From Hymenobacter citatus (lineage in GTDB: Bacteria; Bacteroidota; Bacteroidia; Cytophagales; Hymenobacteraceae), in contig NZ_JACSCY010000002.1 in assembly GCF_014333615.1 (NCBI RefSeq), forward strand, positions 372,001 through 436,000: a stretch of 64,000 bases of DNA, read 5' to 3'. The notes under the pieces were generated by a model. It saw only the letters and a list, made by a program, of their open reading frames with translations, did no database searches and was not told where the DNA came from. Positions 1 through 64,000 of the stretch are shown here, piece after piece. The position numbers were made by a program, and so were the translations under genes. The stretch's first letter is position 1. Each line of letters begins with the position of its first letter.

Positions 1-1049
1 AGTACACCGATTTTGGACTGGGCATTCCGAAGGTCGTGCTGGAGATATTTGGCATTATCGGGCTGATTATGATTGTGCTGGAAGGCGCACTGGACCTCAA
101 GCTCAGCCGCGACAAAGCCCCCCTGATCCGGCGCTCTTTTATTGCGGCGGCTATTATGCTGGTGGTGCAATCGGTGGCCATTGCCTGGCTGTTGCAGCTG
201 TACGTGGGGGCGCCGTTTCAGAGCTGTCTGATTAATGCCGTGCCGCTGGCCGTGGTGAGTAGCGCGGTGGCCATTCCAAGCGTGGCTAGCCTAGTGGGTG
301 AGAAACAGGAGTTTATCATCTACGAAAGCACGTTTTCTGACATCATCGGCATCTTGTTTTTCAACTTTGCCATTCAGGACAACTTCGCGCAGGGCGCCTC
401 TATTCTCACCTTCTCGCGCGACGTTATTGCGGTGCTCATTGTGGCGGTGGTCAGCACGGCGGTACTCACGTTTCTGCTCTCGCGCATCACGCTGCACATC
501 AAGTTCTTCCTGATCTTCGCCTTCCTGATTCTGCTCTACAGCCTGGCCAAGGAGTTGCACCTGTCGTCGCTGGTGCTGGTGCTGGCCTTTGGCCTGGCCG
601 TCAACAATGCCGAGCTGTTCCTGAAGGGTAAGCTGCGCGAATGGTTTCACCCCGAGCGCCTGGCCAACGACCTGCACCAGTTCAAGAACATCACCGGCGA
701 GTCGGCTTTTCTGATCCGGACGTTCTTTTTCCTTCTGTTCGGCTTTTCCATCAACCTCAACAGCATCATCAATATCACGCTGCTGGAGCAGGGCCTCCTC
801 ATCGTAGCCATCCTCACCCTGATTCGCTACATCTTCCTGCGCTACGTAGCTAAAACTGACTTGATGCCAGAGCTTTTTATTGCACCCAAGGGACTGATTA
901 CCATTCTGTTATTCTATAGTATTCCGCCCCAGCACTTCATTGGCGAAGTCAGCGAAAGTATCCTGTTCGTCGTTATCCTCCTCACTGGTGTGCTGATGAT
1001 GGTTGGGCTGCTGATTACGCCCAAACAGCCGGAGCTAGGAGAATATTGA
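1..1049 (+). CDS. Cation:proton antiporter (NhaP/CPA1 type), 5' end cut by window
   Basis: This is the C-terminal part of a multi-pass sodium(potassium)/proton antiporter of the inner membrane. The reading frame is open to the left edge of the window, so the GTG at 36 is not the real start; residues before it (GLGIPKVV) read as normal protein. Some 349 codons are visible, with about nine hydrophobic segments and the sequence GLIMIVLEGALDL, which fits a helix of the CPA1/CPA2 fold. There is no TrkA-N or other cytoplasmic domain after the last helix, and the protein stops shortly after it (TGA 1047-1049). The gene converges on the CLC channel, and the whole spacer is one palindrome. The ion cannot be named from this fragment. 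Confidence 0.8.
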   Translation, partial: YTDFGLGIPKVVLEIFGIIGLIMIVLEGALDLKLSRDKAPLIRRSFIAAAIMLVVQSVAIAWLLQLYVGAPFQSCLINAVPLAVVSSAVAIPSVASLVGEKQEFIIYESTFSDIIGILFFNFAIQDNFAQGASILTFSRDVIAVLIVAVVSTAVLTFLLSRITLHIKFFLIFAFLILLYSLAKELHLSSLVLVLAFGLAVNNAELFLKGKLREWFHPERLANDLHQFKNITGESAFLIRTFFFLLFGFSINLNSIINITLLEQGLLIVAILTLIRYIFLRYVAKTDLMPELFIAPKGLITILLFYSIPPQHFIGEVSESILFVVILLTGVLMMVGLLITPKQPELGEY

Positions 1050-1226
1050 ATGGTGAAGTTGTGAATAGAAATACGCGTGTCATCCTGAGCGCAGCGAAGG
1101 ACCTTATGACGTGAGAACGAATAGCGTGGCAACGACTTGTTCTGGCGTGATAAGGTCCTTCACTGCGCTCAGGATGACAGCATTTTTTTAACTCACCATT
1201 TCACCATCTCATTATCTCACCACTCA
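1047..1226. repeat. Stop-to-stop palindromic element between convergent genes
   Basis: The core is an inverted repeat at 1079-1105 and 1151-1178 (GTCATCCTGAGCGCAGCGAA on the left arm). Outside the core each side carries units with TGA in them, so that the element begins at the antiporter stop codon (1047-1049) and ends at the clc stop codon (TGA on minus, 1224-1226). On the minus strand the tail reads TGAGTGG, TGAGATAA, TGAGATGG, TGAAATGG, then a short A run. It belongs to the GTCATCCTGAGC family seen again at 13437, 16614, 56435 and 60858. Confidence 0.85.
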
Positions 1227-3005
1227 GTCCACCTCGCGGAGGAGCTGGCGGCGGTAGCCGGCCAGGATGGAGGCGCGCAGGATGAAGCCCATGTAGCGGC
1301 CCTCGGAGCTGAGTACGGGGAGGGCGTAGGCGTCGTGGTCTTCCAGCAGGTGCAGCGTGTCGAGGATGCTGTCGGAGGCGTGGATGATGGCGGCGGGGTC
1401 GCGCATCAGCTCGTGCACGTGGGTGGTGGTGTAGTGCTCGTCGTCGAAAAGGGCGTCGCGCACCGAATCGAGCGACACCACGCCGAGCAGGTGGTTGTCT
1501 TTGTCGAGCACCGGAAAGATGTTGCGGGTGGCGTGGCGGAACACGTTCACCAGCTCGCCCAGGGTATCGTCGGGGTGCACGGGGATAAAGTCGGTTTGCA
1601 AGAGGGCGCGCAGGTCCAGTTGCGAGAGCAGGCCCCGGTCGCGGTCTTGGTGCATCACCACGCCCTGCTTTACCAGCTTACGCGTGTATACGGAGTAGGG
1701 CTCGAAGTACTTGGCTACCAGGTAGGAGCATGAGGTCACCACCATCAACGGCACAAACAGCGCGTAGCCACCCGTGATTTCAGCAATGAGGAAGATGGCC
1801 GAGAGGGGAGCGTGCACTACCCCGGCCAGCATACCGGCCATGCCCAAGGCAATGAAGTGCACCTCCGGTACCGGGTGCACGCCGCTCATGTTCAGGAAGC
1901 GGGCGTATACGAAGCCTGCCATAGCGCCCACAAACAGCGAGGAACCGAACATGCCCCCGTTGCCGCCTGCCCCGAAGGTGAAGGTGGTAGCGAATACCTT
2001 AAACAACACGCTACCAATGGCTACAGCCAAGATCAGCCACACGCTTTGGTCGCCGTACACTGAGAATAGCGAGCCGTCGATGATGCGCTCGGGGTGGCCG
2101 TTGAGCAGGAACTGCACCATCTCGTAGCCCTCGCCGTAGAGCGGCGGGAAGATGAACACCAGAATGCCCAGCAGCGTGCCGCCCATCAGCACCTTCCGAA
2201 ACGTGCCGGTTTGCTTTTCCCAGAACTTATCGGCCATGAAGTACACCCGGATCATGTACACCGACAGCAAGGCCGTGAACAACGCCAGCATGAGGTAGTA
2301 GGGAATGGCCTCTACAGGCCAGCTGGTGGTAATCAGCACGAACGGCTGGCCCGCGTACAGGGCTTTCGACACCACGGTGGCCGTAGCTGAGGAAATCAGC
2401 AGCGGAATGAAAAACGGCGCCGACAGCTCCGACAGAATGGCTTCCACGGCAAATAGCACGCCCGCAATAGGGCTGTTGAAGATGGCCGCCACGCCCGCCG
2501 CCGCGCCGCACCCTACCAACAAGCGCCGCTCGCGCCGCCCAATGTGCAGCAGCCGCGCCATGTTGGAGCCAATGGCCGCGCCGGTCACAGAAATAGGAGC
2601 TTCGGTACCCGCCGAGCCGCCAAACGTGACGGTGAAAAAGGCCGTGACCATCTGGGAATACAGCTTGCTGCGCGGGATGATGCTACCCTGCCGCGAGATA
2701 TTATAGATGATGGGCGTGATGCCCCGGCTAAGCGTGCCCCCCAGAAACCAGCGCGTAAATAGCACCGACAGCGAAATACCAATGATGGGGTAGAGCGAAC
2801 GGGCAAAGACCACGTACTGTTCGGGCACCCACTCAAAAATCAGATGCTGGGAAAAATGAATGGAGTTTTTGAGCACTACCGCCGCCAGACCCGCCAGAAT
2901 GCCCACCAGAATGCTGAGAATGATAAGATAAAGCCGGTCGTTGATATGGCGCACGCGCCACAGCAAGAGCGGCCGCAGCAATCGGTGCAGACGACTTTTA
3001 GGCAT
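1224..3005 (-). CDS. CLC-family chloride channel/antiporter with C-terminal CBS pair
   Basis: A 593-residue inner-membrane CLC protein that moves chloride, either as a channel or as a Cl-/H+ exchanger. The N-terminal 430 or so residues carry the CLC helices. GSAGTEAPISVTG near residue 129 is a variant of the GxEGP selectivity loop and keeps the gating glutamate; GAGGNGGMFGSSLF is the GxFxP-type loop. Residues about 455-590 form two CBS domains, which in this family bind adenine nucleotides and tune gating. The length suits CLC plus CBS. The preceding co-directional gene is absent (an MscS gene lies upstream on the same strand, 200 bases away), so it is probably transcribed alone. Its stop codon forms the end of the palindrome shared with the antiporter gene. 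Confidence 0.9.
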   Translation of the reverse strand: MPKSRLHRLLRPLLLWRVRHINDRLYLIILSILVGILAGLAAVVLKNSIHFSQHLIFEWVPEQYVVFARSLYPIIGISLSVLFTRWFLGGTLSRGITPIIYNISRQGSIIPRSKLYSQMVTAFFTVTFGGSAGTEAPISVTGAAIGSNMARLLHIGRRERRLLVGCGAAAGVAAIFNSPIAGVLFAVEAILSELSAPFFIPLLISSATATVVSKALYAGQPFVLITTSWPVEAIPYYLMLALFTALLSVYMIRVYFMADKFWEKQTGTFRKVLMGGTLLGILVFIFPPLYGEGYEMVQFLLNGHPERIIDGSLFSVYGDQSVWLILAVAIGSVLFKVFATTFTFGAGGNGGMFGSSLFVGAMAGFVYARFLNMSGVHPVPEVHFIALGMAGMLAGVVHAPLSAIFLIAEITGGYALFVPLMVVTSCSYLVAKYFEPYSVYTRKLVKQGVVMHQDRDRGLLSQLDLRALLQTDFIPVHPDDTLGELVNVFRHATRNIFPVLDKDNHLLGVVSLDSVRDALFDDEHYTTTHVHELMRDPAAIIHASDSILDTLHLLEDHDAYALPVLSSEGRYMGFILRASILAGYRRQLLREVD

Positions 3006-3150
3006 GGAAACAGAAAAAAAGAAACAAAGTCCTCAATAAGTGCAAAGGACACGAAAAGCCGGCAATATCCGCGCCGCAAGGTGAAAGCCGCGTGAAATAA
3101 TACGAGAATGAGTTAGAGAATCAGCTGCTTCCGGCCAAAACGCGTTATTT

Positions 3151-3213
3151 CACTACTCACTACTCACTACTCACTACTCACTACTCACTACTCGCTACTC
3201 ACTACTCACTACT
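3151..3213 (-). repeat. Heptamer tract TGAGTAG repeated after the mscS stop codon
   Basis: Read on the minus strand, the mscS stop TAG (3209-3211) is followed by about eight copies of the 7-base unit TGAGTAG (one copy reads CGAGTAG), ending in TGAAATAACG. Because the unit length is not a multiple of three, the TAG and TGA triplets fall in all three frames. It is a short tandem repeat, not a CRISPR: units are direct, contiguous and only 7 bases. Confidence 0.9.
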
Positions 3214-4036
3214 GCGTGGCATTGGGTAGGGTGTAGCCGGCTTGCTGCAAGGCGGTGCGGGTTTCTTGCATCAGGTTGCTTTTCAGCTCCAGCACCACGC
3301 GGCGGTAGTCCTCGGAGAACGTCCAGAAGTACACGCGCAGGTCGACGGTGGTGCCGGTGGCTTTTTCCTGTAGCACGTAGGGCGTGCGCGGCTCCTGGCG
3401 TTGCACGCCCTCAGTATTTTGTACTTGTTTGAGGATGAGGGCCATTACCTTTTCGGGGCTGGCGTCCTGGCCGTAGTCCACGCTGAGCAGGAAGTCCTGG
3501 CGGATGCTGCCGTCGCGGGTGAAGTTGGTGAGGGGTTCCTTCAGTACCACCGAGTTGGGTAGGTAGATGTGCTTGCCGTCGAAGGTTTTGATGATGGTAG
3601 TGCGCAGGTTCAGGGCTTCTACGTGGCCCTGCAATCCCTTCACTTCCACGGTGTCATGAATCTGGAAAGGCCGATTGAAGGCCAGAATTACGCCCGCCAG
3701 AAAGTTCTCGGCAATATCTTTGAACGCAAAGCCCACAATAAACGCCGACAGTCCCGCCGCGCTCAGGAGCCCCGTTACTACCCCCGAGAAGCCAATGATT
3801 TGCAGGGCCAGCAGAAAGCCCGCCAGCACCAGTACCCACTTGCTGAACTGAATCAGGAAATCGGCCAGCAGCAGGTCGTCGGAATGGTTGCGCACCCGCG
3901 CGCCCAGCAGCTTGCTGGCACGGTTGGCTACTACCAGGGCCACCGCTACGATAACCAGTGCAATAATGAGTTTGGGGGTTAGATACAGGAACTGTTTCCA
4001 ATAGGTGGCCAGTACCCGTTGCATATCATGCAGCAT
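3209..4036 (-). CDS. MscS-family small-conductance mechanosensitive channel
   Basis: About 275 residues from the Met at 4034-4036; the longer frame to 4063 starts inside a terminator and is unlikely to be used. The protein has an N-terminal helix (LTPKLIIALVIVAVALVV), a second helix (WVLVLAGFLLALQII) and the pore helix rich in Gly and Ala (GLLSAAGLSAFIVGFAF), followed by the conserved DIAENFLAGVILAFNRPF and the beta domain beginning HDTVEVKGLQGHVE. This is the compact MscS layout of E. coli (286 residues). It opens on membrane tension to release solutes in osmotic down-shock. It ends in the heptamer tract described separately. Confidence 0.9.
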   Translation of the reverse strand: MLHDMQRVLATYWKQFLYLTPKLIIALVIVAVALVVANRASKLLGARVRNHSDDLLLADFLIQFSKWVLVLAGFLLALQIIGFSGVVTGLLSAAGLSAFIVGFAFKDIAENFLAGVILAFNRPFQIHDTVEVKGLQGHVEALNLRTTIIKTFDGKHIYLPNSVVLKEPLTNFTRDGSIRQDFLLSVDYGQDASPEKVMALILKQVQNTEGVQRQEPRTPYVLQEKATGTTVDLRVYFWTFSEDYRRVVLELKSNLMQETRTALQQAGYTLPNATQ

Positions 4037-4061
4037 AAAAGGCAGGGAAGAGTAACTACAC

Positions 4062-4116
4062 AAAAAGCCCCGACCAGCGGGGCAGAGACACTATGTACTC
4101 TACGCGGGGTCGGGGC
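4062..4116 (-). terminator. Rho-independent terminator after the crotonase gene
   Basis: Stem of GCCCCGACC (4067-4075) with GGTCGGGGC (4108-4116); on the minus strand the stem is followed by a run of five T. It lies 24 bases past the end of the crotonase gene and marks the 3' end of the paa cluster. Confidence 0.8.
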
Positions 4117-4140
4117 AATGTGTTAGGCAGAACAGTAACC

Positions 4141-4914
4141 CTACCTGGTTTTGAACTGCTGAATGGCGCGGCGCGTGAAGTCAGACAGCACAAGTCGTCC
4201 GCTGATGGCGGCCCGCTCGGCCAGGAGCGCATCCCAGTGCTCGGTGCCGGCCCAAAGCACTTGCTTCAGCTCCGCCAGCGCCTCGGGGTTATAGGCAACC
4301 AGCGTGGCGGCAAAATCAGCCACGGCCGCATCCAGTGCCTCAATGGAGTCGGTGAGGGTAGCGTACAGGCCTTTCTCCTGGGCCCATTCGGCGCTGCGGA
4401 ACTCGGTGGCATCCAGAGCTAACTGCGCAAAGGCGGCAGTCCCGATCTTACGCTCCACGGCCGGCCCCACCACAAACGGCCCGATGCCGATAATCAGCTC
4501 GCTCAGCTTCACGGCGGCCTGGGTGGTGGCAAAGCAGTAGTCAGTAGAGGCCGCCACGCCTACCCCGCCGCCGATGGCCTTGCCCTGTACCCGCCCGATG
4601 ATAATTTTGGGGCATGTCCGGCAGGCGTTTATCACCTTGGCAAAGCCTGAGAAAAACGTCAGTCCCTGCGCTTCGTCCTGGATAGCTATTAGCTCGTCGA
4701 AGCTGGCGCCGGCGCAGAAGGTCCGGTCGCCTTCGCTCCTTAGGATGATGACTTTCGTAGCGGGGTCTTGCCCGGCGGTGGTAATAGCTTCGGCTAGCTG
4801 CGTGAGCAGGGCGCCGGGTAGGGAGTTGTGACTGGGATGGAAAAAGGAAATGGTGCTGATGCCCTGGGCATCGGTGGTGGCTGCTACTTGGCCGGCGGTG
4901 AGCGTATCGTTCAT
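4141..4914 (-). CDS. Enoyl-CoA hydratase/isomerase family protein, last gene of paa cluster
   Basis: A 257-residue crotonase-fold protein. CAGASFDEL (oxyanion loop) and GKAIGGGVGVAASTDYC are visible. In classical hydratases a glutamate sits where this protein has the second G of GGGVGV, while the second catalytic glutamate is probably kept in LSELIIGIGPF. One missing glutamate is common in crotonase isomerases, so a plain PaaF hydratase assignment is not safe. Its position after paaZ suggests a role in beta-oxidation of the ring-opened phenylacetyl-CoA product, as hydratase or double-bond isomerase. A 100-base dyad separates it from paaZ and a terminator follows it. Confidence 0.75.
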   Translation of the reverse strand: MNDTLTAGQVAATTDAQGISTISFFHPSHNSLPGALLTQLAEAITTAGQDPATKVIILRSEGDRTFCAGASFDELIAIQDEAQGLTFFSGFAKVINACRTCPKIIIGRVQGKAIGGGVGVAASTDYCFATTQAAVKLSELIIGIGPFVVGPAVERKIGTAAFAQLALDATEFRSAEWAQEKGLYATLTDSIEALDAAVADFAATLVAYNPEALAELKQVLWAGTEHWDALLAERAAISGRLVLSDFTRRAIQQFKTR

Positions 4915-4920
4915 GGGGAG

Positions 4921-5016
4921 TTTCTCGCAGAGGTTCGCGGAGAGTTTGCGCAGAGGTACGCAGTGGCCGACTTCCGCGAACCTCTGCGGAAAGCCTCTGC
5001 GTACCTCTGCGAGAAA
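4921..5016. repeat. Inverted repeat of the CGCAGAGG family
   Basis: Arms begin TTTCTCGCAGAGG (4921) and end CCTCTGCGAGAAA (5016), with internal repetition of the short unit CGCAGAGGTACGCAGAGG in both orientations. It starts one base after the paaZ stop (5018-5020 on minus) and fills the spacer to the crotonase gene. It is a different sequence family from the GTCATCCTGAGC dyads. Confidence 0.8.
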
Positions 5017-5017
5017 T

Positions 5018-7069
5018 CTAGTCTTGGTTTTTCTTTTTCACCATGGTCAAAATCGTCGCCACGGCCACGGTTTCGTCGGTTTCGTCGGTCACGGTAACCA
5101 GCCAGCGCACAATGCCCTTGGCCACGTTGTCGGCGTCGCGCTTTTCCTGGGCTATTTTTTCCTTCACGGTGAGCTGCACGCCGATGGTGGTGCCGGGGTA
5201 GACGGGCTTGGTGAAGCGGCATTCATCCAGGCCATAGTTCAGCAATACGGGACCCTTGCGCGGGTCCACAAACATGCCGGCGGCTTTGCTTAGGATGTAG
5301 TAGCCGTGCGCCACCCGGCCCGTGAAGAGCGTGCCTTCCAGGGAAGTAGCGTCCACGTGGGCGTAGAAATTGTCGCCGGATACCTGGGCGAAGTTGGTGA
5401 TGTCGGCCTCCGTGACGGTGTGGCGGTGGGTGGTGTACGTCTGCCCGATTTCCAGCTCCTCGAAGTAGTGCTGAAACGGGTGCTTGTCGCGCTCCACCTG
5501 CTTGGCTTTGGGCTGATACACGTCCGTAATGGCCGTAATCATCGATGGCGACCCTTGAATAGCCACGCGCTGCATGAAGTGCTCTACGCCCCGGATGCCG
5601 CCCATTTCCTGCCCGCCGCCGGCCCTACCCGGTCCGCCGTGGATGAGCAGGGGTAGGGGCGAGCCGTGCCCGGTGCTCTCCTTCGCCATTTCCTCGTTCA
5701 GGACCAGAATGCGGCCGTGGTGGGTGGCCGCACCCAGCAAAAATTCCTGGGCCACACCTGGGTCGTTGGTCGCCACAGAGCACACCAAGGAGCCTTTGCC
5801 CAGGTTAGCCAACGCAATGGCCTCGTCCACATCATGGTAGGGCATGAGGGTAGCCACCGGCCCGAAGGCCTCTACCTCATGCGTATCCATGAACCGGAAC
5901 GGTTCGGGGTTCAGCAGCACAATGGGCGACACAAACGCGCCTACCTGGCAGTCGCCCCCTACCACGGCCACCTGGTCCAGGTCGCCGTACACGATGGGCG
6001 TGTGCTGGGCCAAGCGCTGCACCTGCTCGCGCAGGCGTTGCACCTGCGCCCGGCCGGCCAGCGCGCCCATGCGCACACCCTCGGCCAGCGGGTGCCCAAT
6101 GGTGGTCTGGGCCAGGGCTTTACCCAAGGCAATCTGCACGTCTTCCACCAGATTTTCGGGCACCACAATGCGACGAATGGCGGTGCATTTCTGCCCGGTT
6201 TTGGCCGTCATCTCGCGGCGTACCTCCTTGATAAATAGATCAAACTCCGGGGTGCCCGGCGTGGCGTCGGGACCGAGCACGGCGGCGTTCAGCGAGTCGG
6301 CCTCCATCGTAAACGGCACAGCTTCCTGGATGATGCGTGGATGCGCCCGCAGCTTGCGCCCGGTTTCAGCCGAGCCCGTAAACGTGACTACATCCTGATA
6401 ATTCACGTGGTCGAGAATACCTTCGCCCGAGCCGCAGACCAGCTGCAACGCGCCTTCGGGTAGGATGTTGGAGGCGATAATCTCGCGCACCACGGCCTCG
6501 GTGAGGTAGGCGGTAGGCACGGCGGGCTTCACAATGGCGGGCATCCCGGCCAGCAGGTTCACGGCAATCTTCTCCAGCATCCCCCACACAGGAAAATTGT
6601 AGGCGTTGATGTGCACCGCCACGCCCTCCTTGGGCACCAGCAAATGGTGCCCGATGAAGTTGCCGCCTTTCGACAGCGCAATCGGGTCCGACTCCACGTA
6701 AAATGGCTTGTCGGGGAATTTGCGGCGCAGCGAGGCGTTGGCAAACAGGTTGCCGATGCCGCCCTCAATGTCGATCCAGCTGTCGGCGCGGGTGGCGCCG
6801 GAGCGGTAGCTCAGGGTGTAGAAATCTTCCTTTTTGCTGTCGAGGTGAAAAGCTAGCGCCTTCAGCATACGGCCCCGCTCGTGGAAGGTCATCTTGCGCA
6901 GGGCCTTGTTGCCGGTGCAGCGGGCGTAGTCGAGCATAGCGGCGTAGTCGAGGCCTTCGCCGTTGGCAATGGCTACTACCTCGCCGGTGCTGGCGTCGTA
7001 CAGTTCCTGCTGCTCGCCGGTGCCGGGCATCCAGCGGCCGAGGACATAGTTTTCGAGTAGGGTAGGCAT
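5018..7069 (-). CDS. paaZ: PaaZ: oxepin-CoA hydrolase / semialdehyde dehydrogenase
   Basis: A 683-residue two-domain enzyme of phenylacetate breakdown; E. coli PaaZ is 681. Residues 1 to about 525 are an aldehyde dehydrogenase: FTGSAETGRKL (NAD site), TMEADSLN (general base Glu) and GQKCTAIRR (nucleophile Cys). Residues about 540-683 are a MaoC hot-dog domain: YFEELEIGQTYTTHRHTVTE, then FAQVSGDNFYAHVD and FTGRVAHGYY, holding the Asp/His pair of the hydratase. The MaoC half opens the oxepin-CoA ring and the dehydrogenase half oxidises the resulting reactive aldehyde. It sits between the PaaH-type gene and the crotonase, with dyads at both junctions. Full length, no lost catalytic residue. Confidence 0.93.
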   Translation of the reverse strand: MPTLLENYVLGRWMPGTGEQQELYDASTGEVVAIANGEGLDYAAMLDYARCTGNKALRKMTFHERGRMLKALAFHLDSKKEDFYTLSYRSGATRADSWIDIEGGIGNLFANASLRRKFPDKPFYVESDPIALSKGGNFIGHHLLVPKEGVAVHINAYNFPVWGMLEKIAVNLLAGMPAIVKPAVPTAYLTEAVVREIIASNILPEGALQLVCGSGEGILDHVNYQDVVTFTGSAETGRKLRAHPRIIQEAVPFTMEADSLNAAVLGPDATPGTPEFDLFIKEVRREMTAKTGQKCTAIRRIVVPENLVEDVQIALGKALAQTTIGHPLAEGVRMGALAGRAQVQRLREQVQRLAQHTPIVYGDLDQVAVVGGDCQVGAFVSPIVLLNPEPFRFMDTHEVEAFGPVATLMPYHDVDEAIALANLGKGSLVCSVATNDPGVAQEFLLGAATHHGRILVLNEEMAKESTGHGSPLPLLIHGGPGRAGGGQEMGGIRGVEHFMQRVAIQGSPSMITAITDVYQPKAKQVERDKHPFQHYFEELEIGQTYTTHRHTVTEADITNFAQVSGDNFYAHVDATSLEGTLFTGRVAHGYYILSKAAGMFVDPRKGPVLLNYGLDECRFTKPVYPGTTIGVQLTVKEKIAQEKRDADNVAKGIVRWLVTVTDETDETVAVATILTMVKKKNQD

Positions 7070-7122
7070 GGGTGGGAGTGGTAAGATGGATTTCTCGCGG
7101 AGGTCTTTACTAGTGGCTTACG

Positions 7123-7282
7123 CACTCGCTCGGCTGTGCCGAGTGAGCACTGCGCTCCAGCAGCTATGCTGCGCGCGTCTGTTTCGTCTGCTCTACCTTG
7201 GGTAGCGTCATTCAAATGGCGCGGACGGATTCGGGGCGGAGCCCCTCAAGCGTAGGCCTCACTCGGCACAGCCGAGCGAGTG
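7123..7282. repeat. Inverted repeat between paaH-type gene and paaZ
   Basis: Perfect 25-base arms at 7123-7147 and 7258-7282 containing CTCGGCTGTGCCGAG, which is itself nearly palindromic, so each arm can also fold alone. The loop contains a further G/C-rich hairpin (GGGGCGGAGCCCC region near 7230). The element fills most of the 228-base junction. Confidence 0.8.
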
Positions 7283-7297
7283 CAGAGTGCGGTTTAC

Positions 7298-8485
7298 TTA
7301 TGCACGGTTGTCGGCACTAGCTTTTTCAACCTGAAAAAAACTTTGCCCTGCTTGCGCCAAGCGGCGCAGCAGCGGACTGGCGCGGTAGCGTTCCTCGTGG
7401 TACTCGTGATAGAGTTCGTCGAGCATTTGTAACACCTGCGGCAGACCCAGCGCATCGGCCCAGGCCAGCAGGCCTTTGGGGTAGTTCACGCCAGTGGTCA
7501 TAGCGGTTTCCAGGTCGGCGGCCGAGGCTACGCGCAGGTACAGAGCGTCGGCGGCCTCGTTGATGAGTATGGCCAGGATGCGGTGCAGGATGCGTTGGCC
7601 CAGGGCATCATTGGTGGTAGGCGCGGGGGTAGGGGCGCCGGGCACGTAGTCGTAGAAGCCGCGGCCCGACTTACGACCCAGGTAGCCAGCTTCCAGCAGC
7701 CGTTTTTGGGTGAGCGAGGGGCGGTAGCGCGGGTCGTAGTAAAAGGCAGTCCACACCGATTCCGTCACGCGGTAGTTCACGTCGTGCCCGATGAAATCCA
7801 TGAGCGCAAACGGCCCCATGCGGAAGCCACCCAGCTCCGTCATGGCCCAGTCGATGGTGGCGGCGTCGGCTACACCTTCTTCCAGCAGCCGGATGGCCTC
7901 ACCGTAGAACGGCCGCGCCACGCGGTTCACGATGAAGCCCGGCGTATCCTGCACCAGCACCGGGCGCTTGCCCCAACGCTGCACCAGTGCGTGCACCTCC
8001 TCGGCCAGACCGGGGCGGGTTTGCACGGCCGGCACCACTTCCACCAGCTGCATCAGCGGCGCCGGATTAAAAAAGTGAATCCCCACAAACCGCTCCGGCC
8101 GTTGGCACGCCGCGGCAATAGAGGTAATCGACAAAGAAGACGTGTTGGTAGCCAGCACGCAATTGGCACTCACCACGCGCTCTACCGCCTGAAACACCTG
8201 CTGCTTCGCGGCCAGATTTTCCACAATGGCCTCTAGCACCAAGCCGCAATTCGCAAAGTCCTGCTGGTTTTCAGTGAATTGGATACGGGCGAAGGCCGCC
8301 ACGGCATCTTCTGCCGTCAGCTTGCCTTTCTCGGCTAGCTTATCCAGGCTCTGCCGGATGCGTTGGGCCGCTTGTTGCAGGGCCGCCTGGTGTTGGTCGA
8401 GCAGCCACACGGGGTGCCCGGCAGTGGCTGCTACTTGCGCAATGCCCGCACCCATCGCGCCGCTGCCGATTATGCCAATGGTCAT
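7298..8485 (-). CDS. paaH: 3-hydroxyacyl-CoA dehydrogenase, PaaH type
   Basis: A 395-residue NAD-dependent dehydrogenase that oxidises 3-hydroxyadipyl-CoA in the phenylacetate route. The Rossmann motif GIIGSGAMGAGIAQVA starts at residue 4; NTSSLSITSIA and GIHFFNPAPLMQLVEVV are typical of the family. Two C-terminal 3HCDH domains follow: GFIVNRVARPFYGEAIRL with GRKSGRGFYDY, then a second one with MTTGVNYPKGLLAWADALG, which is the PaaH-like arrangement. It is somewhat shorter than E. coli PaaH (about 475). It lies between paaG and paaZ, with long dyads on both sides. The symbol rests on context and the second C-terminal domain; a 3-hydroxybutyryl-CoA dehydrogenase is the alternative. Confidence 0.85.
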   Translation of the reverse strand: MTIGIIGSGAMGAGIAQVAATAGHPVWLLDQHQAALQQAAQRIRQSLDKLAEKGKLTAEDAVAAFARIQFTENQQDFANCGLVLEAIVENLAAKQQVFQAVERVVSANCVLATNTSSLSITSIAAACQRPERFVGIHFFNPAPLMQLVEVVPAVQTRPGLAEEVHALVQRWGKRPVLVQDTPGFIVNRVARPFYGEAIRLLEEGVADAATIDWAMTELGGFRMGPFALMDFIGHDVNYRVTESVWTAFYYDPRYRPSLTQKRLLEAGYLGRKSGRGFYDYVPGAPTPAPTTNDALGQRILHRILAILINEAADALYLRVASAADLETAMTTGVNYPKGLLAWADALGLPQVLQMLDELYHEYHEERYRASPLLRRLAQAGQSFFQVEKASADNRA

Positions 8486-8522
8486 GGTTTGTTGGTTGTT
8501 TTATTTCAGATGATTGGTATCG

Positions 8523-8630
8523 AAAAGCCCGTCATGCTGAGCCTGTCGAAGCATCTCGCGTGCTGGTGAAAGGTAGTATCTCACGTCAGCACGCGAGATG
8601 CTTCGACAGGCTCAGCATGACGGGCTTTTA
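8523..8630. repeat. Inverted repeat with about 43-base perfect arms (GTCATGCTGAGC family)
   Basis: Arms at 8523-8565 and 8587-8630 are perfect complements over about 43 bases, starting AAAAGCCCGTCATGCTGAGC and ending near CTCGCGTGCTG, with a loop of some 21 bases. It occupies the paaG-paaH junction. The arm perfection suggests recent formation or active conversion between arms. Confidence 0.9.
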
Positions 8631-8645
8631 GCATAACGGAATCAC

Positions 8646-9428
8646 TCAACACCCTTTAAACACCGGCTGGCGCTTTTCCATGAAGGCCGCTACGCCTTCC
8701 TGATAGTCGGCGGTGTGGCCGGCGCGGAGCTGGTAGTCGGCCTCGGCGCGGAGTTGCTGGGTGAGGTCGTTGGTGGCGCTGAGGTTCAGCAACTGCTTGG
8801 TGTAGGCGAGGGCGCGGGTGGGTAGGGCGGCCAGCTTCTGGGCGATTTTGGCGACTTCGTCGTCAAACATATCATCAGCAAACGCTTTGTAAATCATGCC
8901 CATCTGCACGGCTTCGGCGGCGCCTACCTTGTCGCCGAGTAGCATGAGAGCTGAGGCGCGCTGCTGCCCCACTAGGCGGGGTAGGAAATACGTGCCGCCG
9001 CTATCCGGTATCAACCCTATCTTGCTGAATGCCTGAATAAAGGACGCCGATTCCTTGGCCACTACCACGTCGCAAGCCAGGGCCAGGTTGGCACCCGCGC
9101 CGGCTGCCACGCCGTTCACGGCCGCCACCACGGGCTTCTCCAGGTTCCGAATCAGTTCTACAATGGGGTTGTAGTGCCGCTCCACAATCTCCGACACCTC
9201 GGGGCGGTCCGGCCCGGTGATTTCCGCCAGGTCCTGCCCGGCGCAGAAAGCCCGGCCGGTGCCCGTGAGCACCACAGCGCGCACGCTTTCGTCTTGCTGG
9301 CAGGCTTGCAACTGCTCCTGCAAGGCCAGCGCCAGCGGCTTATGGATGCTGTTGAACAGGTCGGGGCGGTTGAGGCGCAACGTGGCTACGCCGGCGTCGA
9401 GGGAGAGATGGAGAGAGTTTTCAGACAT
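8646..9428 (-). CDS. paaG: PaaG: ring-1,2-epoxyphenylacetyl-CoA isomerase
   Basis: A 260-residue crotonase-fold isomerase that converts the ring epoxide to oxepin-CoA. CAGQDLAEI forms the oxyanion hole; GLIPDSGGTYFLPRLVG carries the Asp characteristic of PaaG, and the glutamates of classical hydratases are replaced (GAGANLALACDVVV). The C-terminus EGVAAFMEKRQPVFKG is the usual ending for this group. It lies directly after the epoxidase subunit genes, next to paaD, which supports PaaG over a generic hydratase. Confidence 0.88.
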   Translation of the reverse strand: MSENSLHLSLDAGVATLRLNRPDLFNSIHKPLALALQEQLQACQQDESVRAVVLTGTGRAFCAGQDLAEITGPDRPEVSEIVERHYNPIVELIRNLEKPVVAAVNGVAAGAGANLALACDVVVAKESASFIQAFSKIGLIPDSGGTYFLPRLVGQQRASALMLLGDKVGAAEAVQMGMIYKAFADDMFDDEVAKIAQKLAALPTRALAYTKQLLNLSATNDLTQQLRAEADYQLRAGHTADYQEGVAAFMEKRQPVFKGC

Positions 9429-9451
9429 AAGCAGAAGAATTCAGAAGAAGA

Positions 9452-9994
9452 TCAGGCGTGACATTTGAAGTAATCGAACGGCTCGCGGCAGTCGTCGCAC
9501 TGGTAGAGGGCTTTGCAGGCCGTGGAGCCAAACTGGCTGACCAGGTGCGTGTTATCGGACTTGCACAGCGGGCAGCGCACGGCCGTATCAGCCCCAAACA
9601 GGTTGAGCAGGTGGCCCGTGGCGGTGCCGTCTACGGGCGGGGCAATGCCATATTCCTCCAGCTTCTGGCGGCCGGCGGCACTCATCCAATCGGTGGTCCA
9701 GGCGGGGCGCAGCTGGGTACGGATGGTTACGTTGGAATACCCCTCGGCCAACAGCCGCAGCCGGATGTCGGTGGCAATGGTGTTCATAGCCGGGCAACCC
9801 GAGTAGGTAGGCGTGATGGTGATGCTCACTTGGTCGCCCTCAACGGCCACGCCGCGCACAATGCCCAAATCCAAGATGCTCAGCACCGGCACCTCCGGGT
9901 CCGATACCTCTTCCAGCAACTGCCAGATATTGTTGGCTATTAGCTGTTGGCTGTTAGCTATTAGCTTTTGGGTTTCGGCTATTGGTTTGTGCAT
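9452..9994 (-). CDS. paaD: PaaD: epoxidase-associated MIP18-type protein
   Basis: A 180-residue protein with a MIP18/DUF59 domain (SDPEVPVLSILDLGIVRGV, then PTYSGCPAM) and a C-terminal four-Cys zinc ribbon (CPLC ... CDDC). PaaD is needed for the phenylacetyl-CoA epoxidase, probably in metal or cluster maturation. The oddity is the N-terminus: residues 5-22 or so (IAETQKLIANSQQLIAN) are read through the intergenic TAGCTAATAGC repeat, so the repeat supplies the start region. No other in-frame ATG lies before the conserved IWQLLEEV, so the ATG at 9992-9994 is the best start. Confidence 0.9.
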   Translation of the reverse strand: MHKPIAETQKLIANSQQLIANNIWQLLEEVSDPEVPVLSILDLGIVRGVAVEGDQVSITITPTYSGCPAMNTIATDIRLRLLAEGYSNVTIRTQLRPAWTTDWMSAAGRQKLEEYGIAPPVDGTATGHLLNLFGADTAVRCPLCKSDNTHLVSQFGSTACKALYQCDDCREPFDYFKCHA

Positions 9995-10050
9995 TGATCG
10001 GATTCCATCGAAAAGCTATCAGCTAATAGCCAATAGCTAACAGCTAAAAG
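9933..10050. repeat. Inverted repeat of the TAGCTATTAGCTG family, entering paaD
   Basis: Left arm near 9933-9969, right arm near 10011-10047. Each arm is built of degenerate 7-8-base words such as TTAGCTGT and TAGCTATT. The right arm begins right after the paaC stop (10052-10054 on minus) and the left arm lies inside the 5' part of paaD. A second copy occurs at 11160-11252. Confidence 0.85.
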
Positions 10051-10051
10051 A

Positions 10052-10861
10052 TTACCAGGTCATGCCGGGGTAGGCGCGTTGCATGTACTGCAACTCAGCC
10101 AGCAAGTAACCCAGGTGCTCGGAGTGGCGGCCTAGCTTGCCGCCCTGCTGCATCACCACGCCCTCGGGCAGGGGTAGGGTGGCGTCCGCAAATACGCGGG
10201 CGGTATGTGCCTGCATGGCGGGCAGCAGAGAGGCATAATCGGGGAGGAGACCGGCGGTTTGGAGGGTCTGCTCGGCGGGGGTAGGAGTGGTCAGCTCGTC
10301 GGCGTAGCGCCAGAGGGTACGCAGGGCTTTTTCCAGGCGCTGGCGGCTTTCCTCGGTGCCGTCACCCAGCCGAATCATCCATTCTGAGCTCCATTTCAAA
10401 TGATAGGCGGCTTCCTTCACCGACTTTTCGGCAATAGCGGCCAGCCGCTCATCGGGCTTATGCTGAAGCTGTTGCAGCAAATGGTAATGAAAGTTGTCGA
10501 AGAGGAACTGCCGCACAATGGTGTGGGCAAAGTCGCCGTTGGGCTGCTCCACCAGTAAGGGGTTGCGGTACTCAGTAGCTGGGCGCAAGAAAGCCAGGTC
10601 GTCCTCGGTGCGGCCCTGGCCTTCCAGCTCAGCGGCGTACTGGTAGAGGCTGCGGGTTTCGCCCAGCAAATCCAGCGCAATGTTGGCCAGCGCCAAGTCC
10701 TGCTCCAGCACCGGCCCATGCCCGCACCACTCCGACAAGCGGTGACCCAGCACCAAGCTTGTATCGGCTAGCTGCACCAGATAGGTCAGCAGGGCCACGT
10801 GCACCTCAGGCGGATACGTGGGTAGGGCTTGGGTAGAAGTCGAAACAGGCTGCATAACCAA
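10052..10861 (-). CDS. paaC: PaaC: structural subunit of phenylacetyl-CoA epoxidase
   Basis: A 269-residue ferritin-like subunit that pairs with the catalytic PaaA. Visible family sequences are LVQLADTSLVLGHRLSEWCG, LANIALDLLGETRSL and KEAAYHLKWSSEWMIRLGDG. It lacks a full set of diiron ligands, as expected for PaaC. It follows paaB by 5 bases. The first codons read MVM, so the start may be one or two residues later. Confidence 0.92.
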   Translation of the reverse strand: MVMQPVSTSTQALPTYPPEVHVALLTYLVQLADTSLVLGHRLSEWCGHGPVLEQDLALANIALDLLGETRSLYQYAAELEGQGRTEDDLAFLRPATEYRNPLLVEQPNGDFAHTIVRQFLFDNFHYHLLQQLQHKPDERLAAIAEKSVKEAAYHLKWSSEWMIRLGDGTEESRQRLEKALRTLWRYADELTTPTPAEQTLQTAGLLPDYASLLPAMQAHTARVFADATLPLPEGVVMQQGGKLGRHSEHLGYLLAELQYMQRAYPGMTW

Positions 10862-10866
10862 CAGAT

Positions 10867-11154
10867 TTACATGTGCTTAATAGAATCCGGTACCTCGAAA
10901 AAGGTAGGGTGCCGATACACCTTATCCGCCGCCGGATCGAAAAAGGCCGCCGCATCGTCGGGGTTGGAGGCGTGGATGTGGCGCGACTCCACCACCCAGA
11001 TGCTCACGCCTTCGAGGCGGCGCGTGTACACGTCGCGGGCGTTTTGCATGGCCATGGCGGCGTCGGCGGCGTGCAGGCTACCCACGTGCTTGTGGTCGAG
11101 GCCCTGCTTGCTGCGGATGAAAACTTCCCACAGGGGCCATTCTTGTTGGGTCAT
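10867..11154 (-). CDS. paaB: PaaB: small subunit of phenylacetyl-CoA epoxidase
   Basis: A 95-residue protein (E. coli PaaB is 95) that bridges the PaaAC heterodimers. WPLWEVFIRSKQGLDHKHVG at the N-terminus and ALQNARDVYTRR-like sequence (AMQNARDVYTRRLEGVSIWV) are the family marks. It is nearly fused to paaC, 5 bases apart, and follows paaA after the 83-base repeat-filled spacer. Confidence 0.93.
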   Translation of the reverse strand: MTQQEWPLWEVFIRSKQGLDHKHVGSLHAADAAMAMQNARDVYTRRLEGVSIWVVESRHIHASNPDDAAAFFDPAADKVYRHPTFFEVPDSIKHM

Positions 11155-11159
11155 GTTAT

Positions 11160-11252
11160 TAAGCTCTTAGCTAATGGCTGATAGCTGTTAGCCACGTGTG
11201 GTAAATCAAAAACGACAGAGCTAGTAGCTAATAGCCATCAGCTAACAGCTTT
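11160..11252. repeat. Second TAGCTAATAGC-family dyad, overlapping the paaA 3' end
   Basis: Arms near 11160-11191 and 11219-11252 share the words TTAGCTAATGGCTGATAGC and the complement. The right arm includes the last codons of paaA (EKAVS and stop TGA at 11238-11240), so the repeat sets where the protein ends. Confidence 0.8.
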
Positions 11253-12182
11253 TTCTGCTCGTTTCCTGGCGTGGGCCAGGGCGGCTTCGCGCACCCAGGC
11301 GCCGTCTTCGTGGGCCTGCACGCGGGCTTGCAGCCGGTCGTGGTTGCAGAGGCCGTTGCCTTTCACCACCTGCCAGAACTCGTCCCAATTCACTTCGCCG
11401 AAATCGTAGGCCTTCTTGTCTTCGTTCCAATGCAGGTCTTTATCAGGCACCTGCAGGCCCAGAAACTCGGCCTGGGGCACCATCATATCCACGAATTTCT
11501 GGCGCAGCTCGTCGTTGGTGAAGCGCTTGATGCGCCACTGCATGGAGCGCTCGGTGTTGGGCGAGTCCTCGTCCTTCGGCCCGAACATCATCAGGGTAGG
11601 CCACCACCAGCGGTTGAAGGCTTCCTGAGCCATGGCTTTTTGCTCGGGCGCACCCTCACACAAGGTCTGCATAATCTCGAAGCCCTGGCGCTGGTGGAAA
11701 CTCTCCTCCTTGCACACGCGCACCATGGCGCGGGCATAGGGGCCATACGACGTGCGGCACAGCGGCACCTGGTTCAGAATGGCCGCGCCATCTACCAGCC
11801 AGCCCACGCAGCCAATATCGGCCCAGCTGAGGGTGGGGTAGTTGAAAATGCTGGAATACTTGGCTTTGCCTGAGTGCAGGTCGGCCAGCATTTGGTCGCG
11901 GGAGGCACCCAGGGTTTCGGCGGCCGAGTAGAGGTAGAGGCCGTGACCGGCTTCGTCCTGCACCTTCGCTAGTAGAATGGCTTTGCGCTTCAGAGAGGGC
12001 GCCCGCGTAATCCAGTTGCCCTCCGGCAGCATGCCCACCAGCTCAGAATGCGCGTGCTGGGAAATCTGCCGAATCAGGGTTTTACGGTAGGCATCGGGCA
12101 TCCAGTCCTTGGGCTCAATGCGCTCATCGGCGTCGATGCGGGCCTGAAACTGTTCTTCCTGGGTGAGTTCTAGCGTTTCCAT
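11238..12182 (-). CDS. paaA: PaaA: catalytic diiron subunit of phenylacetyl-CoA epoxidase
   Basis: A 314-residue bacterial multicomponent monooxygenase subunit that inserts oxygen into the ring of phenylacetyl-CoA. The diiron ligands are in [18 protein letters not shown] and [35 protein letters not shown] is the usual N-terminal region. Start at 12180-12182 gives [13 protein letters not shown] palindromic operator candidate and a TACCTTTA -7-like box lie 17-45 bases upstream, so this gene probably opens the operon paaABCDG-H-Z. The last residues are encoded by a repeat. Confidence 0.95.
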
Positions 12183-12198
12183 AGTTATTTAACAATGG

Positions 12199-12220
12199 TT
12201 AACTAACATTTGTTAGTTAA
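12199..12220. promoter_or_regulatory. Candidate PaaR operator upstream of paaA
   Basis: Perfect palindrome with 10-base arms (TTAACTAACA and TGTTAGTTAA) and a 2-base centre. It shares the core AACTAA-N6-TTAGTT with a site upstream of the TetR gene at 14207. On the minus strand the sequence TACCTTTA (12218-12225) abuts it and is one base off the TAnnTTTG -7 box, so a bound repressor would cover the start of transcription. TetR operators of this size and symmetry are normal. Confidence 0.65.
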
Positions 12221-12241
12221 AGGTAGGAAAATTGCTGATTT

Positions 12242-12328
12242 GTCGTTCCGAGCGCAGCGAGGAGTCTGGGACAGTCACTAGATTTCTTCCGAGTCAAACC
12301 CGGATTTCTCGCTGCGCTCGGAATGACA
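12242..12328. repeat. Inverted repeat (GTCGTTCCGAGC family) upstream of paaA
   Basis: Arms at 12242-12263 (GTCGTTCCGAGCGCAGCGAG) and about 12307-12328. It follows the paaE stop (12339-12341 on minus) and precedes the paaA promoter region, so it can end the paaE transcript. Confidence 0.75.
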
Positions 12329-12338
12329 GCCATAACAC

Positions 12339-13415
12339 CTACTGATCAAAATCTACTCCTACCTCTGCCGAAACCGGCCGGGCTTGGCATGTGAGTACGT
12401 AGCCTTTTGCTACTTCAGTATCAGACAGTGAATAGTTTACGTCCATTTCCACTTGGCCGGCCATCACGCGGGCGCGGCAGGTGCTGCACATGCCGTTTTT
12501 GCAGGAGTAGGGGGCATCTACGCCGGTAGCCAGCAGCTCGTCTAGGATAGTGTTGCCGTAGTACGACATCGGCAGCACGTGCGTGTGGCCATCGAGCTGC
12601 ACCGTTACCTGGCTTTGTTGGTCGTTGTGGCCGGGGGGTGGGGTAGGAGCGGCGGTAGCGGGCCGGGGCGCGCTGGTCCCGAACAGCTCGAAATGTACCT
12701 TCTCGGGTGCTACACCGGCCTCCGATAAGGCAGCACGCACGTCCTGAATCATCTGCTCGGGGCCGCAGATAAAGCATTCGTCAATCTGCTCGGCGGGTAC
12801 TAGCTTCGTCAGAAATTGCTGCACCTTCGCTTGGTCGAGGCGGCCGAAGAACAGGTCGGTGTCGCCCTGCTCGCGGCTGAGGACGTGGTAGACGCGCAGG
12901 CGCTGCAAGAACATATTCTTCAGCGCTTCAATGGCTTCCTTGAAAATAATGCTGTTGCGGCCCCGGTTGCCGTACACCAGTGTCACGCGACTGTGGGGCT
13001 CCGTGCGCAGCACCGTTTTGATGATGCTTAGGATGGGCGTGATGCCGCTGCCCGCCGCAAAGGCCACGTAGTGTAGGGCCTGGGTAGGGAGTAGGGTGGT
13101 CGGCCCAAAGCTACCAGCCGGGGGCATCACCTCCACCGTGTCGCCCGCCCGCAACTCGTCTACGGCCAGCTGCGAGAACCGCCCGCCGGGTACTTTCTTC
13201 ACCGCCACGCGCCATTCTTCGTCCAAAGGGCTGCTACACAGTGAGTAGGAACGCCGCACTTCCTCGCCGCCTACCTCTCGCCGAAACGTGAGGTACTGCC
13301 CCGGACGGAACTGAAACGCCGTCCGCAGCTCGGCGGGCACATCCAGCGTGAGGGCCACGCAGTCGGGCGTTTCGCGGGTGATGTGCTTGATAGTAAGGGT
13401 ATGAAAGCGGGGCAT
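12339..13415 (-). CDS. paaE: PaaE: reductase of phenylacetyl-CoA epoxidase
   Basis: A 358-residue flavin reductase that passes electrons from NAD(P)H to PaaA. RSYSLCSSP is the FAD site, GSGITPILSIIKTVL the nucleotide-binding site, and the C-terminal ferredoxin carries CKNGMCSTCRARV with a fourth Cys in YVLTCQARP. The order FNR domain then 2Fe-2S domain is that of E. coli PaaE (356 residues). It lies upstream of paaA, separated by a dyad and an operator, so it may be a separate transcription unit from paaABCD. Confidence 0.93.
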   Translation of the reverse strand: MPRFHTLTIKHITRETPDCVALTLDVPAELRTAFQFRPGQYLTFRREVGGEEVRRSYSLCSSPLDEEWRVAVKKVPGGRFSQLAVDELRAGDTVEVMPPAGSFGPTTLLPTQALHYVAFAAGSGITPILSIIKTVLRTEPHSRVTLVYGNRGRNSIIFKEAIEALKNMFLQRLRVYHVLSREQGDTDLFFGRLDQAKVQQFLTKLVPAEQIDECFICGPEQMIQDVRAALSEAGVAPEKVHFELFGTSAPRPATAAPTPPPGHNDQQSQVTVQLDGHTHVLPMSYYGNTILDELLATGVDAPYSCKNGMCSTCRARVMAGQVEMDVNYSLSDTEVAKGYVLTCQARPVSAEVGVDFDQ

Positions 13416-13436
13416 TTTGTTAACTTTTTTTGATCT

Positions 13437-13534
13437 GTCATCCTGAGCTTGCGAAGGACCCTCTCACAGCAAAACGACCGACATAACAACGACCCGTTCT
13501 TGCGTGACAAGGTCCTTCGCAAGCTCAGGATGAC
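13437..13534. repeat. Inverted repeat (GTCATCCTGAGCTTGCGAAGGACC family)
   Basis: Arms at 13437-13460 and 13509-13534, loop of about 48 bases. It fills the space between the TetR gene and paaE, both on the minus strand. The arm sequence is nearly the same as in the elements at 16665 and 56435. Confidence 0.88.
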
Positions 13535-13559
13535 AATGCATAGTAAGCTGACTCACAAC

Positions 13560-14141
13560 TCACTTCGCCAATCCATGCAGCAGAATCGTCATGATATTTT
13601 CCTCCAGCTCCTCGGGTGTCACGTTGCGGCCGGGGCGGTACCACAGCTCCACCCAGCGCACCGCCGACAGGATGGTGAACAGCGCCACTGACACGTTGAC
13701 GGCGTGCAGCTCACCGGCTGCTATGCCCTGCTCAATGAGCGCAGCAAAGCCTTTCTCGTAGCGTTTGCGGGCGGTTTTGAAGGCTTCCAGCGTGTCGCCG
13801 GTGAGGTACTTCCAGTCGTTGTTGCCCACGGATACGGCCGCGCCGTCCTCTATCATGAGCTGAATATGACGGCCAACCAACGCCCGGATTTTTTCCACGT
13901 ACGTGGCTGCCATCTGCTCTACCTCCGTGAGCTGCCGGATGTAAGTGTCCGATATGTGAAAGCAAATCAGCTCCAGAATCTCGTCTTTCGAGCGGATGTG
14001 GTTGTACATACTAGCGGCTTCCATCCCTACCTGGGCGGCCAGGTCGCGCATGGAGGTGCCGCCAAAACCCTTCAGCTTAAATAGCTTAGCCGCTTCATCC
14101 AGAATCAGCTGGCGCTTGGCGGAGTTCGTTCGTTTGCTCAT
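13560..14141 (-). CDS. paaR: TetR/AcrR-family regulator, probable repressor of the paa genes
   Basis: A 193-residue regulator. The N-terminal helix-turn-helix is clear (ILDEAAKLFKLKGFGGTSMR, then DLAAQVGMEAASMYNHIRSK); the C-terminal two thirds form the ligand-binding helices. TetR-type PaaR proteins that sense phenylacetyl-CoA are known from several bacteria. Support here is its place at the head of the cluster and the shared dyad AACTAA-N6-TTAGTT found before both its own gene and paaA. A perfect TATCTTTG -7 box lies at 14196-14203, just inside the operator, which predicts self-repression. The ligand is inferred. Confidence 0.8.
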   Translation of the reverse strand: MSKRTNSAKRQLILDEAAKLFKLKGFGGTSMRDLAAQVGMEAASMYNHIRSKDEILELICFHISDTYIRQLTEVEQMAATYVEKIRALVGRHIQLMIEDGAAVSVGNNDWKYLTGDTLEAFKTARKRYEKGFAALIEQGIAAGELHAVNVSVALFTILSAVRWVELWYRPGRNVTPEELEENIMTILLHGLAK

Positions 14142-14195
14142 GCAACGAGGCGGAGATAGTAACTACGTAGAACCAGTGCTGCTTGCGCAGCGGCC

Positions 14196-14226
14196 CAAAG
14201 ATAACTCAACTAACAAACATTAGTTG
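14196..14226 (-). promoter_or_regulatory. Promoter and operator candidate of the TetR gene
   Basis: On the minus strand TATCTTTG (14203 to 14196) matches the Bacteroidota -7 box TAnnTTTG exactly. Directly upstream lies the palindrome CAACTAA-N6-TTAGTTG (14207-14226), the same core as the site before paaA. The predicted leader is about 50 bases. Confidence 0.65.
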
Positions 14227-14242
14227 TTAAAGTTGGCGTGAA

Positions 14243-14341
14243 GTAGAGACGCATATTTGCGTCTTGTCGTTGAACAACACATATCGGCATCGTTCTAGTA
14301 AACAACATCAGCAACGACGAGACGCAAGTATGCGTCTCTAC
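14243..14341. repeat. Inverted repeat of the GTAGAGACGCA family
   Basis: Arms at 14243-14272 and 14312-14341 (GTAGAGACGCATATTTGCGT and complement) differ at about one position over 30 bases. Each arm contains its own smaller palindrome (GACGCA...TGCGTC). It lies between the aldolase terminator and the TetR promoter. Confidence 0.85.
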
Positions 14342-14363
14342 ATCGTGCATCAATACAAACGCC

Positions 14364-14410
14364 AACTGCCCGGCTACCCGCGCTTTCAGAAGCAGGGTAG
14401 CCGGGCAGTT
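14364..14410 (-). terminator. Strong hairpin after the aldolase gene
   Basis: Perfect 16-base stem AACTGCCCGGCTACCC (14364-14379) with its complement at 14395-14410. It starts 19 bases past the aldolase stop. The T-rich tail on the minus strand is weak (GCGTTTGTATTG), so termination efficiency is uncertain. Confidence 0.65.
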
Positions 14411-14428
14411 AGAGCGTACCCCTAAAAA

Positions 14429-15511
14429 CTAGGGGCGGCGGTTGATGGCGTTCAAATCTTCGAACGCGTGCTTAAGACGCTCTACGAAGGTGGTTTCGGC
14501 CGAGCGCAGCCACACGCGGGGGTCGTAGTACTTCTTGTTGGGCGAGTCGGCGCCGCTGGGGTTACCGATCTGGCCTTGCAGGTAGCCTTCGTTTTTCACG
14601 TAGTAGTCGCGGATGCCCTGCCAGAACGCCCATTGTAGGTCGGTGTCGAGGTTCATCTTCACGGCGCCGTAGCTGATGGCCTCACGGATTTCCTCACGCG
14701 AAGAGCCCGAACCGCCGTGGAACACGAAGTTGATGGGCTGCGGGCCGGTGTTGAAGTGCTCCTGCACGTACTCCTGCGAGTTTTTCAGGATGATGGGTTG
14801 CAGCTTCACGTTGCCGGGCTTGTACACGCCGTGCACGTTGCCGAAGGCCGCGGCAATGGTGAAGCGCGGGCTCACTTTGCTCAGCTCCTCGTAGGCGTAG
14901 GCCACCTCCGAAGGTTGGGTGTAGAGCTTGGAAGAGTCCACGTCGGAGTTGTCGACGCCGTCTTCCTCGCCGCCGGTCACGCCCAGCTCAATTTCCAGGG
15001 TCATGCCCAGCTTGTCCATGCGCTCGAGGTAGCGCTTGCAGATTTCGATGTTTTCTTCGATTGGCTCCTCCGACAGATCCAGCATGTGCGAGCTGTAGAG
15101 CGGCTGGCCGTGGGTCTGGAAGTGCTTTTCGCCGGCGGCCAGCAGGCCGTCGATCCAAGGTAGGAGCTTTTTGGCAGCGTGGTCGGTGTGCAGAATCACA
15201 GGCACATCGTAGAGAGCAGCCATCTGGTGCACGTGCTGCGCGCCCGAAATAGCGCCGGCAATGCTGGCGCGCTGGTCGGAGTTGGACACGTACTTCCCCG
15301 CAAAGAACTGCGCGCCGCCGTTCGAGAACTGCACAATCACAGGCGAATTCACTTCGTGGGCGGCTTCCAGCACGCCGTTCACGGTGTTGCTACCCGTCAC
15401 GTTCACGGCGGGTAGGGCGAAGGCGTTATCCTTGGCGTATTGGAACAACGACTGTACTTCGTCGCCGTGGAGCACACCAGCGCGCAGCTTGGTTAGGGTT
15501 TGGTCGGCCAT
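14429..15511 (-). CDS. fbaA: Class II fructose-bisphosphate aldolase
   Basis: A 360-residue zinc aldolase of glycolysis and gluconeogenesis, cytosolic, cleaving fructose 1,6-bisphosphate to the two triose phosphates. LHTDHAAKKLLPWIDG holds the catalytic Asp and first zinc His; ELGVTGGEEDGVDN, NVHGVYKPGNV and FHGGSGSSREE supply the other metal and phosphate contacts; VKMNLDTDLQWAF is near the end. Length and motifs are those of the class IIA subgroup (E. coli FbaA, 359). It stands alone, with a strong hairpin after it. Confidence 0.95.
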   Translation of the reverse strand: MADQTLTKLRAGVLHGDEVQSLFQYAKDNAFALPAVNVTGSNTVNGVLEAAHEVNSPVIVQFSNGGAQFFAGKYVSNSDQRASIAGAISGAQHVHQMAALYDVPVILHTDHAAKKLLPWIDGLLAAGEKHFQTHGQPLYSSHMLDLSEEPIEENIEICKRYLERMDKLGMTLEIELGVTGGEEDGVDNSDVDSSKLYTQPSEVAYAYEELSKVSPRFTIAAAFGNVHGVYKPGNVKLQPIILKNSQEYVQEHFNTGPQPINFVFHGGSGSSREEIREAISYGAVKMNLDTDLQWAFWQGIRDYYVKNEGYLQGQIGNPSGADSPNKKYYDPRVWLRSAETTFVERLKHAFEDLNAINRRP

Positions 15512-15785
15512 AGGGCAAAATATAGAGGCAATGAAAAAAGAATCTGTGGGAGCGTCAAACCTACGAAAACCGACCGGGAGTTGCTAATAAACCACTCAAA
15601 CGGCCCATCGGCTGACAATATAGTAACAGCAGATGGGCTCTATCGTTTAAGCAAAATGTCAGTGGGACGTAACAATTTGGTAACGTTCAACGTGTGTCGG
15701 GCAGTGGCTGCCGGCTAAAGTGGGGCTAGTGGTGCCCTATACGGCCGCTACGCTGCTGCCTTTTTTCGCTCCGTAATTTGTGTTT

Positions 15786-16616
15786 ATGCGTGCATTTGTA
15801 TCCCGCAGTCTGGTTGGACTAGCTCTGTGGCTCTCGGTTTTTACGCCTTCGCTGGCCCAGATAACGCCGGCCCCCACGACGCCCATCACGCCGGCCGACA
15901 CCATCACCCGTCCCTACGAAAACCCCAACGGCATCCCAACGCCGCCCGCCGCGCGGCCGCCCTGGTACAAAGGCAAGCTAGTGCGGGCCAGCATCGTGCC
16001 GGCCATTCTGATTACCTACGGCGCCACTACCATCAACGGCAACGGCCTATACAGTAGCTACCAGGCTAACCGCGACATTCACAAGCTGTTCCCTACCTTC
16101 CGCACCCGCGCCGATGATATCCTGATCTTTGCGCCCTACCTGGAGCTGGGCGCCGTGCTGCTAGCCGGCGTCGAGTCGCGCGACGATAACCTGAACATCG
16201 GACTGGTGATTCTCAAGAGCGAGGCCATTATGCTCAGCAGCGTGTTTGCGCTGAAAAACCTCACCAAAATTCGCCGGCCCGATAATTCCGACATGCTTTC
16301 GTTTCCCTCGGGGCACACGGCACAGGCGTTTCTGGCGGCTAGCATCGTGCACAACGAGTTTCGGCACAAAAGCCAGTGGTACGGCATTGGCGCCTACACC
16401 ATTGCCACCAGTGTGGCGGCGTTGCGCATGATCAACAGCAAGCACTGGCAGAGCGACGTGGTGGCCGGCGCAGGCATCGGCATTTTGTCGGCGCACATTG
16501 GCTACCTCACCCACCGCAACCGCTGGGGCCGCAAGCCCATCCTGCCCAAAGGCATGAGCTTTTCGCCTACCTGGCAATACAACGCGCCTGGCTTGGGCAT
16601 GGTGTGGCAGCTGTGA
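15786..16616 (+). CDS. PAP2-superfamily membrane phosphatase, secreted N-terminus
   Basis: A 276-residue protein starting at the ATG at 15786 (a GTG two codons earlier is possible). Residues 1-25 are a signal peptide ending SLAQ. The three PAP2 phosphatase motifs are complete: KNLTKIRRP, SFPSGHTAQ and RMINSKHWQSDVVAG. It probably acts at the periplasmic face on lipid phosphates such as phosphatidic acid, undecaprenyl diphosphate or a phosphatidylglycerol phosphate; the substrate cannot be told. It is convergent with the cytosine deaminase gene, and its stop codon is the first unit of the intergenic palindrome. Confidence 0.88.
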   Translation: MRAFVSRSLVGLALWLSVFTPSLAQITPAPTTPITPADTITRPYENPNGIPTPPAARPPWYKGKLVRASIVPAILITYGATTINGNGLYSSYQANRDIHKLFPTFRTRADDILIFAPYLELGAVLLAGVESRDDNLNIGLVILKSEAIMLSSVFALKNLTKIRRPDNSDMLSFPSGHTAQAFLAASIVHNEFRHKSQWYGIGAYTIATSVAALRMINSKHWQSDVVAGAGIGILSAHIGYLTHRNRWGRKPILPKGMSFSPTWQYNAPGLGMVWQL

Positions 16617-16793
16617 GATGGTGAGGTGGTGAAATGGTGAGATAGTGAGTAAAAAAACGTGTGTCATCCTGAGCTTGCGAAGGACCTTATGCTAGTTGAA
16701 CGAGTCGTTGTTGCGCCTGTCGTTCACGCGTGAGAAGGTCCTTCGCAAGCTCAGGATGACACACGTTTTTTTACTCACTATCTCACCACCTCA
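16614..16793. repeat. Stop-to-stop palindromic element with TGA-bearing octamer tails
   Basis: The core arms (GTCATCCTGAGCTTGCGAAG from about 16662 and its complement ending about 16762) are flanked on both sides by units TGAGATGG, TGAGGTGG, TGAAATGG, TGAGATAG, TGAG then seven A. The plus-strand tail begins with the PAP2 stop codon (16614-16616); the minus-strand tail begins with the cytosine deaminase stop codon (16791-16793). The whole convergent spacer is therefore one dyad of about 180 bases. Confidence 0.9.
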
Positions 16794-17228
16794 CAATTCC
16801 ATTATATCCTCATTCCAGAGGGTAGGCTCGGCTTCGATGAACTCCTGCATCATCTCCACGCACTCGGGTAGGTTGAGGATTTCCACTTCCACGCCGTGTG
16901 ATTGCAAGAACTCCAATGACTCGCCGAAGGTCTGAGCTTCGCCTACCACTACTTTCGGGATTTTGAACTGCACGATGGTGCCGGCGCACATGTAGCAGGG
17001 CATCAGGGTAGTGTAGAGCACTGTGTCGCGGTAGGTGCGCTGGCGGCCGGCGTTGTTGAGGCAGTCCATTTCGCCGTGCAGAATAGGGTTGCCCTCTTGC
17101 ACGCGCTTGTTGTGGCCGCTGGCCACCAGCTCGTCGCCGCGGCGCAACGCGGAGCCGATGGGAATGCCGCCTTCTTTCCGGCCAGCGCGGGCTTCGTCGA
17201 TGGCGGCTTGCATGAATTGATCTTTCAT
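16791..17228 (-). CDS. Cytosine deaminase of the yeast (Fcy1) type
   Basis: A 145-residue zinc deaminase. HGEMDCL carries the zinc His and catalytic Glu, and TTLMPCYMCAG the two zinc Cys. The overall run GGIPIGSAL, GHNKRVQEGNPILHGE, YRDTVLYTTLMPCYMC, IPKVVVGE and a C-terminus FIEAEPTLWNEDI follows yeast cytosine deaminase closely, rather than tRNA adenosine deaminase or guanine deaminase. It should convert cytosine to uracil and ammonia for salvage in the cytosol. The stop codon lies in the intergenic palindrome. A related nucleoside or base deaminase is the alternative. Confidence 0.82.
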   Translation of the reverse strand: MKDQFMQAAIDEARAGRKEGGIPIGSALRRGDELVASGHNKRVQEGNPILHGEMDCLNNAGRQRTYRDTVLYTTLMPCYMCAGTIVQFKIPKVVVGEAQTFGESLEFLQSHGVEVEILNLPECVEMMQEFIEAEPTLWNEDIMEL

Positions 17229-17285
17229 AGTGGGGTAGGGAGTGTTGTTGAAGTATAGTAAAGCTATGCTAATGGAATATCTAGC

Positions 17286-17382
17286 ACGTCATTCCGAGCT
17301 TGTCGAGGAATCTCGCGTGCTGATGTTGGATTACTAATCAAAAGTCAGCACGCGAGATTCCTCGACAAGCTCGGAATGACGT
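17286..17382. repeat. Inverted repeat (GTCATTCCGAGCTTGTCGAGG family)
   Basis: Arms at 17286-17322 and 17345-17382 are perfect over about 37 bases (ACGTCATTCCGAGCTTGTCG ... CTCGCGTGCTGA), loop about 22 bases. It follows the 5' end of the deaminase gene and precedes the 3' end of the AddB-like gene, so it sits just after the latter's neighbour in a co-directional space. Confidence 0.88.
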
Positions 17383-17406
17383 TCTTGTGACCACAACGAC
17401 ATCCTA

Positions 17407-20400
17407 TCAGCGTGCACAAATGCCCCGGTAGGCGCAATACTGGCACCTATCCAAATCGTCGGTTTTGCGGATGGGTTCCAGCGGGTCGAGGATGCGGTGG
17501 ACCAGCTGGCCTAGTAGTTCCTCGCTGGCTTGTCGAAACGACTGACCATCTTCCGTCAGAAACGACATATCGGCCGTGAGCAGGCCACCGGGTAGGTTGC
17601 GCATGGAGAGGATGGCTGCGTCGGCGGCGGGGTGGTCGTTGGCTTCCAGCATGAAGCGGTAGAGCCAGAGCTGGCGCACCTTCTCGGCGCCCGAACTAGC
17701 CTCTAGCAGCAGGCGTTCTATAGCGGCTGTGGCGGGTTCTTTGGCTTTTTGCAGCTTCAACTCGAAACCCTGCACCATGCCGGTTTTGTAGTCTACCACC
17801 CGCAGGCTGCCGTTGGGTAGGCGGTCCAGCCGGTCGGCGTAGCCGATGAGGCGCACGGGCAGCTTTTCGCCGTCGGGCATGGGCACAAACACCGTGGCAA
17901 AAAGCTGTTGCTCCAGTGCATGAATCTGCAAGGGTAGGGCGCCAGGCTGCGTGAGCAGGCTCTCGAAGTAGCGCCGCACCAGTTGCACCGCCACCTGGCC
18001 CAGCACGTAGTTCAAGCCTTCGTCGGCGCGGGCGTGGCGCTCTTTTTCCTCGCGGCGCAGGGCGCGGGCCACTTCTTTATCGGTTTGCTTGAGGAGGGCC
18101 GGAATATCCTCGGCCGTGAGCGGGCGTTGCTCCTGCACAAAGGGCTGCAACAGCTTCTCCAATGCCGCGTGCACCGCCGTCCCGAATCCATCGACACCCA
18201 GCGTTTCCTCCACCTCCTCGGCCTCCTGAAACCGCGCAATGCGCGAGAAATAAAACTGCAACGAGCAGCCCACAAACTGGTTGAGCGCCGAGGGCGACAG
18301 ACCGCGCTCCAACGCCCCACGCAGGGCCGCCAGCATTTCGGGGTCTTTGGCAAGCGTGAGGTCGCCCAGTGCCGTTTCCACCACTTCAGTGCTAGCGGGA
18401 CGTTTGGGTTCTAGTGAGGGTAGGGCAGACGGGACTGTTTCCACCGTCACATCGCACAGCACCAGTCGAGGATTTTGCAGGCGTAAGTCGTTCTCTATCT
18501 GCAATAAAAAGCGGCTACGCTCGCCGGTGCGGCTGCCGTCGGCGCCGGGCAGCACGTGCAGCAGATCGACGCGGCGGGCGCGCTGCAAGAGGCGCCAGAA
18601 CTGGTAGGCCGTGGCCGCTTCGTGGTCGGCGTAGGTGGGCATGTTGAACGCCGTGAGCACGTCGTAGGGAAATAGCGAGGCGTGGTTTTTGGGCGCCGGC
18701 AACACCCGCTCGTTGCAGCTCAGGATGATGATATGGTCGAAGTCCAAGGCCCTGGTTTCCAGCAGGCCCATCACCTGCACATCGGCAATGGGCTCGCCGG
18801 AAAAGGGTAGGCGAGTGCGGGCCATCTGCTCGTAGAGAAACCGCCGGAACGAGCGCACCGACAGCCGCTGCTCCCGGCAGTCAAACACTGAATCGAGCCG
18901 CTTCACCAACGTGAAAAACAGGTACAGGTACTCCGCCTCGATAGCCGAGTGTTGATCCTGGTAGGCCTTTTTGAGTAGGTCGATGAGCGTGTAGCAAGCG
19001 GCAATGATGTCGTCGCAGGTGTCCCAGGTGGCAAACAGCGCCTCAATAAGTGGGTGTTGTTTACCCATTTCCAGCAGCTCGGTGGCAGGAAGCAGCACGG
19101 CCTGGCGCTTGATAATCTGCTGGCAAATCTGGTCGAGCAGGTGGTGGGGCTGCTTGGGCTGCTGATCGAGCCAGTGCTGGTAGCGCCGCAAAAAGGGGTG
19201 CGTAAGCAGCTTCTGTACGGCCAAATGATGATAGCGCGGCACACCGTAGCCCGTTTCCAAAGAGCCTTCCCGAATGCCGGTCAGGTGCACCTCAAACAGT
19301 AAATCCACCAGGTTAAACAGGGGCGTGCTCTGGAAGCTCAGGCCCATGGTCACGTTGTACTCCGGCACGGCATCCAGGGGTAGGCCGTGCAGCACGGGTA
19401 GGAGCAGGGTTTCGTCGGGTAGCACCACGGCTACCTTGGCTTTGAGGTCGAGGCGGCGCGACTCGGCCAGCAACTGCCCGGCCACTTTGCCCTGCATAGA
19501 GGAGTTGGCCACGCCCACAAACTGCACCTGGCGGGGTAGGCCGCGTAGCAACTCCGGCAGGCCATGGCCGGGTATGCCGCCAAACGCCTCGGCTGGCAGG
19601 TCCCAGTCTTTGGCGTAGCGGCGCAGGTGCTGGCCGGCGCGGTTGGGCGAGTTGGATTCCAGGTAAAACGCGTCGCCGTCGAACAACACCTCGGCCCGAC
19701 CGGCTTTGCGCAGGCGCCGGATCAGCCGTTCCTCCGACTTCGACAGTGAGCCGAGGCCCAGAAACACGTGCTGGGGCAGGGTTTCGCCGGCTTCCAAACG
19801 GTGCTTGATGCGGCGCGTAGCCAGGCGGTAGGCCAGGCCAGGATAGGCGAGGTGGTCGTGCTCCATGCGCCGACGCAGGCGCCAGTACACCTTTTCCAGG
19901 TCGTCCCAGAAGCGGAAGTAGGCAGCGGTGGTGCTGGTTTCGGGCGGCGTCAAAGACAAATCCCAGCGCTCTAAGGCCTTGGCCTGGGTGAGGTACTCGA
20001 AGACTTTCTTCGGGTTAGCCAGGTTCTGGTCGAGGTTGGAGAAGTCCTGCAACAGCAGCCCCGACCACCCCACAAACTGGTCGAAATCCAGGTGGGCGTC
20101 GATGTCGCGCAGGATGTCGAACAGCAAGAGTTGGAGGGCAATGGGCTCTTCTACCTGCACACCGGCCAGCTCTACCATGTAGTCTTCCATGGCCGCAATG
20201 CGCGGGCTCCACACGGCCTGGCCTACCTCGGCGGCCAGGGCCAGCTCATTCTTCAGATACACCACCGCCCGGCGCGTGGGCACCACCACCACCACATCCG
20301 ACAGCTCGCCGCCGGGGTAGCGCGCCAGCAGGTGCCGGGCAGCCTGGGCAAGGAAGGGTAGGGGCCGCACGGTGGGTACCACTATGGTATTTTCGGGAAG

Positions 20401-20427
20401 AGTAGCAGTAGATTGGGTAGAAGGCAT
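17407..20427 (-). CDS. AddB-like PD-(D/E)XK nuclease with Fe-S cluster
   Basis: A 1006-residue protein of double-strand break repair, expected to work with the AddA-like protein at 40707-44141. The N-terminal half resembles an inactive superfamily 1 helicase core (VVVVPTRRAVVYLKNEL near residue 45; no clear Walker A). The C-terminal quarter is a RecB-type nuclease: GYADRLDRL and LRVVDYKTG hold the metal and catalytic residues. Cys721, Cys995, Cys998 and Cys1004 (FVGCSLQF and CQYCAYRGIC) reproduce the C...CxxCxxxxxC iron-sulfur pattern of AddB. No helicase partner is adjacent, which is unusual for addAB. Confidence 0.85.
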   Translation of the reverse strand: MPSTQSTATLPENTIVVPTVRPLPFLAQAARHLLARYPGGELSDVVVVVPTRRAVVYLKNELALAAEVGQAVWSPRIAAMEDYMVELAGVQVEEPIALQLLLFDILRDIDAHLDFDQFVGWSGLLLQDFSNLDQNLANPKKVFEYLTQAKALERWDLSLTPPETSTTAAYFRFWDDLEKVYWRLRRRMEHDHLAYPGLAYRLATRRIKHRLEAGETLPQHVFLGLGSLSKSEERLIRRLRKAGRAEVLFDGDAFYLESNSPNRAGQHLRRYAKDWDLPAEAFGGIPGHGLPELLRGLPRQVQFVGVANSSMQGKVAGQLLAESRRLDLKAKVAVVLPDETLLLPVLHGLPLDAVPEYNVTMGLSFQSTPLFNLVDLLFEVHLTGIREGSLETGYGVPRYHHLAVQKLLTHPFLRRYQHWLDQQPKQPHHLLDQICQQIIKRQAVLLPATELLEMGKQHPLIEALFATWDTCDDIIAACYTLIDLLKKAYQDQHSAIEAEYLYLFFTLVKRLDSVFDCREQRLSVRSFRRFLYEQMARTRLPFSGEPIADVQVMGLLETRALDFDHIIILSCNERVLPAPKNHASLFPYDVLTAFNMPTYADHEAATAYQFWRLLQRARRVDLLHVLPGADGSRTGERSRFLLQIENDLRLQNPRLVLCDVTVETVPSALPSLEPKRPASTEVVETALGDLTLAKDPEMLAALRGALERGLSPSALNQFVGCSLQFYFSRIARFQEAEEVEETLGVDGFGTAVHAALEKLLQPFVQEQRPLTAEDIPALLKQTDKEVARALRREEKERHARADEGLNYVLGQVAVQLVRRYFESLLTQPGALPLQIHALEQQLFATVFVPMPDGEKLPVRLIGYADRLDRLPNGSLRVVDYKTGMVQGFELKLQKAKEPATAAIERLLLEASSGAEKVRQLWLYRFMLEANDHPAADAAILSMRNLPGGLLTADMSFLTEDGQSFRQASEELLGQLVHRILDPLEPIRKTDDLDRCQYCAYRGICAR

Positions 20428-20484
20428 ATACTTGGTGGAGCAAACGGCAACTTAAAGGTACGCTACTCCGTCAACCCTCACACC

Positions 20485-21411
20485 ATGAAAAAATTCCTCT
20501 TCGCTACGTTCCTCCTCGCTGCTTCTGCTGGGCCGCTCGCTGCCCAGCAGCAAATCCTGCCGCTTTACACGGGAACCATTCCCGATTCTAAGCCGAACAA
20601 AAGCGTTACGGAAACCGCCGAGAAGCGTCCCGATGGCGCTGAGTTTGTGCGGCAGGTGGTGCAGCCTAAGCTGTTGGTGTACCCTGCCCCGGCCGACAAA
20701 GCCAACGGCACGGCCGTGGTGGTGTGCCCCGGCGGCGGCTACGGCTTTCTGTCGATGGTGAACGAGGGCTACCAAGTGGCCGAGAAGCTAAACGCCATGG
20801 GTATCACGGTGTTCGTACTGAAATACCGCCTGCCCGACGACCACACCCAGCCCGACAAAAGCATCGCGCCGCTGCTGGATGTGCAGCAGGCTGTGCGAAT
20901 GGTGCGCGAGCAGGCCGCCAAGTTCAACGTCAACCCCAACCGCATTGGGGTGGCGGGTTTTTCGGCCGGCGGGCACCTGGCCAGCACCGCGGGCACGCAC
21001 TTCGCGCAGCCGGTGGGCCCCAAGCCTGGTCCTACCTCCGTGCGCCCCGATTTTTTAATTCTGGCCTACCCCGTCATCACCTTCAACGACAGCCTCACGC
21101 ACCGGGGCTCACGGGAAAACCTGATCGGCAAAAACGGGTCGGCCGAGCAAGTGCGGCTGTATTCCAACGAGTTGCAAGTGACGGCCCAAACGCCGCCTAC
21201 CTTCCTCGTGCACACCCAGGACGACGGGGTGGTGCCCGTGCAAAATAGCCTGCTGTTCTACCAGGCCTGCCTGCGCCACAAGGTACCCGTGGAGATGCAC
21301 CTCTACCCCAAGGGCGGCCACGGCTACGGCTTCTACAATCGCACTACCAAAGACGATTGGGCGGAGCGCCTGCGTAACTGGTTGGATATGAATGGGTGGC
21401 TGACGAAATAA
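20485..21411 (+). CDS. Secreted alpha/beta-hydrolase, probable carbohydrate esterase
   Basis: About 308 residues from ATG 20485; the longer upstream frame lacks a sensible start and would bury the signal peptide MKKFLFATFLLAASAGPLAA. VVVCPGGGYGFLS is the oxyanion region, GFSAGGHLA holds the nucleophile Ser, HTQDDGVVP the Asp and GGHGYGF the His. The layout is that of acetylxylan/feruloyl-type esterases common in Bacteroidota polysaccharide loci. Convergent with the GH97 gene across a shared terminator; it may deacetylate sugars for the neighbouring locus, but that is inference. Confidence 0.85.
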   Translation: MKKFLFATFLLAASAGPLAAQQQILPLYTGTIPDSKPNKSVTETAEKRPDGAEFVRQVVQPKLLVYPAPADKANGTAVVVCPGGGYGFLSMVNEGYQVAEKLNAMGITVFVLKYRLPDDHTQPDKSIAPLLDVQQAVRMVREQAAKFNVNPNRIGVAGFSAGGHLASTAGTHFAQPVGPKPGPTSVRPDFLILAYPVITFNDSLTHRGSRENLIGKNGSAEQVRLYSNELQVTAQTPPTFLVHTQDDGVVPVQNSLLFYQACLRHKVPVEMHLYPKGGHGYGFYNRTTKDDWAERLRNWLDMNGWLTK

Positions 21412-21456
21412 AAAACGGACGCCCCTCCTTATCATAAGGAGGGGCGTCCGTTTTTA
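21411..21456. terminator. Bidirectional terminator between esterase and GH97 genes
   Basis: Near-perfect stem AAAACGGACGCCCCTCCTTA / TAAGGAGGGGCGTCCGTTTT with a 4-base loop, A run on one side and T run on the other. It serves both convergent genes. Confidence 0.92.
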
Positions 21457-21469
21457 GGCACTATAGAAC

Positions 21470-23335
21470 CTACTCTTTGTTAAATCGGCCGAGGTAGCCG
21501 CCGCCTTCTGTCAGGTTGAGCGTCAGCTTGCTTTGCTTGCTCATACTGCTGGTTTTCAGTGCATCGGCTTTCGGGTTACCGGCTTCATCGGCCAGTGAAG
21601 TGGCCTTGTAGTTTCCGGCTCCCAAAAAGCTCATATCCACTGTCACTTGCTGCGCCTTTTCGCCGTTTAGGGCGGCCAGGTACCAGGTGGTGCCGTTGCG
21701 CCGGGCCAGTAGGGAGAGGCCGCCGATTTCGCTGGCAGGTAGCACGCGGGTTTCGTCCCATACATTGGGGATGTTCACAATCAGGTCTTTGGCTTGGCTG
21801 GCCAGAATGGCTTCCGGGTTGGCGGCCACGCACAGGAAGGGCGAGGTGAAGGTGGCCATGCTGGCTACCTGGTGGGCCAGGGTAGTGCCCTTGCCAATGT
21901 CGCGGAAGGTGAGGGGGGTGTAGTCGCCGTGGCCGGCCAGGTAGCGGGTGAAGGGTAGGGTAGCGTTGTGGGCGGGCCACACGGTTTCGTTTTCCAACCC
22001 CCGCACGCCCTCGCGCGACACCTCGTTGGGCCAGGTGCGCGCTTCGCCGGTAGGCTTGTTGGCGCCGTGGAAGTCCAGCATCAGCTGCAACTCGGCCGCG
22101 TCGTGCAAAGCAGCTTGGTAGAAGTCGATGATTTCCTGCGACTCCGTATTGAAAAAGTCGATTTTCAACCCCACTACCCCAATGTCTTTGCAACGCTTGA
22201 AGAAGGCTTTGCGGGCGGCTGGGTCTTTCAGGCCGGGGGTGCCGTCGTGGTCGGGGTAGGCTTTCCACACCCAGACTTTCACGTTTTGCGCAGCGGAGTA
22301 GGTCACCAGTTCCTGCATCAGCTGCCACGGGTCTTTGCCGCCATCCTGCCAGCGCGACCAACCTTCATCCACCAAGTTATACTGAAAGCCCAGCTGACCA
22401 GCCCACTGCGAAAAGCGCTTCATGTTCTCGAACGTGACGCCGCCGTTGCCAGCCAGCCACGACCACACGCTTTTGCCCGGCTTAATCCAGCTGGTGGCCA
22501 TGCCCTGCGGAAACAGCTGCGGGTCGGGCTTGGGCGCCACGTTGTGCACAATGTCGCAGTTGACGAGCGTGTTCAAGTCAGGCCCTACCTCAATGATGCG
22601 CCAGGGCGTTTCGACGGGGCCGGTTTTCTTGGTGTTGCCACTCAGGTGAGCCTTAAACACGCGCTTGCCCTCGGCCACCAACGACATGCCCGCAAAGTCG
22701 GTGAGGCCACCCTCGGTGATGGCCAGGTAGCCCTGCTTGCCGGGCAGTTGCACCGTGAGCGGCGGCCCCGCTTTCAGCCCAGCCTGCACGTCTTCGATAC
22801 GCTGCTTTTGGTACTTGCCTTCGTAGTTGCCGATGTCCGGCTGGCTCCAGACAATGCTACCCGCAGGTAGAGTAAAGCGGGTGTTATCGGCCGTGGTGGT
22901 GCTGGCGCCGGTTTGGCCAACCACGTAGCGTAGGGCTACGCCATCATTGAACACGCGCGCTTCCACTTGAAAGGCAGGCGTATTGCTGCTGCCCTTAACT
23001 GGCACCACGGCCCCGTTGTAGTGGTTTAGTGCCTTGCTGTGTACGCCGCGCCAGGCGTAAGTTTCGTTTACAGAAGTCCGCTTTACGGCACCAAAGGAGC
23101 TGCCTTTGCCTATGTCTTGCTGATCCAGTTGTAGCCCCAGCGTGGAGGGCTCCATCACCGGTTTACCCTTGTACACCACACGGTATTGCAGCTGGCCCTG
23201 GGTGAAGAATAGCTCCATTTGCAGGTTCTTGTCGGGGCTGACCACGGTGGTTGGTTTGGTCTGCGCCAGCACGTGGTGGAGGGGTAGTGCTTGACTCAGC
23301 AAGAGAGCAAAGCTGAATAAGGGAAGTTTGTGCAT
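21470..23335 (-). CDS. Glycoside hydrolase family 97 (alpha-glucosidase or alpha-galactosidase)
   Basis: A 621-residue periplasmic enzyme with signal peptide (ends VLAQ). The N-terminal beta-sandwich begins VVSPDKNLQMELFF; the barrel carries LVDEGWSRW, GVVGLKIDFFNTESQEI, MLDFHGANKPTGEARTWPNE and ENETVWPAHN. GH97 acts on alpha-linked glucose (inverting SusB group) or galactose (retaining group). The Asp in KIDFFNTES would fit the retaining, nucleophile-bearing group, but I cannot be certain from motifs alone. It ends the minus-strand saccharide locus and is separated from the GH92 gene by a 220-base nested palindrome. Confidence 0.88.
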   Translation of the reverse strand: MHKLPLFSFALLLSQALPLHHVLAQTKPTTVVSPDKNLQMELFFTQGQLQYRVVYKGKPVMEPSTLGLQLDQQDIGKGSSFGAVKRTSVNETYAWRGVHSKALNHYNGAVVPVKGSSNTPAFQVEARVFNDGVALRYVVGQTGASTTTADNTRFTLPAGSIVWSQPDIGNYEGKYQKQRIEDVQAGLKAGPPLTVQLPGKQGYLAITEGGLTDFAGMSLVAEGKRVFKAHLSGNTKKTGPVETPWRIIEVGPDLNTLVNCDIVHNVAPKPDPQLFPQGMATSWIKPGKSVWSWLAGNGGVTFENMKRFSQWAGQLGFQYNLVDEGWSRWQDGGKDPWQLMQELVTYSAAQNVKVWVWKAYPDHDGTPGLKDPAARKAFFKRCKDIGVVGLKIDFFNTESQEIIDFYQAALHDAAELQLMLDFHGANKPTGEARTWPNEVSREGVRGLENETVWPAHNATLPFTRYLAGHGDYTPLTFRDIGKGTTLAHQVASMATFTSPFLCVAANPEAILASQAKDLIVNIPNVWDETRVLPASEIGGLSLLARRNGTTWYLAALNGEKAQQVTVDMSFLGAGNYKATSLADEAGNPKADALKTSSMSKQSKLTLNLTEGGGYLGRFNKE

Positions 23336-23380
23336 ATCGGGGTTGAAAGATGGTTAGGGTAAGGTGCGGAATACTATTAA

Positions 23381-23603
23381 TTAGAAGCTAGGACTAGAAC
23401 TCCCCTCCTTTTTTAAGGAGGGGGGGCGCAGGGCGGGGTGGTAAAACCGTTGAACGACAGCTAGAACTAATAAACTAAAGACTATATAATGTTAGAGCTA
23501 GCATCGTTCTGGCGGCTTTACCACCCCGCCCTGCGGGCACCCCTCCTTAAAAAAGGAGGGGAACTAGCCCTAGCTTCTAGCTACTAACTTCTAGTTTCTA
23601 GCA
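23381..23603. repeat. Nested palindrome between GH92 and GH97 genes
   Basis: Outer arms use the words CTAGCTTCTAG (outermost), then CCCCTCCTTTTTTAAGGAGGG, which is a hairpin in itself, then GCAGGGCGGGGTGGTAAA; the complements return from about 23515 to 23603. The centre is AT-rich. A short stem of the same CCCCTCCTT type forms the terminator at 21411. Confidence 0.85.
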
Positions 23604-23611
23604 ATAGCCTG

Positions 23612-25810
23612 TTACTGCGTGATGACGGCTACCTCACCACCATCACGGAACAGGCTAAAAGGTACAAAATACCCCTGGTTGGCGGCGCCGTTCACCTGGA
23701 TGCTGCGCAGGTTGCGGCCCGTGCCGGAGTGCTTCACCGTTAGGGTCTTGCCGCCGGGCATGTGCCACTGCACCTCATCAAACACGGGCACGCTCACGAT
23801 GTAGCGTGTATCGGCCGCCGAGAAGGGGTAGAGGCCCGTGGCGCTGAACACGTACCAGGCCGACATCTCGCCGGCGTCGTCCATGCCGGAGTAGCCCAGC
23901 TGGTTTTTGCCCATGCCGTAGAAGCGGTCCATAATCTCATCCAGCCGGCGTTGCGACTTCTCGGGCTTGCCCACGAAGTAGTAGGAAAACGGCGCTTCGT
24001 GGTCGGGCTGGTTGCCGTGGCAATATTGCCCAATGAAGCCCGACACGTTGCGGGCAATGTAGCTCGTGTTCCAGGGCACCGTAAACAGCGAGTCGAGCTT
24101 AGCCTCAAAAGCCTGCGGGCCACCGTACAGCTTCACCAGGCCGGGCATATCGTGGGGCGCGAAGAACGACACTTGCCAGGCATTGGCCTCGCGGAACATG
24201 TACTCGTAGTAAGGATACTCCGGATTGAAGTTCTTCACCCACTGCCCGTTGGCCAGGCGGCCGCGCATAAAGTTGGTGCCGTGGTCGAACACGTTGCGGT
24301 AGTTCTTCGAGCGCGCCATCAGGGTGCGGTAGTTGGCCGTATCTTTCAAGGCTTTAGCCATCTGAGCCACGGCGTAGTCGTCGAAAGCGTATTCCAGCGT
24401 CTTCGACACGCCGGCCTTGCCCTTGCTTTCCACGTGTGGGTTGGGTACTTCCTCAGTGGCGATATAGCCTTTTTCAATATACTCCTTGATGAAAGGGCGC
24501 GTGCCGCCCTCCACGTTGGCGTTGCGCAGCATCAGGCGGTACACATCCTGCACGTCGAAATTGGTGAGGCCGCGCTGGTAGGCGCCCGCAATAAAGGACG
24601 CCGCGTGGTCGCCGTGGAAGAAGGTAGGCAGGAACCCGGTTTTCTTGCCTTCATCGTGCATCGACTTAATGACATCGGTGGTAGCCTCGGGCGCAAGCAT
24701 GCTCATCAGCACGTCCTTGTTGCGGTAGGTGTCCCACAGCGAAGGCTCGGTGTAGTAGTTGAAGTCGGCCTTCACCACGTTGCCTTTCGTGTCGCGGAAC
24801 TCGCCGTTCAGGTCGCTGCGCAAGGCCGGCCACAGGAAGGAGCGGTACAGGCAGCTGTAGAACATTTCCTTCTGCTTGGGCGTGCCGCCCTTCACGTCTA
24901 CCCGCGCCAGCATCTTCTCCCAGGTGTCGGCGGCAGCGCGGCGCACCTCGTCAAACGAGCGGCTACCTATTTCCTGCGCCAGGTTTTGCTTGGCATTCTC
25001 GATGCTCACGAACGAGATGCCGATGCGCAGCTCTACCGGTTTTTTGCCCCCATCGGGGAGGCGCACCACGGCCAGGCCGTCTTTGGTGCCCGGGCCGCGC
25101 ACATCCAGGTTCTGAATATTTTCGCTCAGCATCCCGTAGAAAAACACCGTCTGCCGGCCGGTTTCCTGAAAGCCCTGCACGGCCGCGTCGCCGGCCTTTT
25201 CCATGGCCCAGTTCGTCACCCGCTCGTTGGACTGCGCCAGCTTGAATACGATGCTGCGGTTGTCTTGTTTTTCGAACCGATACCGGTGAAAGCCACAGCG
25301 CAGGGTCGAGGTCAGTCCTACCCACACGTCGTAGTCGCGCAGTATCACGCCGTAGTAGCCCGGCGAGGCCGATTCGGTCTTTTTGTCGAAGCGCGAGGAG
25401 TAGTCGCCTTTGGCGTTGGCCGCGCCCGTTACGGGCAAAATAGGCAGGTGGCACAGGTTCCAGTGGCCTTTGTTGGTGTGCGTGAAGGCCACAATCACGG
25501 AGTCCTCGTAGTCGTAGCCCGCGCCGGTATGAAACTCCGTGATGGGACTCAGCTGCACCATGGCGTTGGGTAGGGCACTGCCCGGAAATACCAGTCCGGC
25601 CCAGGCGCCGCGCCAGTCCGGGGGCGTGGTGTAGCCCATGTCTTTGGGGTCGTTGAGCGGCCCCGTACCCATAAAAGGGTTGGCGTATTGCAGGTGGCCG
25701 CCCACCTGCTCGCCCCACTCATTGTTGTTGGCGCTAGTAGGTGGGGTGGTTTTGGTGCAGGAGAAAACGGCCAGAGTGGAAAGAAGAACGTAGCTAGGTC
25801 GTTTCAGCAT
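23612..25810 (-). CDS. GH92 alpha-mannosidase, surface lipoprotein
   Basis: A 732-residue enzyme with a lipobox (LAVFSC) at residues 14-19, so it is likely anchored in the outer membrane. GH92 marks are MGTGPLNDPKDMGY, FTHTNKGHWNLCHLP, SLWDTYRNKDVLM, QYCHGNQPDHEAPFSYYF and YSGMDDAGEMSAWYVFSATG, which carry the calcium-dependent inverting exo-alpha-mannosidase site. It trims mannose, usually alpha-1,2 or 1,3 linked. Next to GH76 and SusC/D/E this points to alpha-mannan use. The N-terminal Asn-rich stretch after the Cys is a linker. Confidence 0.92.
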   Translation of the reverse strand: MLKRPSYVLLSTLAVFSCTKTTPPTSANNNEWGEQVGGHLQYANPFMGTGPLNDPKDMGYTTPPDWRGAWAGLVFPGSALPNAMVQLSPITEFHTGAGYDYEDSVIVAFTHTNKGHWNLCHLPILPVTGAANAKGDYSSRFDKKTESASPGYYGVILRDYDVWVGLTSTLRCGFHRYRFEKQDNRSIVFKLAQSNERVTNWAMEKAGDAAVQGFQETGRQTVFFYGMLSENIQNLDVRGPGTKDGLAVVRLPDGGKKPVELRIGISFVSIENAKQNLAQEIGSRSFDEVRRAAADTWEKMLARVDVKGGTPKQKEMFYSCLYRSFLWPALRSDLNGEFRDTKGNVVKADFNYYTEPSLWDTYRNKDVLMSMLAPEATTDVIKSMHDEGKKTGFLPTFFHGDHAASFIAGAYQRGLTNFDVQDVYRLMLRNANVEGGTRPFIKEYIEKGYIATEEVPNPHVESKGKAGVSKTLEYAFDDYAVAQMAKALKDTANYRTLMARSKNYRNVFDHGTNFMRGRLANGQWVKNFNPEYPYYEYMFREANAWQVSFFAPHDMPGLVKLYGGPQAFEAKLDSLFTVPWNTSYIARNVSGFIGQYCHGNQPDHEAPFSYYFVGKPEKSQRRLDEIMDRFYGMGKNQLGYSGMDDAGEMSAWYVFSATGLYPFSAADTRYIVSVPVFDEVQWHMPGGKTLTVKHSGTGRNLRSIQVNGAANQGYFVPFSLFRDGGEVAVITQ

Positions 25811-25830
25811 GAGTGAGGAGGTAAGAATAA

Positions 25831-25860
25831 CCCTGACAGGGGCTTGAAATCCTGTCAGGG
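25831..25860. repeat. Short hairpin CCCTGACAGG between GH76 and GH92
   Basis: Perfect 10-base stem (CCCTGACAGG, 25831-25840, and CCTGTCAGGG, 25851-25860), with an AAACCC/GGGTTT-like flank. It may slow transcription or stabilise the GH76 mRNA 3' end; no T tract, so not a clear terminator. Confidence 0.7.
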
Positions 25861-25894
25861 CTAAGGGTTTTTGAAATCAAAGGGATGAACTTTT

Positions 25895-27058
25895 TTACAG
25901 CACGTTGCGGGCCTGCAAATCGGCCAGCGCTTCCAGCATCATCACGCCGCTCATTTCGGTAGAGCCATCTACGGTGCTGCCAGGTAGGGTGGTCCAGTTG
26001 GTGTTGAAGATATACTGTGGCCGGCGCGTGCCCTTCGAGTAAAGACTTTCGCCGTTAAACTTCAGAAAAGACACATAATTAGCTCGGTTGGTGGCACTCA
26101 CGGCCGGCTCGGTAGCCAGAATGGTGAGGTAGCGCACCAGAACACCTTTGAACAAACCGCCGTCGCCATTGCCTTCATCCTTCATCACACCACCTGGCGA
26201 GAGCTGGGTGTTGTTGAGCACGTAGGCGGCCGTGCGGTTGGCATCGTCGAGGTAGGAGGTTTGCTGAGTGGCCCGGTACAAGGCCACGCCCGCTCCTATA
26301 AAGGTGCCCTGGTTGTAGGTGAAAATCCAGTTCTTGTCAATCTGGTTGTTGCCCTCCCGGTTCACGCCATCCCATACGGCGCCATCGGCGGGGTCTACCA
26401 GCTTGGATTTCTGCCAGCTGTAGATCTTTTTCGCCCACTCCAGGTCGTCGGGGTTGCGGTCGAGCATATAAAGACGGGCGGCCAGAATGGCTGCGGGGGC
26501 GTTGGCGGGCGTGTTTTTGTAGCTGCGCTGCGTTTTTTTCCACGCAATGCCGCCGCCCTGCTGCTCGTTCCAGCCCAGCTTAATGTCGTTCCAGAGCAGG
26601 GTAGCAATGTTTTTGTACTCGGTTTCCCTGGTCACCTCGTAAGCGCGCAGGCAGGCCAGCGCATGCCACTCCATGTCGTCGTAGAACTCGTTGAGGTAGG
26701 TGTTGCCGTTTTTGGCTTTTGCCCCCTGTATCACCTGCCGCATACGGGTAAGGTAGTCGGCGCTGCTGGTGCGCTGGAAGCCATCAATCAAGATATCGAG
26801 GCCGTGCGCTTGCCACCAGTAGTTGAAATTGGTTTGGCCGGCATTGTTTTGCCGATAGTAGTTTTCGTTGGCGACGTAGAAGTTCTGCTGCAACGCGGCC
26901 TGGGCCGAGTCGGCGCGGGCCGACCAGTTGGCCGTGGCCACCACGGGCGGCGCGGTGGGCGGGGCCACGTAGTCGTCTACGGGGTCTTTGCAGGCGGTCA
27001 GTAACAGGCCCAACAAGACGCTGCTACCTATGCGGGAATACCAGGAAGTCAAGATCAT
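25895..27058 (-). CDS. GH76 endo-alpha-1,6-mannanase, lipoprotein
   Basis: A 387-residue enzyme with lipobox LLLTAC. The (alpha/alpha)6 barrel carries the GH76 catalytic pair in FYDDMEWHALACLRAYE; NFNYWWQAHGLDILIDGF, GGGIAWKKTQRSYKNTPANA and TFIGAGVALYRAT are also typical. GH76 cuts the alpha-1,6 backbone of yeast and fungal mannan. Together with the downstream GH92 it gives the backbone and side-chain activities needed for mannan. It lies between the SusE and GH92 genes. Confidence 0.9.
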   Translation of the reverse strand: MILTSWYSRIGSSVLLGLLLTACKDPVDDYVAPPTAPPVVATANWSARADSAQAALQQNFYVANENYYRQNNAGQTNFNYWWQAHGLDILIDGFQRTSSADYLTRMRQVIQGAKAKNGNTYLNEFYDDMEWHALACLRAYEVTRETEYKNIATLLWNDIKLGWNEQQGGGIAWKKTQRSYKNTPANAPAAILAARLYMLDRNPDDLEWAKKIYSWQKSKLVDPADGAVWDGVNREGNNQIDKNWIFTYNQGTFIGAGVALYRATQQTSYLDDANRTAAYVLNNTQLSPGGVMKDEGNGDGGLFKGVLVRYLTILATEPAVSATNRANYVSFLKFNGESLYSKGTRRPQYIFNTNWTTLPGSTVDGSTEMSGVMMLEALADLQARNVL

Positions 27059-27164
27059 ATCAATTAGTTGCTTAGGGAAAGTGAGTTTGAGCGGGTAGGC
27101 GGTGAGCCAGGCTATCAGCTGGTTTGCTGGTTACCAGTCTCACCGCCGCCTCTCAAAAGCCGCA

Positions 27165-28304
27165 TTAGCGAATCACGACCTGGTGCGTGTAAGGGCCGTC
27201 GGGCTGCATGCGCACGGTCACGTCCACGCTCTTTTTATCAGCTTCCGTCTGAAACTTGTAGGTGTAGTCGTACGACGCGGCCGTCACGGGCATTAGATAG
27301 TAGTACGAGGCCGGCGTACTGGCTGTAGCGCGCTGGTTATCAGAGTTGCTGCTGCCGTAGAACTGTTGGGTGGTAGCGCCGGCAGCGTTTTTCTCCGTGA
27401 ACCGGAACTTGTAACGCTCATCGCGGCCCCAGCTTTCCTGGAAAAACTCGATGGGCGTATTCTCTACTTTCCACACGCCTTTACCCACATAAGGTAGGGT
27501 CACCAGGATCTTGCTTTGGGGCGCAAACCACAGGCCCACGGACTCGATTTCGGTGAGGGTAGCGGCGGCGTTGTTGAAATCCAAACGGATGCGGTACACT
27601 TTGGGCGTGGTAGTGGGGCTGGTGCCCTGGTTGCCTTCCACCAGCTTGTTACCGTCGATGGCGTAAGTAGTGGATGTGCCGCTGGTTTGGTCAATCAGCT
27701 TCACATCGCCGGCGCTCAGGCGGGTATACAGCTCAAACACACCGGCCGAGATGCTCTTGAATTGGATGGCCTGGCTGGCATTGGCACCCGCCTCCGTGCC
27801 CGAGCCCGTGAGGTAGAGGGTAGGGGGCAGGGTAGAGAAGCCCGCGGGCCGCTCCAGCGTCATCATCCGCGTCTCGGTGCCCTTCTGCACGTTCAGGCCC
27901 TTCGAGGCATTCACCGTCCAGATCAGTTTGCCCTGCTGCTGCGACTTGATGCCGGCAATATCGGCAATGCGGTTCAAGTCGCCGTGGCTGAGCACCAGGC
28001 GGTTATCGAGGCCGTTGGTGCCCGAGGCAATGCTGTACACGGGCTTCGAAAAGTCACCGCCTTCTTTGTCGAACACCAGCTCGTAGAGCACCACCGTGCC
28101 GTCGGCGGCGCGGGCTTGGCCCCACTCAAACGTCACGGCCGCGTTGGACGGCGGGTCGAGGCGGATAAACGCGTTGTTGACGGGCGAAATCAGGTTCGAT
28201 ACCGGCGTAATGGTCTCGTCCAGGGCGTTGTCGTCGTCGTTGCAGGCTGAGAAAATGCCGGTCAGGAAAAGAAAGAGAAAGAGAAATATGGGACGGGTTT
28301 TCAT
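27165..28304 (-). CDS. SusE-like outer-membrane glycan-binding lipoprotein
   Basis: A 379-residue lipoprotein (lipobox GIFSAC). The N-terminal SusE domain is visible (SNLISPVNNAFIRLDPPSN to ELVFDKEGGDF), followed by binding domains of the SusE/SusF C-terminal type (GKGVWKVENTPIEFF, RYKFRFTEKNAAG). It binds glycan at the cell surface and stands in the usual place after SusD. No catalytic motif. A dyad with GGCGGTGAG arms lies downstream at 27097-27150. Confidence 0.82.
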   Translation of the reverse strand: MKTRPIFLFLFLFLTGIFSACNDDDNALDETITPVSNLISPVNNAFIRLDPPSNAAVTFEWGQARAADGTVVLYELVFDKEGGDFSKPVYSIASGTNGLDNRLVLSHGDLNRIADIAGIKSQQQGKLIWTVNASKGLNVQKGTETRMMTLERPAGFSTLPPTLYLTGSGTEAGANASQAIQFKSISAGVFELYTRLSAGDVKLIDQTSGTSTTYAIDGNKLVEGNQGTSPTTTPKVYRIRLDFNNAAATLTEIESVGLWFAPQSKILVTLPYVGKGVWKVENTPIEFFQESWGRDERYKFRFTEKNAAGATTQQFYGSSNSDNQRATASTPASYYYLMPVTAASYDYTYKFQTEADKKSVDVTVRMQPDGPYTHQVVIR

Positions 28305-28345
28305 TATGAGTAGTTGTTGATTGTTAGTTGCTTATTTCTTGATGA

Positions 28346-28460
28346 GAACGTCATGCCGCTCGCACGTCATTCCGAGATTTCTCACTCCATTCAAAATGAC
28401 GTCCTGATGGAGCGGTAGAGATGCTTCGGCTGCGCGGACGCCAGATAGAGCATGACGTTC
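28346..28460. repeat. Nested inverted repeats between SusD and SusE genes
   Basis: The outer pair GAACGTCATGC (28346) and GCATGACGTTC (28460) encloses a second, smaller dyad ACGTCATTC / AAATGACGT (28364-28402), which interrupts the left outer arm. The outer copy belongs to the GTCATGCT...GAAGCATCTCTACCG family; the inner resembles the GTCATTCCGAG family. Confidence 0.7.
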
Positions 28461-28485
28461 TTTCATAGTCACGCAGTCACTTGGT

Positions 28486-30090
28486 TTACCAGCCTGGGTT
28501 TTGCTCCAGGTTGCCGTTGATGTCCCGCTCGCGCTGAGGGATGGGCCAGAGGTAGTGGCGGGCCGGATCGAAGGTGCGCTGGTCTACGCGCAGGTAGCCG
28601 TTGTCCACGTTCGGGTCGCCGGCCTTGATGCCGTGGGCGAAGCCGTTGAGCGCGGTTTCGGCCGTGCGCCAACGACGGAGGTCGAAGATGCGCAGGCCTT
28701 CCATGGCCAATTCTGTGCGCCGCTCGCGGCGGATGGTGGCTTGCAGGCTGGCTTTGTCGCCGCCAGGAAAGGTGAGGGCCGCAGCATCCGTAAAGCCCGC
28801 CCGACGCCGTAGCGCCCCGATGGTGTTGTTCCAGTCAGTGGCCGTAAACTGGCCCAGCTCGTTCTTGGCCTCCGCGTTCATTAGCAGCACATCGGCGTAG
28901 CGAATCAGAATCAGGTTCAGGCCCGAGTTCAGGTTGGCGTCGGAGGTGGGGTCGAAGTACTTCGAGGAATAGTAGCCGGTAGGGCTGGCGTCCTGGCGGT
29001 CGATGGAGTTGTCGCCGGTGCCGGGGAAGGTGCGGATGGTGATGGTCGAGTTATCGGGGCGGCGCCACACGTAACCGTCGTACACCAGCGTAGCCATAAA
29101 GCGCGGGTCGCGGCCCTGGTAGGGCGTGGCCTCGTTGTAGCCTGAGCCGGCTTCGGTAATGGCTTTGCCATTGGCCATCAGGTAGCTGTTCACCAACTCC
29201 TGGGTAGGGGCAATAGACGTGACCAACTTACCCTCGGTGCGCGGAATAAACTGCCGCTGCACCGAGTGCGTGCGCGTGGGGAAGGCATACTGCAAATCCA
29301 GCATGTCCTCGTTGTTGTTCTCGTTGCTGGGTGCGAATACGCCCATATAGCTCGGAAACAGGCTATATGTGCCCATCGAGCCACTCATCAGCTGTGTCGT
29401 AACGGTCACTACATCGGCCCAACGGCCTTCATACAGCAGTACGCGGGCTTTCAGCGCCATGGCGCCACCCTTCGTGAAGCGGCCTTTATCCTCGGCCCCA
29501 TAGGCTGTATTCAGGGGTAGAACGGCGGCAGCGGCATCCAGCTCCTTCAACACAAAATCCAGGACCTCGGGGCGGGGCGTGCGGGTTACGCTGTTGGCCT
29601 CCGTCACGCTCAGCTCGGTGGTGATGAGGGGCACGGCGCCGTACCAAGTCATCAGCTGAAAGTAGTGGAACGCCCGAATAGCCTGCGCCTCTGCAATGTA
29701 GCGGGCCTTCAGGCCCGCGTCGAGCGACGTAATCTTGTCGATGTTGGTCAGCAGGCGGTTGCAGGCGCGGATGCCGCCGTAGTGGTAACCCCACTCATTG
29801 GTGATGCGCGCCTGGTTGGTGCCGTAGGCGCCCTCGGCCACGTTGCGCACGTTGGAGCCGTCCACGTCGCTTTTGTTATAGGCGTTGTCGGAGAGGGCTT
29901 CGTTGAAGAAGAAGTACTCGCTGGGGTAGAGGCCGGCGTAGCAGGAGTTGAGCACGTTGGCCGCATCGCTGGGCTGTGTCCAGAACGTGGCGTCGGTGGG
30001 GCGGTCGGTGGGGGGTAGGTCCAGGTCCTGGCAAGCCGTGAAGCTTAGTCCAAGGCCCAGCAGGAAGATATAAGGAAGGGTACGTTTCAT
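28486..30090 (-). CDS. SusD/RagB-family outer-membrane glycan-binding lipoprotein
   Basis: A 534-residue lipoprotein (lipobox LSFTAC). PPTDRPTDATFWTQPSDAAN is the standard N-terminal helix region and the TPR scaffold includes AEAQAIRAFHYFQLMTWYGAVP; the C-terminal end has RRERRTELAMEGLRIFDLRRW and a final QNPGW, both hallmarks of SusD. It lids the SusC porin and delivers oligosaccharide. It follows SusC after a 193-base spacer with a long dyad, and precedes SusE. Confidence 0.95.
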   Translation of the reverse strand: MKRTLPYIFLLGLGLSFTACQDLDLPPTDRPTDATFWTQPSDAANVLNSCYAGLYPSEYFFFNEALSDNAYNKSDVDGSNVRNVAEGAYGTNQARITNEWGYHYGGIRACNRLLTNIDKITSLDAGLKARYIAEAQAIRAFHYFQLMTWYGAVPLITTELSVTEANSVTRTPRPEVLDFVLKELDAAAAVLPLNTAYGAEDKGRFTKGGAMALKARVLLYEGRWADVVTVTTQLMSGSMGTYSLFPSYMGVFAPSNENNNEDMLDLQYAFPTRTHSVQRQFIPRTEGKLVTSIAPTQELVNSYLMANGKAITEAGSGYNEATPYQGRDPRFMATLVYDGYVWRRPDNSTITIRTFPGTGDNSIDRQDASPTGYYSSKYFDPTSDANLNSGLNLILIRYADVLLMNAEAKNELGQFTATDWNNTIGALRRRAGFTDAAALTFPGGDKASLQATIRRERRTELAMEGLRIFDLRRWRTAETALNGFAHGIKAGDPNVDNGYLRVDQRTFDPARHYLWPIPQRERDINGNLEQNPGW

Positions 30091-30130
30091 CGTCTGTTAT
30101 CTATTTACCTATGATTATTAAATGGCTGTT

Positions 30131-30269
30131 CGTCATGCTTCGTCTGGCGTCCGCTTGTCGAAGCATCTCCTACCGTCAGTAGTTCCTCACAAGTGAGATT
30201 ACCGTTGCGGTAGAGATGCTTCGACTCCGCTGCGTCCCTTGCTTGATGCGCAACATGCTCAGCATGACA
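30131..30269. repeat. Inverted repeat (GTCATGCT...GAAGCATCTC family) between SusC and SusD
   Basis: Arms begin CGTCATGCTTCG (30131) and end GCTCAGCATGACAG (30269); inner parts TCGAAGCATCTC and GAGATGCTTCGA pair strongly. The right arm carries an insertion of about 30 bases relative to the left. In operons of this type it may set the SusC to SusD expression ratio. Confidence 0.75.
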
Positions 30270-30283
30270 GTGCATTCATCCAT

Positions 30284-33200
30284 TTAAAAAGAAACCGTGA
30301 GGCCCAGGGTGGTCACGCGTACGCTGGGGTACACGCGGCCGCTGCTGCCTACACCACCGCCCAGGCCCACGCTCTCGCTGAACTCCGAGATTTCGGGGTC
30401 GAAGCCAATGCTGCGCAAGTGCGTGATGGTGAACAGGTCCTGGCCCGATACAAACACGCGCAATTGCTGGATACCCGCCTTAGAAGTTAGAGCTGAGGGT
30501 AGGGTGTAACCCAACTGCACGTTTTTGAGGCGAGCGTAGGCGCCGTTGCGCAGCCAGTAGTTGGAGCCCTGGTTGTTGTTGGTAGAGGCCGTACCCACAG
30601 TCAGGCGGGGGTAGGAGGCATCGGGGTTGGTAGGAGTCCACCGGTCGAGGTGCTGCTTATACACGTTCTCCCAGTTGTTGTGGAACGCTTCTACGCCCTC
30701 ACCACGGATGTAGAGGTTACGACGGCCTACCCCCTGCACAAACACCACCAGGTCGAAGCCCTTGTAGGTGGCCGTGTAGTTGGCGCCAAACGTCAGGCGT
30801 GGGAAGGGGTTGCCCAGCACGTAGCGGTCGTCCTGGTTGATGACGCCGTCGCCGTTGCGGTCCACGTAGCGGATGTCGCCGGGGCGCAGGCTGCCGGGCG
30901 TTACGAAGGCTGGCTTGGGGCCGTTGGCAATTTCCTCCGTGTTCTGGTAGAAGCCATCGGTGCGGTAGCCATAGTAGGAGTTGATGGGGTAGCCCTCACG
31001 GATGATGTTGGTGGCATCGCCACCCCGGATGGTTTCCACGCCTTTGGTGTCGCGCACCAGGTTGCGGGTGTCGGCTGCGTTCAGCGTCAGGGTCTGGTTG
31101 AAGCCGCGGGCGGTGTTCATGCGGTACGTAGCCGATACTTCCCAGCCTTGGTTTTGTACGCTGGCTGCGTTCTGGGTAGGAGCGCCGGCGCCATAGGCCC
31201 CAGCCACTGGCAGGTCAATCAGAATGTCGTTGGTGCGCTTGTCGAAGTAGTCGAAGCTCACCGACAGGGCGTTCTGCAAGAAAGCCACGTCTACCCCCAC
31301 GTTGCCCATGGTAGCTGTTTCCCAGGTAATACCTTGGTTGGCGGTGCTAAAGTTGACGCCTGCTACTGGCTGGTTGCCAAAGGCATACGCGCCCGGTGCC
31401 GTGCTAATCGTGCTCAGGTAGCGATACAGACCGATGTTCTGGTTGCCGAGCTGCCCGATAGAGCCGCGTACTTTCAGGTCGCTAAACGTGGGTTGCAGGA
31501 AGTCCAGGAAGTTTTCTTCCAGCGGCCGCCAGCCCACCGATACCGATGGGAAGAAGCCCCAGCGCTTGTCGCTGGCAAAGCGCGACGAGCCATCGTAGCG
31601 GAAGCTACCCTCGATGAGGTATTTGTTAGCAAAAGCGTAGTTCACGCGGCCGAATACTGAGTTCAACGCCCACTGCTCGTTGTTGCCGTAGGTGCCATTG
31701 GGGTGGAAGCCGCCGCTGGGGTCCGAAATGCCGGTGTAGGTGGTGCCGTTGCTAATCACCCCGAAGTCGTTGCCGGGGATGTTGATAACGGCAATACCCG
31801 ACCGGTCATCGTTGAAATGCTCGCTGGAATAGCCTACTAGCACCTTCACATCGTGCTTGTCGGCAAACAGGTGCTCGTAGTTAAGGGTAGCTTGGTAGTT
31901 GGTGAGCAGGGTGCGCTGGGTGCGGTTGGTCACGGCGTTGTTGCCGTCGCCGCCGGAGGTAGGCGAGCCGTCGGGCGTCACGTACTGCAAGCTGCGCCGA
32001 AACTCGTCCATGCGGTAGTTCCACAGGTCGCCGCCCACCAGGCCGCGTAGTTTCAGGCCTTTGATGATTTCGTACTCGGCATTGAGGTTGGCGTAGCCGT
32101 TGTCGTCGGCGAAGGTGCGCTGGCCACCATTGCGCAAGCGGTTCACGGGGTTGGCGGTAGAGGTAGGGGCCGTCAGATACCGGCCGGCCGAGTCTTGCAG
32201 CGGGTAGATAACCGGGATGCGCACGGCGTCGCCGATAATCCAGTCGGTGCCGTAGGCGTGCTCCTTACGGTTCACGCGGGCGTAGGCCAGAATAGCGCCT
32301 ACCGACAGCTTATCCGTTACCTGCGTGTTCAGGTTCAGGCGGGCGTTCAAACGCTTATAGCCGTAGTTGTCACCCACAAACAGGCTATTTTGGTCCACGT
32401 AGCCCAGCGACACCAGGTAGCGCGTCTTGCCCGAGCCACCACTTAGGCTGAGGTTGTGGTTTTGCTGCAACGCCTGCTTTTTCAGCACCGCGTCCAAATA
32501 CCACTCGTTGTCGCCGCGGGCCACCTGCTCGCGAATCTGCTGGGGCGAAAACTGCGGAGCCTGGCCCGAGTTTACCAACGCCTCGTTCTTGAGCTGCATA
32601 AACTCCAGGCCCGTTACCGGCCGGCGCAGGAAGGTAGGCGTCTGCAAGCCCACAAGGGTATTGTAGGTCACCACGGGCTTTTGGTTGAGGGCGCCTTTCT
32701 TAGTGGTCACCAGCAGCACGCCATTGGCCCCGCGCGAACCGTAAATGGCCGCCGAGGCGGCATCTTTCAGTACCGTAACGCTCTCAATATCATTGGGGTT
32801 GATGGAGTTTAGCGAGCCGGCAATGCCGTCCACAATTACCAGTGGCGAGGCATTGCCCAGTGTGCCTACCCCCCGGATGTTGATGTTGAGGCCCGCGCCC
32901 GGCTCGGCGCTGCTCTGCTGAATGGTCAGGTTGGGGGCAGTGCCCTGCAGGGCCTGCGACACGTTGGTTACGGGCCGGTTTTCCAGCGCTTTCGCCGATA
33001 CCGTGTTCAAGGCGCCCGTCACCTCGGCTTTCTGCTGGGTGCCGTAGCCTACCACCACTACTTCTTCCAGCGCTTTCACGTCCTCGCGGAGCGTGATGGT
33101 GAGGTTACTGCCGGCATCTGCCACGGCTACTTCCTGGCGTACATAGCCTACAAAGCTGAACGTGAGGGTGCTACCCTCGGGTGCCTGCAGCGAGAAGTTG

Positions 33201-33733
33201 CCCTCTGCATCGGTGCTGGTACCAGTAGTAGTGCCCTTCACCACCACCGAAACACCCGGCAGACCGGCCCCGTTGGCATCCACGACGCGCCCCGATACGG
33301 GCGGTGCTTTGGAGGCGGAAACGTTTGCGCGTACATTGCCTACGTTGGAATCGATTGCAGATGTGGGTTTAGAAAGCACGCGCAATACCACGCGGTCCTC
33401 GTCCACATCATACTGAATTTTGAGGGGGGCCAGCAGCTCGTCGAGCACTGCCGACAGGGGCTCGTCCTGCACGCGCAGGCTCACTTTGCGCTCGGCTTTC
33501 ACCAGCTGTTGGCTATACACAAAGCGTACGTTGTAGTGATGCGCAATCTGGCTCAGGGTAGACTTAATGGTCTGCGCTTCAACTTTCAGCGTAATTTTTT
33601 TCTCGAGGACCGCCTGCATGGGCTGCGAATGGGCAACGGCCTGGCCAGGCAGTCCTCCGCCTAGCACCGCCAGCAACAGCAGTACACGTAAGCAATACCC
33701 GACCAATGGTGGAAGGTGTACAGAATTTTTCAT
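30284..33733 (-). CDS. SusC/RagA-family TonB-dependent transporter with STN signalling domain
   Basis: About 1149 residues from the Met at 33731-33733 (MKNSVHLPP), which gives a normal signal peptide; the longer frame adds 27 residues with no signal character. An STN domain follows (ITLKVEAQTIKSTLSQIAHH to VLRVLSKPTS), then a carboxypeptidase-like beta domain (VSGRVVDANGAGLPGVSVVV), the plug (EEVVVVGYGTQQKAEVTGAL, NRPVTNVSQALQG) and a 22-strand barrel ending GLTVSF. The STN domain means that substrate binding is passed to the FecR anti-sigma factor next door, so this locus is under trans-envelope control by the ECF sigma factor. Confidence 0.95.
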   Translation of the reverse strand: MKNSVHLPPLVGYCLRVLLLLAVLGGGLPGQAVAHSQPMQAVLEKKITLKVEAQTIKSTLSQIAHHYNVRFVYSQQLVKAERKVSLRVQDEPLSAVLDELLAPLKIQYDVDEDRVVLRVLSKPTSAIDSNVGNVRANVSASKAPPVSGRVVDANGAGLPGVSVVVKGTTTGTSTDAEGNFSLQAPEGSTLTFSFVGYVRQEVAVADAGSNLTITLREDVKALEEVVVVGYGTQQKAEVTGALNTVSAKALENRPVTNVSQALQGTAPNLTIQQSSAEPGAGLNINIRGVGTLGNASPLVIVDGIAGSLNSINPNDIESVTVLKDAASAAIYGSRGANGVLLVTTKKGALNQKPVVTYNTLVGLQTPTFLRRPVTGLEFMQLKNEALVNSGQAPQFSPQQIREQVARGDNEWYLDAVLKKQALQQNHNLSLSGGSGKTRYLVSLGYVDQNSLFVGDNYGYKRLNARLNLNTQVTDKLSVGAILAYARVNRKEHAYGTDWIIGDAVRIPVIYPLQDSAGRYLTAPTSTANPVNRLRNGGQRTFADDNGYANLNAEYEIIKGLKLRGLVGGDLWNYRMDEFRRSLQYVTPDGSPTSGGDGNNAVTNRTQRTLLTNYQATLNYEHLFADKHDVKVLVGYSSEHFNDDRSGIAVINIPGNDFGVISNGTTYTGISDPSGGFHPNGTYGNNEQWALNSVFGRVNYAFANKYLIEGSFRYDGSSRFASDKRWGFFPSVSVGWRPLEENFLDFLQPTFSDLKVRGSIGQLGNQNIGLYRYLSTISTAPGAYAFGNQPVAGVNFSTANQGITWETATMGNVGVDVAFLQNALSVSFDYFDKRTNDILIDLPVAGAYGAGAPTQNAASVQNQGWEVSATYRMNTARGFNQTLTLNAADTRNLVRDTKGVETIRGGDATNIIREGYPINSYYGYRTDGFYQNTEEIANGPKPAFVTPGSLRPGDIRYVDRNGDGVINQDDRYVLGNPFPRLTFGANYTATYKGFDLVVFVQGVGRRNLYIRGEGVEAFHNNWENVYKQHLDRWTPTNPDASYPRLTVGTASTNNNQGSNYWLRNGAYARLKNVQLGYTLPSALTSKAGIQQLRVFVSGQDLFTITHLRSIGFDPEISEFSESVGLGGGVGSSGRVYPSVRVTTLGLTVSF

Positions 33734-33828
33734 AGGGATAGTGGAAATGGGTAGGTGGGGGTTAGCGGTGAGGGTAGGGAAACATGCGTTGGGAAAAATT
33801 GAAAGTGAAAACATACTAACATGGAGCG

Positions 33829-34893
33829 CTAGCTGGCAGGTACTAGCTGGCAGCCGTTGCTGTGGAGGAGAATCTGCGCATCAGAAATGGAATAGCTGGC
33901 ACCCAGAGACTTGCACAGCAAATCAAGCTTGCCAAACAGGGGTTCGTCGTAGAACGTGATGCTCACCGTGCAGTGCGCCAACGTGGCTCGGTCGTACACA
34001 ATGTCGACGCCGTAGGCTTTTTCCAAGGCGGCGAGAACTTCCGCCACGGGGCGCTCTTCAAACTCGAAGGGCTGCGGCACCAGTACGGCGGGTTGTGCCA
34101 CTAGCTCCTTCGTAAACCGCCGCTTGGCCGCAGAGTATACCGCTTGCTGATTGGGTAGCAACAGTACACCCGCCGCGGCCGGGCGCTTGGGCGTAGCCGA
34201 CAAATCAGCCCCCGCGCGGGTTTGCACGGCCACTTTGCCTTCGCGCACCGATACCGATGCCTGCGCCGCATTGTGGTAGGCCTTCACCCGAAAACTAGTG
34301 CCTAATACCGTGGTTACCACTTGGTTGGTGAACACTAGAAAGGGCCGCTGAGGGTTTTTGCTTACCTGAAAATAGGCCTCGCCTATCAAGTGTACCTCCC
34401 GCCGTGTGCCAGCCAAGGCAACGGGGTAGCGCAGGCTGCTGCCAGGATGCAGCGTAACGCGGCTATTATCGGGTAGGCGCACGGCCTGAGGCTGCTGCGA
34501 GGTGTTGGTTTGCTGTGTCCAGCCATTGGCTACGGTCACGGCAATAGGCGCCGCAGGAGCCCAGTTGCGACGCACGGCGGGCCAGAGCAGACCAAGCGCT
34601 ACGGCCACCAACACCAGGGCTGCAGCGATGCGCAGGGTAGGAGCCTGCCACCAAGCGGCAGGGTGCCGTACCACCTTCGTCTCGGCGGGCACTGGAATAT
34701 TCTGAGTAGCCAGACGCTGCCAGATGGCATCTTCCACTGCTTCCTGGTTTTGGCCGGGCAACTGCATCCCCTCCGGTTCTTCCAGGCAGTCGTACCACCG
34801 CTCCACTGCGGCCCGTTCCTGGGGCGTGCAGCGGCCATCGAGGTAGCGTTGTAGTAGCAGTTGAAATTCGGCTTCCGTCACGGTTTCGGGCAA
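33829..34893 (-). CDS. FecR-family anti-sigma factor
   Basis: A 354-residue inner-membrane regulator. The N-terminal cytoplasmic part (FQLLLQRYLDGRCTPQERAA) holds the sigma factor; one membrane helix (LRIAAALVLVAVALGLLW) sits near residues 87-104; the periplasmic FecR domain includes DNSRVTLHPGSSLRYP and GEAYFQVSKNPQRPFLV; the C-terminal DUF4974 region (VAEVLAALEKAYGVDIVYD) contacts the STN domain of SusC. It lies between the sigma and SusC genes, the standard order for this signalling chain. Confidence 0.93.
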   Translation of the reverse strand: MPETVTEAEFQLLLQRYLDGRCTPQERAAVERWYDCLEEPEGMQLPGQNQEAVEDAIWQRLATQNIPVPAETKVVRHPAAWWQAPTLRIAAALVLVAVALGLLWPAVRRNWAPAAPIAVTVANGWTQQTNTSQQPQAVRLPDNSRVTLHPGSSLRYPVALAGTRREVHLIGEAYFQVSKNPQRPFLVFTNQVVTTVLGTSFRVKAYHNAAQASVSVREGKVAVQTRAGADLSATPKRPAAAGVLLLPNQQAVYSAAKRRFTKELVAQPAVLVPQPFEFEERPVAEVLAALEKAYGVDIVYDRATLAHCTVSITFYDEPLFGKLDLLCKSLGASYSISDAQILLHSNGCQLVPAS

Positions 34894-35010
34894 GAGTAGA
34901 GAAGTGCTTCTATCTACTAAGTCAACAAACCGTGTGGTACCCCTAAAATAAGGTTGTCTTTTTTTGAAAAAAACGAATTAATAAATGTTAAGTATTTATG
35001 ATTCAGTATT

Positions 35011-35616
35011 TTAAATTTTAGTAATCCAGATCAATAAAGGCCAAGTGACCAATAAAAAATCCTGCAAGTAGCCCCGCAGCAGCTTCAGCGACTTGGTGAT
35101 ATGGTACTCGATAGCCTTCTCCGATAGATGCAAGCGCCCGGAAATTTCGGGCACGGTGCGGTGCTCCAGGCGACTCAGGCGAAACACCTCCCGCGACTTT
35201 TCGGGTAGGCGGTCGAGGCCGGCTTTCAGAGCTGTGTTCAGGTCTTGTTGCGCCAACTGCTCCTCGGTGTTATGAGTAGCGTCGGACTGCGCTATGCGGC
35301 AGTACAGCGCGTAGCCATCCCGCACTCGTTGCGACTTCACATAATTGATAATGCGGTAGCGCAGGGCTGTGAAAAGGTAAGCCTCCAAATTCTGAATAGG
35401 TCCCTCGGTACGCTTGGCCCAGAGGACGGCAAACAGGTCCTGTACCAGCTCCTCGGCCACTTCTCTACTCTTGAGCTTGCGGTAGGCCATTGTGAACAGC
35501 CGGTAGCAATAGCGCTTATACACTTCCTCAAAAGCACCTTCATTGCCCGTTTGTACTGCATCGAGCAAGGCAGTATCCGGCCAGAGAGAGTATTGCAGAA
35601 GGCCAGAACGATTCAT
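35011..35616 (-). CDS. ECF-type RNA polymerase sigma factor
   Basis: About 201 residues from the Met at 35614-35616; the longer frame adds 25 residues not typical of the family. Region 2 runs AFEEVYKRYCYRLFTMAYRK to QDLFAVLWAKRTEG, region 4 includes LPEKSREVFRLSRLEHRTVPEISGRLHLSEKAIEYHITKSL. This is the Bacteroidota FecI-like group that always accompanies FecR. It probably drives the SusC operon on release from FecR. A 117-base AT-rich spacer with no recognisable promoter lies before the fecR gene. Confidence 0.93.
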   Translation of the reverse strand: MNRSGLLQYSLWPDTALLDAVQTGNEGAFEEVYKRYCYRLFTMAYRKLKSREVAEELVQDLFAVLWAKRTEGPIQNLEAYLFTALRYRIINYVKSQRVRDGYALYCRIAQSDATHNTEEQLAQQDLNTALKAGLDRLPEKSREVFRLSRLEHRTVPEISGRLHLSEKAIEYHITKSLKLLRGYLQDFLLVTWPLLIWITKI

Positions 35617-35715
35617 AAGCAGCGGAATGAAAAAATCGGGACTTATAAGTGAAGGTACATTTTTATATTCGTTTGTGGAAGAAAACGACAAGGTAATGCT
35701 CGTTAAGCGAGATAA

Positions 35716-37908
35716 TTACACTTCTCGTGTTAGTTTTTCAGGTCGAAGGGGCAATTCACGCACGCGTTTGCCGGTAGCGCGGTACACCGCATTGGCCAGC
35801 GCCGCGGCCGTGGGGCCCTGCGCGGCCTCGCCTGCACCCAGCGGTGGCTCGGTAGGCCGGTTGATTACCGTCACGTCCACGTATGGAATCTCATCGAAGT
35901 GAAAGATGGGGTAGGCCTCCCAGTGGCGGCTGCGTACCTGGTGTTGGTCGAACTTCACTTCCTCCATCAGCGTCCAGCTAGCCGACTGAATCATGCCGCC
36001 CTCCGTCTGGTTTTTCAGACCATCGAGGTTGATAACCTCACCCGCATCGATTACTGCCCATAGCTGCGGACGGTAGGGCGTGCCCTCCTCGTGAATGCTG
36101 ACTTTAGCTACCACCGCCACGTAGGCTGCCTTGTTTTTGTACTGCGCGAAGGCAAACCCCAAGCCTTCGTTCTCGCCAGTTTGCTGCTGGCGGGCAATGG
36201 CGCGGGCGCGCTCCACCACGGCAATGGCCCGCTTGTCTTGCAAATTGCGCAACCGAAAGTCCCAGGCGTCGAGGCCGGCCTTCTCGGCCAGCTCATCCAT
36301 AAACGATTCAATGGCAAACACATTGCCGTAGGCACCCAAGGCACGTAGCGCCGACACACGCAATGGCCCCCGGAAGAAGTACGCATCCACGCGCAGGTTG
36401 GGAATGGCGTAGAGCGGGTCGGCGTTGCGGTAGCCGCCTGCGCTGGGGTCGGTGGTTCCGTCGTTTGCTGGGCGGCGTGGATGGGCCAGATATTGGGCAG
36501 GTAGGAGCTTGTCGGCGTTGCCGCCGGGGCGGTTGCTGTGCGTATCGGTCCAGACCTGCTGGTGCCAGTGCGTGAGGCGGCCGGTAGTAGGGTCGAGGCG
36601 GGCCGCGAGGTCCAGCACCATCGCCGAGCCGTAGGGCTCCCAGCAATGCTCATCTTCGCGGGCCCACTGCACGCGCACGTGGCGGCCGGGCGTGGCCACA
36701 GCCAGCAGAGCGGCATCGGCGGCCACATCGTCGGCGCCGTTGTGGCCGTAGCAGCCCGAGCCGGGCACCCCTTTTACGTGGATGCTATCAACTGGTATTT
36801 TCAGCAGATCAGCCAGCGCTTCGCGCAGGGGGTACACGCCCTGGCTGTGCGTCCATACCTCCAGGCGTCGCTGGGCGTCATCGAAGCGGGCCACGGCGCA
36901 GCTTGGCCCAATAGAGCCGTGCATGAGGTAGGGCTTATAGTAGCTGGCGCGTAGGGTAGGGGCGTTGGTGGGTGTGCCCTTGTCCTGCACGCGCTTGGGG
37001 GTGTTGGGCAGGGTGCGGAGGTAGTCTTTCAGAGGCTGTCCGGCCGGCAGCGCTTTCCCTTCCGTCCAGCGGACATTCAGCTTGCCCCAGTCCTGCGCCA
37101 GTTTGGCATCGTACTCGCGCTCGGCCAGCAGGCCCACGAAGCTGCCATTTACCACCACTTTTGCCAGGCCGGGCACGGCGCGCTTCAGCTCTTTCTCGTC
37201 AAACTGCACCAGCTTGGAGTCGTAGTTGAGGGGCCGCAACACGCGGGCGTGCAGCATATCAGGAAAGCGCAGATCCTGCACGTAATATTCCTGGGCGCGC
37301 ACCATACGCTCCATCTCCGGGCGCGGCACGGCTTTGCCTACATATTGGTAGTCGGCTTTGGGCTTGAGGGCTATGGGGAGGCGCACTTCGTCGGTGAGCT
37401 TCTGGCCGTTGAGCAGCTGCGCGAAGGTGCGCGTTTGGCCATTGGGAGCCGTTACCACGCCATTCTGTGTCTTCAGCTGAAATGCCCGCGCCTGCAACTG
37501 GGTAGCAGCTAGGGCCAGCAGCTTCTGGCGGGCGGCGGCAGCGGCGTAGCGCACGGCCGTGGCGCTGTTTTCGATGGAGCCGCTGCCAGCAGTGTAGCCT
37601 TCATTGGGCGTACGGTCGGTTTCAGCCAGCACTACCTCCACGCGGCTTAGGGGGAGGTTCAGCTCTTCGGCGGCCATCTGGGCCACGGCAATTCGGATGC
37701 CCTGCCCCAGCTCAATCTTGCCCGTAAGCACGCGCACGCGGCCATCGGCCAGCACCTCCAGCCACGAGTCGATGCGGGGGTAGTCGCCGAGGCTGCCAGG
37801 TAGCTCGTCGGCGGCTTCCGCGGCCATAGCCCAGGTAGAACCCAGCAAGGAAAAGCCGATGGTCAGGCAGCCGGCGGTTTGGAGGAAGTGGCGGCGGGAG
37901 GTAGGCAT
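35716..37908 (-). CDS. Molybdopterin-binding oxidoreductase large subunit (isoquinoline 1-oxidoreductase beta type)
   Basis: A 730-residue xanthine-oxidase-family subunit. The N-terminus TSRRHFLQTAG is a twin-arginine export signal, so the enzyme is assembled in the cytoplasm and works in the periplasm. GKIELGQGIRIAVAQMAAEE is the N-terminal molybdopterin domain; VPGSGCYGHNGADDVAADA and GAGEAAQGPTAAALANAVY near the end bind the molybdenum cofactor. It should hydroxylate or oxidise an aldehyde or N-heterocycle. Its small subunit is the next gene upstream. No cytochrome subunit gene is adjacent. Confidence 0.88.
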   Translation of the reverse strand: MPTSRRHFLQTAGCLTIGFSLLGSTWAMAAEAADELPGSLGDYPRIDSWLEVLADGRVRVLTGKIELGQGIRIAVAQMAAEELNLPLSRVEVVLAETDRTPNEGYTAGSGSIENSATAVRYAAAAARQKLLALAATQLQARAFQLKTQNGVVTAPNGQTRTFAQLLNGQKLTDEVRLPIALKPKADYQYVGKAVPRPEMERMVRAQEYYVQDLRFPDMLHARVLRPLNYDSKLVQFDEKELKRAVPGLAKVVVNGSFVGLLAEREYDAKLAQDWGKLNVRWTEGKALPAGQPLKDYLRTLPNTPKRVQDKGTPTNAPTLRASYYKPYLMHGSIGPSCAVARFDDAQRRLEVWTHSQGVYPLREALADLLKIPVDSIHVKGVPGSGCYGHNGADDVAADAALLAVATPGRHVRVQWAREDEHCWEPYGSAMVLDLAARLDPTTGRLTHWHQQVWTDTHSNRPGGNADKLLPAQYLAHPRRPANDGTTDPSAGGYRNADPLYAIPNLRVDAYFFRGPLRVSALRALGAYGNVFAIESFMDELAEKAGLDAWDFRLRNLQDKRAIAVVERARAIARQQQTGENEGLGFAFAQYKNKAAYVAVVAKVSIHEEGTPYRPQLWAVIDAGEVINLDGLKNQTEGGMIQSASWTLMEEVKFDQHQVRSRHWEAYPIFHFDEIPYVDVTVINRPTEPPLGAGEAAQGPTAAALANAVYRATGKRVRELPLRPEKLTREV

Positions 37909-37938
37909 GGGGTAGGGTGCTAACTAAACAGAAGAAGG

Positions 37939-38061
37939 CCGTCATGCCCATCTGGCGTCCGCTTGTCGAGGCATCTCTACCGATTCGTTGCAATCAAATT
38001 AACAAGGAATTACTCACGGTAGAGATACTTCGACTGCGCTCCGCTACGCTCAGCCTGACGG
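37939..38061. repeat. Inverted repeat (GTCATGCC...GAGGCATCTCTACCG family)
   Basis: Arms from 37939 (CCGTCATGCC) and to 38061 (GCCTGACGG), with inner words GCATCTCTACCG and CGGTAGAGATAC. It fills the space between the two oxidoreductase subunit genes, with several mismatches. Confidence 0.7.
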
Positions 38062-38088
38062 TCATGTTTTCACTACGTTATATCAAAA

Positions 38089-38568
38089 TCACGACTTTTT
38101 ATTGGCTGCCACGACCTTCTGCGCGGCCCGGATGGCGCGGTGCTGCACGCAGCAGCGGCACAGCACGCGCATCATGCCGTTGCGAATGGTTTCTTCGTCG
38201 GCGTGGGGGTATTGTTGCAGAGTAGCAACCGTCGACATCACCATGCCATTGAGGCAGAAGCCGCACTGGGCGGCCTGCTCGTCTACAAAGGCTTGCTGCA
38301 CAGGGTGCAGGGTGCCATCGGGTTTGGCCAAGCCTTCGAGGGTAGTGATGCGGATGCCGCCCGTTACGTCGTGCACGGGCAGCTGGCAGCTGGGCCAGGC
38401 CACATCGTCGAGTATCACCATGCAGGCGCCGCATTGCATCAACCCGCAGCCAAACTTAGGGCCGTTGAGCTGCAATTGGTCGCGCAGCACGTAGAGCAGG
38501 GGCGTGGCCGGATCGACGCGCACCGTCTGGGACTGGCCATTGACGATAAGAGTAATATCAGCTTCCAT
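38089..38568 (-). CDS. 2Fe-2S small subunit of molybdopterin oxidoreductase (IorA type)
   Basis: About 159 residues from the Met at 38566-38568 (MEADITLIVNG). The first cluster uses CGLMQCGACMV and SCQLPV; the second uses CGFCLNGMV and LCRCC. The usual motif after CRC is Gly-x-x, here Cys-Val-Gln, a small departure. It passes electrons from the molybdenum site to the acceptor. It lies before the large subunit gene, 180 bases away with a dyad between, which is more space than usual for this pair. Confidence 0.88.
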   Translation of the reverse strand: MEADITLIVNGQSQTVRVDPATPLLYVLRDQLQLNGPKFGCGLMQCGACMVILDDVAWPSCQLPVHDVTGGIRITTLEGLAKPDGTLHPVQQAFVDEQAAQCGFCLNGMVMSTVATLQQYPHADEETIRNGMMRVLCRCCVQHRAIRAAQKVVAANKKS

Positions 38569-38708
38569 AAGGAGAAAAGGCTTTGGCACAAGATACTCCG
38601 AAACAGGCCGAAAGGATACTGCCGACCCAGCGCTACGCGGTAAGCGGGGCCTAACTAAAGCCCTCCCGGCGCGTACTGTAAATAGAACGTTTCAACTGTC
38701 TATTCCTT

Positions 38709-39212
38709 ATGAATCCTACTCAACTAAGCCACGAGCTGCGCAATGGCCAGAGCCCCGATCTGAAGCGCCGCCGCTGGATTATCGGCCTGTCGATGGTGAC
38801 CGTAGCCGCCGGCCAGATGGTAACCCTGTACCAGACTGGCATCATCAAGCACCTGCCCGACCCACCGCTGGATGTTTTCGACTCCGATAAAGTGGACGCC
38901 TCCGACTACGGCTACAAGCGCCTCGACACGCCCGACGCGGGACCCATGATGATAACCGGGGCCCTCACCGCCACCCTGGCCGCCGCCGGAGGCATGGAAC
39001 GGGCCACCACCATGCCGTGGTTACCCGTTGCCATGGGCGTGAAAACAGTAGTAGATGCCGTAACAAATATTACTCTGGGCCGGGAGGAGTGGAAAGAAAA
39101 CAAAGCCCTGTGCTTCTACTGCCAGGCTTCTACCGTAGCTGCCCTGGCTACCGTGGCTCTGGCCGCGCCAGAAGTTATCAAGGCTGTTAAGAACCTGCTG
39201 GGTAGGAAGTAG
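38709..39212 (+). CDS. Small membrane protein, VKOR-like
   Basis: A 167-residue protein with four predicted membrane helices: WIIGLSMVTVAAGQMVTLYQ, MMITGALTATLAAAG, WLPVAMGVKTVVDAVTNI and QASTVAALATVALAAPEVI. A CFYC motif (CxxC) lies at the start of the fourth helix. Four helices with a CxxC at that point is the vitamin K epoxide reductase core, an enzyme that reoxidises disulfide-forming partners using quinone. The loop cysteines of full VKOR are not obvious, so oxidoreductase activity is uncertain. It stands alone on the plus strand. Confidence 0.55.
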   Translation: MNPTQLSHELRNGQSPDLKRRRWIIGLSMVTVAAGQMVTLYQTGIIKHLPDPPLDVFDSDKVDASDYGYKRLDTPDAGPMMITGALTATLAAAGGMERATTMPWLPVAMGVKTVVDAVTNITLGREEWKENKALCFYCQASTVAALATVALAAPEVIKAVKNLLGRK

Positions 39213-39301
39213 TGTAGTGGTTGCGGATTGCGCCTGCAACTACACACGTTGCGGCCGTAGCGCAGTCAAAGTATATAGTAATAAAAACAGCAAGATTGGT
39301 T

Positions 39302-39355
39302 GCGCCGCGTAGCGGTGCAAGAGTACATGGCGTATTCTTGCCCGCTACGCGGCGC
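39302..39355. terminator. GC-rich hairpin between convergent VKOR-like and MFS genes
   Basis: Stem GCGCCGCGTAGCGG (39302) with CCGCTACGCGGCGC (39355), extended by a second stem segment TGCAAGAGTAC / GTATTCTTGC. A TTGTTT follows on the plus strand. It lies 90 bases after the VKOR-like gene and may serve both convergent genes. Confidence 0.6.
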
Positions 39356-39441
39356 TTGTTTCTGACGGTAGCAAATAACCTACAAACCTTTGACCGCTCC
39401 ATGGCCCCACACGTACCGTTATCGGCAATCAGCAAGCCTGA

Positions 39442-40644
39442 CTATTGCTTGGCCAGGGCGCGGGCGGCTAGCAGGCCACTGAGCACAGCCAGCACGGCTG
39501 CTGTCAGGAAGGCCGCACCGGGGAAATGGATTGGCGCTTTCGGACTGGTAAAGTACGAAAACAGCCCCGTCATCAGGGGTGGGCCGATAATGGCCGTGAC
39601 GCTTACTAGGCTGGTAAGAGCGCCTTGCAGCTCGCCCTGCTCGTTGGCCGGCACCTGCCCCGACATAATGCCTTGGAGCGCCGGCCCCGCGATGCCGCCC
39701 AGGCAGTAGGGCACCAGAAACACAAACATCTGCCAGCCCTGCCCGGCAAAAGCAAATAGCAGGAGCCCCACCGCGTAGAGGCTCAACCCCAGCACCACTG
39801 AGCGCGTAGGCCCCAGCCGCGGGTTGATATAGCGAATCAGGACGCCTTGCACCAGGCCCGTGAGGGCGCCAATGACCCCCAGGGAGTAGCCTACCCACTT
39901 CTCATCCCAGCCAAAGCGGTACATCGTGAAGTAGGACCAGGTGCTTTGGGTAGCGTGGCTGGCAAGGTAGATGAGTACCAGCGAAGCCACCATGCCCAGA
40001 ATAACCGGGTAGCGGCCCAGCTGCCGCAACGACCCAACAGGGTTGGCCCGCTGCCAGTCGAAGGGCCGCCGGCTTTCCTCGGGTAGCGACTCGGGCAGCA
40101 CAAAGTAGCCGTAGAGCCAATTGAGCAGCGTGAGACCCGCCGCCGCCAGAAACGGTACCCGCGGCCCAAACTGCCCCAGCAAGCCCCCTACCACCGGCCC
40201 AATAATAAAGCCCATGCCAAAGGCGGCCCCAATCAGCCCGAAGTTCTCGGCTCGCTTTTCGGGCGGACTTATATCGGCGATGTAGGCGCCGGCCGTGGTG
40301 AAGCTGGCCCCGGTGATGCCGGCAATGATGCGCCCCACAAACAGCCACGCAATGCTGGGCGCAAAAGCCAGAAACAGGTAGTCGAGGCCAAAGCCGAACA
40401 AGGCCGTGAGCAGCACCGGCCGCCGCCCGTATTGGTCGGAGAGGTTGCCCAGCACCGGCGAAAACAGGAACTGCATTCCCGCAAACGCGAAGCCCAGCAA
40501 GCCGCCGTAGCGCGCCGCCTCGCTGAGGCCCTCGCCGGTGAGCTGCTCAATGAGCTTGGGCAATACGGGAATGATGATGCCAAACCCGATGACATCGAGC
40601 AGGAGGGTAATAAAAATAAACCCGAGCGCGGCTTTCGGTTTCAT
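39442..40644 (-). CDS. MFS exporter, TetA/TCR family
   Basis: A 400-residue transporter with twelve predicted helices. [20 protein letters not shown] is the standard first helix of tetracycline-type exporters, [14 protein letters not shown] the motif A loop and [20 protein letters not shown] the motif C region. Proton-driven export of drugs or metabolites is expected; many Bacteroidota copies are housekeeping genes without resistance role. Start at 40642-40644 gives [11 protein letters not shown]. Confidence 0.88.
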
Positions 40645-40706
40645 GGGGCGCTAAAGTAGGGGTTTGCCGCGGAGTATATTGCCGAAACGCCTTCGCGCCG
40701 AAAATT

Positions 40707-43700
40707 CTAAAATAGCACTACCTCGTCTGTATCGAAATAATACAGCACGCACTGCACATCGGCAAAGCCCAGCTGCCGAAACAGATCTGCATAGCGGGCG
40801 AGTTGGTGGCGGTGGCGGGGCTCGGGCGGCGGCACCTTAAAATCAAGCAGCGTCACGCGGCCGGGCGCGCCTACCTCAAACACAATACGGTCGGGCTTGT
40901 ACTCCTGCCGCCGCGTGCCACCCACCAGAATCTCGCGCTCCGTTTCGGGCTGCACCGCCGGACTGAAGTAGTGCGCCAGCCGCGGGTTCTCTACTACCTG
41001 CTGTAGCTTCTGGAGCAGCTCGGGCCGTTCCTTGCTGCTGATTAGCCCCTCGGCCACCAGCTGCCCGGCCACGCGGTGGGCGTCGGAGGCGTAGAGGGTG
41101 CGGCGCAGGGCGTAGTGCAGCTTGCGGTTCCACTCCTGCTGCACCTGCTGGGCATCAAAGTCGAAAACCGTATGGGCGTGCCGGCGCAGGCGCAGGCGTT
41201 CTTCCCAAGGGGTGCTGCTGAGGTTGGTGAGGGGAAGTGTTGCGTGATTAGTTGTCAGTGGGGAGTTAGAAGCGGTGGGTTGTGGTTTGGTGTCCACTGG
41301 CAACTCACCACTCGCAACATGCAACACATCCATTGCCAGCGGATACCGCAGCACTTCCGGGTCGTACGCGCCTTGCGCCACCAGGTAGCGGTGCAGCAGC
41401 TCGGCCACGTTTTTGGCGGGTTCGGTGAGGTCAACTTCCGGATCTTCGGTTTTGCTACCGGCTTTCTTTTTAGGCTGGCGGCTGATAAGGTAGAGGCGGT
41501 GCTTTGGGCGCGTGAGGGCCACGTACAGCATATTCAGGCCTTCGAGGAAAGTTTTTTCCAGCTCCTCGGCGTACTGTCCGGCCAGGGCCGTGCGCTGCAA
41601 CGCCTGCACCTGCGAAACCACCGCCACGGGAGGCATCTCGGCCATGGGTTTGGCCTCGTCGGGTAGGCGGCCCCAGAGCAGGGTGTTGCGGTGGGGCGTC
41701 AGGCTCCAGTCGGCGAAGGGCACAATCACCACGCCGTAGGCCAACCCCTTGGCCTTGTGCACGGTGGTGATGGTGATGGCGTCGCGGCCGGCCGGCGCGT
41801 TAATGCTCAGCGCGCTTTTCTTCTGCTGCCAGTAGGCCAGGAAATTGTTGAGGTTGTTGCCGTGGCGCAGGCTGAACTCCAGCGTCAGGTCCAGAAACCG
41901 GAACAGGTATTCGCTTTCTCCCTCGCGTCCCAGCAGGCTAAACGTGCCAATCAAGCGTTCCGTCAATTCGTAGAGGCCCAGGTTGCCGGTTTCGCGCTCC
42001 TGCAAGTCAAAGCCCAGGGCCCGCAGCTCGTCGAAGAAGGGTAGGGCATCGGGCACGTTGGCTACCTCGGCAATGTACCGGGCCCGCACCGGAGTAGGCG
42101 CCAAACCGCGCACTACTTTATCTACCAGCAGCAAGGCTTCGGCCTTGGCCAGTGTATCGGCTGGCTGGTTCAGCACCCGAAACACAGCCACTAGCAAGTT
42201 CACTACCTCGGCAAATTCCAGGGACAGCGAGTCGGCGGAAATAATGTCGTAGCCGCGCTCCTTCAGAAACTTCGCCACCCGGCGGCTTTGGTCGCGGCGG
42301 CGGCACAGCACGGCCACGTCCTGCTGCCGGAAACCGTGTTGCAGCGCTTCCTCTACAAGTTGCAGCGTGAGATAGAGCGTGCTTTCATCGTAGCTGAGTA
42401 GCTGCTCGGGTAGGGTAGGGTGGGGAGCATCGTCGTGGGTCAGAAGGAGTTCGACGATGGCCTCCTGTCCTGCGCTTTTCGCGGAGCCAGAGACTGGCAA
42501 TTGTTGCGGCGCCTCCTGTCGAAAATCCTCATCATAAATGCTTTGCACCAGCGGCAGCTGCGGGTGCGTGGCGCTGATATGGCCAAAGAAATCATTGTTA
42601 AACGTAATAATGTCCGGGGCCGAGCGGTAATTGGTATTCAGATTTTTCGCCTGTAATGCCCCGTTCAGCGTGTAGTAGCGGCCTTGCAACAGGTCGCGCA
42701 GCTCCTCGTCGGCTACGCGGCCGTACAGGTGCTCGGTTTCGTTTTTATAGAGGCGCAGAATCTGCTCCATCTCGCCGCCCCGCCAGCGGTAAATGGCCTG
42801 CTTTGCATCGCCCACAGCCAAGGAAAGGTTGCCGTTGGCCACGGCGTTTTCCACCAGCGGCAGCAGGTTATTCCATTGCAACACAGAGGTATCCTGAAAC
42901 TCATCAATCAGCAGGTGCTGGTACCGCTCGCCTAAACGCTCGTACAGAAACGGCACCGGCTCACGCAGCACAATGTTGGCAATACGCCTGTTGAACTCGG
43001 CAATCAAGACCACATTTCGCTCTCGGCTGAGCTGGTCCACGGCCTTGTTCAGCTCACTCAGCAGCGACACATGGAAGATGTAGGGTAGCATGCCCGTCAC
43101 TAGCAGGTAGTCGGGTAGGAGGCGGGCACGCAAGTCCTCCAGCTCCTGGTAGGCCGCCGTAAGGTCAAGTTTCACGGCATCCACGCGCTGCTTGTCGGCA
43201 GCGGTTTTTACTTTGCCGCTGTACCATTTATCCTGCTCCACGGTGGCCCGCACGTAGCTGTTGGCCTCTTTATCGGGTAGGAGGCGTTCCTCCCAGCGCG
43301 TCACGTAGCCAATGATGCCGCTTTTGCCTTGATAAAGGTCGGTTTCCGTCACGCCAGCAGCATCCAGCGCCGCCAGCGCCCGCACACTTACCGCCCGAAA
43401 CTCCTGCTCAATTTCCTCCCGGCGCTTGCGCAGATTTTCGTGCAGGCGCCGGTAGTCCTGCAACGAGAGTTGCTGCAACTGCGCCACGGCCTCGTGCACC
43501 GGCTCCGAAAGCAGAAACTGCCCAAAACTGACCAGCTCCTCGGGCAGCGTGTTCCAGCTGCGGCCTTCCTCGGCTTTGCTCAGGGCATAATCGGCCAGGG
43601 AGCGGGCCAACAGCTTGCTGTTGGGGTCGCGGTTTACTTTGTCCAGCAGCAAGGCCACGGCGCTTTGCAGCACCGCTTCGCCGTCCAGCTCTACCTCGAA

Positions 43701-44141
43701 GGCCGCGGGCAGCCCTAACTCCCGCGTAAATGCCTGCACAATGCGCTGCACAAACGAGTCGATGGTGCTCACCGCGAAATCGGCGTAGTGATAGAGCACC
43801 AGCCGAAACGTAGCCGCCGCCCGTTGCCGCAGTTCCTGCTGTTGCTGCTCGGGCGTGTCGGCGCGGCGCGGCAGCTTGCCTTCCGCAGCCAGCTCGTTGG
43901 CAATATCGCGCAATAGCATATCTTCTTTGCCGTTGGTATCAGGGTAGGTAAAGCGCCGCAACGCCCCAATGATGCGCTCCTTCATCTCGCCCGCCGCATC
44001 ATTAGTGAAGGTGATGGCCAGAATGCTTTTAAAATACGCCGCGTCTTCAGCGCCAAGCGCCAGCTTTAAATATTCTTTGGTGAGTTGGTAGGTTTTGCCA
44101 GAGCCGGCGGAAGAAGAATAGATACGGAAGGTAGGGGGCAT
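40707..44141 (-). CDS. AddA-like UvrD-family helicase-nuclease
   Basis: An 1144-residue ATP-dependent helicase of break repair. Motif I is SAGSGKTYQLTKEY at the N-terminus; Ia AITFTNDAAGEMKERI; II LLIDEFQDTSVLQW; III AVGDAKQAIYRWRGG; IV NTNYRSAPDI; V ITTVHKAKGLAYGVVIVPF; VI LYVALTRPKHRLYLIS. The C-terminal end carries a RecB-type nuclease (EYKPDRIVFEV, TLLDFKVPP). This is the complete AddA layout. Its likely partner is the AddB-like gene at 17407, 20 kb away on the same strand. Recombination and end resection are the expected roles. Confidence 0.92.
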   Translation of the reverse strand: MPPTFRIYSSSAGSGKTYQLTKEYLKLALGAEDAAYFKSILAITFTNDAAGEMKERIIGALRRFTYPDTNGKEDMLLRDIANELAAEGKLPRRADTPEQQQQELRQRAAATFRLVLYHYADFAVSTIDSFVQRIVQAFTRELGLPAAFEVELDGEAVLQSAVALLLDKVNRDPNSKLLARSLADYALSKAEEGRSWNTLPEELVSFGQFLLSEPVHEAVAQLQQLSLQDYRRLHENLRKRREEIEQEFRAVSVRALAALDAAGVTETDLYQGKSGIIGYVTRWEERLLPDKEANSYVRATVEQDKWYSGKVKTAADKQRVDAVKLDLTAAYQELEDLRARLLPDYLLVTGMLPYIFHVSLLSELNKAVDQLSRERNVVLIAEFNRRIANIVLREPVPFLYERLGERYQHLLIDEFQDTSVLQWNNLLPLVENAVANGNLSLAVGDAKQAIYRWRGGEMEQILRLYKNETEHLYGRVADEELRDLLQGRYYTLNGALQAKNLNTNYRSAPDIITFNNDFFGHISATHPQLPLVQSIYDEDFRQEAPQQLPVSGSAKSAGQEAIVELLLTHDDAPHPTLPEQLLSYDESTLYLTLQLVEEALQHGFRQQDVAVLCRRRDQSRRVAKFLKERGYDIISADSLSLEFAEVVNLLVAVFRVLNQPADTLAKAEALLLVDKVVRGLAPTPVRARYIAEVANVPDALPFFDELRALGFDLQERETGNLGLYELTERLIGTFSLLGREGESEYLFRFLDLTLEFSLRHGNNLNNFLAYWQQKKSALSINAPAGRDAITITTVHKAKGLAYGVVIVPFADWSLTPHRNTLLWGRLPDEAKPMAEMPPVAVVSQVQALQRTALAGQYAEELEKTFLEGLNMLYVALTRPKHRLYLISRQPKKKAGSKTEDPEVDLTEPAKNVAELLHRYLVAQGAYDPEVLRYPLAMDVLHVASGELPVDTKPQPTASNSPLTTNHATLPLTNLSSTPWEERLRLRRHAHTVFDFDAQQVQQEWNRKLHYALRRTLYASDAHRVAGQLVAEGLISSKERPELLQKLQQVVENPRLAHYFSPAVQPETEREILVGGTRRQEYKPDRIVFEVGAPGRVTLLDFKVPPPEPRHRHQLARYADLFRQLGFADVQCVLYYFDTDEVVLF

Positions 44142-44193
44142 GAGGGAAGTAATTATTACATTGGACTATGTTTCATCGATAAATAATAATTAA

Positions 44194-44943
44194 ATGATAA
44201 CGACAGCTAGAGTACTAATATTATTTGTTCTAATTTTCCTGTTTTATTCTTGTAAGGGACAGTCTACAAATGATATTCCGCAATTCAAAAAGAATAACGA
44301 TTTAGTGTATTCTGCAAAACAAATAAAAGTATACAATGATATATTAAATGACTTAATAAAAAATCATTTTTACGGATACTATCTAGGTGACGCATCTGAT
44401 ACGCTTTATAGCAAAAACAACAGAGTCAGGACAGATACTAGTGCTATAAACACGGATGCACGCATTTTAACCCTAGCGCTGCTGAGTGACAGTACTAAGT
44501 TGTGTACAATTTACCTCAATGAGGACCCTGCTAGTGAAAAGATACTTTCCTGGAAAATAGATATGAATACTAGTTACGGGCAGAAGATAGAAAATATGTT
44601 AAAAAAATATAGTGATAATGTGTCCGGAATAATAACTAAGTTGAGTATGCGACAATCCTTATATAAGTCAAAAGATTTTCACTCGTCAATAGCCAGAATA
44701 TCTAGTGTTTATAATATGAAAGAATACAATATAGATACCAGAACGATACGAGGTAAGGAAGATAAATGTGTGGTCGGAATAGTGAGTTTATCTAATATTG
44801 TGCTAAATAAAAACAAAGATAAAGGGATTATGTATTACGAATTTTATTGCGGAGGAAGATGTGGGAGAGGGGAGTTAGCAGAGATAGAACAGGTAGATGG
44901 CAGATGGCATATCGTGAATACCGAAATGTTTTGGATTTCATAA
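44194..44943 (+). CDS. AT-rich orphan lipoprotein of unknown function
   Basis: A 249-residue protein with a lipobox (LFYSC, Cys20) and no family I can name. Its base and codon use is strongly AT-rich (many AAA, ATA, AAT codons), in contrast with the GC-rich neighbours on both sides, which suggests recent transfer. The C-terminal part YYEFYCGGRCGRGELAEIEQ and a closing GRWHIVNTEMFWIS may form a beta structure with paired Cys. The gene ends one base before the convergent thioesterase gene, with no terminator between them. It has no operon partner. Confidence 0.8.
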   Translation: MITTARVLILFVLIFLFYSCKGQSTNDIPQFKKNNDLVYSAKQIKVYNDILNDLIKNHFYGYYLGDASDTLYSKNNRVRTDTSAINTDARILTLALLSDSTKLCTIYLNEDPASEKILSWKIDMNTSYGQKIENMLKKYSDNVSGIITKLSMRQSLYKSKDFHSSIARISSVYNMKEYNIDTRTIRGKEDKCVVGIVSLSNIVLNKNKDKGIMYYEFYCGGRCGRGELAEIEQVDGRWHIVNTEMFWIS

Positions 44944-44944
44944 C

Positions 44945-45370
44945 CTACCCCACCGGCTCCCACAGCCGCCGCTCCACCTCCGCTTCCACCCGCCTAGGTC
45001 GTTGCGTCTCGGGGTCCAGCAGCACCCACTGGGTTTCGGCTTCGCAGAGTAGCACGCCATCGGTGGCCCGCTCGATGCGGACGAAGCGCTGGCATTGCGC
45101 CCCGCGGATTTCGCCTATCCAAGTGGTGCAGCGGAGCTGGTCGCCCAGCAGTGCGGGGCGGTGGTAGCGCACATGGTGCTCCCGCACCACCCATATATAG
45201 GAGGTGCCCTCGCTGCCGGGGTAGGCGGCCCGCCAATGCGCGGTGGCCGTATCCTGCGCCCAACGCACGTACTCCACGTTGTTAGCATGGTGTAGCTCGT
45301 CTATAGCCGAAGCCGGTACTACAATTTCGTGGGTAAAGCGGAAAGCGGGATGGTTGTGGTGGGTAGGCAT
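44945..45370 (-). CDS. Acyl-CoA thioesterase, 4HBT hot-dog type
   Basis: About 141 residues from the Met at 45368-45370 (MPTHHNHPAFRFTHEI); the longer frame has 31 extra residues of no family character. ASAIDELHHANNVEYVRWAQ is the active-site loop and helix, GTSYIWVVREHHVRYHRPA the central strand. It probably hydrolyses acyl- or aryl-CoA thioesters in the cytosol. It is not linked to the paa genes. Convergent, one base from the orphan lipoprotein gene. Confidence 0.85.
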   Translation of the reverse strand: MPTHHNHPAFRFTHEIVVPASAIDELHHANNVEYVRWAQDTATAHWRAAYPGSEGTSYIWVVREHHVRYHRPALLGDQLRCTTWIGEIRGAQCQRFVRIERATDGVLLCEAETQWVLLDPETQRPRRVEAEVERRLWEPVG

Positions 45371-45450
45371 ACTAGTAGGTACAAATACAACGCAAGTAGG
45401 GAAAAACCCGTAAATGATGCTGTTGATAGCTGAAGTCCGCCGAATGGTGT

Positions 45451-45458
45451 ATATTTGG
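45451..45458 (+). promoter_or_regulatory. Candidate -7 box of the cold-shock gene
   Basis: TATATTTG matches TAnnTTTG exactly, with a TTG 24 bases upstream (45424-45426), slightly more than the usual spacing. It predicts a leader of about 110 bases before the Csp start, as is normal for cold-shock mRNAs. Confidence 0.6.
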
Positions 45459-45574
45459 CTCAACTTAAGACAATGTGCCTTTGTTAGCCTGCCAGATACC
45501 TAGAGTTTCAGCAGTTTTCAGTAGCTGCATTTGCTTAATGAAACTCTTTTTTTAACCCCGTAGTAAGTAGTACG

Positions 45575-45769
45575 ATGCCAACCGGAACCGTAAAATTCTT
45601 CAATGATGCCAAAGGCTTTGGCTTCATCAAAAACGACGAAAATGGTCAAGACATTTTCGTTCACATCAGTGACCTGCTGGTAAACGAAATCCGTGAAAAC
45701 GACAAGGTACAATACGAAGTAGCGCAAGGCAAAAAAGGCCCGAACGCTGTGAAAGTTCAGCTCCTCTAA
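45575..45769 (+). CDS. Cold-shock domain protein (CspA-like)
   Basis: A 64-residue nucleic-acid-binding protein, five-strand OB fold. KGFGFIKN (RNP1) and DIFVHISDL (RNP2) are complete. It binds single-stranded RNA and melts secondary structure in the cold or in stationary phase. The long leader, the terminator after it and the DEAD-box helicase gene 390 bases downstream make a typical cold-response pair. Confidence 0.95.
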   Translation: MPTGTVKFFNDAKGFGFIKNDENGQDIFVHISDLLVNEIRENDKVQYEVAQGKKGPNAVKVQLL

Positions 45770-45796
45770 GGACTAGCTTGCTTCGCAAGATTTTTG

Positions 45797-45826
45797 AAAA
45801 GCACGCCCCAGGGCGTGCTTTTTTTT
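45797..45826 (+). terminator. Terminator of the cold-shock gene
   Basis: Stem AAAAGCACGCCC / GGGCGTGCTTTT with a 2-base loop, followed by eight T. It ends the Csp transcript 28 bases past the stop codon. Confidence 0.92.
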
Positions 45827-45828
45827 GT

Positions 45829-45950
45829 CTAAACCACGGATTCTTGCGGATTTTTCGGATGACACGGATTTTGTGGATGACGTAACCTTAAAATAGCGCC
45901 ATCCACAAAATCCGTGTCATTCGAAAAAAGCGCAAGAATCCGTGGTTTAG
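45829..45950. repeat. Inverted repeat of the ACCACGGATTCTTGCGGATT family
   Basis: Arms of about 50 bases from 45829 (CTAAACCACGG) and to 45950, nearly complementary, with a loop of about 22 bases. It is related to the larger dyad at 54153-54334 (CGGATT...CGGATTTTTCGGAT words). It separates the Csp terminator from the helicase promoter. Confidence 0.85.
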
Positions 45951-45965
45951 ATAATATTTTTTCCT

Positions 45966-46157
45966 TACCTTTGCACCCGCATTGAGAACGGCCCGGTTCC
46001 GCGCAGCTAGCGTGGCCCTTAGCTAAGCTAAATAGATTGGCCGCCTGTATCTTCCGTAGTTGCTTCCGTCACTTGTCGTTGTTGTGAGAGTGGGAGAGGA
46101 GCGTCGCTGAATTCGCTGTTTTCAGAGCTATTCTCTCCACTCCATCTAACATCAGAC
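45966..46157 (+). promoter_or_regulatory. Helicase promoter and long leader
   Basis: TACCTTTG (45966-45973) is an exact -7 box. Transcription from about 45980 leaves a leader of nearly 180 bases before the ATG at 46158. It contains several partial dyads (for example GAGTGGGAGAGGA with TTCTCTCCACTC) and no reading frame. A long structured leader on a DEAD-box gene next to Csp suggests cold-responsive control. Confidence 0.55.
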
Positions 46158-48092
46158 ATGGAAAAAGTAAAATTTGAAGAGCTTCCGCTCTCCGAGGAAA
46201 TGCAGCGCGCTATTACGGAAGTAGGCTATGAAGAAGCCTCTCCCATCCAAACGGCTGCTATTCCAGTATTGCTGGAAGGCAAAGACGTAATTGGCCAGGC
46301 CCAGACGGGTACCGGCAAAACGGCTGCCTTCTCTATTCCCGCCATCGAAAAAATTGATACCGATTCGCGTGAGGTGCAAGCCCTGGTGCTGTGCCCTACC
46401 CGCGAACTAGCCGTACAGGTTTCGGGCGAAATTCAAAAATTAGGTAAGTACAAGCGCGGTCTGGCTGTGGTGCCAATTTATGGTGGCTCCAGCTACGACC
46501 GCCAGTTCCGCGCCCTGGAGCGCGGTGTGCAAATCGTGATTGGTACGCCCGGTCGCGTGATGGACCACCTGGAGCGCGGTACTCTGAAGCTCGACAGCTG
46601 CAAGATGATTATTCTTGACGAAGCCGACGAGATGCTGGACATGGGCTTCCGCGACGATATCGAAACGGTGCTGAAGCAAATGCCGGAGGAGCGCCAGACG
46701 GTGTTTTTCTCGGCTACCATGAGCAAGCCCATTATGGACCTGACCAAGCGTTACCAGCGCGATCCGCAAATCGTGAAGGTCAACCATCAGGAGATGACCG
46801 TTACGAACATTGAGCAGAGCTACTACGAGGTGCGCGGCCCCCAGAAAAAGGATGTGCTCACCCGCCTAGTAGATATGTACAACTTGAAGTCGACCATCGT
46901 TTTCGCTAACACGAAGCGCATGGTAGACGATATCGTAGCTGATTTGCAGGCAAAAGGCTACTTCGCCGACGGTTTGCACGGCGACATGAGCCAGCAACAG
47001 CGCCAGAACACGCTGGATAAATTCCGCAAAGGCACGCTGGAAATCCTGGTGGCCACGGACGTAGCCGCCCGCGGCATCGACGTGGACAATGTGGAAGCCG
47101 TAGTGAACTACGACCTGCCTGCCGACGAGGAATACTACGTACACCGCATCGGCCGTACGGGCCGCGCCGGCAAATCGGGCCGCGCCTTCACGTTTGTGAG
47201 TGGCCGCGACATCTACAAACTGCGCGATATCATGCGCTTCACCAAGGCTACCATCAAGCAGGAGCGCGTGCCTTCCTTCGAGGATGTGTCGGAGGTGAAA
47301 ACCACGCTCATGCTGGAGTCGATTAAGGAAGTAATTGAAAAGGGCAACCTCGACAAGTACATCAGCCGCGTGCAGCGCCTCATTGATCAGGACAGCGAAG
47401 AAGGTATCACGTCGCTGGACATTGCCGCTGCTCTGCTCAAGATGACGATGAAGGAGGACAAGCGCGCCCAGGAAAGCCTCGACGCTACCCGTGCCCACGG
47501 TGCCCCGCGCCCCGGCTTCACGCGTTTGTTCGTGACGATGGGTAAGAAAGACCGCATCCACCCACGCGACATTGTGGACCTGATTGCGGAAAACACCTCT
47601 CTCACGGCGGGTAAGGTAGGCGACATTTCGCTCTACGATAAGTTCAGCTTCGTGGAAGTGCCTTCTGAGTTTACGGAGGAAGTTACCGGCGCACTAGCCC
47701 GCACGAATATCAACGGCCGCCCGGTATCCTTCAACGTGGCTACGCCGCGGCAAGAAGGTGATGCACAGCAGGAAGGTGGTCGCGGCGGCTTCGGCGGTGG
47801 CGACCGTCCACGTCGCACGGGCGGCTACGGCGGTGGCGGCGACCGTCGCGACGGTGCGTTTGGCAACCGCAGCTACGGCAACAACCGCGGCGGTGGCAGC
47901 TACGGCGGCGACCGGCGTGAAGGGGGTAGCAGCTACGGTGGCAACCGGGGCGGCAGCAGCTACGGCGGTGGCTACAAAGGCAACCGCGATGGTGGTGGCA
48001 GCAACTACGGTGGCAACCGGGGTGGCAGCTATGGCGGCAACCGCGAAGGTGGCTATAAGCCCCGTCGCGACAACCAAGGCTACGACGAGTAG
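46158..48092 (+). CDS. DEAD-box RNA helicase, DeaD/CsdA-like
   Basis: A 644-residue helicase. Motifs: AQTGTGKTAAF (I), PTRELAVQV (Ia), TPGRVMDHLERG (Ib), DEADEMLDMGF (II), SATM (III), VFANTKRMVDDI (IV), ATDVAARGIDVD (V), HRIGRTGRAGKSG (VI). Residues about 450-540 are a DbpA-type RNA-binding domain (FTRLFVTMGKKDRIHPRDIV). The last 95 residues are low-complexity, rich in Gly, Arg and Tyr (repeated GGSYGGNR-like units), a form that binds RNA loosely. It would unwind structured RNA in ribosome assembly, decay or cold adaptation. Confidence 0.95.
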   Translation: MEKVKFEELPLSEEMQRAITEVGYEEASPIQTAAIPVLLEGKDVIGQAQTGTGKTAAFSIPAIEKIDTDSREVQALVLCPTRELAVQVSGEIQKLGKYKRGLAVVPIYGGSSYDRQFRALERGVQIVIGTPGRVMDHLERGTLKLDSCKMIILDEADEMLDMGFRDDIETVLKQMPEERQTVFFSATMSKPIMDLTKRYQRDPQIVKVNHQEMTVTNIEQSYYEVRGPQKKDVLTRLVDMYNLKSTIVFANTKRMVDDIVADLQAKGYFADGLHGDMSQQQRQNTLDKFRKGTLEILVATDVAARGIDVDNVEAVVNYDLPADEEYYVHRIGRTGRAGKSGRAFTFVSGRDIYKLRDIMRFTKATIKQERVPSFEDVSEVKTTLMLESIKEVIEKGNLDKYISRVQRLIDQDSEEGITSLDIAAALLKMTMKEDKRAQESLDATRAHGAPRPGFTRLFVTMGKKDRIHPRDIVDLIAENTSLTAGKVGDISLYDKFSFVEVPSEFTEEVTGALARTNINGRPVSFNVATPRQEGDAQQEGGRGGFGGGDRPRRTGGYGGGGDRRDGAFGNRSYGNNRGGGSYGGDRREGGSSYGGNRGGSSYGGGYKGNRDGGGSNYGGNRGGSYGGNREGGYKPRRDNQGYDE

Positions 48093-48105
48093 CATCGCAA
48101 CTGGT

Positions 48106-48142
48106 GCAGATTGATTGGATTATATAGATTCAATCAATCTGC
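48106..48142 (+). other. Hairpin after the helicase gene
   Basis: Perfect 12-base stem (GCAGATTGATTG and its complement) with a 13-base AT-rich loop, starting 14 bases past the helicase stop. No T tract. It may protect the mRNA 3' end, ahead of the terminator at 48169. Confidence 0.6.
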
Positions 48143-48168
48143 AACGCTGGGTTAATAGACTACCCGAT

Positions 48169-48201
48169 AAAAAAAGCCGCTGATAAGTCAGCGGCTTTTT
48201 T
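48169..48201. terminator. Bidirectional terminator between helicase and DUF2383 genes
   Basis: Stem AAAAAGCCGCTGA / TCAGCGGCTTTTT, with A run before and T run after, so it can act on both convergent genes. Confidence 0.92.
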
Positions 48202-48269
48202 GTTTCTACGGGCAGAATGATTGCACACAAAAAGCTGTGTAACCCAATCAAGCTGCACCTGTTGCGATG

Positions 48270-48725
48270 TTACTTGGAAGCGTCGCGCAGGTCGCGGATT
48301 TCGTTGTGCGCTTGTAGGATGCCTTCGGCTTGCTTGTCGATAATCGACTTCAGCTCAGCGGGTAGGCCGTCAAACTTCTTGGCGTTTTCGTAGGCCTCTT
48401 TGGCGTGGTCCTCGCCCCGCTCGCACTCAGCCAGGATGCTATGACGGTCTTTGCCCGTTACAATGCCTTTCAGGTTGATAAAAGCGCGGTGCACGGTGCC
48501 GGCTACCGTGTTGTTGCCTTCGTTGGTGTCTACTTTCAGGTCCAGCTTGTACATCTGGTCCTCCAGCTCCGTGATATAGCTGGCGCGCTGGGCGGCGTAT
48601 TTCTTGAAGAGGTCTTTCAGATCGGCATCTTCTACGTCGGTCATTGCTTCGGCGTAGCCTTTCTGGCCTTCTTTCAGGGTAGCAACGAGGTCGTTCAGTT
48701 CGGATTGGGCTGCTTTAGCGTCCAT
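48270..48725 (-). CDS. PA2169-type four-helix-bundle protein (DUF2383)
   Basis: A 151-residue helical protein with no signal peptide. QSELNDLVATLKEGQKGYAE and SYITELEDQMYKLDLKV are the family regions; SILAECERGEDHAKEAYENA resembles the third helix with acidic residues. Families of this type are ferritin-like bundles often induced in stationary phase or stress. Function unknown; metal binding is possible from the Glu/His content but not shown. Confidence 0.85.
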   Translation of the reverse strand: MDAKAAQSELNDLVATLKEGQKGYAEAMTDVEDADLKDLFKKYAAQRASYITELEDQMYKLDLKVDTNEGNNTVAGTVHRAFINLKGIVTGKDRHSILAECERGEDHAKEAYENAKKFDGLPAELKSIIDKQAEGILQAHNEIRDLRDASK

Positions 48726-49276
48726 AATTGTGGTTCGTTTTTAGGTGGTAGGGAGAATGTATTGTGTGTCTTTGTACTAGCTATTCACGTGCAGGGTTGC
48801 GCTGAAGCCAACACAAACCGTATCCCTTTTACACTAACAGTATTCGAAACGCAGTTTATTGCTTGGCCGCAGAAGCGCTGAGCTTATGATGCTTATTGGA
48901 CAGGGCCAGAGTCAGTCTACCAAAAAGATTGGCTTTCTAGGGCTGAGTAGAGCGAAATAAGGTGAGCAAGTTGTTGGTTTCAATCGTCGGAGGGGCAGTG
49001 CGTAGCAGCAGGCTACAGGCAAAGCGGTGGTATTAGTAGAGACCATATTGACTTAGCGCTCAACACTATTTTTTTGTCTTATTAGAAAGATATACCTACA
49101 TCTGAGTGTTTCTCAGAACGAGTTGATTACTATTTCGCTACACAGCAATGGTAGACTATCTATTGAATCACTAGCTTGAATCAATTCTCAATTCTGTACT
49201 TAAGTAGCAGATTAAAAAGAACTTAAAGAGAAGGAGAAAAGTAGAAAGTGGTATTCTCATTTTTTACTCTCTCCTA
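48726..49276. other. 551-base gene-free space between divergent DUF2383 and rhodopsin genes
   Basis: No reading frame of note, no dyad of the families found elsewhere, no tRNA. The half next to the rhodopsin gene is AT-rich and contains poly-T and A-rich runs (near 49070 and 49215-49250). I found no exact TAnnTTTG box. It is the longest non-coding stretch of the window and must hold both promoters. Confidence 0.6.
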
Positions 49277-49993
49277 ATGGAAACACAAACACTACTTCAC
49301 TGGCTATATGTCGCCTCTATGATAGGCGGTACACTCCTGTTTTGGGTTTGGAGTCGCAACCCCAAAGGCGTCCCGCAATACGAATACAGCATTGCCATGA
49401 TGATTCCTATCTGGTCGGCGCTGGCGTATATGGCTATGGGCCTGGGCCAGGGCAAGACGGAAGTGGCAGGGCAAACCACGCACTATGCCCGCTACATCGA
49501 CTGGGTGGTAAGTACGCCCTTGCTGCTGCTAGCACTGGCTTTCACAGCCATGTTTTATGTACCGAAGCAAGAGCGCAAACCCAACCTGCTGTTTAGTCTG
49601 GTGGCTGCCGATGTGGTGATGATTGTGTGCGGGCTGCTGGCTGATTTATCAGAAAGCAGCACGGCGCGGCTCCTATGGTATAGCTGTGGGGTAGGGGCAT
49701 TCCTGTGCGTGCTGGTTCTTATCTGGGGTAAGCTGCGGCAGATTGCCATCAACAGTGACGCGGAGCTAGGGGGTATCTACACTAAACTGGCTGGCTTCCT
49801 GACTGTTCTGTGGTTCTGCTACCCTGCCATCTGGGCTATCGGACCTTCGGGCCTGGGCATAATCGGCCAGACTACCGAAACCATTTTGTTTGTGGTGGTG
49901 CCCTTCTTCTCGAAGGTAGGCTTTAGCATTCTTGACCTAAGTTACCTGCGCGATTTAGCTCCGCGTAAGCCCGCCTATCACCACGCGGCGTAA
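49277..49993 (+). CDS. Xenorhodopsin (Anabaena sensory rhodopsin-like), light sensor or inward proton pump
   Basis: A 238-residue seven-helix retinal protein. The retinal Schiff-base lysine is Lys213 (VVPFFSKVGFSILDL). In helix C, RYIDWVVSTPLLLLALAF gives Asp75, Ser79 and Ala86 in the places of the acceptor, Thr89 and donor of bacteriorhodopsin, so no cytoplasmic proton donor. Pro209 stands where pumps have the counter-ion Asp212, the signature of Anabaena sensory rhodopsin and xenorhodopsins; Glu36 and Asp220 match Glu36 and Asp217 of that protein, the cytoplasmic acceptor region. Numbering to residue 86 aligns without gaps to the Anabaena protein as I remember it. A blh gene follows by 32 bases. 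No soluble transducer gene is nearby. Confidence 0.92.
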   Translation: METQTLLHWLYVASMIGGTLLFWVWSRNPKGVPQYEYSIAMMIPIWSALAYMAMGLGQGKTEVAGQTTHYARYIDWVVSTPLLLLALAFTAMFYVPKQERKPNLLFSLVAADVVMIVCGLLADLSESSTARLLWYSCGVGAFLCVLVLIWGKLRQIAINSDAELGGIYTKLAGFLTVLWFCYPAIWAIGPSGLGIIGQTTETILFVVVPFFSKVGFSILDLSYLRDLAPRKPAYHHAA

Positions 49994-50025
49994 CAGAGCG
50001 TATACAGCAGGATAACGCCTGCCTT

Positions 50026-51024
50026 ATGAAAACGCCTGCTCCTATTGCCACTAGTTTCGCGCCGCACATGCTGTACTCCTACGGGGCGGTAGTAGCAGCA
50101 ATGGCGGTAGGCGTGGTAGCGCCAGCAGCAGCAGCAGTCTTCTTAGGGCCGCTGCTGCTGCTGGGGTTGGTGGTATTGGGGTTGGCCCACGGCGCCTGCG
50201 ACCAACTGGTATTTCCGGCCTACCACCCTGTGCGGGGCAAGGCGTGGTGGTTATATCTGGCGCGTTTTCTGGTGAGCTACCTGGCGCTGGCAGCAGCAGA
50301 GGTGATAGGATGGTGGCTGTGGCCAAGTGCGGCCGTCTTGTTCTTTTTCCTGCTCACTATTTGGCACTGGGGCTCTGCCGATGCGCCCACGCAACCCGGG
50401 CGCCCGGCGCTGTGGGTAGCGCATAGCATATTGCGGGGCACGCTGTTGTTTGTTATTCCGGCTTTTGCTTGGCCTGCCGCGATGCTGCACATTATCAACA
50501 GCTTACTGCGTTTTACGGGCGGCCAGTTGGTGACAGCAACCGTATTTACTACCGTGGCACAAGCAGTTGGGTGGGTTGTAGTGCTGGGCCACCTGGGCCT
50601 GTGGGTAGGGTATGCTAGACTGAACAAAGCACACCGCTGGCGCATCGATGCGCTGGAGGTGCTGCTGCTTACGGGACTATTTGTGGTCCTACCGCCGTTG
50701 CTGGCAGTGGGGATATACTTCTGCTTTTGGCACAGCTTGCAGCATGTGCTACGCCTCAACCCGCTGCTAGGCTACACGGCACAAACAGGTAGTAGGCGCG
50801 CAAAATGGGGAGACTTGCTGCGCGAAATAGGTTTTTTTGTGCGCCGCTCATTGCCTATTTTACTTATCAGTCTGGTAGCATTGGCTGTGTTGTACGTGCT
50901 ATTCGCTACCAGGCTTTCCACCCCCGACGCAGTGGTTAGCTTGGCGCTGGTGGTGGCTTCCGTGGTTACGCTACCCCACGCGTTGCTAGTGAGCCTGGTG
51001 ATGGACCGCAAAGCAGCCAGCTAG
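50026..51024 (+). CDS. blh: Brp/Blh-family beta-carotene 15,15'-dioxygenase
   Basis: A 332-residue membrane enzyme that cleaves beta-carotene into two retinals, the chromophore of the upstream rhodopsin. VVLGLAHGACDQLVFPAYHP holds the first His/Asp pair, LLTIWHWGSAD the second, and CFWHSLQHVLRLN the third, the metal-binding set of the family. Eight or so hydrophobic segments. It is 32 bases after the rhodopsin stop, certainly co-transcribed. Its stop overlaps that of the convergent flavoprotein gene by the four bases CTAG. Confidence 0.9.
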   Translation: MKTPAPIATSFAPHMLYSYGAVVAAMAVGVVAPAAAAVFLGPLLLLGLVVLGLAHGACDQLVFPAYHPVRGKAWWLYLARFLVSYLALAAAEVIGWWLWPSAAVLFFFLLTIWHWGSADAPTQPGRPALWVAHSILRGTLLFVIPAFAWPAAMLHIINSLLRFTGGQLVTATVFTTVAQAVGWVVVLGHLGLWVGYARLNKAHRWRIDALEVLLLTGLFVVLPPLLAVGIYFCFWHSLQHVLRLNPLLGYTAQTGSRRAKWGDLLREIGFFVRRSLPILLISLVALAVLYVLFATRLSTPDAVVSLALVVASVVTLPHALLVSLVMDRKAAS

Positions 51025-52268
51025 CCAGTAGGTACATCGGCCATGGCTCGGCCCGCCAGATAGCCCGTAGTCCAGGCTGCTTGAAAATTAAAGCCGCCTG
51101 TGATGCCGTCGATGTCCAGCACCTCACCGGCAAAATACAGGCCCGGTACGCGGCGGCTTTGCATGGTTTTCATGTCCACTTCGCCGAGCACCACGCCGCC
51201 GCAGGTCACAAATTCGTCCTTGTAAGTGGTTTTGCCCTGCACGGGTAGGGCTGTGCGCAGCAGGCTTTCAATCAACCGATTCTGTTGTTTGGCAGGCAAC
51301 TCGTTCCACTTCACCTCGGGGCCAATGCCGGCCTGTTCCGTGAGCGTGCGCCACAGCCGCTGGGGGAGGCCAAAAAGCGGATTGGAAGTTACTTGCTTCT
51401 TACCGTGCTGCCCCCGAAACTCCAGCAGCCACTGCCGCAACGAGTCCTCGGTGTGGGTAGGGAGCCAACTGACGAGGGCCGTGTGCCGGTGCTCCAACTC
51501 ATGCAGGCGGCGGGCACCCCAGGCCGAGAGTTTCAGCACAGCCGGCCCGCTCACGCCCCAGTGTGTCACCAAGATAGGGCCTTCATACTCCAGCTTTTCG
51601 CCGGCAATGCGCACGCGGGCGTGGGGCACGCTCACGCCCGGCAGCTCCCGGAGCGGCGACTCCGGCACGTTGAACGTGAACAGCGAAGGTACTGGCTCGG
51701 CAATGGTGTGCCCCAGGGCGCGTAGCCAGTCGTACTGAGCTGCTTTGGGGGCGCCGCCGGTAGCAATCAGCAGGCGCGCTACCTCTAGCTCCTGCGCGTG
51801 GGTGCCGGTAAGGTGCAGTCGAAAGCCACCTGTGGGTAGGGTAGTAATGCGCTCAGCGGTGGTGTGCGTGAGAATGCGCACGCCCGCTTTGTCGGCGGCC
51901 ATGAGCAGGGATTGGGCAATAGTTTCCGAAGAGTCCGTCACCGGAAACATGCGGCCGTCGGCTTCCGTTTTGAGGCGCACGCCGCGCCGCTCAAACCAGC
52001 GCACAGTGTCTACCGCCCCAAACTGCTTGAAGGGCTCCTTGAGTTGCTTGGCCCCACGGGGATAGTGCTGTATCAGCTGGGCAGGCGTGTCGGCGGCGTG
52101 CGTTACGTTGCAGCGCCCGCCCCCCGAAATACGTACCTTGCTGAGCAGCTTGCCGGTTTTTTCTATTAGATAGACCTGCAAACGTGGATTGGCCTCGGCG
52201 CAGGCAATGGCCCCAAAAAAACCAGCCGCGCCACCGCCTAAAATAGCTACTACCTCCTTGTTGTTCAC
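51021..52268 (-). CDS. HI0933/BaiN-family flavoprotein
   Basis: A 415-residue FAD-dependent protein. VVAILGGGAAGFFGAIACAE binds FAD, and GKLLSKVRISGGGRCNVTHA is the hallmark of the family, which includes YhiN and the bile-acid reductase BaiN. The C-terminal end VPGLYFAGEVLDIDGITGGF closes the flavin domain. Substrate unknown. Convergent with blh, overlapping its stop codon. Confidence 0.88.
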   Translation of the reverse strand: MNNKEVVAILGGGAAGFFGAIACAEANPRLQVYLIEKTGKLLSKVRISGGGRCNVTHAADTPAQLIQHYPRGAKQLKEPFKQFGAVDTVRWFERRGVRLKTEADGRMFPVTDSSETIAQSLLMAADKAGVRILTHTTAERITTLPTGGFRLHLTGTHAQELEVARLLIATGGAPKAAQYDWLRALGHTIAEPVPSLFTFNVPESPLRELPGVSVPHARVRIAGEKLEYEGPILVTHWGVSGPAVLKLSAWGARRLHELEHRHTALVSWLPTHTEDSLRQWLLEFRGQHGKKQVTSNPLFGLPQRLWRTLTEQAGIGPEVKWNELPAKQQNRLIESLLRTALPVQGKTTYKDEFVTCGGVVLGEVDMKTMQSRRVPGLYFAGEVLDIDGITGGFNFQAAWTTGYLAGRAMADVPTG

Positions 52269-52328
52269 GAGCGCAAAGATACGAGGTAGAGGGCTGAAAA
52301 TTGGCGCGAAAACAGCGCAACCGGCGTG

Positions 52329-53174
52329 CTAACAGTGCTGCATAGCCTCGTTCAGATCATCAAACTGAAACATATAGCCGGTTTTTTGGCGCAGCAATTC
52401 GCTGTCGATGCGCTTGCCCAGGGTGTCTTCCTCCGCGAAGGTAGGGGGCGCTAGGCCCAAGTGCGCGGCGGCGGCAGTGTAAAACTCCTGCCGGGTAGGG
52501 TGGTGCGCCGCGCTGGCGTTAAAGGTGTGCCCCCAGGCGCTTTGACGGATAATGCGGCATAGGATGCCGAGGCAATCGGTGAGGTGAATGAGGTTGACGG
52601 GGGCCTGTGGCTTGGGTAGATTTGTGCGGCCCGCCAGAAAGCGGCCGGGGGCACGTTGGGGGCCAATCAGGCCAGCCAAGCGCACCACGGTGGTGGCAAA
52701 CGGCGCATCCGGATGCGCAAACAGGTTTTCGGCCCGCAGCAATTCCGAGTCGGCATCGGGGGCGGCCAGGGCGTCGGTTTCGGTCATGGCGCGGGGCTCA
52801 TCGGCATACACGCCAGTGCTACTCACAAATAGCACTTGCCGCACGCCGCAGTCGGCAGCGACCTGGTACACAGGCTGTAGCAGCTTCACGTAGTGCCCCC
52901 GAGCGGTGCTGGGTGGTACGTTTAGTACCAACACCCGCGCGCCGGTAAGCAAGGTGTGCAGCGTGTCTTGGTCAGTAGCCGTAAGGGTAGGGCCCAGCTC
53001 CAGCAGGTAGGGTGTAATGCCCGCGTCGCGCATTTTCAGGAGTCGGCCGGGGGTGGTAGTGGAGCCAGCCACGGCATACCCTTCATCCACCAGCGCCTGC
53101 GCCAGAGGTAGGCCGAGCCAGCCGCAGCCCAATACGGCAATCAGGGGTTGTAGGAGAGTTGGAGTAGGAGCCAT
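52329..53174 (-). CDS. NAD(P)-dependent epimerase-like protein (YeeZ type)
   Basis: A 281-residue Rossmann protein. IAVLGCGWLGLPLAQALVDE is the nucleotide site and LFVSSTGVYADEP carries the SST and Tyr of extended short-chain dehydrogenases, though the usual YxxxK is not intact. PVNLIHLTDCLGILCRII is a typical C-terminal region. Substrate unknown. Divergent from the next gene. Confidence 0.82.
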   Translation of the reverse strand: MAPTPTLLQPLIAVLGCGWLGLPLAQALVDEGYAVAGSTTTPGRLLKMRDAGITPYLLELGPTLTATDQDTLHTLLTGARVLVLNVPPSTARGHYVKLLQPVYQVAADCGVRQVLFVSSTGVYADEPRAMTETDALAAPDADSELLRAENLFAHPDAPFATTVVRLAGLIGPQRAPGRFLAGRTNLPKPQAPVNLIHLTDCLGILCRIIRQSAWGHTFNASAAHHPTRQEFYTAAAAHLGLAPPTFAEEDTLGKRIDSELLRQKTGYMFQFDDLNEAMQHC

Positions 53175-53282
53175 GCGGGGCTAAAGGTGAAGAAAAATTC
53201 TTAGCCCGCATACATCTTGAGCAAATCCAGTAAATCCCGTTCTTGCGCCTTTGCTGCTTCATCTCCTAAAACCCACCTCCTT

Positions 53283-54152
53283 ATGTCAGCCTATTCCCAA
53301 CCCATGCTCCGCGACAATGCCCTGCAAGGCAAAACCATTGTGGTGACGGGCGGCGGCACCGGCCTGGGCCGGGCCATGACTACCTACTTTCTACAGCTCG
53401 GTGCCAACGTCACCATCAGCTCGCGCAAGCTGGATGTGCTGGAAAAAACCGCTGCCGAGCTGCGCGAGCAGACCGGCGGCCAGGTGCTGGCCGTGCAGTG
53501 CGACGTGCGCAAATACGACGAGGTAGAGCGTATGCTCCAGCAAACCATCGACACGTTTGGCGCCGTGGACGTGCTGCTGAACAATGCCGCCGGTAACTTC
53601 ATTTCGCCAACGGAGCGCCTGAGCCACAAGGCATTTGATGTGATTGTGGACATTGTGCTGAAAGGCAGCTACAACTGCACGCTGGCCTTCGGCAAGCGTT
53701 GGATTGCCGACCAGCGCCCCGGCACCATCCTCAATATCGTGACGACGTATGCCTCTGTGGGCTCAGCCTATGTGGTGCCGTCGGCGGCGGCGAAGGCAGG
53801 CGTGCTGGCCCTCACCCGCTCGCTGGCCGTGGAATGGGCCAAGTACGGCATCCGTTCCAACGCCATTGCGCCCGGCCCCTTCCCCACGGAAGGCGCCTGG
53901 AGTCGCCTCTTCCCCGAGCCGCTGGCCGCCAAGCTCGACCCCGCCGCCTCGGTGCCCCTTAAGCGGGTAGGCGACCACCAGGAGCTGGCCAATTTGGCCG
54001 CCTACATGGTATCGGATTTCGCGGCCTACATGAACGGTGAGGTAGTCACCCTCGACGGCGGCGAATGGCTGAACGGGGCCGGCGAGTTCAACAAGCTGGA
54101 AGCCATTCCGGCCCCCATGTGGGATGAGATTGAGAAGAAAATGCGCCGCTAG
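53283..54152 (+). CDS. Short-chain dehydrogenase, 2,4-dienoyl-CoA reductase type
   Basis: About 289 residues from ATG 53283; the longer frame adds 22 residues without family character. VVTGGGTGLGRAMTTYF is the NADP site; LNNAAGNFISPTERLS and AIAPGPFPTEGAWSRL are typical of peroxisomal-type dienoyl-CoA reductases and their bacterial relatives. The usual catalytic YxxxK Tyr is replaced (VVPSAAAKAGV keeps Lys), as in that subgroup. It would remove double bonds of unsaturated acyl-CoA. A nested dyad and terminator follow. Confidence 0.87.
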   Translation: MSAYSQPMLRDNALQGKTIVVTGGGTGLGRAMTTYFLQLGANVTISSRKLDVLEKTAAELREQTGGQVLAVQCDVRKYDEVERMLQQTIDTFGAVDVLLNNAAGNFISPTERLSHKAFDVIVDIVLKGSYNCTLAFGKRWIADQRPGTILNIVTTYASVGSAYVVPSAAAKAGVLALTRSLAVEWAKYGIRSNAIAPGPFPTEGAWSRLFPEPLAAKLDPAASVPLKRVGDHQELANLAAYMVSDFAAYMNGEVVTLDGGEWLNGAGEFNKLEAIPAPMWDEIEKKMRR

Positions 54153-54334
54153 CTCACGGATTAAAGCGGATTTTTCGGATTAATCGGATTTCGTGGACGA
54201 GTCAAACGAAAAGCGCTTGCCATTTGGCAAGCGCTTTTTTATAGGCTTTTCGTCAAAAGCCTAGGGAACTTCAATTACATTCTATAATCGTCCACAAAAT
54301 CCGATTAATCCGAAAAATCCGCTTTAATCCGTGA
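54153..54334. repeat. Stop-to-stop palindrome of the CACGGATTAAAGCGGATT family
   Basis: Arms of about 46 bases (TCACGGATTAAAGCGGATTT on the left; complement ending at 54334) run from the stop of the dehydrogenase gene to the stop of the DUF1571 gene. A complete terminator (54209-54240) lies in the loop, and a second AT-rich segment fills the rest of the spacer. Confidence 0.88.
54209..54240 (+). terminator. Terminator nested inside the palindrome
   Basis: Stem AAAAGCGCTTGCC / GGCAAGCGCTTTT with a 6-base loop region and six T on the plus strand. It serves the dehydrogenase gene; A run before it could also act on the minus strand. Confidence 0.85.
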
Positions 54335-55189
54335 TTATAGTTTATACCCCTTGTACCCCTTCGCAAACTCCTCCTGGGGAATAGGCTGGTTGGCGATGAT
54401 ATTCGAGAACTCAAACCGCTCAAACAAACCTTTGTCATCCAGCACTTCCACCACTAGGGGTAGGAAAAGCTTCTGATCGACGCAGACGGTGGTACGACGA
54501 CCGTAGGCGTTGGGCACTTGGATGGTTTTGCCTGCCGGCACGGGCTTGTCGTACGACAGGTCGTTGCGTTCCACAATCCGAAACTCGCCGCAGCCAAATT
54601 TATTGGCAATCTGCGTGAGGGTTTCGGCTTTGGCAGGCGTGTAGGGCACGTACCGAAACTGCGGAAAGTTGGATAGCAACACGTGGCACGGCCGCCCGGC
54701 CACAATAGTGTCGCCGGCGTAGCGGAAGGAACGCTCGAAGGCGTGGTCCTGGCGCTGGGTAGAGCCGCGGATGATATCGGAAATGCTGCCAAAACCGGCG
54801 TCCAGTAAGCTGTGGTGCTGGTCGCGGCGCATGAGGGTGCCGTTGGGGTCTAGGTTGAGCGTCACGTAGGGGAAGCTATTGGGATATACCCAGGCGTCAC
54901 CGCCATTTTGCCCCGTTACCCACAGTGCCTCAATACCTTTCTGGTTGCGCAGATACACCTGTAGGGGGCTGCTGCTGAGCTTTAGGGTAGACTGCGCCGC
55001 AACGTATTTACCATCCACCCGTTCCTTTGCCCGCACCGTGCAGCGCAGTGTTTTGAGGTTGTCGATGGCGGCGCTGAGGCGGCTCAGCAACTGCTCGGTG
55101 GAAATCTTATCAGTAGGAGCCGGGGCAGCGGCGAGCGAAGAGGCCAGCAAAACAACGGCCAGCGCAACCAGCCGAATAGTACGCATCAT
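54335..55189 (-). CDS. DUF1571 protein with LysM-like segment
   Basis: A 284-residue exported protein (signal peptide to SLAAAP). The body is a LolA-like beta sheet: LKTLRCTVRAKERVDGKYVA, LKLSSSPLQVYLRNQKG and WVYPNSFPYVTLNLDPNG. Residues about 190-230 (KAETLTQIANKFGCGEFRIV ... GKTIQVP) read like a LysM peptidoglycan-binding repeat inserted in the fold. Role unknown; outer-membrane or cell-wall contact is plausible. It converges on the dehydrogenase gene. Met1 or Met2 may be the start. Confidence 0.8.
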   Translation of the reverse strand: MMRTIRLVALAVVLLASSLAAAPAPTDKISTEQLLSRLSAAIDNLKTLRCTVRAKERVDGKYVAAQSTLKLSSSPLQVYLRNQKGIEALWVTGQNGGDAWVYPNSFPYVTLNLDPNGTLMRRDQHHSLLDAGFGSISDIIRGSTQRQDHAFERSFRYAGDTIVAGRPCHVLLSNFPQFRYVPYTPAKAETLTQIANKFGCGEFRIVERNDLSYDKPVPAGKTIQVPNAYGRRTTVCVDQKLFLPLVVEVLDDKGLFERFEFSNIIANQPIPQEEFAKGYKGYKL

Positions 55190-55245
55190 AGGAAAAATAG
55201 GAAAACGTTAGCAGGCGCCCCCATGCACAAACCGCGCCGAATAGC

Positions 55246-55545
55246 CTAGTTGAGGCTAATGCGTGGAAACCGAAACGTATTGCTATCAAACACGAATAGC
55301 TCGTGCATTTCAATTTGCCAGAAATAAGGATATAAAGGCAACTGCTCTAACACAGCCCGCGCCTCGGCCTCCGTTTCCCCATTGATGGTGAGCCAGCCGT
55401 GCCGGTAATCGGCGCTGATGGCGTAGTTTTCCAGCACACTCTCGTCTAGTAACTGGCTCACGTGGGCGCGATGACTGGGAATCAGTTCTATAAAATCCTC
55501 AGAAAAATGAGGGGGTAGGGAAAGCGTAACGATGAACTTGGGCAT
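55246..55545 (-). CDS. Small protein of YciI/muconolactone-isomerase-like fold
   Basis: A 99-residue protein with no signal or membrane segment. MPKFIVTLSLPPHFSEDFIE and TINGETEAEARAVLEQLPLY fit a small ferredoxin-like alpha/beta fold as in YciI or muconolactone isomerase relatives. No active-site residue is identified. Divergent from the glycosyltransferase gene. Function unknown. Confidence 0.6.
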   Translation of the reverse strand: MPKFIVTLSLPPHFSEDFIELIPSHRAHVSQLLDESVLENYAISADYRHGWLTINGETEAEARAVLEQLPLYPYFWQIEMHELFVFDSNTFRFPRISLN

Positions 55546-55652
55546 ATAGTGAAGCAGATAATGCTAAGTCGGATAAACGGTACTATTCCTAGAAAGTTGG
55601 CTTTTTGCCGCAATGGTGCAACTTTTTAACCATAATTGTAGAATAGGAAGGC

Positions 55653-56408
55653 ATGTACTTCTCCATCATCACCCCGACCCGCAACCGTCGGCAGTATTTG
55701 CCCGAGGCCATTGAGAGCGTCCGCGCTACTGTTTCGGCCCCCATCGATTTTTCCTACGAGCACCTGATCAACGAGTTGGCCAGCGACGACGACACCGCCG
55801 CCTACCTAGAGGAGGTAGCCGCCCAGGACGGCCCGCCGCTGCGCTACTGGAAACAGCCGGAGAAAATGCTGCCTGGCCCCGCTCGCAACCAGATCATCCG
55901 CGAGGCGCAGCCCGGCGGTTGGCTCGTACCCCTCGACGACGACGATGTAATGCTACAACGCAACCTCTACCACTACGCCGACCTCATCCAGCAGCATCCC
56001 GACCAACCGTGGTTCGTAGCCGACTTCCTGCGTATGGACGAGGAGCGGCGCTACCTGCTACGCGAAGACTACTACGCCTGGAAATTTGACACACCCACGG
56101 ACATGCTGCGCGCCATTTTCCGGGCCGAAAACTTCATTCAGGGCAACGTGTGCTACTCGCACGAGCTGTTTGATCAGGTAGGCGGCTACAGCGAAGACAT
56201 TGAAATGGCTGAGGATTTGGAGCTGTACGTGCGCTTCCTGCTGGCTGGTCACTTGCCCGTCATTTCGCCCCATATCAGCCACCTGCACCGCTTCCACACC
56301 AACAACATCAGCGTGGGCGTAGACGCCGAAAAGCACGGCAACGACCTGCGCGCCATCTACGACCTGCACGCGGCGGAACTGGGCAAGCTGGGCATTGAAC
56401 GGCCATAG
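55653..56408 (+). CDS. Family 2 glycosyltransferase
   Basis: A 251-residue GT-A enzyme. FSIITPTRNRRQYLPEAIES is the N-terminal nucleotide region and WLVPLDDDDVMLQRN carries the DxD metal site; MAEDLELYVRFL supplies the catalytic-loop Glu-Asp region. No membrane helix, so the sugar acceptor is probably soluble or peripheral. The gene stands alone; a long dyad follows. Confidence 0.87.
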   Translation: MYFSIITPTRNRRQYLPEAIESVRATVSAPIDFSYEHLINELASDDDTAAYLEEVAAQDGPPLRYWKQPEKMLPGPARNQIIREAQPGGWLVPLDDDDVMLQRNLYHYADLIQQHPDQPWFVADFLRMDEERRYLLREDYYAWKFDTPTDMLRAIFRAENFIQGNVCYSHELFDQVGGYSEDIEMAEDLELYVRFLLAGHLPVISPHISHLHRFHTNNISVGVDAEKHGNDLRAIYDLHAAELGKLGIERP

Positions 56409-56434
56409 CATAACTCATTAGCAGCCTATTTACT

Positions 56435-56536
56435 CTGTCATCCTGAGCTTGCGAAGGACCTTCTCACGCATGAACGAGTCGTTGGTACGATGGTCGTTCT
56501 AGCGTTAGAAGGTCCTTCGCAAGCTCAGGATGACAG
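56435..56536. repeat. Inverted repeat (GTCATCCTGAGCTTGCGAAGGACC family)
   Basis: Arms CTGTCATCCTGAGCTTGCGA... (56435) and the complement ending 56536, loop about 45 bases. It fills the convergent space between the glycosyltransferase and amidohydrolase genes. Confidence 0.9.
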
Positions 56537-56544
56537 GTAGTTAT

Positions 56545-57834
56545 TTATGGCTGTTTATATAACACCCCGCCCTTCATCACTAGCCGCACCTGCCGTAATG
56601 CCATCACGTCGCGGGTAGGGTCGCCTTGCACGGCCACGAGGTCGGCCAGGAGGCCGGGCTGAATGCGTCCCCGATCAATAAGGCCGAAAATGCGGGCATT
56701 GCCGCTGGTGGCTTGGCGCAAGACGGCCAGGGGCGTGAGGCCGTAGTCCTGCACCAGCAGCTCGGCCTCGCGCACGTTGTCGCCGTGCGCAAATACGCCC
56801 ACGTCGCCGCCAAACGCCAGCGTGACGCCGCTTTTCAGGGCGGCTTCCATGCTGATGTGCTTTTGCTGCACGCGCTCGGGTAGGGCGCCCTGCCCCTTAT
56901 GCCAGCCCTGGTACTGCGCAATGGCGTCGCCGGCTGCCACGGTGGGGCAGAGGGCCACACCGCGCTGCTTCATCAGCTTGAATACTTCCAGCGTGCCGCC
57001 GTCGCCGTGCTCAATGGTTTGCACGCCGGCCAGTGTGGCGCGGCGCATGCCTTCGGGGGTAGAAGAATGCGCTACTACGGGCCGGCCGGCGGCGTTGGCC
57101 GTTTGCACGATCAGGTTCAGCTCCTCCTGCGAGAAGGTAGGGCGCGCCGGTTCGCCCTTGCCCCAGCGGTAGTCGGCGTATACTTTAATGATATCGGCGC
57201 CGCGCCCGATTTGCTCGCGTACGGCCCGTACCACGCCTTCGGGGCCGTCGGCCTCCTGGGCGCCCTGGGGCACCTCCACGTCGGTAGAGAGCTTGGGTCC
57301 GTAGCTGCCAGTTGCCACCAGCGCCCGGGTAGCCACCAGCAGCCGCGGGCCGGGAGTAATGCCTTGGTCAATAGCCTGTTTGATGCCCACATCGGCGTAG
57401 CCGGCGCCCTCGGTGCCCAGGTCGCGGGCGGTAGTGAAGCCAGCGAGCAGCGTGCGTTGGGCATGGGTCGTGGCTCGCGCCACCCGCAACGCCTGCGACT
57501 CCAGCAGCACTTGGTCGTTCCACGGGGTTTCGTTGTAGGGGTGCAGCAGTAGGTGGGAGTGCCCTTCTATCAGACCGGGGAGTAGGGTAAGGCCGGGTAG
57601 CTCCAGCGTGCGGGCGCCGGCGGGGGTAAGCAGGTTGGGGCCAACGGCTTTTATCCGGTCGCCTTCCACCAGCACCTGCCAGCCGGTGTGCAGCGTTTCA
57701 CCATCGAAGACGGCGGCGGGGCGCAGAAGGGTAGAGGTGGGGGAGGTTTGGGCTAGTAGCGGCTGTGCGCTGCTCAGCAGAAAACCGAATAGGAAAAGCC
57801 AGCAGCATCTGTAGCTATGAGAGAGCGAGAGCAT
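56545..57834 (-). CDS. Secreted amidohydrolase (prolidase-like)
   Basis: A 429-residue metal hydrolase with signal peptide (ends LLAQ). Metal ligands: GHSHLLL (HxH), IIKVYADYRWG (carboxylated Lys), VAHSSTPEG, IEHGDGG and LAFGGDVGVF (Asp). This is the two-metal amidohydrolase layout of Xaa-Pro dipeptidases and related enzymes. A periplasmic dipeptide or cyclic amide hydrolase is expected; substrate not known. It lies beside a DPP11-type peptidase gene on the same strand, which fits peptide use. Confidence 0.87.
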   Translation of the reverse strand: MLSLSHSYRCCWLFLFGFLLSSAQPLLAQTSPTSTLLRPAAVFDGETLHTGWQVLVEGDRIKAVGPNLLTPAGARTLELPGLTLLPGLIEGHSHLLLHPYNETPWNDQVLLESQALRVARATTHAQRTLLAGFTTARDLGTEGAGYADVGIKQAIDQGITPGPRLLVATRALVATGSYGPKLSTDVEVPQGAQEADGPEGVVRAVREQIGRGADIIKVYADYRWGKGEPARPTFSQEELNLIVQTANAAGRPVVAHSSTPEGMRRATLAGVQTIEHGDGGTLEVFKLMKQRGVALCPTVAAGDAIAQYQGWHKGQGALPERVQQKHISMEAALKSGVTLAFGGDVGVFAHGDNVREAELLVQDYGLTPLAVLRQATSGNARIFGLIDRGRIQPGLLADLVAVQGDPTRDVMALRQVRLVMKGGVLYKQP

Positions 57835-57866
57835 AGAGCGGGAATATATTCTTGGTCAATAAACAC

Positions 57867-57898
57867 AAAAAAGAGACGTCAGTAGCTGACGTCTCTTT
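57867..57898 (-). terminator. Terminator after the S46 peptidase gene
   Basis: Stem AGAGACGTCAG / CTGACGTCTCT with a 3-base loop; on the minus strand it is followed by T residues (AAAAAA on plus). It lies 46 bases past the peptidase stop, before the amidohydrolase gene. Confidence 0.85.
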
Positions 57899-57943
57899 GT
57901 AAGTAGGGATAGAGATACAAGAGGTTGTTCGCTACCACTGGCT

Positions 57944-60178
57944 TTACGCTTTTTGTTTGCGCTTGCCCTTCTTCACTTTCGCTTCCTTCGCTGGTTTGCC
58001 GTTGGCTTCTGGCTTGCCTACCAGCGTCATTTCCTGAATAAGGCGGGTGGCGCCGGCGTATTTATCCACTACAAACAACATGTAGCGCACATCAAGGGTG
58101 ATATTGCGCACCTGGTCGGGGTCGAACATGATGTCGGACATGGTGCCTTCCCAGTTGCGGTCGAAGTTGGTGCCAATCAGCTCGCCGCGGCCGTTGATGA
58201 CGGGCGAACCGGAGTTGCCGCCGGTGGTGTGGTTGGTGGCGATGAAGGCTACCGGCACGGTGCCGTCCACGGCATATGGCCCGTAGTCTTTCTTCTGATA
58301 CAGCTCTGCGAGGCGGGCCGGCACCTGAAAATCAGGGTTCGTGGGGTCGGCCTTTTCCATGATGCCGTCGAGGGTAGTGTAGTACGCATACTTCACACCA
58401 TCGCGGGGCTCGTAGCCGGCTACCTGGCCATAGGCCACGCGCAGGGTAGAGTTGGCGTCGGGGTAGAAGGTTTTATCGGTCTGCATCTGGCGCAGGCCGG
58501 CCATGTAGGTGCGCGAGAGCAGCGTGATGTTGTCGTTGGCAATCTGATAGGGCGGCAGGATGTTGGCCCGGTAGTTCGTCACGATGGCCGAGGCCAACTG
58601 GTAGGCCGGGTCGTTGGTAAGGGCGGCCACGTTGCCCTTAGCCACTTCATCCAACACGGCGTTAGCGCTTTCCGGTGTCGTCAGCCGTGATTTGCTGTAG
58701 AGGTGGTCGGCGTAGGCGGTCCAGCCATTTTTGCCCGGATACTGCTTCTGCAAGGCCTTCACGTAATCAGGCAGGAGGGTAGGTGGCGTATTTTCAGCAT
58801 ACAGCGCCAGCAATGCCGCCGCTACTTTCTGATCGGTTGGCTTGCTGTAGTTCCGAAAGAAGCCATTCACGCCGGTTTTGAGCTTCTGCACGGCAGTGGT
58901 GCGGTCGGCGGCGTTTTTGATATCCGCCACGGCCAGCAGGCTGTTGGCATAGAGCATCAGCTCCACACCCAAGGCGGCTTCGGTCACGTAGTCGCGGGCT
59001 AGCGACACGTCGCGCTCGGCGCGGTAGTTTTTCTCAAACTCGGGCAGCAACCCGGCGTAGGCGGCGCGGCGGGCCGCATCGCCCTGGGTAGCCCACTGCT
59101 GAAAGCGGGCTTCCTGCTCCTGCTTGCGCGCCACGGCATCCAGGCGCTTCAGACCGCGCATTTCGCCTTGCCACTTCTTCCAGTAATTGGCCAGCGAGGC
59201 ATATTTCGCGGCGTACTGAATCCGCACTTTATCCGAAGCCTTCATGTCGGCGTCCAGGATGCGCAGCTTGGTGTCGCGCACCTGTACCTTGGCCGGGTCC
59301 GAGAGAGAGTAGATTTCGTCTACCCCCCACGAGGTCAGGTACTCGTTGGTACGGCCGGGAAAGCCAAATACCAGCGTGAAGTCGCCGGGCTTGATGCCGC
59401 CGAGCGAGATGGGCAGATGATGACGGGGCTTGAAAGGCTTATTCTGGGGCGAGTAAGGCGCGGGCTTGTTGTTGGGGCCGGCGTAGATGCGGAACAGGGA
59501 AAAGTCGCCAGTATGACGGGGCCACATCCAGTTGTCGGTATCACCGCCAAACTTACCAATGCTGCTCGGCGGGGCACCTACCAAGCGCACATCCTCAAAC
59601 ACCTCCGTCACAAACAGATAATACTCGTTGCCGCCAAACATGGGCCGCACAAAGGCGCGGTAGTGCGTGCCCTGCACGGCCGCTTGTGCCACCTGCTGGC
59701 TGTGCTGCTGCACCAGCCGCTCGCGGGCATCTTCTGAAATGCCAGTGGCGGGCACATCTTGCAATACCTGCTTGGTTACATCCTCCATGCGCACAATGAA
59801 GGTAGCGGTGAGGCCTTGGTTGGGCAGCTCCTCGCTGGGCGACATGGCCCAGTAGCCGTTGGTGAGGTAGTCTTTCTCCACCGACGAATGGCTCTGGATG
59901 GAGCTGTAGCCGCAATGGTGGTTGGTGAGCAGCAGGCCCTGATCGGAAATGATTTCGCCGGTGCAGCCACCGCCGAACTGCACCACGGCGTCTTTCAGGC
60001 TGCCTTTGTTGACGCTGTAGATGTCTTCGGCCGTCAGTTTGAGGCCTTTTTGCCGCATGTCGGCTTCGTTGAGTTGCTTGAGCAGCAGAGGTAGCCACAT
60101 GCCTTCGTCGGCACGGGCGGAGGGTAGGAAGGAAAGGAGCGTAAGGGCCAGCAACGCCAGCCGGTTGGGAATGGGCAT
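57944..60178 (-). CDS. S46 dipeptidyl-peptidase, DPP11-like (Asp/Glu-specific)
   Basis: About 744 residues from the Met at 60176-60178 (MPIPNRLALLALTLLSFLPS), which opens a signal peptide; the longer frame has 39 extra residues without signal character. GGGCTGEIISDQGLLLTNHH holds the triad His, WPRHTGDFSLFRIY the Asp, and HTTGGNSGSPV the Ser. The residue 18 positions after that Ser is Arg (FDRNWEG); Arg there marks DPP11, which removes dipeptides with Asp or Glu at P1, while Gly marks DPP7. Periplasmic protein degradation is expected. Confidence 0.93.
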   Translation of the reverse strand: MPIPNRLALLALTLLSFLPSARADEGMWLPLLLKQLNEADMRQKGLKLTAEDIYSVNKGSLKDAVVQFGGGCTGEIISDQGLLLTNHHCGYSSIQSHSSVEKDYLTNGYWAMSPSEELPNQGLTATFIVRMEDVTKQVLQDVPATGISEDARERLVQQHSQQVAQAAVQGTHYRAFVRPMFGGNEYYLFVTEVFEDVRLVGAPPSSIGKFGGDTDNWMWPRHTGDFSLFRIYAGPNNKPAPYSPQNKPFKPRHHLPISLGGIKPGDFTLVFGFPGRTNEYLTSWGVDEIYSLSDPAKVQVRDTKLRILDADMKASDKVRIQYAAKYASLANYWKKWQGEMRGLKRLDAVARKQEQEARFQQWATQGDAARRAAYAGLLPEFEKNYRAERDVSLARDYVTEAALGVELMLYANSLLAVADIKNAADRTTAVQKLKTGVNGFFRNYSKPTDQKVAAALLALYAENTPPTLLPDYVKALQKQYPGKNGWTAYADHLYSKSRLTTPESANAVLDEVAKGNVAALTNDPAYQLASAIVTNYRANILPPYQIANDNITLLSRTYMAGLRQMQTDKTFYPDANSTLRVAYGQVAGYEPRDGVKYAYYTTLDGIMEKADPTNPDFQVPARLAELYQKKDYGPYAVDGTVPVAFIATNHTTGGNSGSPVINGRGELIGTNFDRNWEGTMSDIMFDPDQVRNITLDVRYMLFVVDKYAGATRLIQEMTLVGKPEANGKPAKEAKVKKGKRKQKA

Positions 60179-60319
60179 GAACAAAAATTGGGTGAACGAA
60201 ACCCGAAAATACGGTTTTTTGAGCGCCCACCCGACGCAGAAGGTCGAAGAAACCGCGTCCAAACGTCGCCAAAAGCATGGCTGGCACGTACTCATAGTTC
60301 ACAGATAGAGCAGAGGAAT

Positions 60320-60850
60320 ATGTTTTTTAGTAGCTGGGCCAGCATTGGCCGCACGGCGCTTATGGCCGTTGCCGTTTATGTTGCCATCATTGTTTTGATT
60401 CGGCTGTCGGGCAAGCGCACCCTGGCCAAGATGAATGCCTTCGATTTGGTGGTAACGGTGGCGCTGGGCTCCAGTCTGGCTACGGTAGCGCTATCCAAAA
60501 GCACGAAGCTGGTAGAAGGCGTGCTGGGTATTGCCGTGCTATTGGGGCTGCAATACGTGGTGGCGTGGCTATCCATTCGCTCCAAAAAAGTGCGCCAACT
60601 AGTGAAGGCCGAACCGCAGATGCTGCTGCACAACGGACAGTTTCTGGAAAGAGCGCTCCGGAAAGAACGCGTTACGCACGACGAAGTACGCGCAGCCGTG
60701 CGCCAGCAAGGAGTTCTTGCGCTGGACCAGGTGGCGGCCGTAGTGCTGGAAACCGATGGTAGTATGAGCGTAATTCAGCACTCCGACCAGTCGCAATCGG
60801 CCTCGGCTTTGGAGGACGTGCAGGGACAGGTAGGAAAAGAGCAATCCTGA
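60320..60850 (+). CDS. DUF421 (YetF-type) membrane protein
   Basis: About 176 residues from ATG 60320 (MFFSSWASIGRTALMAVAVY); the longer frame runs through a non-coding stretch. Three N-terminal helices include AIIVLIRLSGKRTLAKMNAF and DLVVTVALGSSLATVAL, the family hallmark. The C-terminal part is a small cytoplasmic domain (LLHNGQFLERALRKERVTHD). YetF-like proteins are common in spore formers and elsewhere with unclear role. Divergent from the S46 gene. Confidence 0.87.
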   Translation: MFFSSWASIGRTALMAVAVYVAIIVLIRLSGKRTLAKMNAFDLVVTVALGSSLATVALSKSTKLVEGVLGIAVLLGLQYVVAWLSIRSKKVRQLVKAEPQMLLHNGQFLERALRKERVTHDEVRAAVRQQGVLALDQVAAVVLETDGSMSVIQHSDQSQSASALEDVQGQVGKEQS

Positions 60851-60857
60851 AGAAAGC

Positions 60858-60961
60858 CTGTCATCCTGAATGAAGTGAAGGACCTTCTGCCGGTAGAACG
60901 ATACTCGCATCAACGATTCGTTCTACCGGCAGAAGGTCCTTCACTTCATTCAGGATGACGG
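60858..60961. repeat. Inverted repeat (GTCATCCTGAATGAAGTGAAGGACC family)
   Basis: Arms of about 45 bases (CTGTCATCCTGAATGAAGTG... and complement ending 60961), loop about 14 bases, nearly perfect. It fills the space between the convergent DUF421 and DUF1232 genes. Its middle (ATGAAGTGAAGGACC) differs from the GCTTGCGAAGGACC of the other members. Confidence 0.9.
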
Positions 60962-60975
60962 GTAAGCTACACTAC

Positions 60976-61473
60976 TTACGAGTGGCCCAACTCCGCCACG
61001 GCGGGCAGTTCTTTGTTAGGGCGGGCAGGCGCTTGGGCATCCTCGGCTACCATGGCCGAAGTTTCTTCCCACGACTTGAAGTGCTCCAGCTCCACCCGGA
61101 AACGGTCCATAAACCAGGCAATCAGCGCGGCGTCGTCCAAAAAGCCCAGGATGGGTAGGGCGTCGGGCACCAAGTCAATCGGCGACAGTACGTAAAGCAG
61201 TACTGCCAGCCCCGATATGGCCGTCGTTTTGGAAAGTTCGCGGTAAGAGCCATTGATGAACGCCGTTACCAGCCGAATTAGCAGCCGGCCCACATCAATT
61301 ACCTGCTGAATAGGACCTTTCTTGCTGTCCTGGTCGTCCAGCTTCTGGGCTACGTCGTGCAGGGCCGTAGCCACCAGAAAAGGCTTGCCCAGCATCTTGG
61401 TGGCACGCCCCATAAAAGCAGAGAAAGCAGCGTTTTTAGCGATTTTAAAACCTTTTTCGGCAAGTGTAGCCAT
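60976..61473 (-). CDS. DUF1232 (YkvA-like) protein
   Basis: A 165-residue protein with one hydrophobic segment. ISGLAVLLYVLSPIDLVPDA, followed by LPILGFLDDAALIAWFM, is the DUF1232 hallmark, an amphipathic membrane-associated module with paired Asp. N- and C-terminal parts are helical and charged. Function unknown. Convergent with the DUF421 gene. Confidence 0.87.
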   Translation of the reverse strand: MATLAEKGFKIAKNAAFSAFMGRATKMLGKPFLVATALHDVAQKLDDQDSKKGPIQQVIDVGRLLIRLVTAFINGSYRELSKTTAISGLAVLLYVLSPIDLVPDALPILGFLDDAALIAWFMDRFRVELEHFKSWEETSAMVAEDAQAPARPNKELPAVAELGHS

Positions 61474-61550
61474 GAGGAGAAAAGTGAAGGATGAAAGTAC
61501 AAGCTGGTGTACGTAGCCCCTCCGGTCGCCGTTGTATCAGGTGCCGCACA

Positions 61551-61584
61551 CAAAAAGAGCCCGCCGGTTGCGGCGGGCTCTTTT
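61551..61584 (-). terminator. Terminator after the exported nuclease gene
   Basis: Stem AAAAGAGCCCGCCGG / CGGCGGGCTCTTTT region with a TTG loop; T run on the minus strand. It lies 22 bases past the nuclease stop. Confidence 0.88.
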
Positions 61585-61605
61585 GCAAGGGCGCAGTTGA
61601 TGACG

Positions 61606-64000
61606 CTACTGTTTGATGAAGCGCTTCACGTAGGTCTGTGTGCCGCCATCCACCTGGATGATGTACATGCCAGCTTTCAGCTGAGTCAGGTTCTGGTTCA
61701 ATTGCTGATTCAGTTGCTCCAGCGAGCCGGTGCCCGTTGCCACCTGGCGGCCATCTACGGACGATACGCGCAGGTGCAGCGTCTTAGACGTCGGCTCGGG
61801 TAGGCTCAAGCGCACGGCGCTGGTCACCGGATTCGGATACACGTCGAACTGCTTGCTGGCTGTTGCTTGTTTGGTAGGCAGCGTGGCCTGCGCAAAGCTA
61901 AAGCGCGTGAGCACTGGGTAATGGTCACTGGTGGTGTTGCCGAAGTCCGCAACCTGTGCGGCTACGTCGGAGCGGATTTGCACGGAGTTCGACACATAGT
62001 AAGCGGCCATTTCGCTGGATACTATCACGTTGTCAATCACCGAGCTGTAGTCTACTGTCGAGCGTTGGCCGGCCACCGCCAGGGGTAGGGTAAGGGCTTG
62101 GTAGTTAGCGGCATCGTTGAGGAATACGCTGTACGACGAAGCCGTAGTGGGTGTACCGGTAGCAATGGTGCGGTACAGGTCGTCGTTGTAGTCACCCAAA
62201 ATCACCACGTTGGCCGTCGCATAATCAGCATCTAGCAGGGCTTTGAGGCCCGTGGCCCCGCCTACCCGGCGGTTGTACGACTCCAGCGAGCCGGCCGCAT
62301 CGCTCTCATTAGCTTTGGCATGAATCACGATGAAGGTTACGGGCTTGGTCTGGCCGTTCATGGTCACGTTGGCCGTCATCAGGTAGGGGAAACGGCCCGA
62401 GGCCCAGTAGTTGTACTGGTCGCAGGAAGTGCACTGCAAGGGGTTCGAGAAGGTAGGGTTGGCTACTACGCTGGTGCGGTACACAAAGGCCAGCTTCTGG
62501 GCCGTGCCAAACGTGTTGCCGCTCACGTACTCCGATACCTTGTAACGGTAGCCGCCCGGCATCTGGCGCACCACGGTGCCCAGGCGCACGGTGTCCACAA
62601 TTTCAGCCAGCGCAATTACGTCGGCATTCAGAGCAGAAAGGGTAGCCAGGGCGTTGGCTTGCTGCAAGTTGTCGTCGGCGGGGTTTTGGGCCGACGAGCC
62701 AAACCACTCGATGTTCCAGTTCACTACGTCCAGCGTCACGGCGGGGTCTACGCTGTTGCCGTACAGCATCACTGTGCGGCTGTCGGCGCCGGTTGTGGCC
62801 ACGCTCAGCGGAGTGCTGTAGCTGGCAGCGGCCTGAGCGGGCGCAAAGCGCACCGTGACGGTAGCCGTGTTGGCCTCTGCGGCGGTATAAGAAACGGTAT
62901 TGCTGAAAGCGGTACCGTCCTTGGAAACCTGGAAAACCGGGCTTTGCGAAGTGATGGTAACCGGCCCCGTCAGGTTGCGGGCCGACAGGGCAAAGGTACG
63001 CGTGGCAGCAGTAGCGGCGCCTACCATCTGGTAGCCAAAGTCCAGGCGAGAGGTCGATGCCGATAGCAGCACCTGCGCGGGCGTGCTGGAGTTTTGCAGG
63101 CGGATATCGTCCAGCGTCCAGCGGGCGGCGGCGCTAGTGGTGCTGGTATACACAAAGGCCACGTGCACGTTGCTACCCTTGTAGGCCGAGAGGTCTACGT
63201 TGTCGGTCAGCATCCAGGCGTCAGCAGAGGCGAAGGGTACGGGTAGGGTCGTCCAGGTAACGCCGGCGGCGCTAGGCGAGCCAGTACCCGAGTAATTGGT
63301 AGAAACGCGTAGCGACAAGCCCGGGCCCGTGAAAGCCACTCGGCTCCAGAATGAAAACAACGGGTTCTGAAAGTTGCTCAGATCAAATGCTGGCGAGATA
63401 AACCAGTCTTCGTTTTCGCGGGCGCTACCGGAGTAGCCGTTGATCTGCACGCCATTGGGGGCCGAAGCCGTGCCCGAGGCGTCTGCGGCATTGTGGCCGA
63501 AAGTGGTGCAGCCCCAGGTTTGGTCGCCGGTTATGCTGAACTGCGTCCAGCCATCAAACGAGGTAGCGGAAGCTGGGCACTCATCGAATGCAAACAAATT
63601 GTTGTTTGGGTCGACGCCCGTGCCGCTTACCGCCACTGTTTTATCAGTGGCGCCGGCCGTGCTGTTGGTGATGGTACCCGATACAAAACCAGCCGCGGTT
63701 GGCACAAAGCGCACGTACACGGTTTGTGGCGTAGCTAACTCAGCCACAGTGTAGGTCAGAGTAGAGCCAAAGGTGCCGGTGGCAGTTTTAGAAACACTGA
63801 AACCTGCTGGCGCTGTAACCGTGGTGGCGTCCGTGAGGTTGGCGCCCGTGAGTGCGTAGCCGACTACAGTTGAGGTAGCTGCCAGATTAATACGGCCAAA
63901 TCCTATGCCGTTCGGCAACACGGTCAGGGTAGGCGCATCGGGTGCCGTAGCAGTCCAGGTCAGCGAGAAATCGTCGATGGCAGAGGACGCACGGGTATTG
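61606..64000 (-). CDS. Exported endonuclease/exonuclease/phosphatase-family protein with T9SS sorting domain, 5' end cut by window
   Basis: The frame is open to the right edge (residues SSAIDDFSLTWTATA precede the first in-window GTG), so the N-terminus is missing. About 797 residues are visible. Order: repeated immunoglobulin-like or choice-of-anchor segments (TLTYTVAELATPQTVYVRFV and VSYTAAEANTATVTVRFAPA), a jelly-roll-like segment (DEDWFISPAFDL-like NEDWFISPAFDLSNFQ), an EEP nuclease domain from about residue 420 (LDVVNWNIEWFG, LNADVIALAEI, VVILGDYNDDLY, NTTSDHYPV), and a C-terminal type IX sorting domain (FDVYPNPVTSAVRLSL to YVKRFIKQ). It should be secreted to act on extracellular nucleic acid or phosphoesters. 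Confidence 0.88.
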   Translation of the reverse strand, partial: NTRASSAIDDFSLTWTATAPDAPTLTVLPNGIGFGRINLAATSTVVGYALTGANLTDATTVTAPAGFSVSKTATGTFGSTLTYTVAELATPQTVYVRFVPTAAGFVSGTITNSTAGATDKTVAVSGTGVDPNNNLFAFDECPASATSFDGWTQFSITGDQTWGCTTFGHNAADASGTASAPNGVQINGYSGSARENEDWFISPAFDLSNFQNPLFSFWSRVAFTGPGLSLRVSTNYSGTGSPSAAGVTWTTLPVPFASADAWMLTDNVDLSAYKGSNVHVAFVYTSTTSAAARWTLDDIRLQNSSTPAQVLLSASTSRLDFGYQMVGAATAATRTFALSARNLTGPVTITSQSPVFQVSKDGTAFSNTVSYTAAEANTATVTVRFAPAQAAASYSTPLSVATTGADSRTVMLYGNSVDPAVTLDVVNWNIEWFGSSAQNPADDNLQQANALATLSALNADVIALAEIVDTVRLGTVVRQMPGGYRYKVSEYVSGNTFGTAQKLAFVYRTSVVANPTFSNPLQCTSCDQYNYWASGRFPYLMTANVTMNGQTKPVTFIVIHAKANESDAAGSLESYNRRVGGATGLKALLDADYATANVVILGDYNDDLYRTIATGTPTTASSYSVFLNDAANYQALTLPLAVAGQRSTVDYSSVIDNVIVSSEMAAYYVSNSVQIRSDVAAQVADFGNTTSDHYPVLTRFSFAQATLPTKQATASKQFDVYPNPVTSAVRLSLPEPTSKTLHLRVSSVDGRQVATGTGSLEQLNQQLNQNLTQLKAGMYIIQVDGGTQTYVKRFIKQ

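Follow-up and report, generated by a model that had tools for sequence, protein, structure and literature searches.

A candidate inward proton-pumping xenorhodopsin of Hymenobacter and a conserved, predicted promoter element upstream of its gene

Does the xenorhodopsin encoded in this stretch of Hymenobacter citatus DNA move protons into the cell under light, or does it act as a light sensor, and what could control its gene? The window, i.e. the whole stretch of 64,000 nucleotides that was analysed, carries the xenorhodopsin gene (XeR, 49277..49993, + strand) as an open reading frame of 238 amino acids. An earlier note on the same DNA had placed the protein in the class of xenorhodopsins and Anabaena sensory rhodopsin (ASR), had seen in it a rhodopsin of a Bacteroidota genome, which is indeed a Hymenobacter, and had regarded inward pumping as at least as likely as a sensory role.

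Identity and phylogeny of the xenorhodopsin

In a profile search, the window protein matched PF01036 with an E-value of 1.9e-57. The alignment recovered all the residues that the earlier note had named, namely E36, D75, S79, A86, P209, the retinal lysine K213 and D220, and added D112, R72 and a short C-terminal tail, which were absent from that note. An alignment error at P209/K213 had been named as a possible flaw, but these key residues sit in ungapped blocks of the alignments to the solved structures of ASR and 7zmy. A proline four residues before the retinal lysine, in place of the helix-G Asp, is the xenorhodopsin criterion given by Ugalde 2011 (PMC3198991), and the window protein has precisely this pair in P209 and K213. 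The cytoplasmic donor site of helix C is A86 and thus holds no Asp. The available text of PMC9601134 names as a xenorhodopsin trait a Trp or Phe at the position of the helix-C Arg; the window protein has the Arg there (R72). Of the 60 PDB sequences listed, ASR is the closest solved protein (274 bits), followed by the ‘xenorhodopsin’ entries 7zng/7zmy (229 bits); the next rhodopsin scores 114 bits, so that the others lie about 115 bits or more below 7zmy. The closest protein is that of Hymenobacter aerilatus (89%), and one further genome (G002) encodes the same protein as the window.

The earlier note had also proposed a phylogeny, and a tree of 60 rows, three of them outgroup rows, was calculated. 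The 57 xenorhodopsin rows, including the window protein, ASR, the inward proton pump PoXeR of Parvularcula oceani and BcXeR of Bacillus coahuilensis, split from the outgroup at 100/100, which together with P209/K213 and A86 supports the class assignment. Within them, the window protein belongs to a Hymenobacter-type clade of 14 rows (100/100). This clade, with two further proteins, is sister to the cyanobacterial clade that holds ASR (92/86, below the star), so that the placement nearer to the pumping members, as had been suggested, is not supported. PoXeR groups outside both clades with other alphaproteobacteria, BcXeR with other Bacillota, and the protein of H. roseosalivarius (L106) forms a long branch outside the window clade. 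AU tests did not reject a union of the Hymenobacter clade with the groups of PoXeR and of the Bacillota (p 0.211), nor one with H. roseosalivarius (p 0.093) nor, in test C, one of the window clade with the three outgroup rows (p 0.117), which amounts to placing the root of the xenorhodopsins on the window clade. The deep branches and the root are therefore unsure.

Transport or signalling

The comparison with PoXeR is the most informative one regarding function. PoXeR pumps protons inward, and its E35D/Q, D74E, D108E/N and D216N mutants pump less (PMC5118547). These four acids, read in the P. oceani locus (L085), align with E36, D75, D112 and D220 and are all matched in the window protein. Both proteins have the proline four residues before the lysine, and in the P. 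oceani genome other rhodopsins were found and ASRT, the partner of ASR, was not. The two are, however, 52% identical and belong to different clades, the helix-C motif is D-T-L in PoXeR and D-S-A in the window protein, and PoXeR has a tail of 32 residues; its function is measured, whereas the window protein is known from its sequence.

ASR (PDB 2m3g, 1xio) is the closest by score, and it is reported to be without ion transport in the available text of PMC5118547. It matches the window protein at E36, D75, R72, the proline and the lysine, and its D217 occupies the D220 site. It differs in a Gln at the D112 site, a D-T-S motif, a long tail and its ASRT partner. The third characterised relative, 7zmy, we take to be BcXeR, as its A38/S211 numbering fits PMC13093656, where proton-pumping activity of BcXeR is mentioned. 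BcXeR shares with the window protein the D-S-A motif and the Asp at site 112, and its Ser211 corresponds to S217; the two are 52% identical over the solved part, and BcXeR falls in the Bacillota clade. The His of NsXeR, which was compared by description, was not found in the window protein, where the site is A40, equivalent to A38 of BcXeR.

The earlier note had used Ser79 and Ala86 to argue for a pump. These sites vary (S/A, T/A or T/S in Hymenobacter, Thr/Leu in PoXeR), and the D-S-A motif was rejected as a pump marker because it varies within the genus. Judged from the aligned sequences, D112 appears to be the better residue argument, with Asp in the window protein, D108 in PoXeR and Gln (Q109) in ASR. 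Site 112 was surveyed in 80 loci out of 201 confirmed. It is Gln in 46 loci, all cyanobacterial, and Asp in the other 34 (13 Bacteroidota, 12 Bacillota, 6 Pseudomonadota, 1 Chloroflexota and 2 cyanobacteria), among them all 32 non-cyanobacterial loci. On the tree this split is a single change, and the cyanobacterial clade has L078, a cyanobacterium of the Asp type, at its base. Asp at this position is also the state of bacteriorhodopsin, so that D112 is to be taken as the ancestral state and not as a pump signature.

The tail mostly follows the same division. After the last Asp, all 33 full-length Asp-type rows have 10-34 residues, the window protein having 18 with 3 R/K after D220, whereas 38 of the 44 full-length Gln-type rows have 41 or more and the remaining six 20-27. 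The long Arg-rich C-terminal tail of the ASR-ASRT system is thus not present in the window protein. In the case of ASRT itself, the gene directly follows XeR in 5/46 Gln-type and 0/34 Asp-type loci, counted after unrelated SDR reading-frame matches had been discarded and with two Gln-type loci having less than 200 nt of DNA after XeR. The five are cyanobacteria (L066, L067, L069, L070 and L081); the available text of PMC3198991 gives Anabaena PCC 7120 as the only case of this pairing found in 2011. Genome-wide, ASRT was present in 8/48 and 2/29 of the searched XeR genomes (L045's genome left out, and G163 reached via loci of both sets), seven of them Gln-type and three Asp-type. In the three Asp-type genomes (L052, L082 and L086) the gene lies away from XeR, and their possession of it blurs the Asp/Gln split. 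We read these patterns as suggesting that inward transport would be older, that within cyanobacteria the acid would have been lost, the tail gained and the pairing with ASRT established, and that the window protein would stand on the unchanged side.

A search of the full genome for an ASRT homologue, as the earlier note had proposed, gave no PF07100 match in the window's own genome, nor in any of the 120 genomes of the genus, while the control, Thermotoga maritima, gave one. This bears directly on the main alternative, that the protein is a photochromic sensor like ASR which signals via another partner. ASR is its nearest characterised relative and the ASR clade its sister clade, which speaks for a sensor; the transducer family searched is, however, missing from the 120 genomes of the genus, the long tail is lacking, D112 is kept, and no neighbouring gene recurs in every one of the 14 Hymenobacter loci compared. 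We consider a sensor possible but clearly the less likely reading. Since all four acids that PoXeR needs and a short tail are kept, inward proton pumping appears most likely, and the view of the earlier note is in this respect supported. We hold it with moderate confidence only, because the nearest characterised relative is ASR, which differs at only one of these acids; having the other three and yet no ion transport, it also illustrates that sequence cannot prove pumping.

An ordinary outward proton pump, or a pump for another ion, would fit the Bacteroidota, whose rhodopsins are often of this kind, and the union of the window clade with the outgroup rows was not rejected, though this equals a choice of root. 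It is nevertheless very improbable: P209 replaces the second counter-ion, the donor site A86 has no acid, the xenorhodopsin rows are fully separated from the outgroup rows, and the bit scores of the other rhodopsins among the PDB sequences listed fall far below that of 7zmy.

Retinal supply and the other rhodopsins of the genus

The XeR gene is followed after 32 nt by a gene for a brp/blh beta-carotene 15,15'-dioxygenase of 332 amino acids (50026..51024, + strand; PF15461, E-value 1.3e-50; TIGR03753, 160 bits with the cut-off at 95). The operon-like pairing with a retinal-forming oxygenase that the earlier note had described is thus borne out. In the region 48700-51200, a search by consensus found 2 sites for sigma-70-type promoters and 4 for terminators, where shuffled sequence gave on average 2.0 and 2.7, and none of the sites lay between XeR and blh. 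This blh is the sole PF15461 match of the genome, and its product likely provides the xenorhodopsin with retinal. The genome also has one strong lycopene cyclase match (230 bits), which is suggestive only, because the family also matches 10/14 control genomes. On the other side of XeR lies a divergent gene for a PA2169-family four-helix-bundle protein of 151 amino acids (48270..48725, - strand; PF09537/TIGR02284).

A second rhodopsin, for which the earlier note had wanted the genome searched, was found on another contig (G000:C7:14865-15569, L002), bringing the rhodopsin matches of the genome to two. Its helix C carries the motif D-T-K and its helix G is of the pump type, and its best PDB match (88 bits) is 4hyj, presumably the Exiguobacterium sibiricum rhodopsin, an outward pump. 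As no blh lies beside this DTK gene, its retinal would come from the blh at XeR. Rubricoccus marinus, too, is described as having a xenorhodopsin together with another type of rhodopsin in its genome (PMC5609423), and we liken it to the present case by that description.

Across the genus, 49 of 120 genomes have a rhodopsin match, the lower-scoring ones being typed for 13 DTE loci and the DTK gene. XeR occurs in 15 of the 120: 14 intact copies (PF01036, 178-201 bits) and a split one in H. profundi (G055). These genomes correspond to 13 named Hymenobacter loci of the 80-locus set, the window and G002. Another rhodopsin match is present in 13 of the 15; XeR is the only one in G002 and G053. Inward pumping beside outward pumping seems wasteful, and this is a further point in favour of a sensor. 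One Hymenobacter genome (G057) has four rhodopsin and four blh matches.

The position of blh was compared side by side with that of the rhodopsin matches in each genome. It adjoins XeR in only three of the 15 (the window genome G000, G002 and H. profundi), so that the pairing was rejected as a hallmark of Hymenobacter XeR. In 11 it adjoins another rhodopsin (a fragment in G073, one with a stop in G063), and in G053 no rhodopsin. The three XeR-side blh proteins form a clade of their own at 100/100 in a tree of the window's blh and 30 loci, with H. profundi entered twice; 51 genomes of the genus have a blh match. In L034-L037 and L039-L041, XeR was seen by eye downstream of 2-oxoglutarate dehydrogenase E1/E2-like genes, unlike its context in the window. 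H. roseosalivarius has a XeR of the same class with Asp112, which is 53% identical to that of the window, and no blh was found within its locus.

The H. profundi copy (L044:6001-6713; G055:C139:32858-33525) has a frame change near residue 165 and keeps its blh and upstream element; the break may be a sequencing error or decay. That the window gene is itself a decaying or passenger gene is highly unlikely in spite of this copy and of the presence of XeR in so few genomes, since comparison with the H. aerilatus-type gene (L004) gives dN 0.062 and dS 1.13, indicating purifying selection, dN/dS over 12 relatives is 0.055-0.134, where dS approaches saturation, and both the upstream element and blh are intact.

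Upstream control and proposed mechanism

Alignment of the upstream regions showed a block shared by the window and two close relatives. The element reads TTAAAAAGAACTTAAA followed by AGTA (49212..49243, + strand) and is a predicted promoter; its core, AAC (49220-49222)-N17-AGTA (49240-49243), lies 57 nt before the ATG. AAC-N17-AGTA is found at all 15 Hymenobacter XeR genes examined (the window, L004, L033-L044 and L106), with AAC 57-71 nt before the start codon (58 nt in H. roseosalivarius), whereas it occurs in 0.8% of shuffled upstream regions. The spacing of 17 is present in 14/14 genes without L106, against at most 4 for any other spacing from 8 to 29. Among all pairs of a 3-mer and a 4-mer at spacings 10-25, this pair ranks first (15/15), and 20 shuffled sets reach 4. 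TTAAA 11-bp direct repeats were also considered as a regulator box and dropped, since AAC-N17-AGTA was the only feature retained in every row.

Of the XeR loci among L045-L112, 68 have at least 100 nt upstream and the sole carrier of the core among them is L106, i.e. 0/67 XeR loci outside Hymenobacter. The core was found neither at the 13 DTE rhodopsin genes of the genus nor within 200 nt of the lone blh of G053 or of the DTK gene. A longer form, TTAAAANNAACTTAAA, occurs without mismatch in 9/15 genomes, once each and always at XeR; copies with one mismatch elsewhere are about as many as in the backward control. The form AACTTAAA-N12-AGTA has 12 matches in 14 genomes, 10 of them at XeR, and the other match of the window's genome lies inside an open reading frame. 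The genes around XeR are not the same from lineage to lineage, so that the element is tied to XeR itself.

In the Hymenobacter loci, the core stands 45-95 nt before 13/15 distinct XeR reading frames, compared with 3/402 other reading frames of 90 amino acids or more. The bare core is common, with 6 copies on both strands of the 64-kb window, so that only its fixed place at XeR and its conservation count. One copy, at 45542-45565 (+ strand), lies 33 nt before a cold-shock gene at 45575, nearer than at XeR. The three other reading frames are one gene in close relatives (the window, G002 and H. profundi), the divergent PA2169-family neighbour, whose copy in the window (48775..48798, - strand) is 73 nt before its ATG. 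Shuffled upstream regions gave a mean of 1.0 such non-XeR matches, and 3 or more in 19/300. This is within chance, which makes co-regulation a lead and not a result; that the PA2169-family gene belongs to the same regulon as XeR is only a possibility.

Promoters of ECF sigma factors typically have AAC at -35 and CGT at -10 (PMC3426412). The AAC is present in 15/15 Hymenobacter XeR genes; CGT was not found at the -10 box, where all 15 have AGT. The spacer is 17 nt, while the 16 +/- 1 of PMC3426412 refers to ECF41 and is taken between its own, longer boxes. From its sequence, the element likely reads as a -35/-10 pair of the ECF type, i.e. as a predicted promoter, which likely gives XeR a control separate from that of the ordinary light-driven pumps of the genus. 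A conserved element of its own would suit a regulated sensor as well. In the DTE genes of L017, L018, L019 and L021 a different shared upstream pattern was seen by eye, about TTGTTTAA...GTTAAACATT, which suggests separate regulation of the ordinary pumps.

Our preferred reading is that XeR is a light-driven inward proton pump, with retinal likely from blh and likely with its own ECF-sigma-like promoter; we consider this whole probable, with reserve. Its class, the retinal lysine, D75/P209, E36/D220, D112, the blh neighbour and the upstream element were read from the sequence, and the steps of transport are proposed by analogy with PoXeR, NsXeR and BcXeR. Firstly, light would isomerise the retinal. 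Secondly, the Schiff-base proton would leave to the cytoplasmic side, towards S217 and D220 and tuned by E36; we propose that it takes this way because the extracellular counter-ion pull is weak, D75 being the single counter-ion and the second acid being replaced by proline P209. Lastly, the Schiff base would be re-protonated from the D75 side. Judging by the upstream element, expression of the gene would depend on a different sigma factor or regulator from the one that serves the DTE/blh rhodopsin operons of Hymenobacter, and in the window lineage the single blh gene would share the control of the XeR promoter.

A wider and rather speculative version, which we think improbable as a whole, is that XeR is a light-driven proton inlet under a dedicated ECF-type sigma factor, perhaps together with the PA2169-family protein. 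Outward (DTK/DTE) and inward pumps would then stand in one cell under separate promoters, light would set the proton-motive force down as well as up, and the window lineage would have its only retinal gene under the promoter of the inward pump.

Xenorhodopsins as a class, their occurrence in Hymenobacter and inward pumping by members of the class are already known, and a xenorhodopsin of H. roseosalivarius, the one Hymenobacter example met in print, is listed in Ugalde et al. 2011 (PMC3198991). The description of the system as little described in the earlier note thus holds in part: the class is well studied and Hymenobacter XeR has been in print since 2011, but that protein lies outside the window clade, and functional work on a Hymenobacter xenorhodopsin was not found in the literature searched, which was mostly without subscription papers. 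In the literature on Hymenobacter rhodopsins and xenorhodopsins, we met no description of the upstream element, of the Asp/Gln split and the distribution of tails and ASRT that goes with it, or of the local blh placement; AAC-N17-AGTA upstream of the Hymenobacter XeR genes appears to be new.

The Asp/Gln split at site 112 offers a simple mutational test of transporting against non-transporting xenorhodopsins. For PoXeR, a native culture is given as not available in the accessible text of PMC5118547. Hymenobacter could make it possible to test which role inward proton pumps play in their native cells. Its species are culturable aerobes, two of its genomes have XeR as their only rhodopsin match, and one element is common to 15 XeR genes; it is for these reasons that the physiological role of inward pumping could be approached in this genus.
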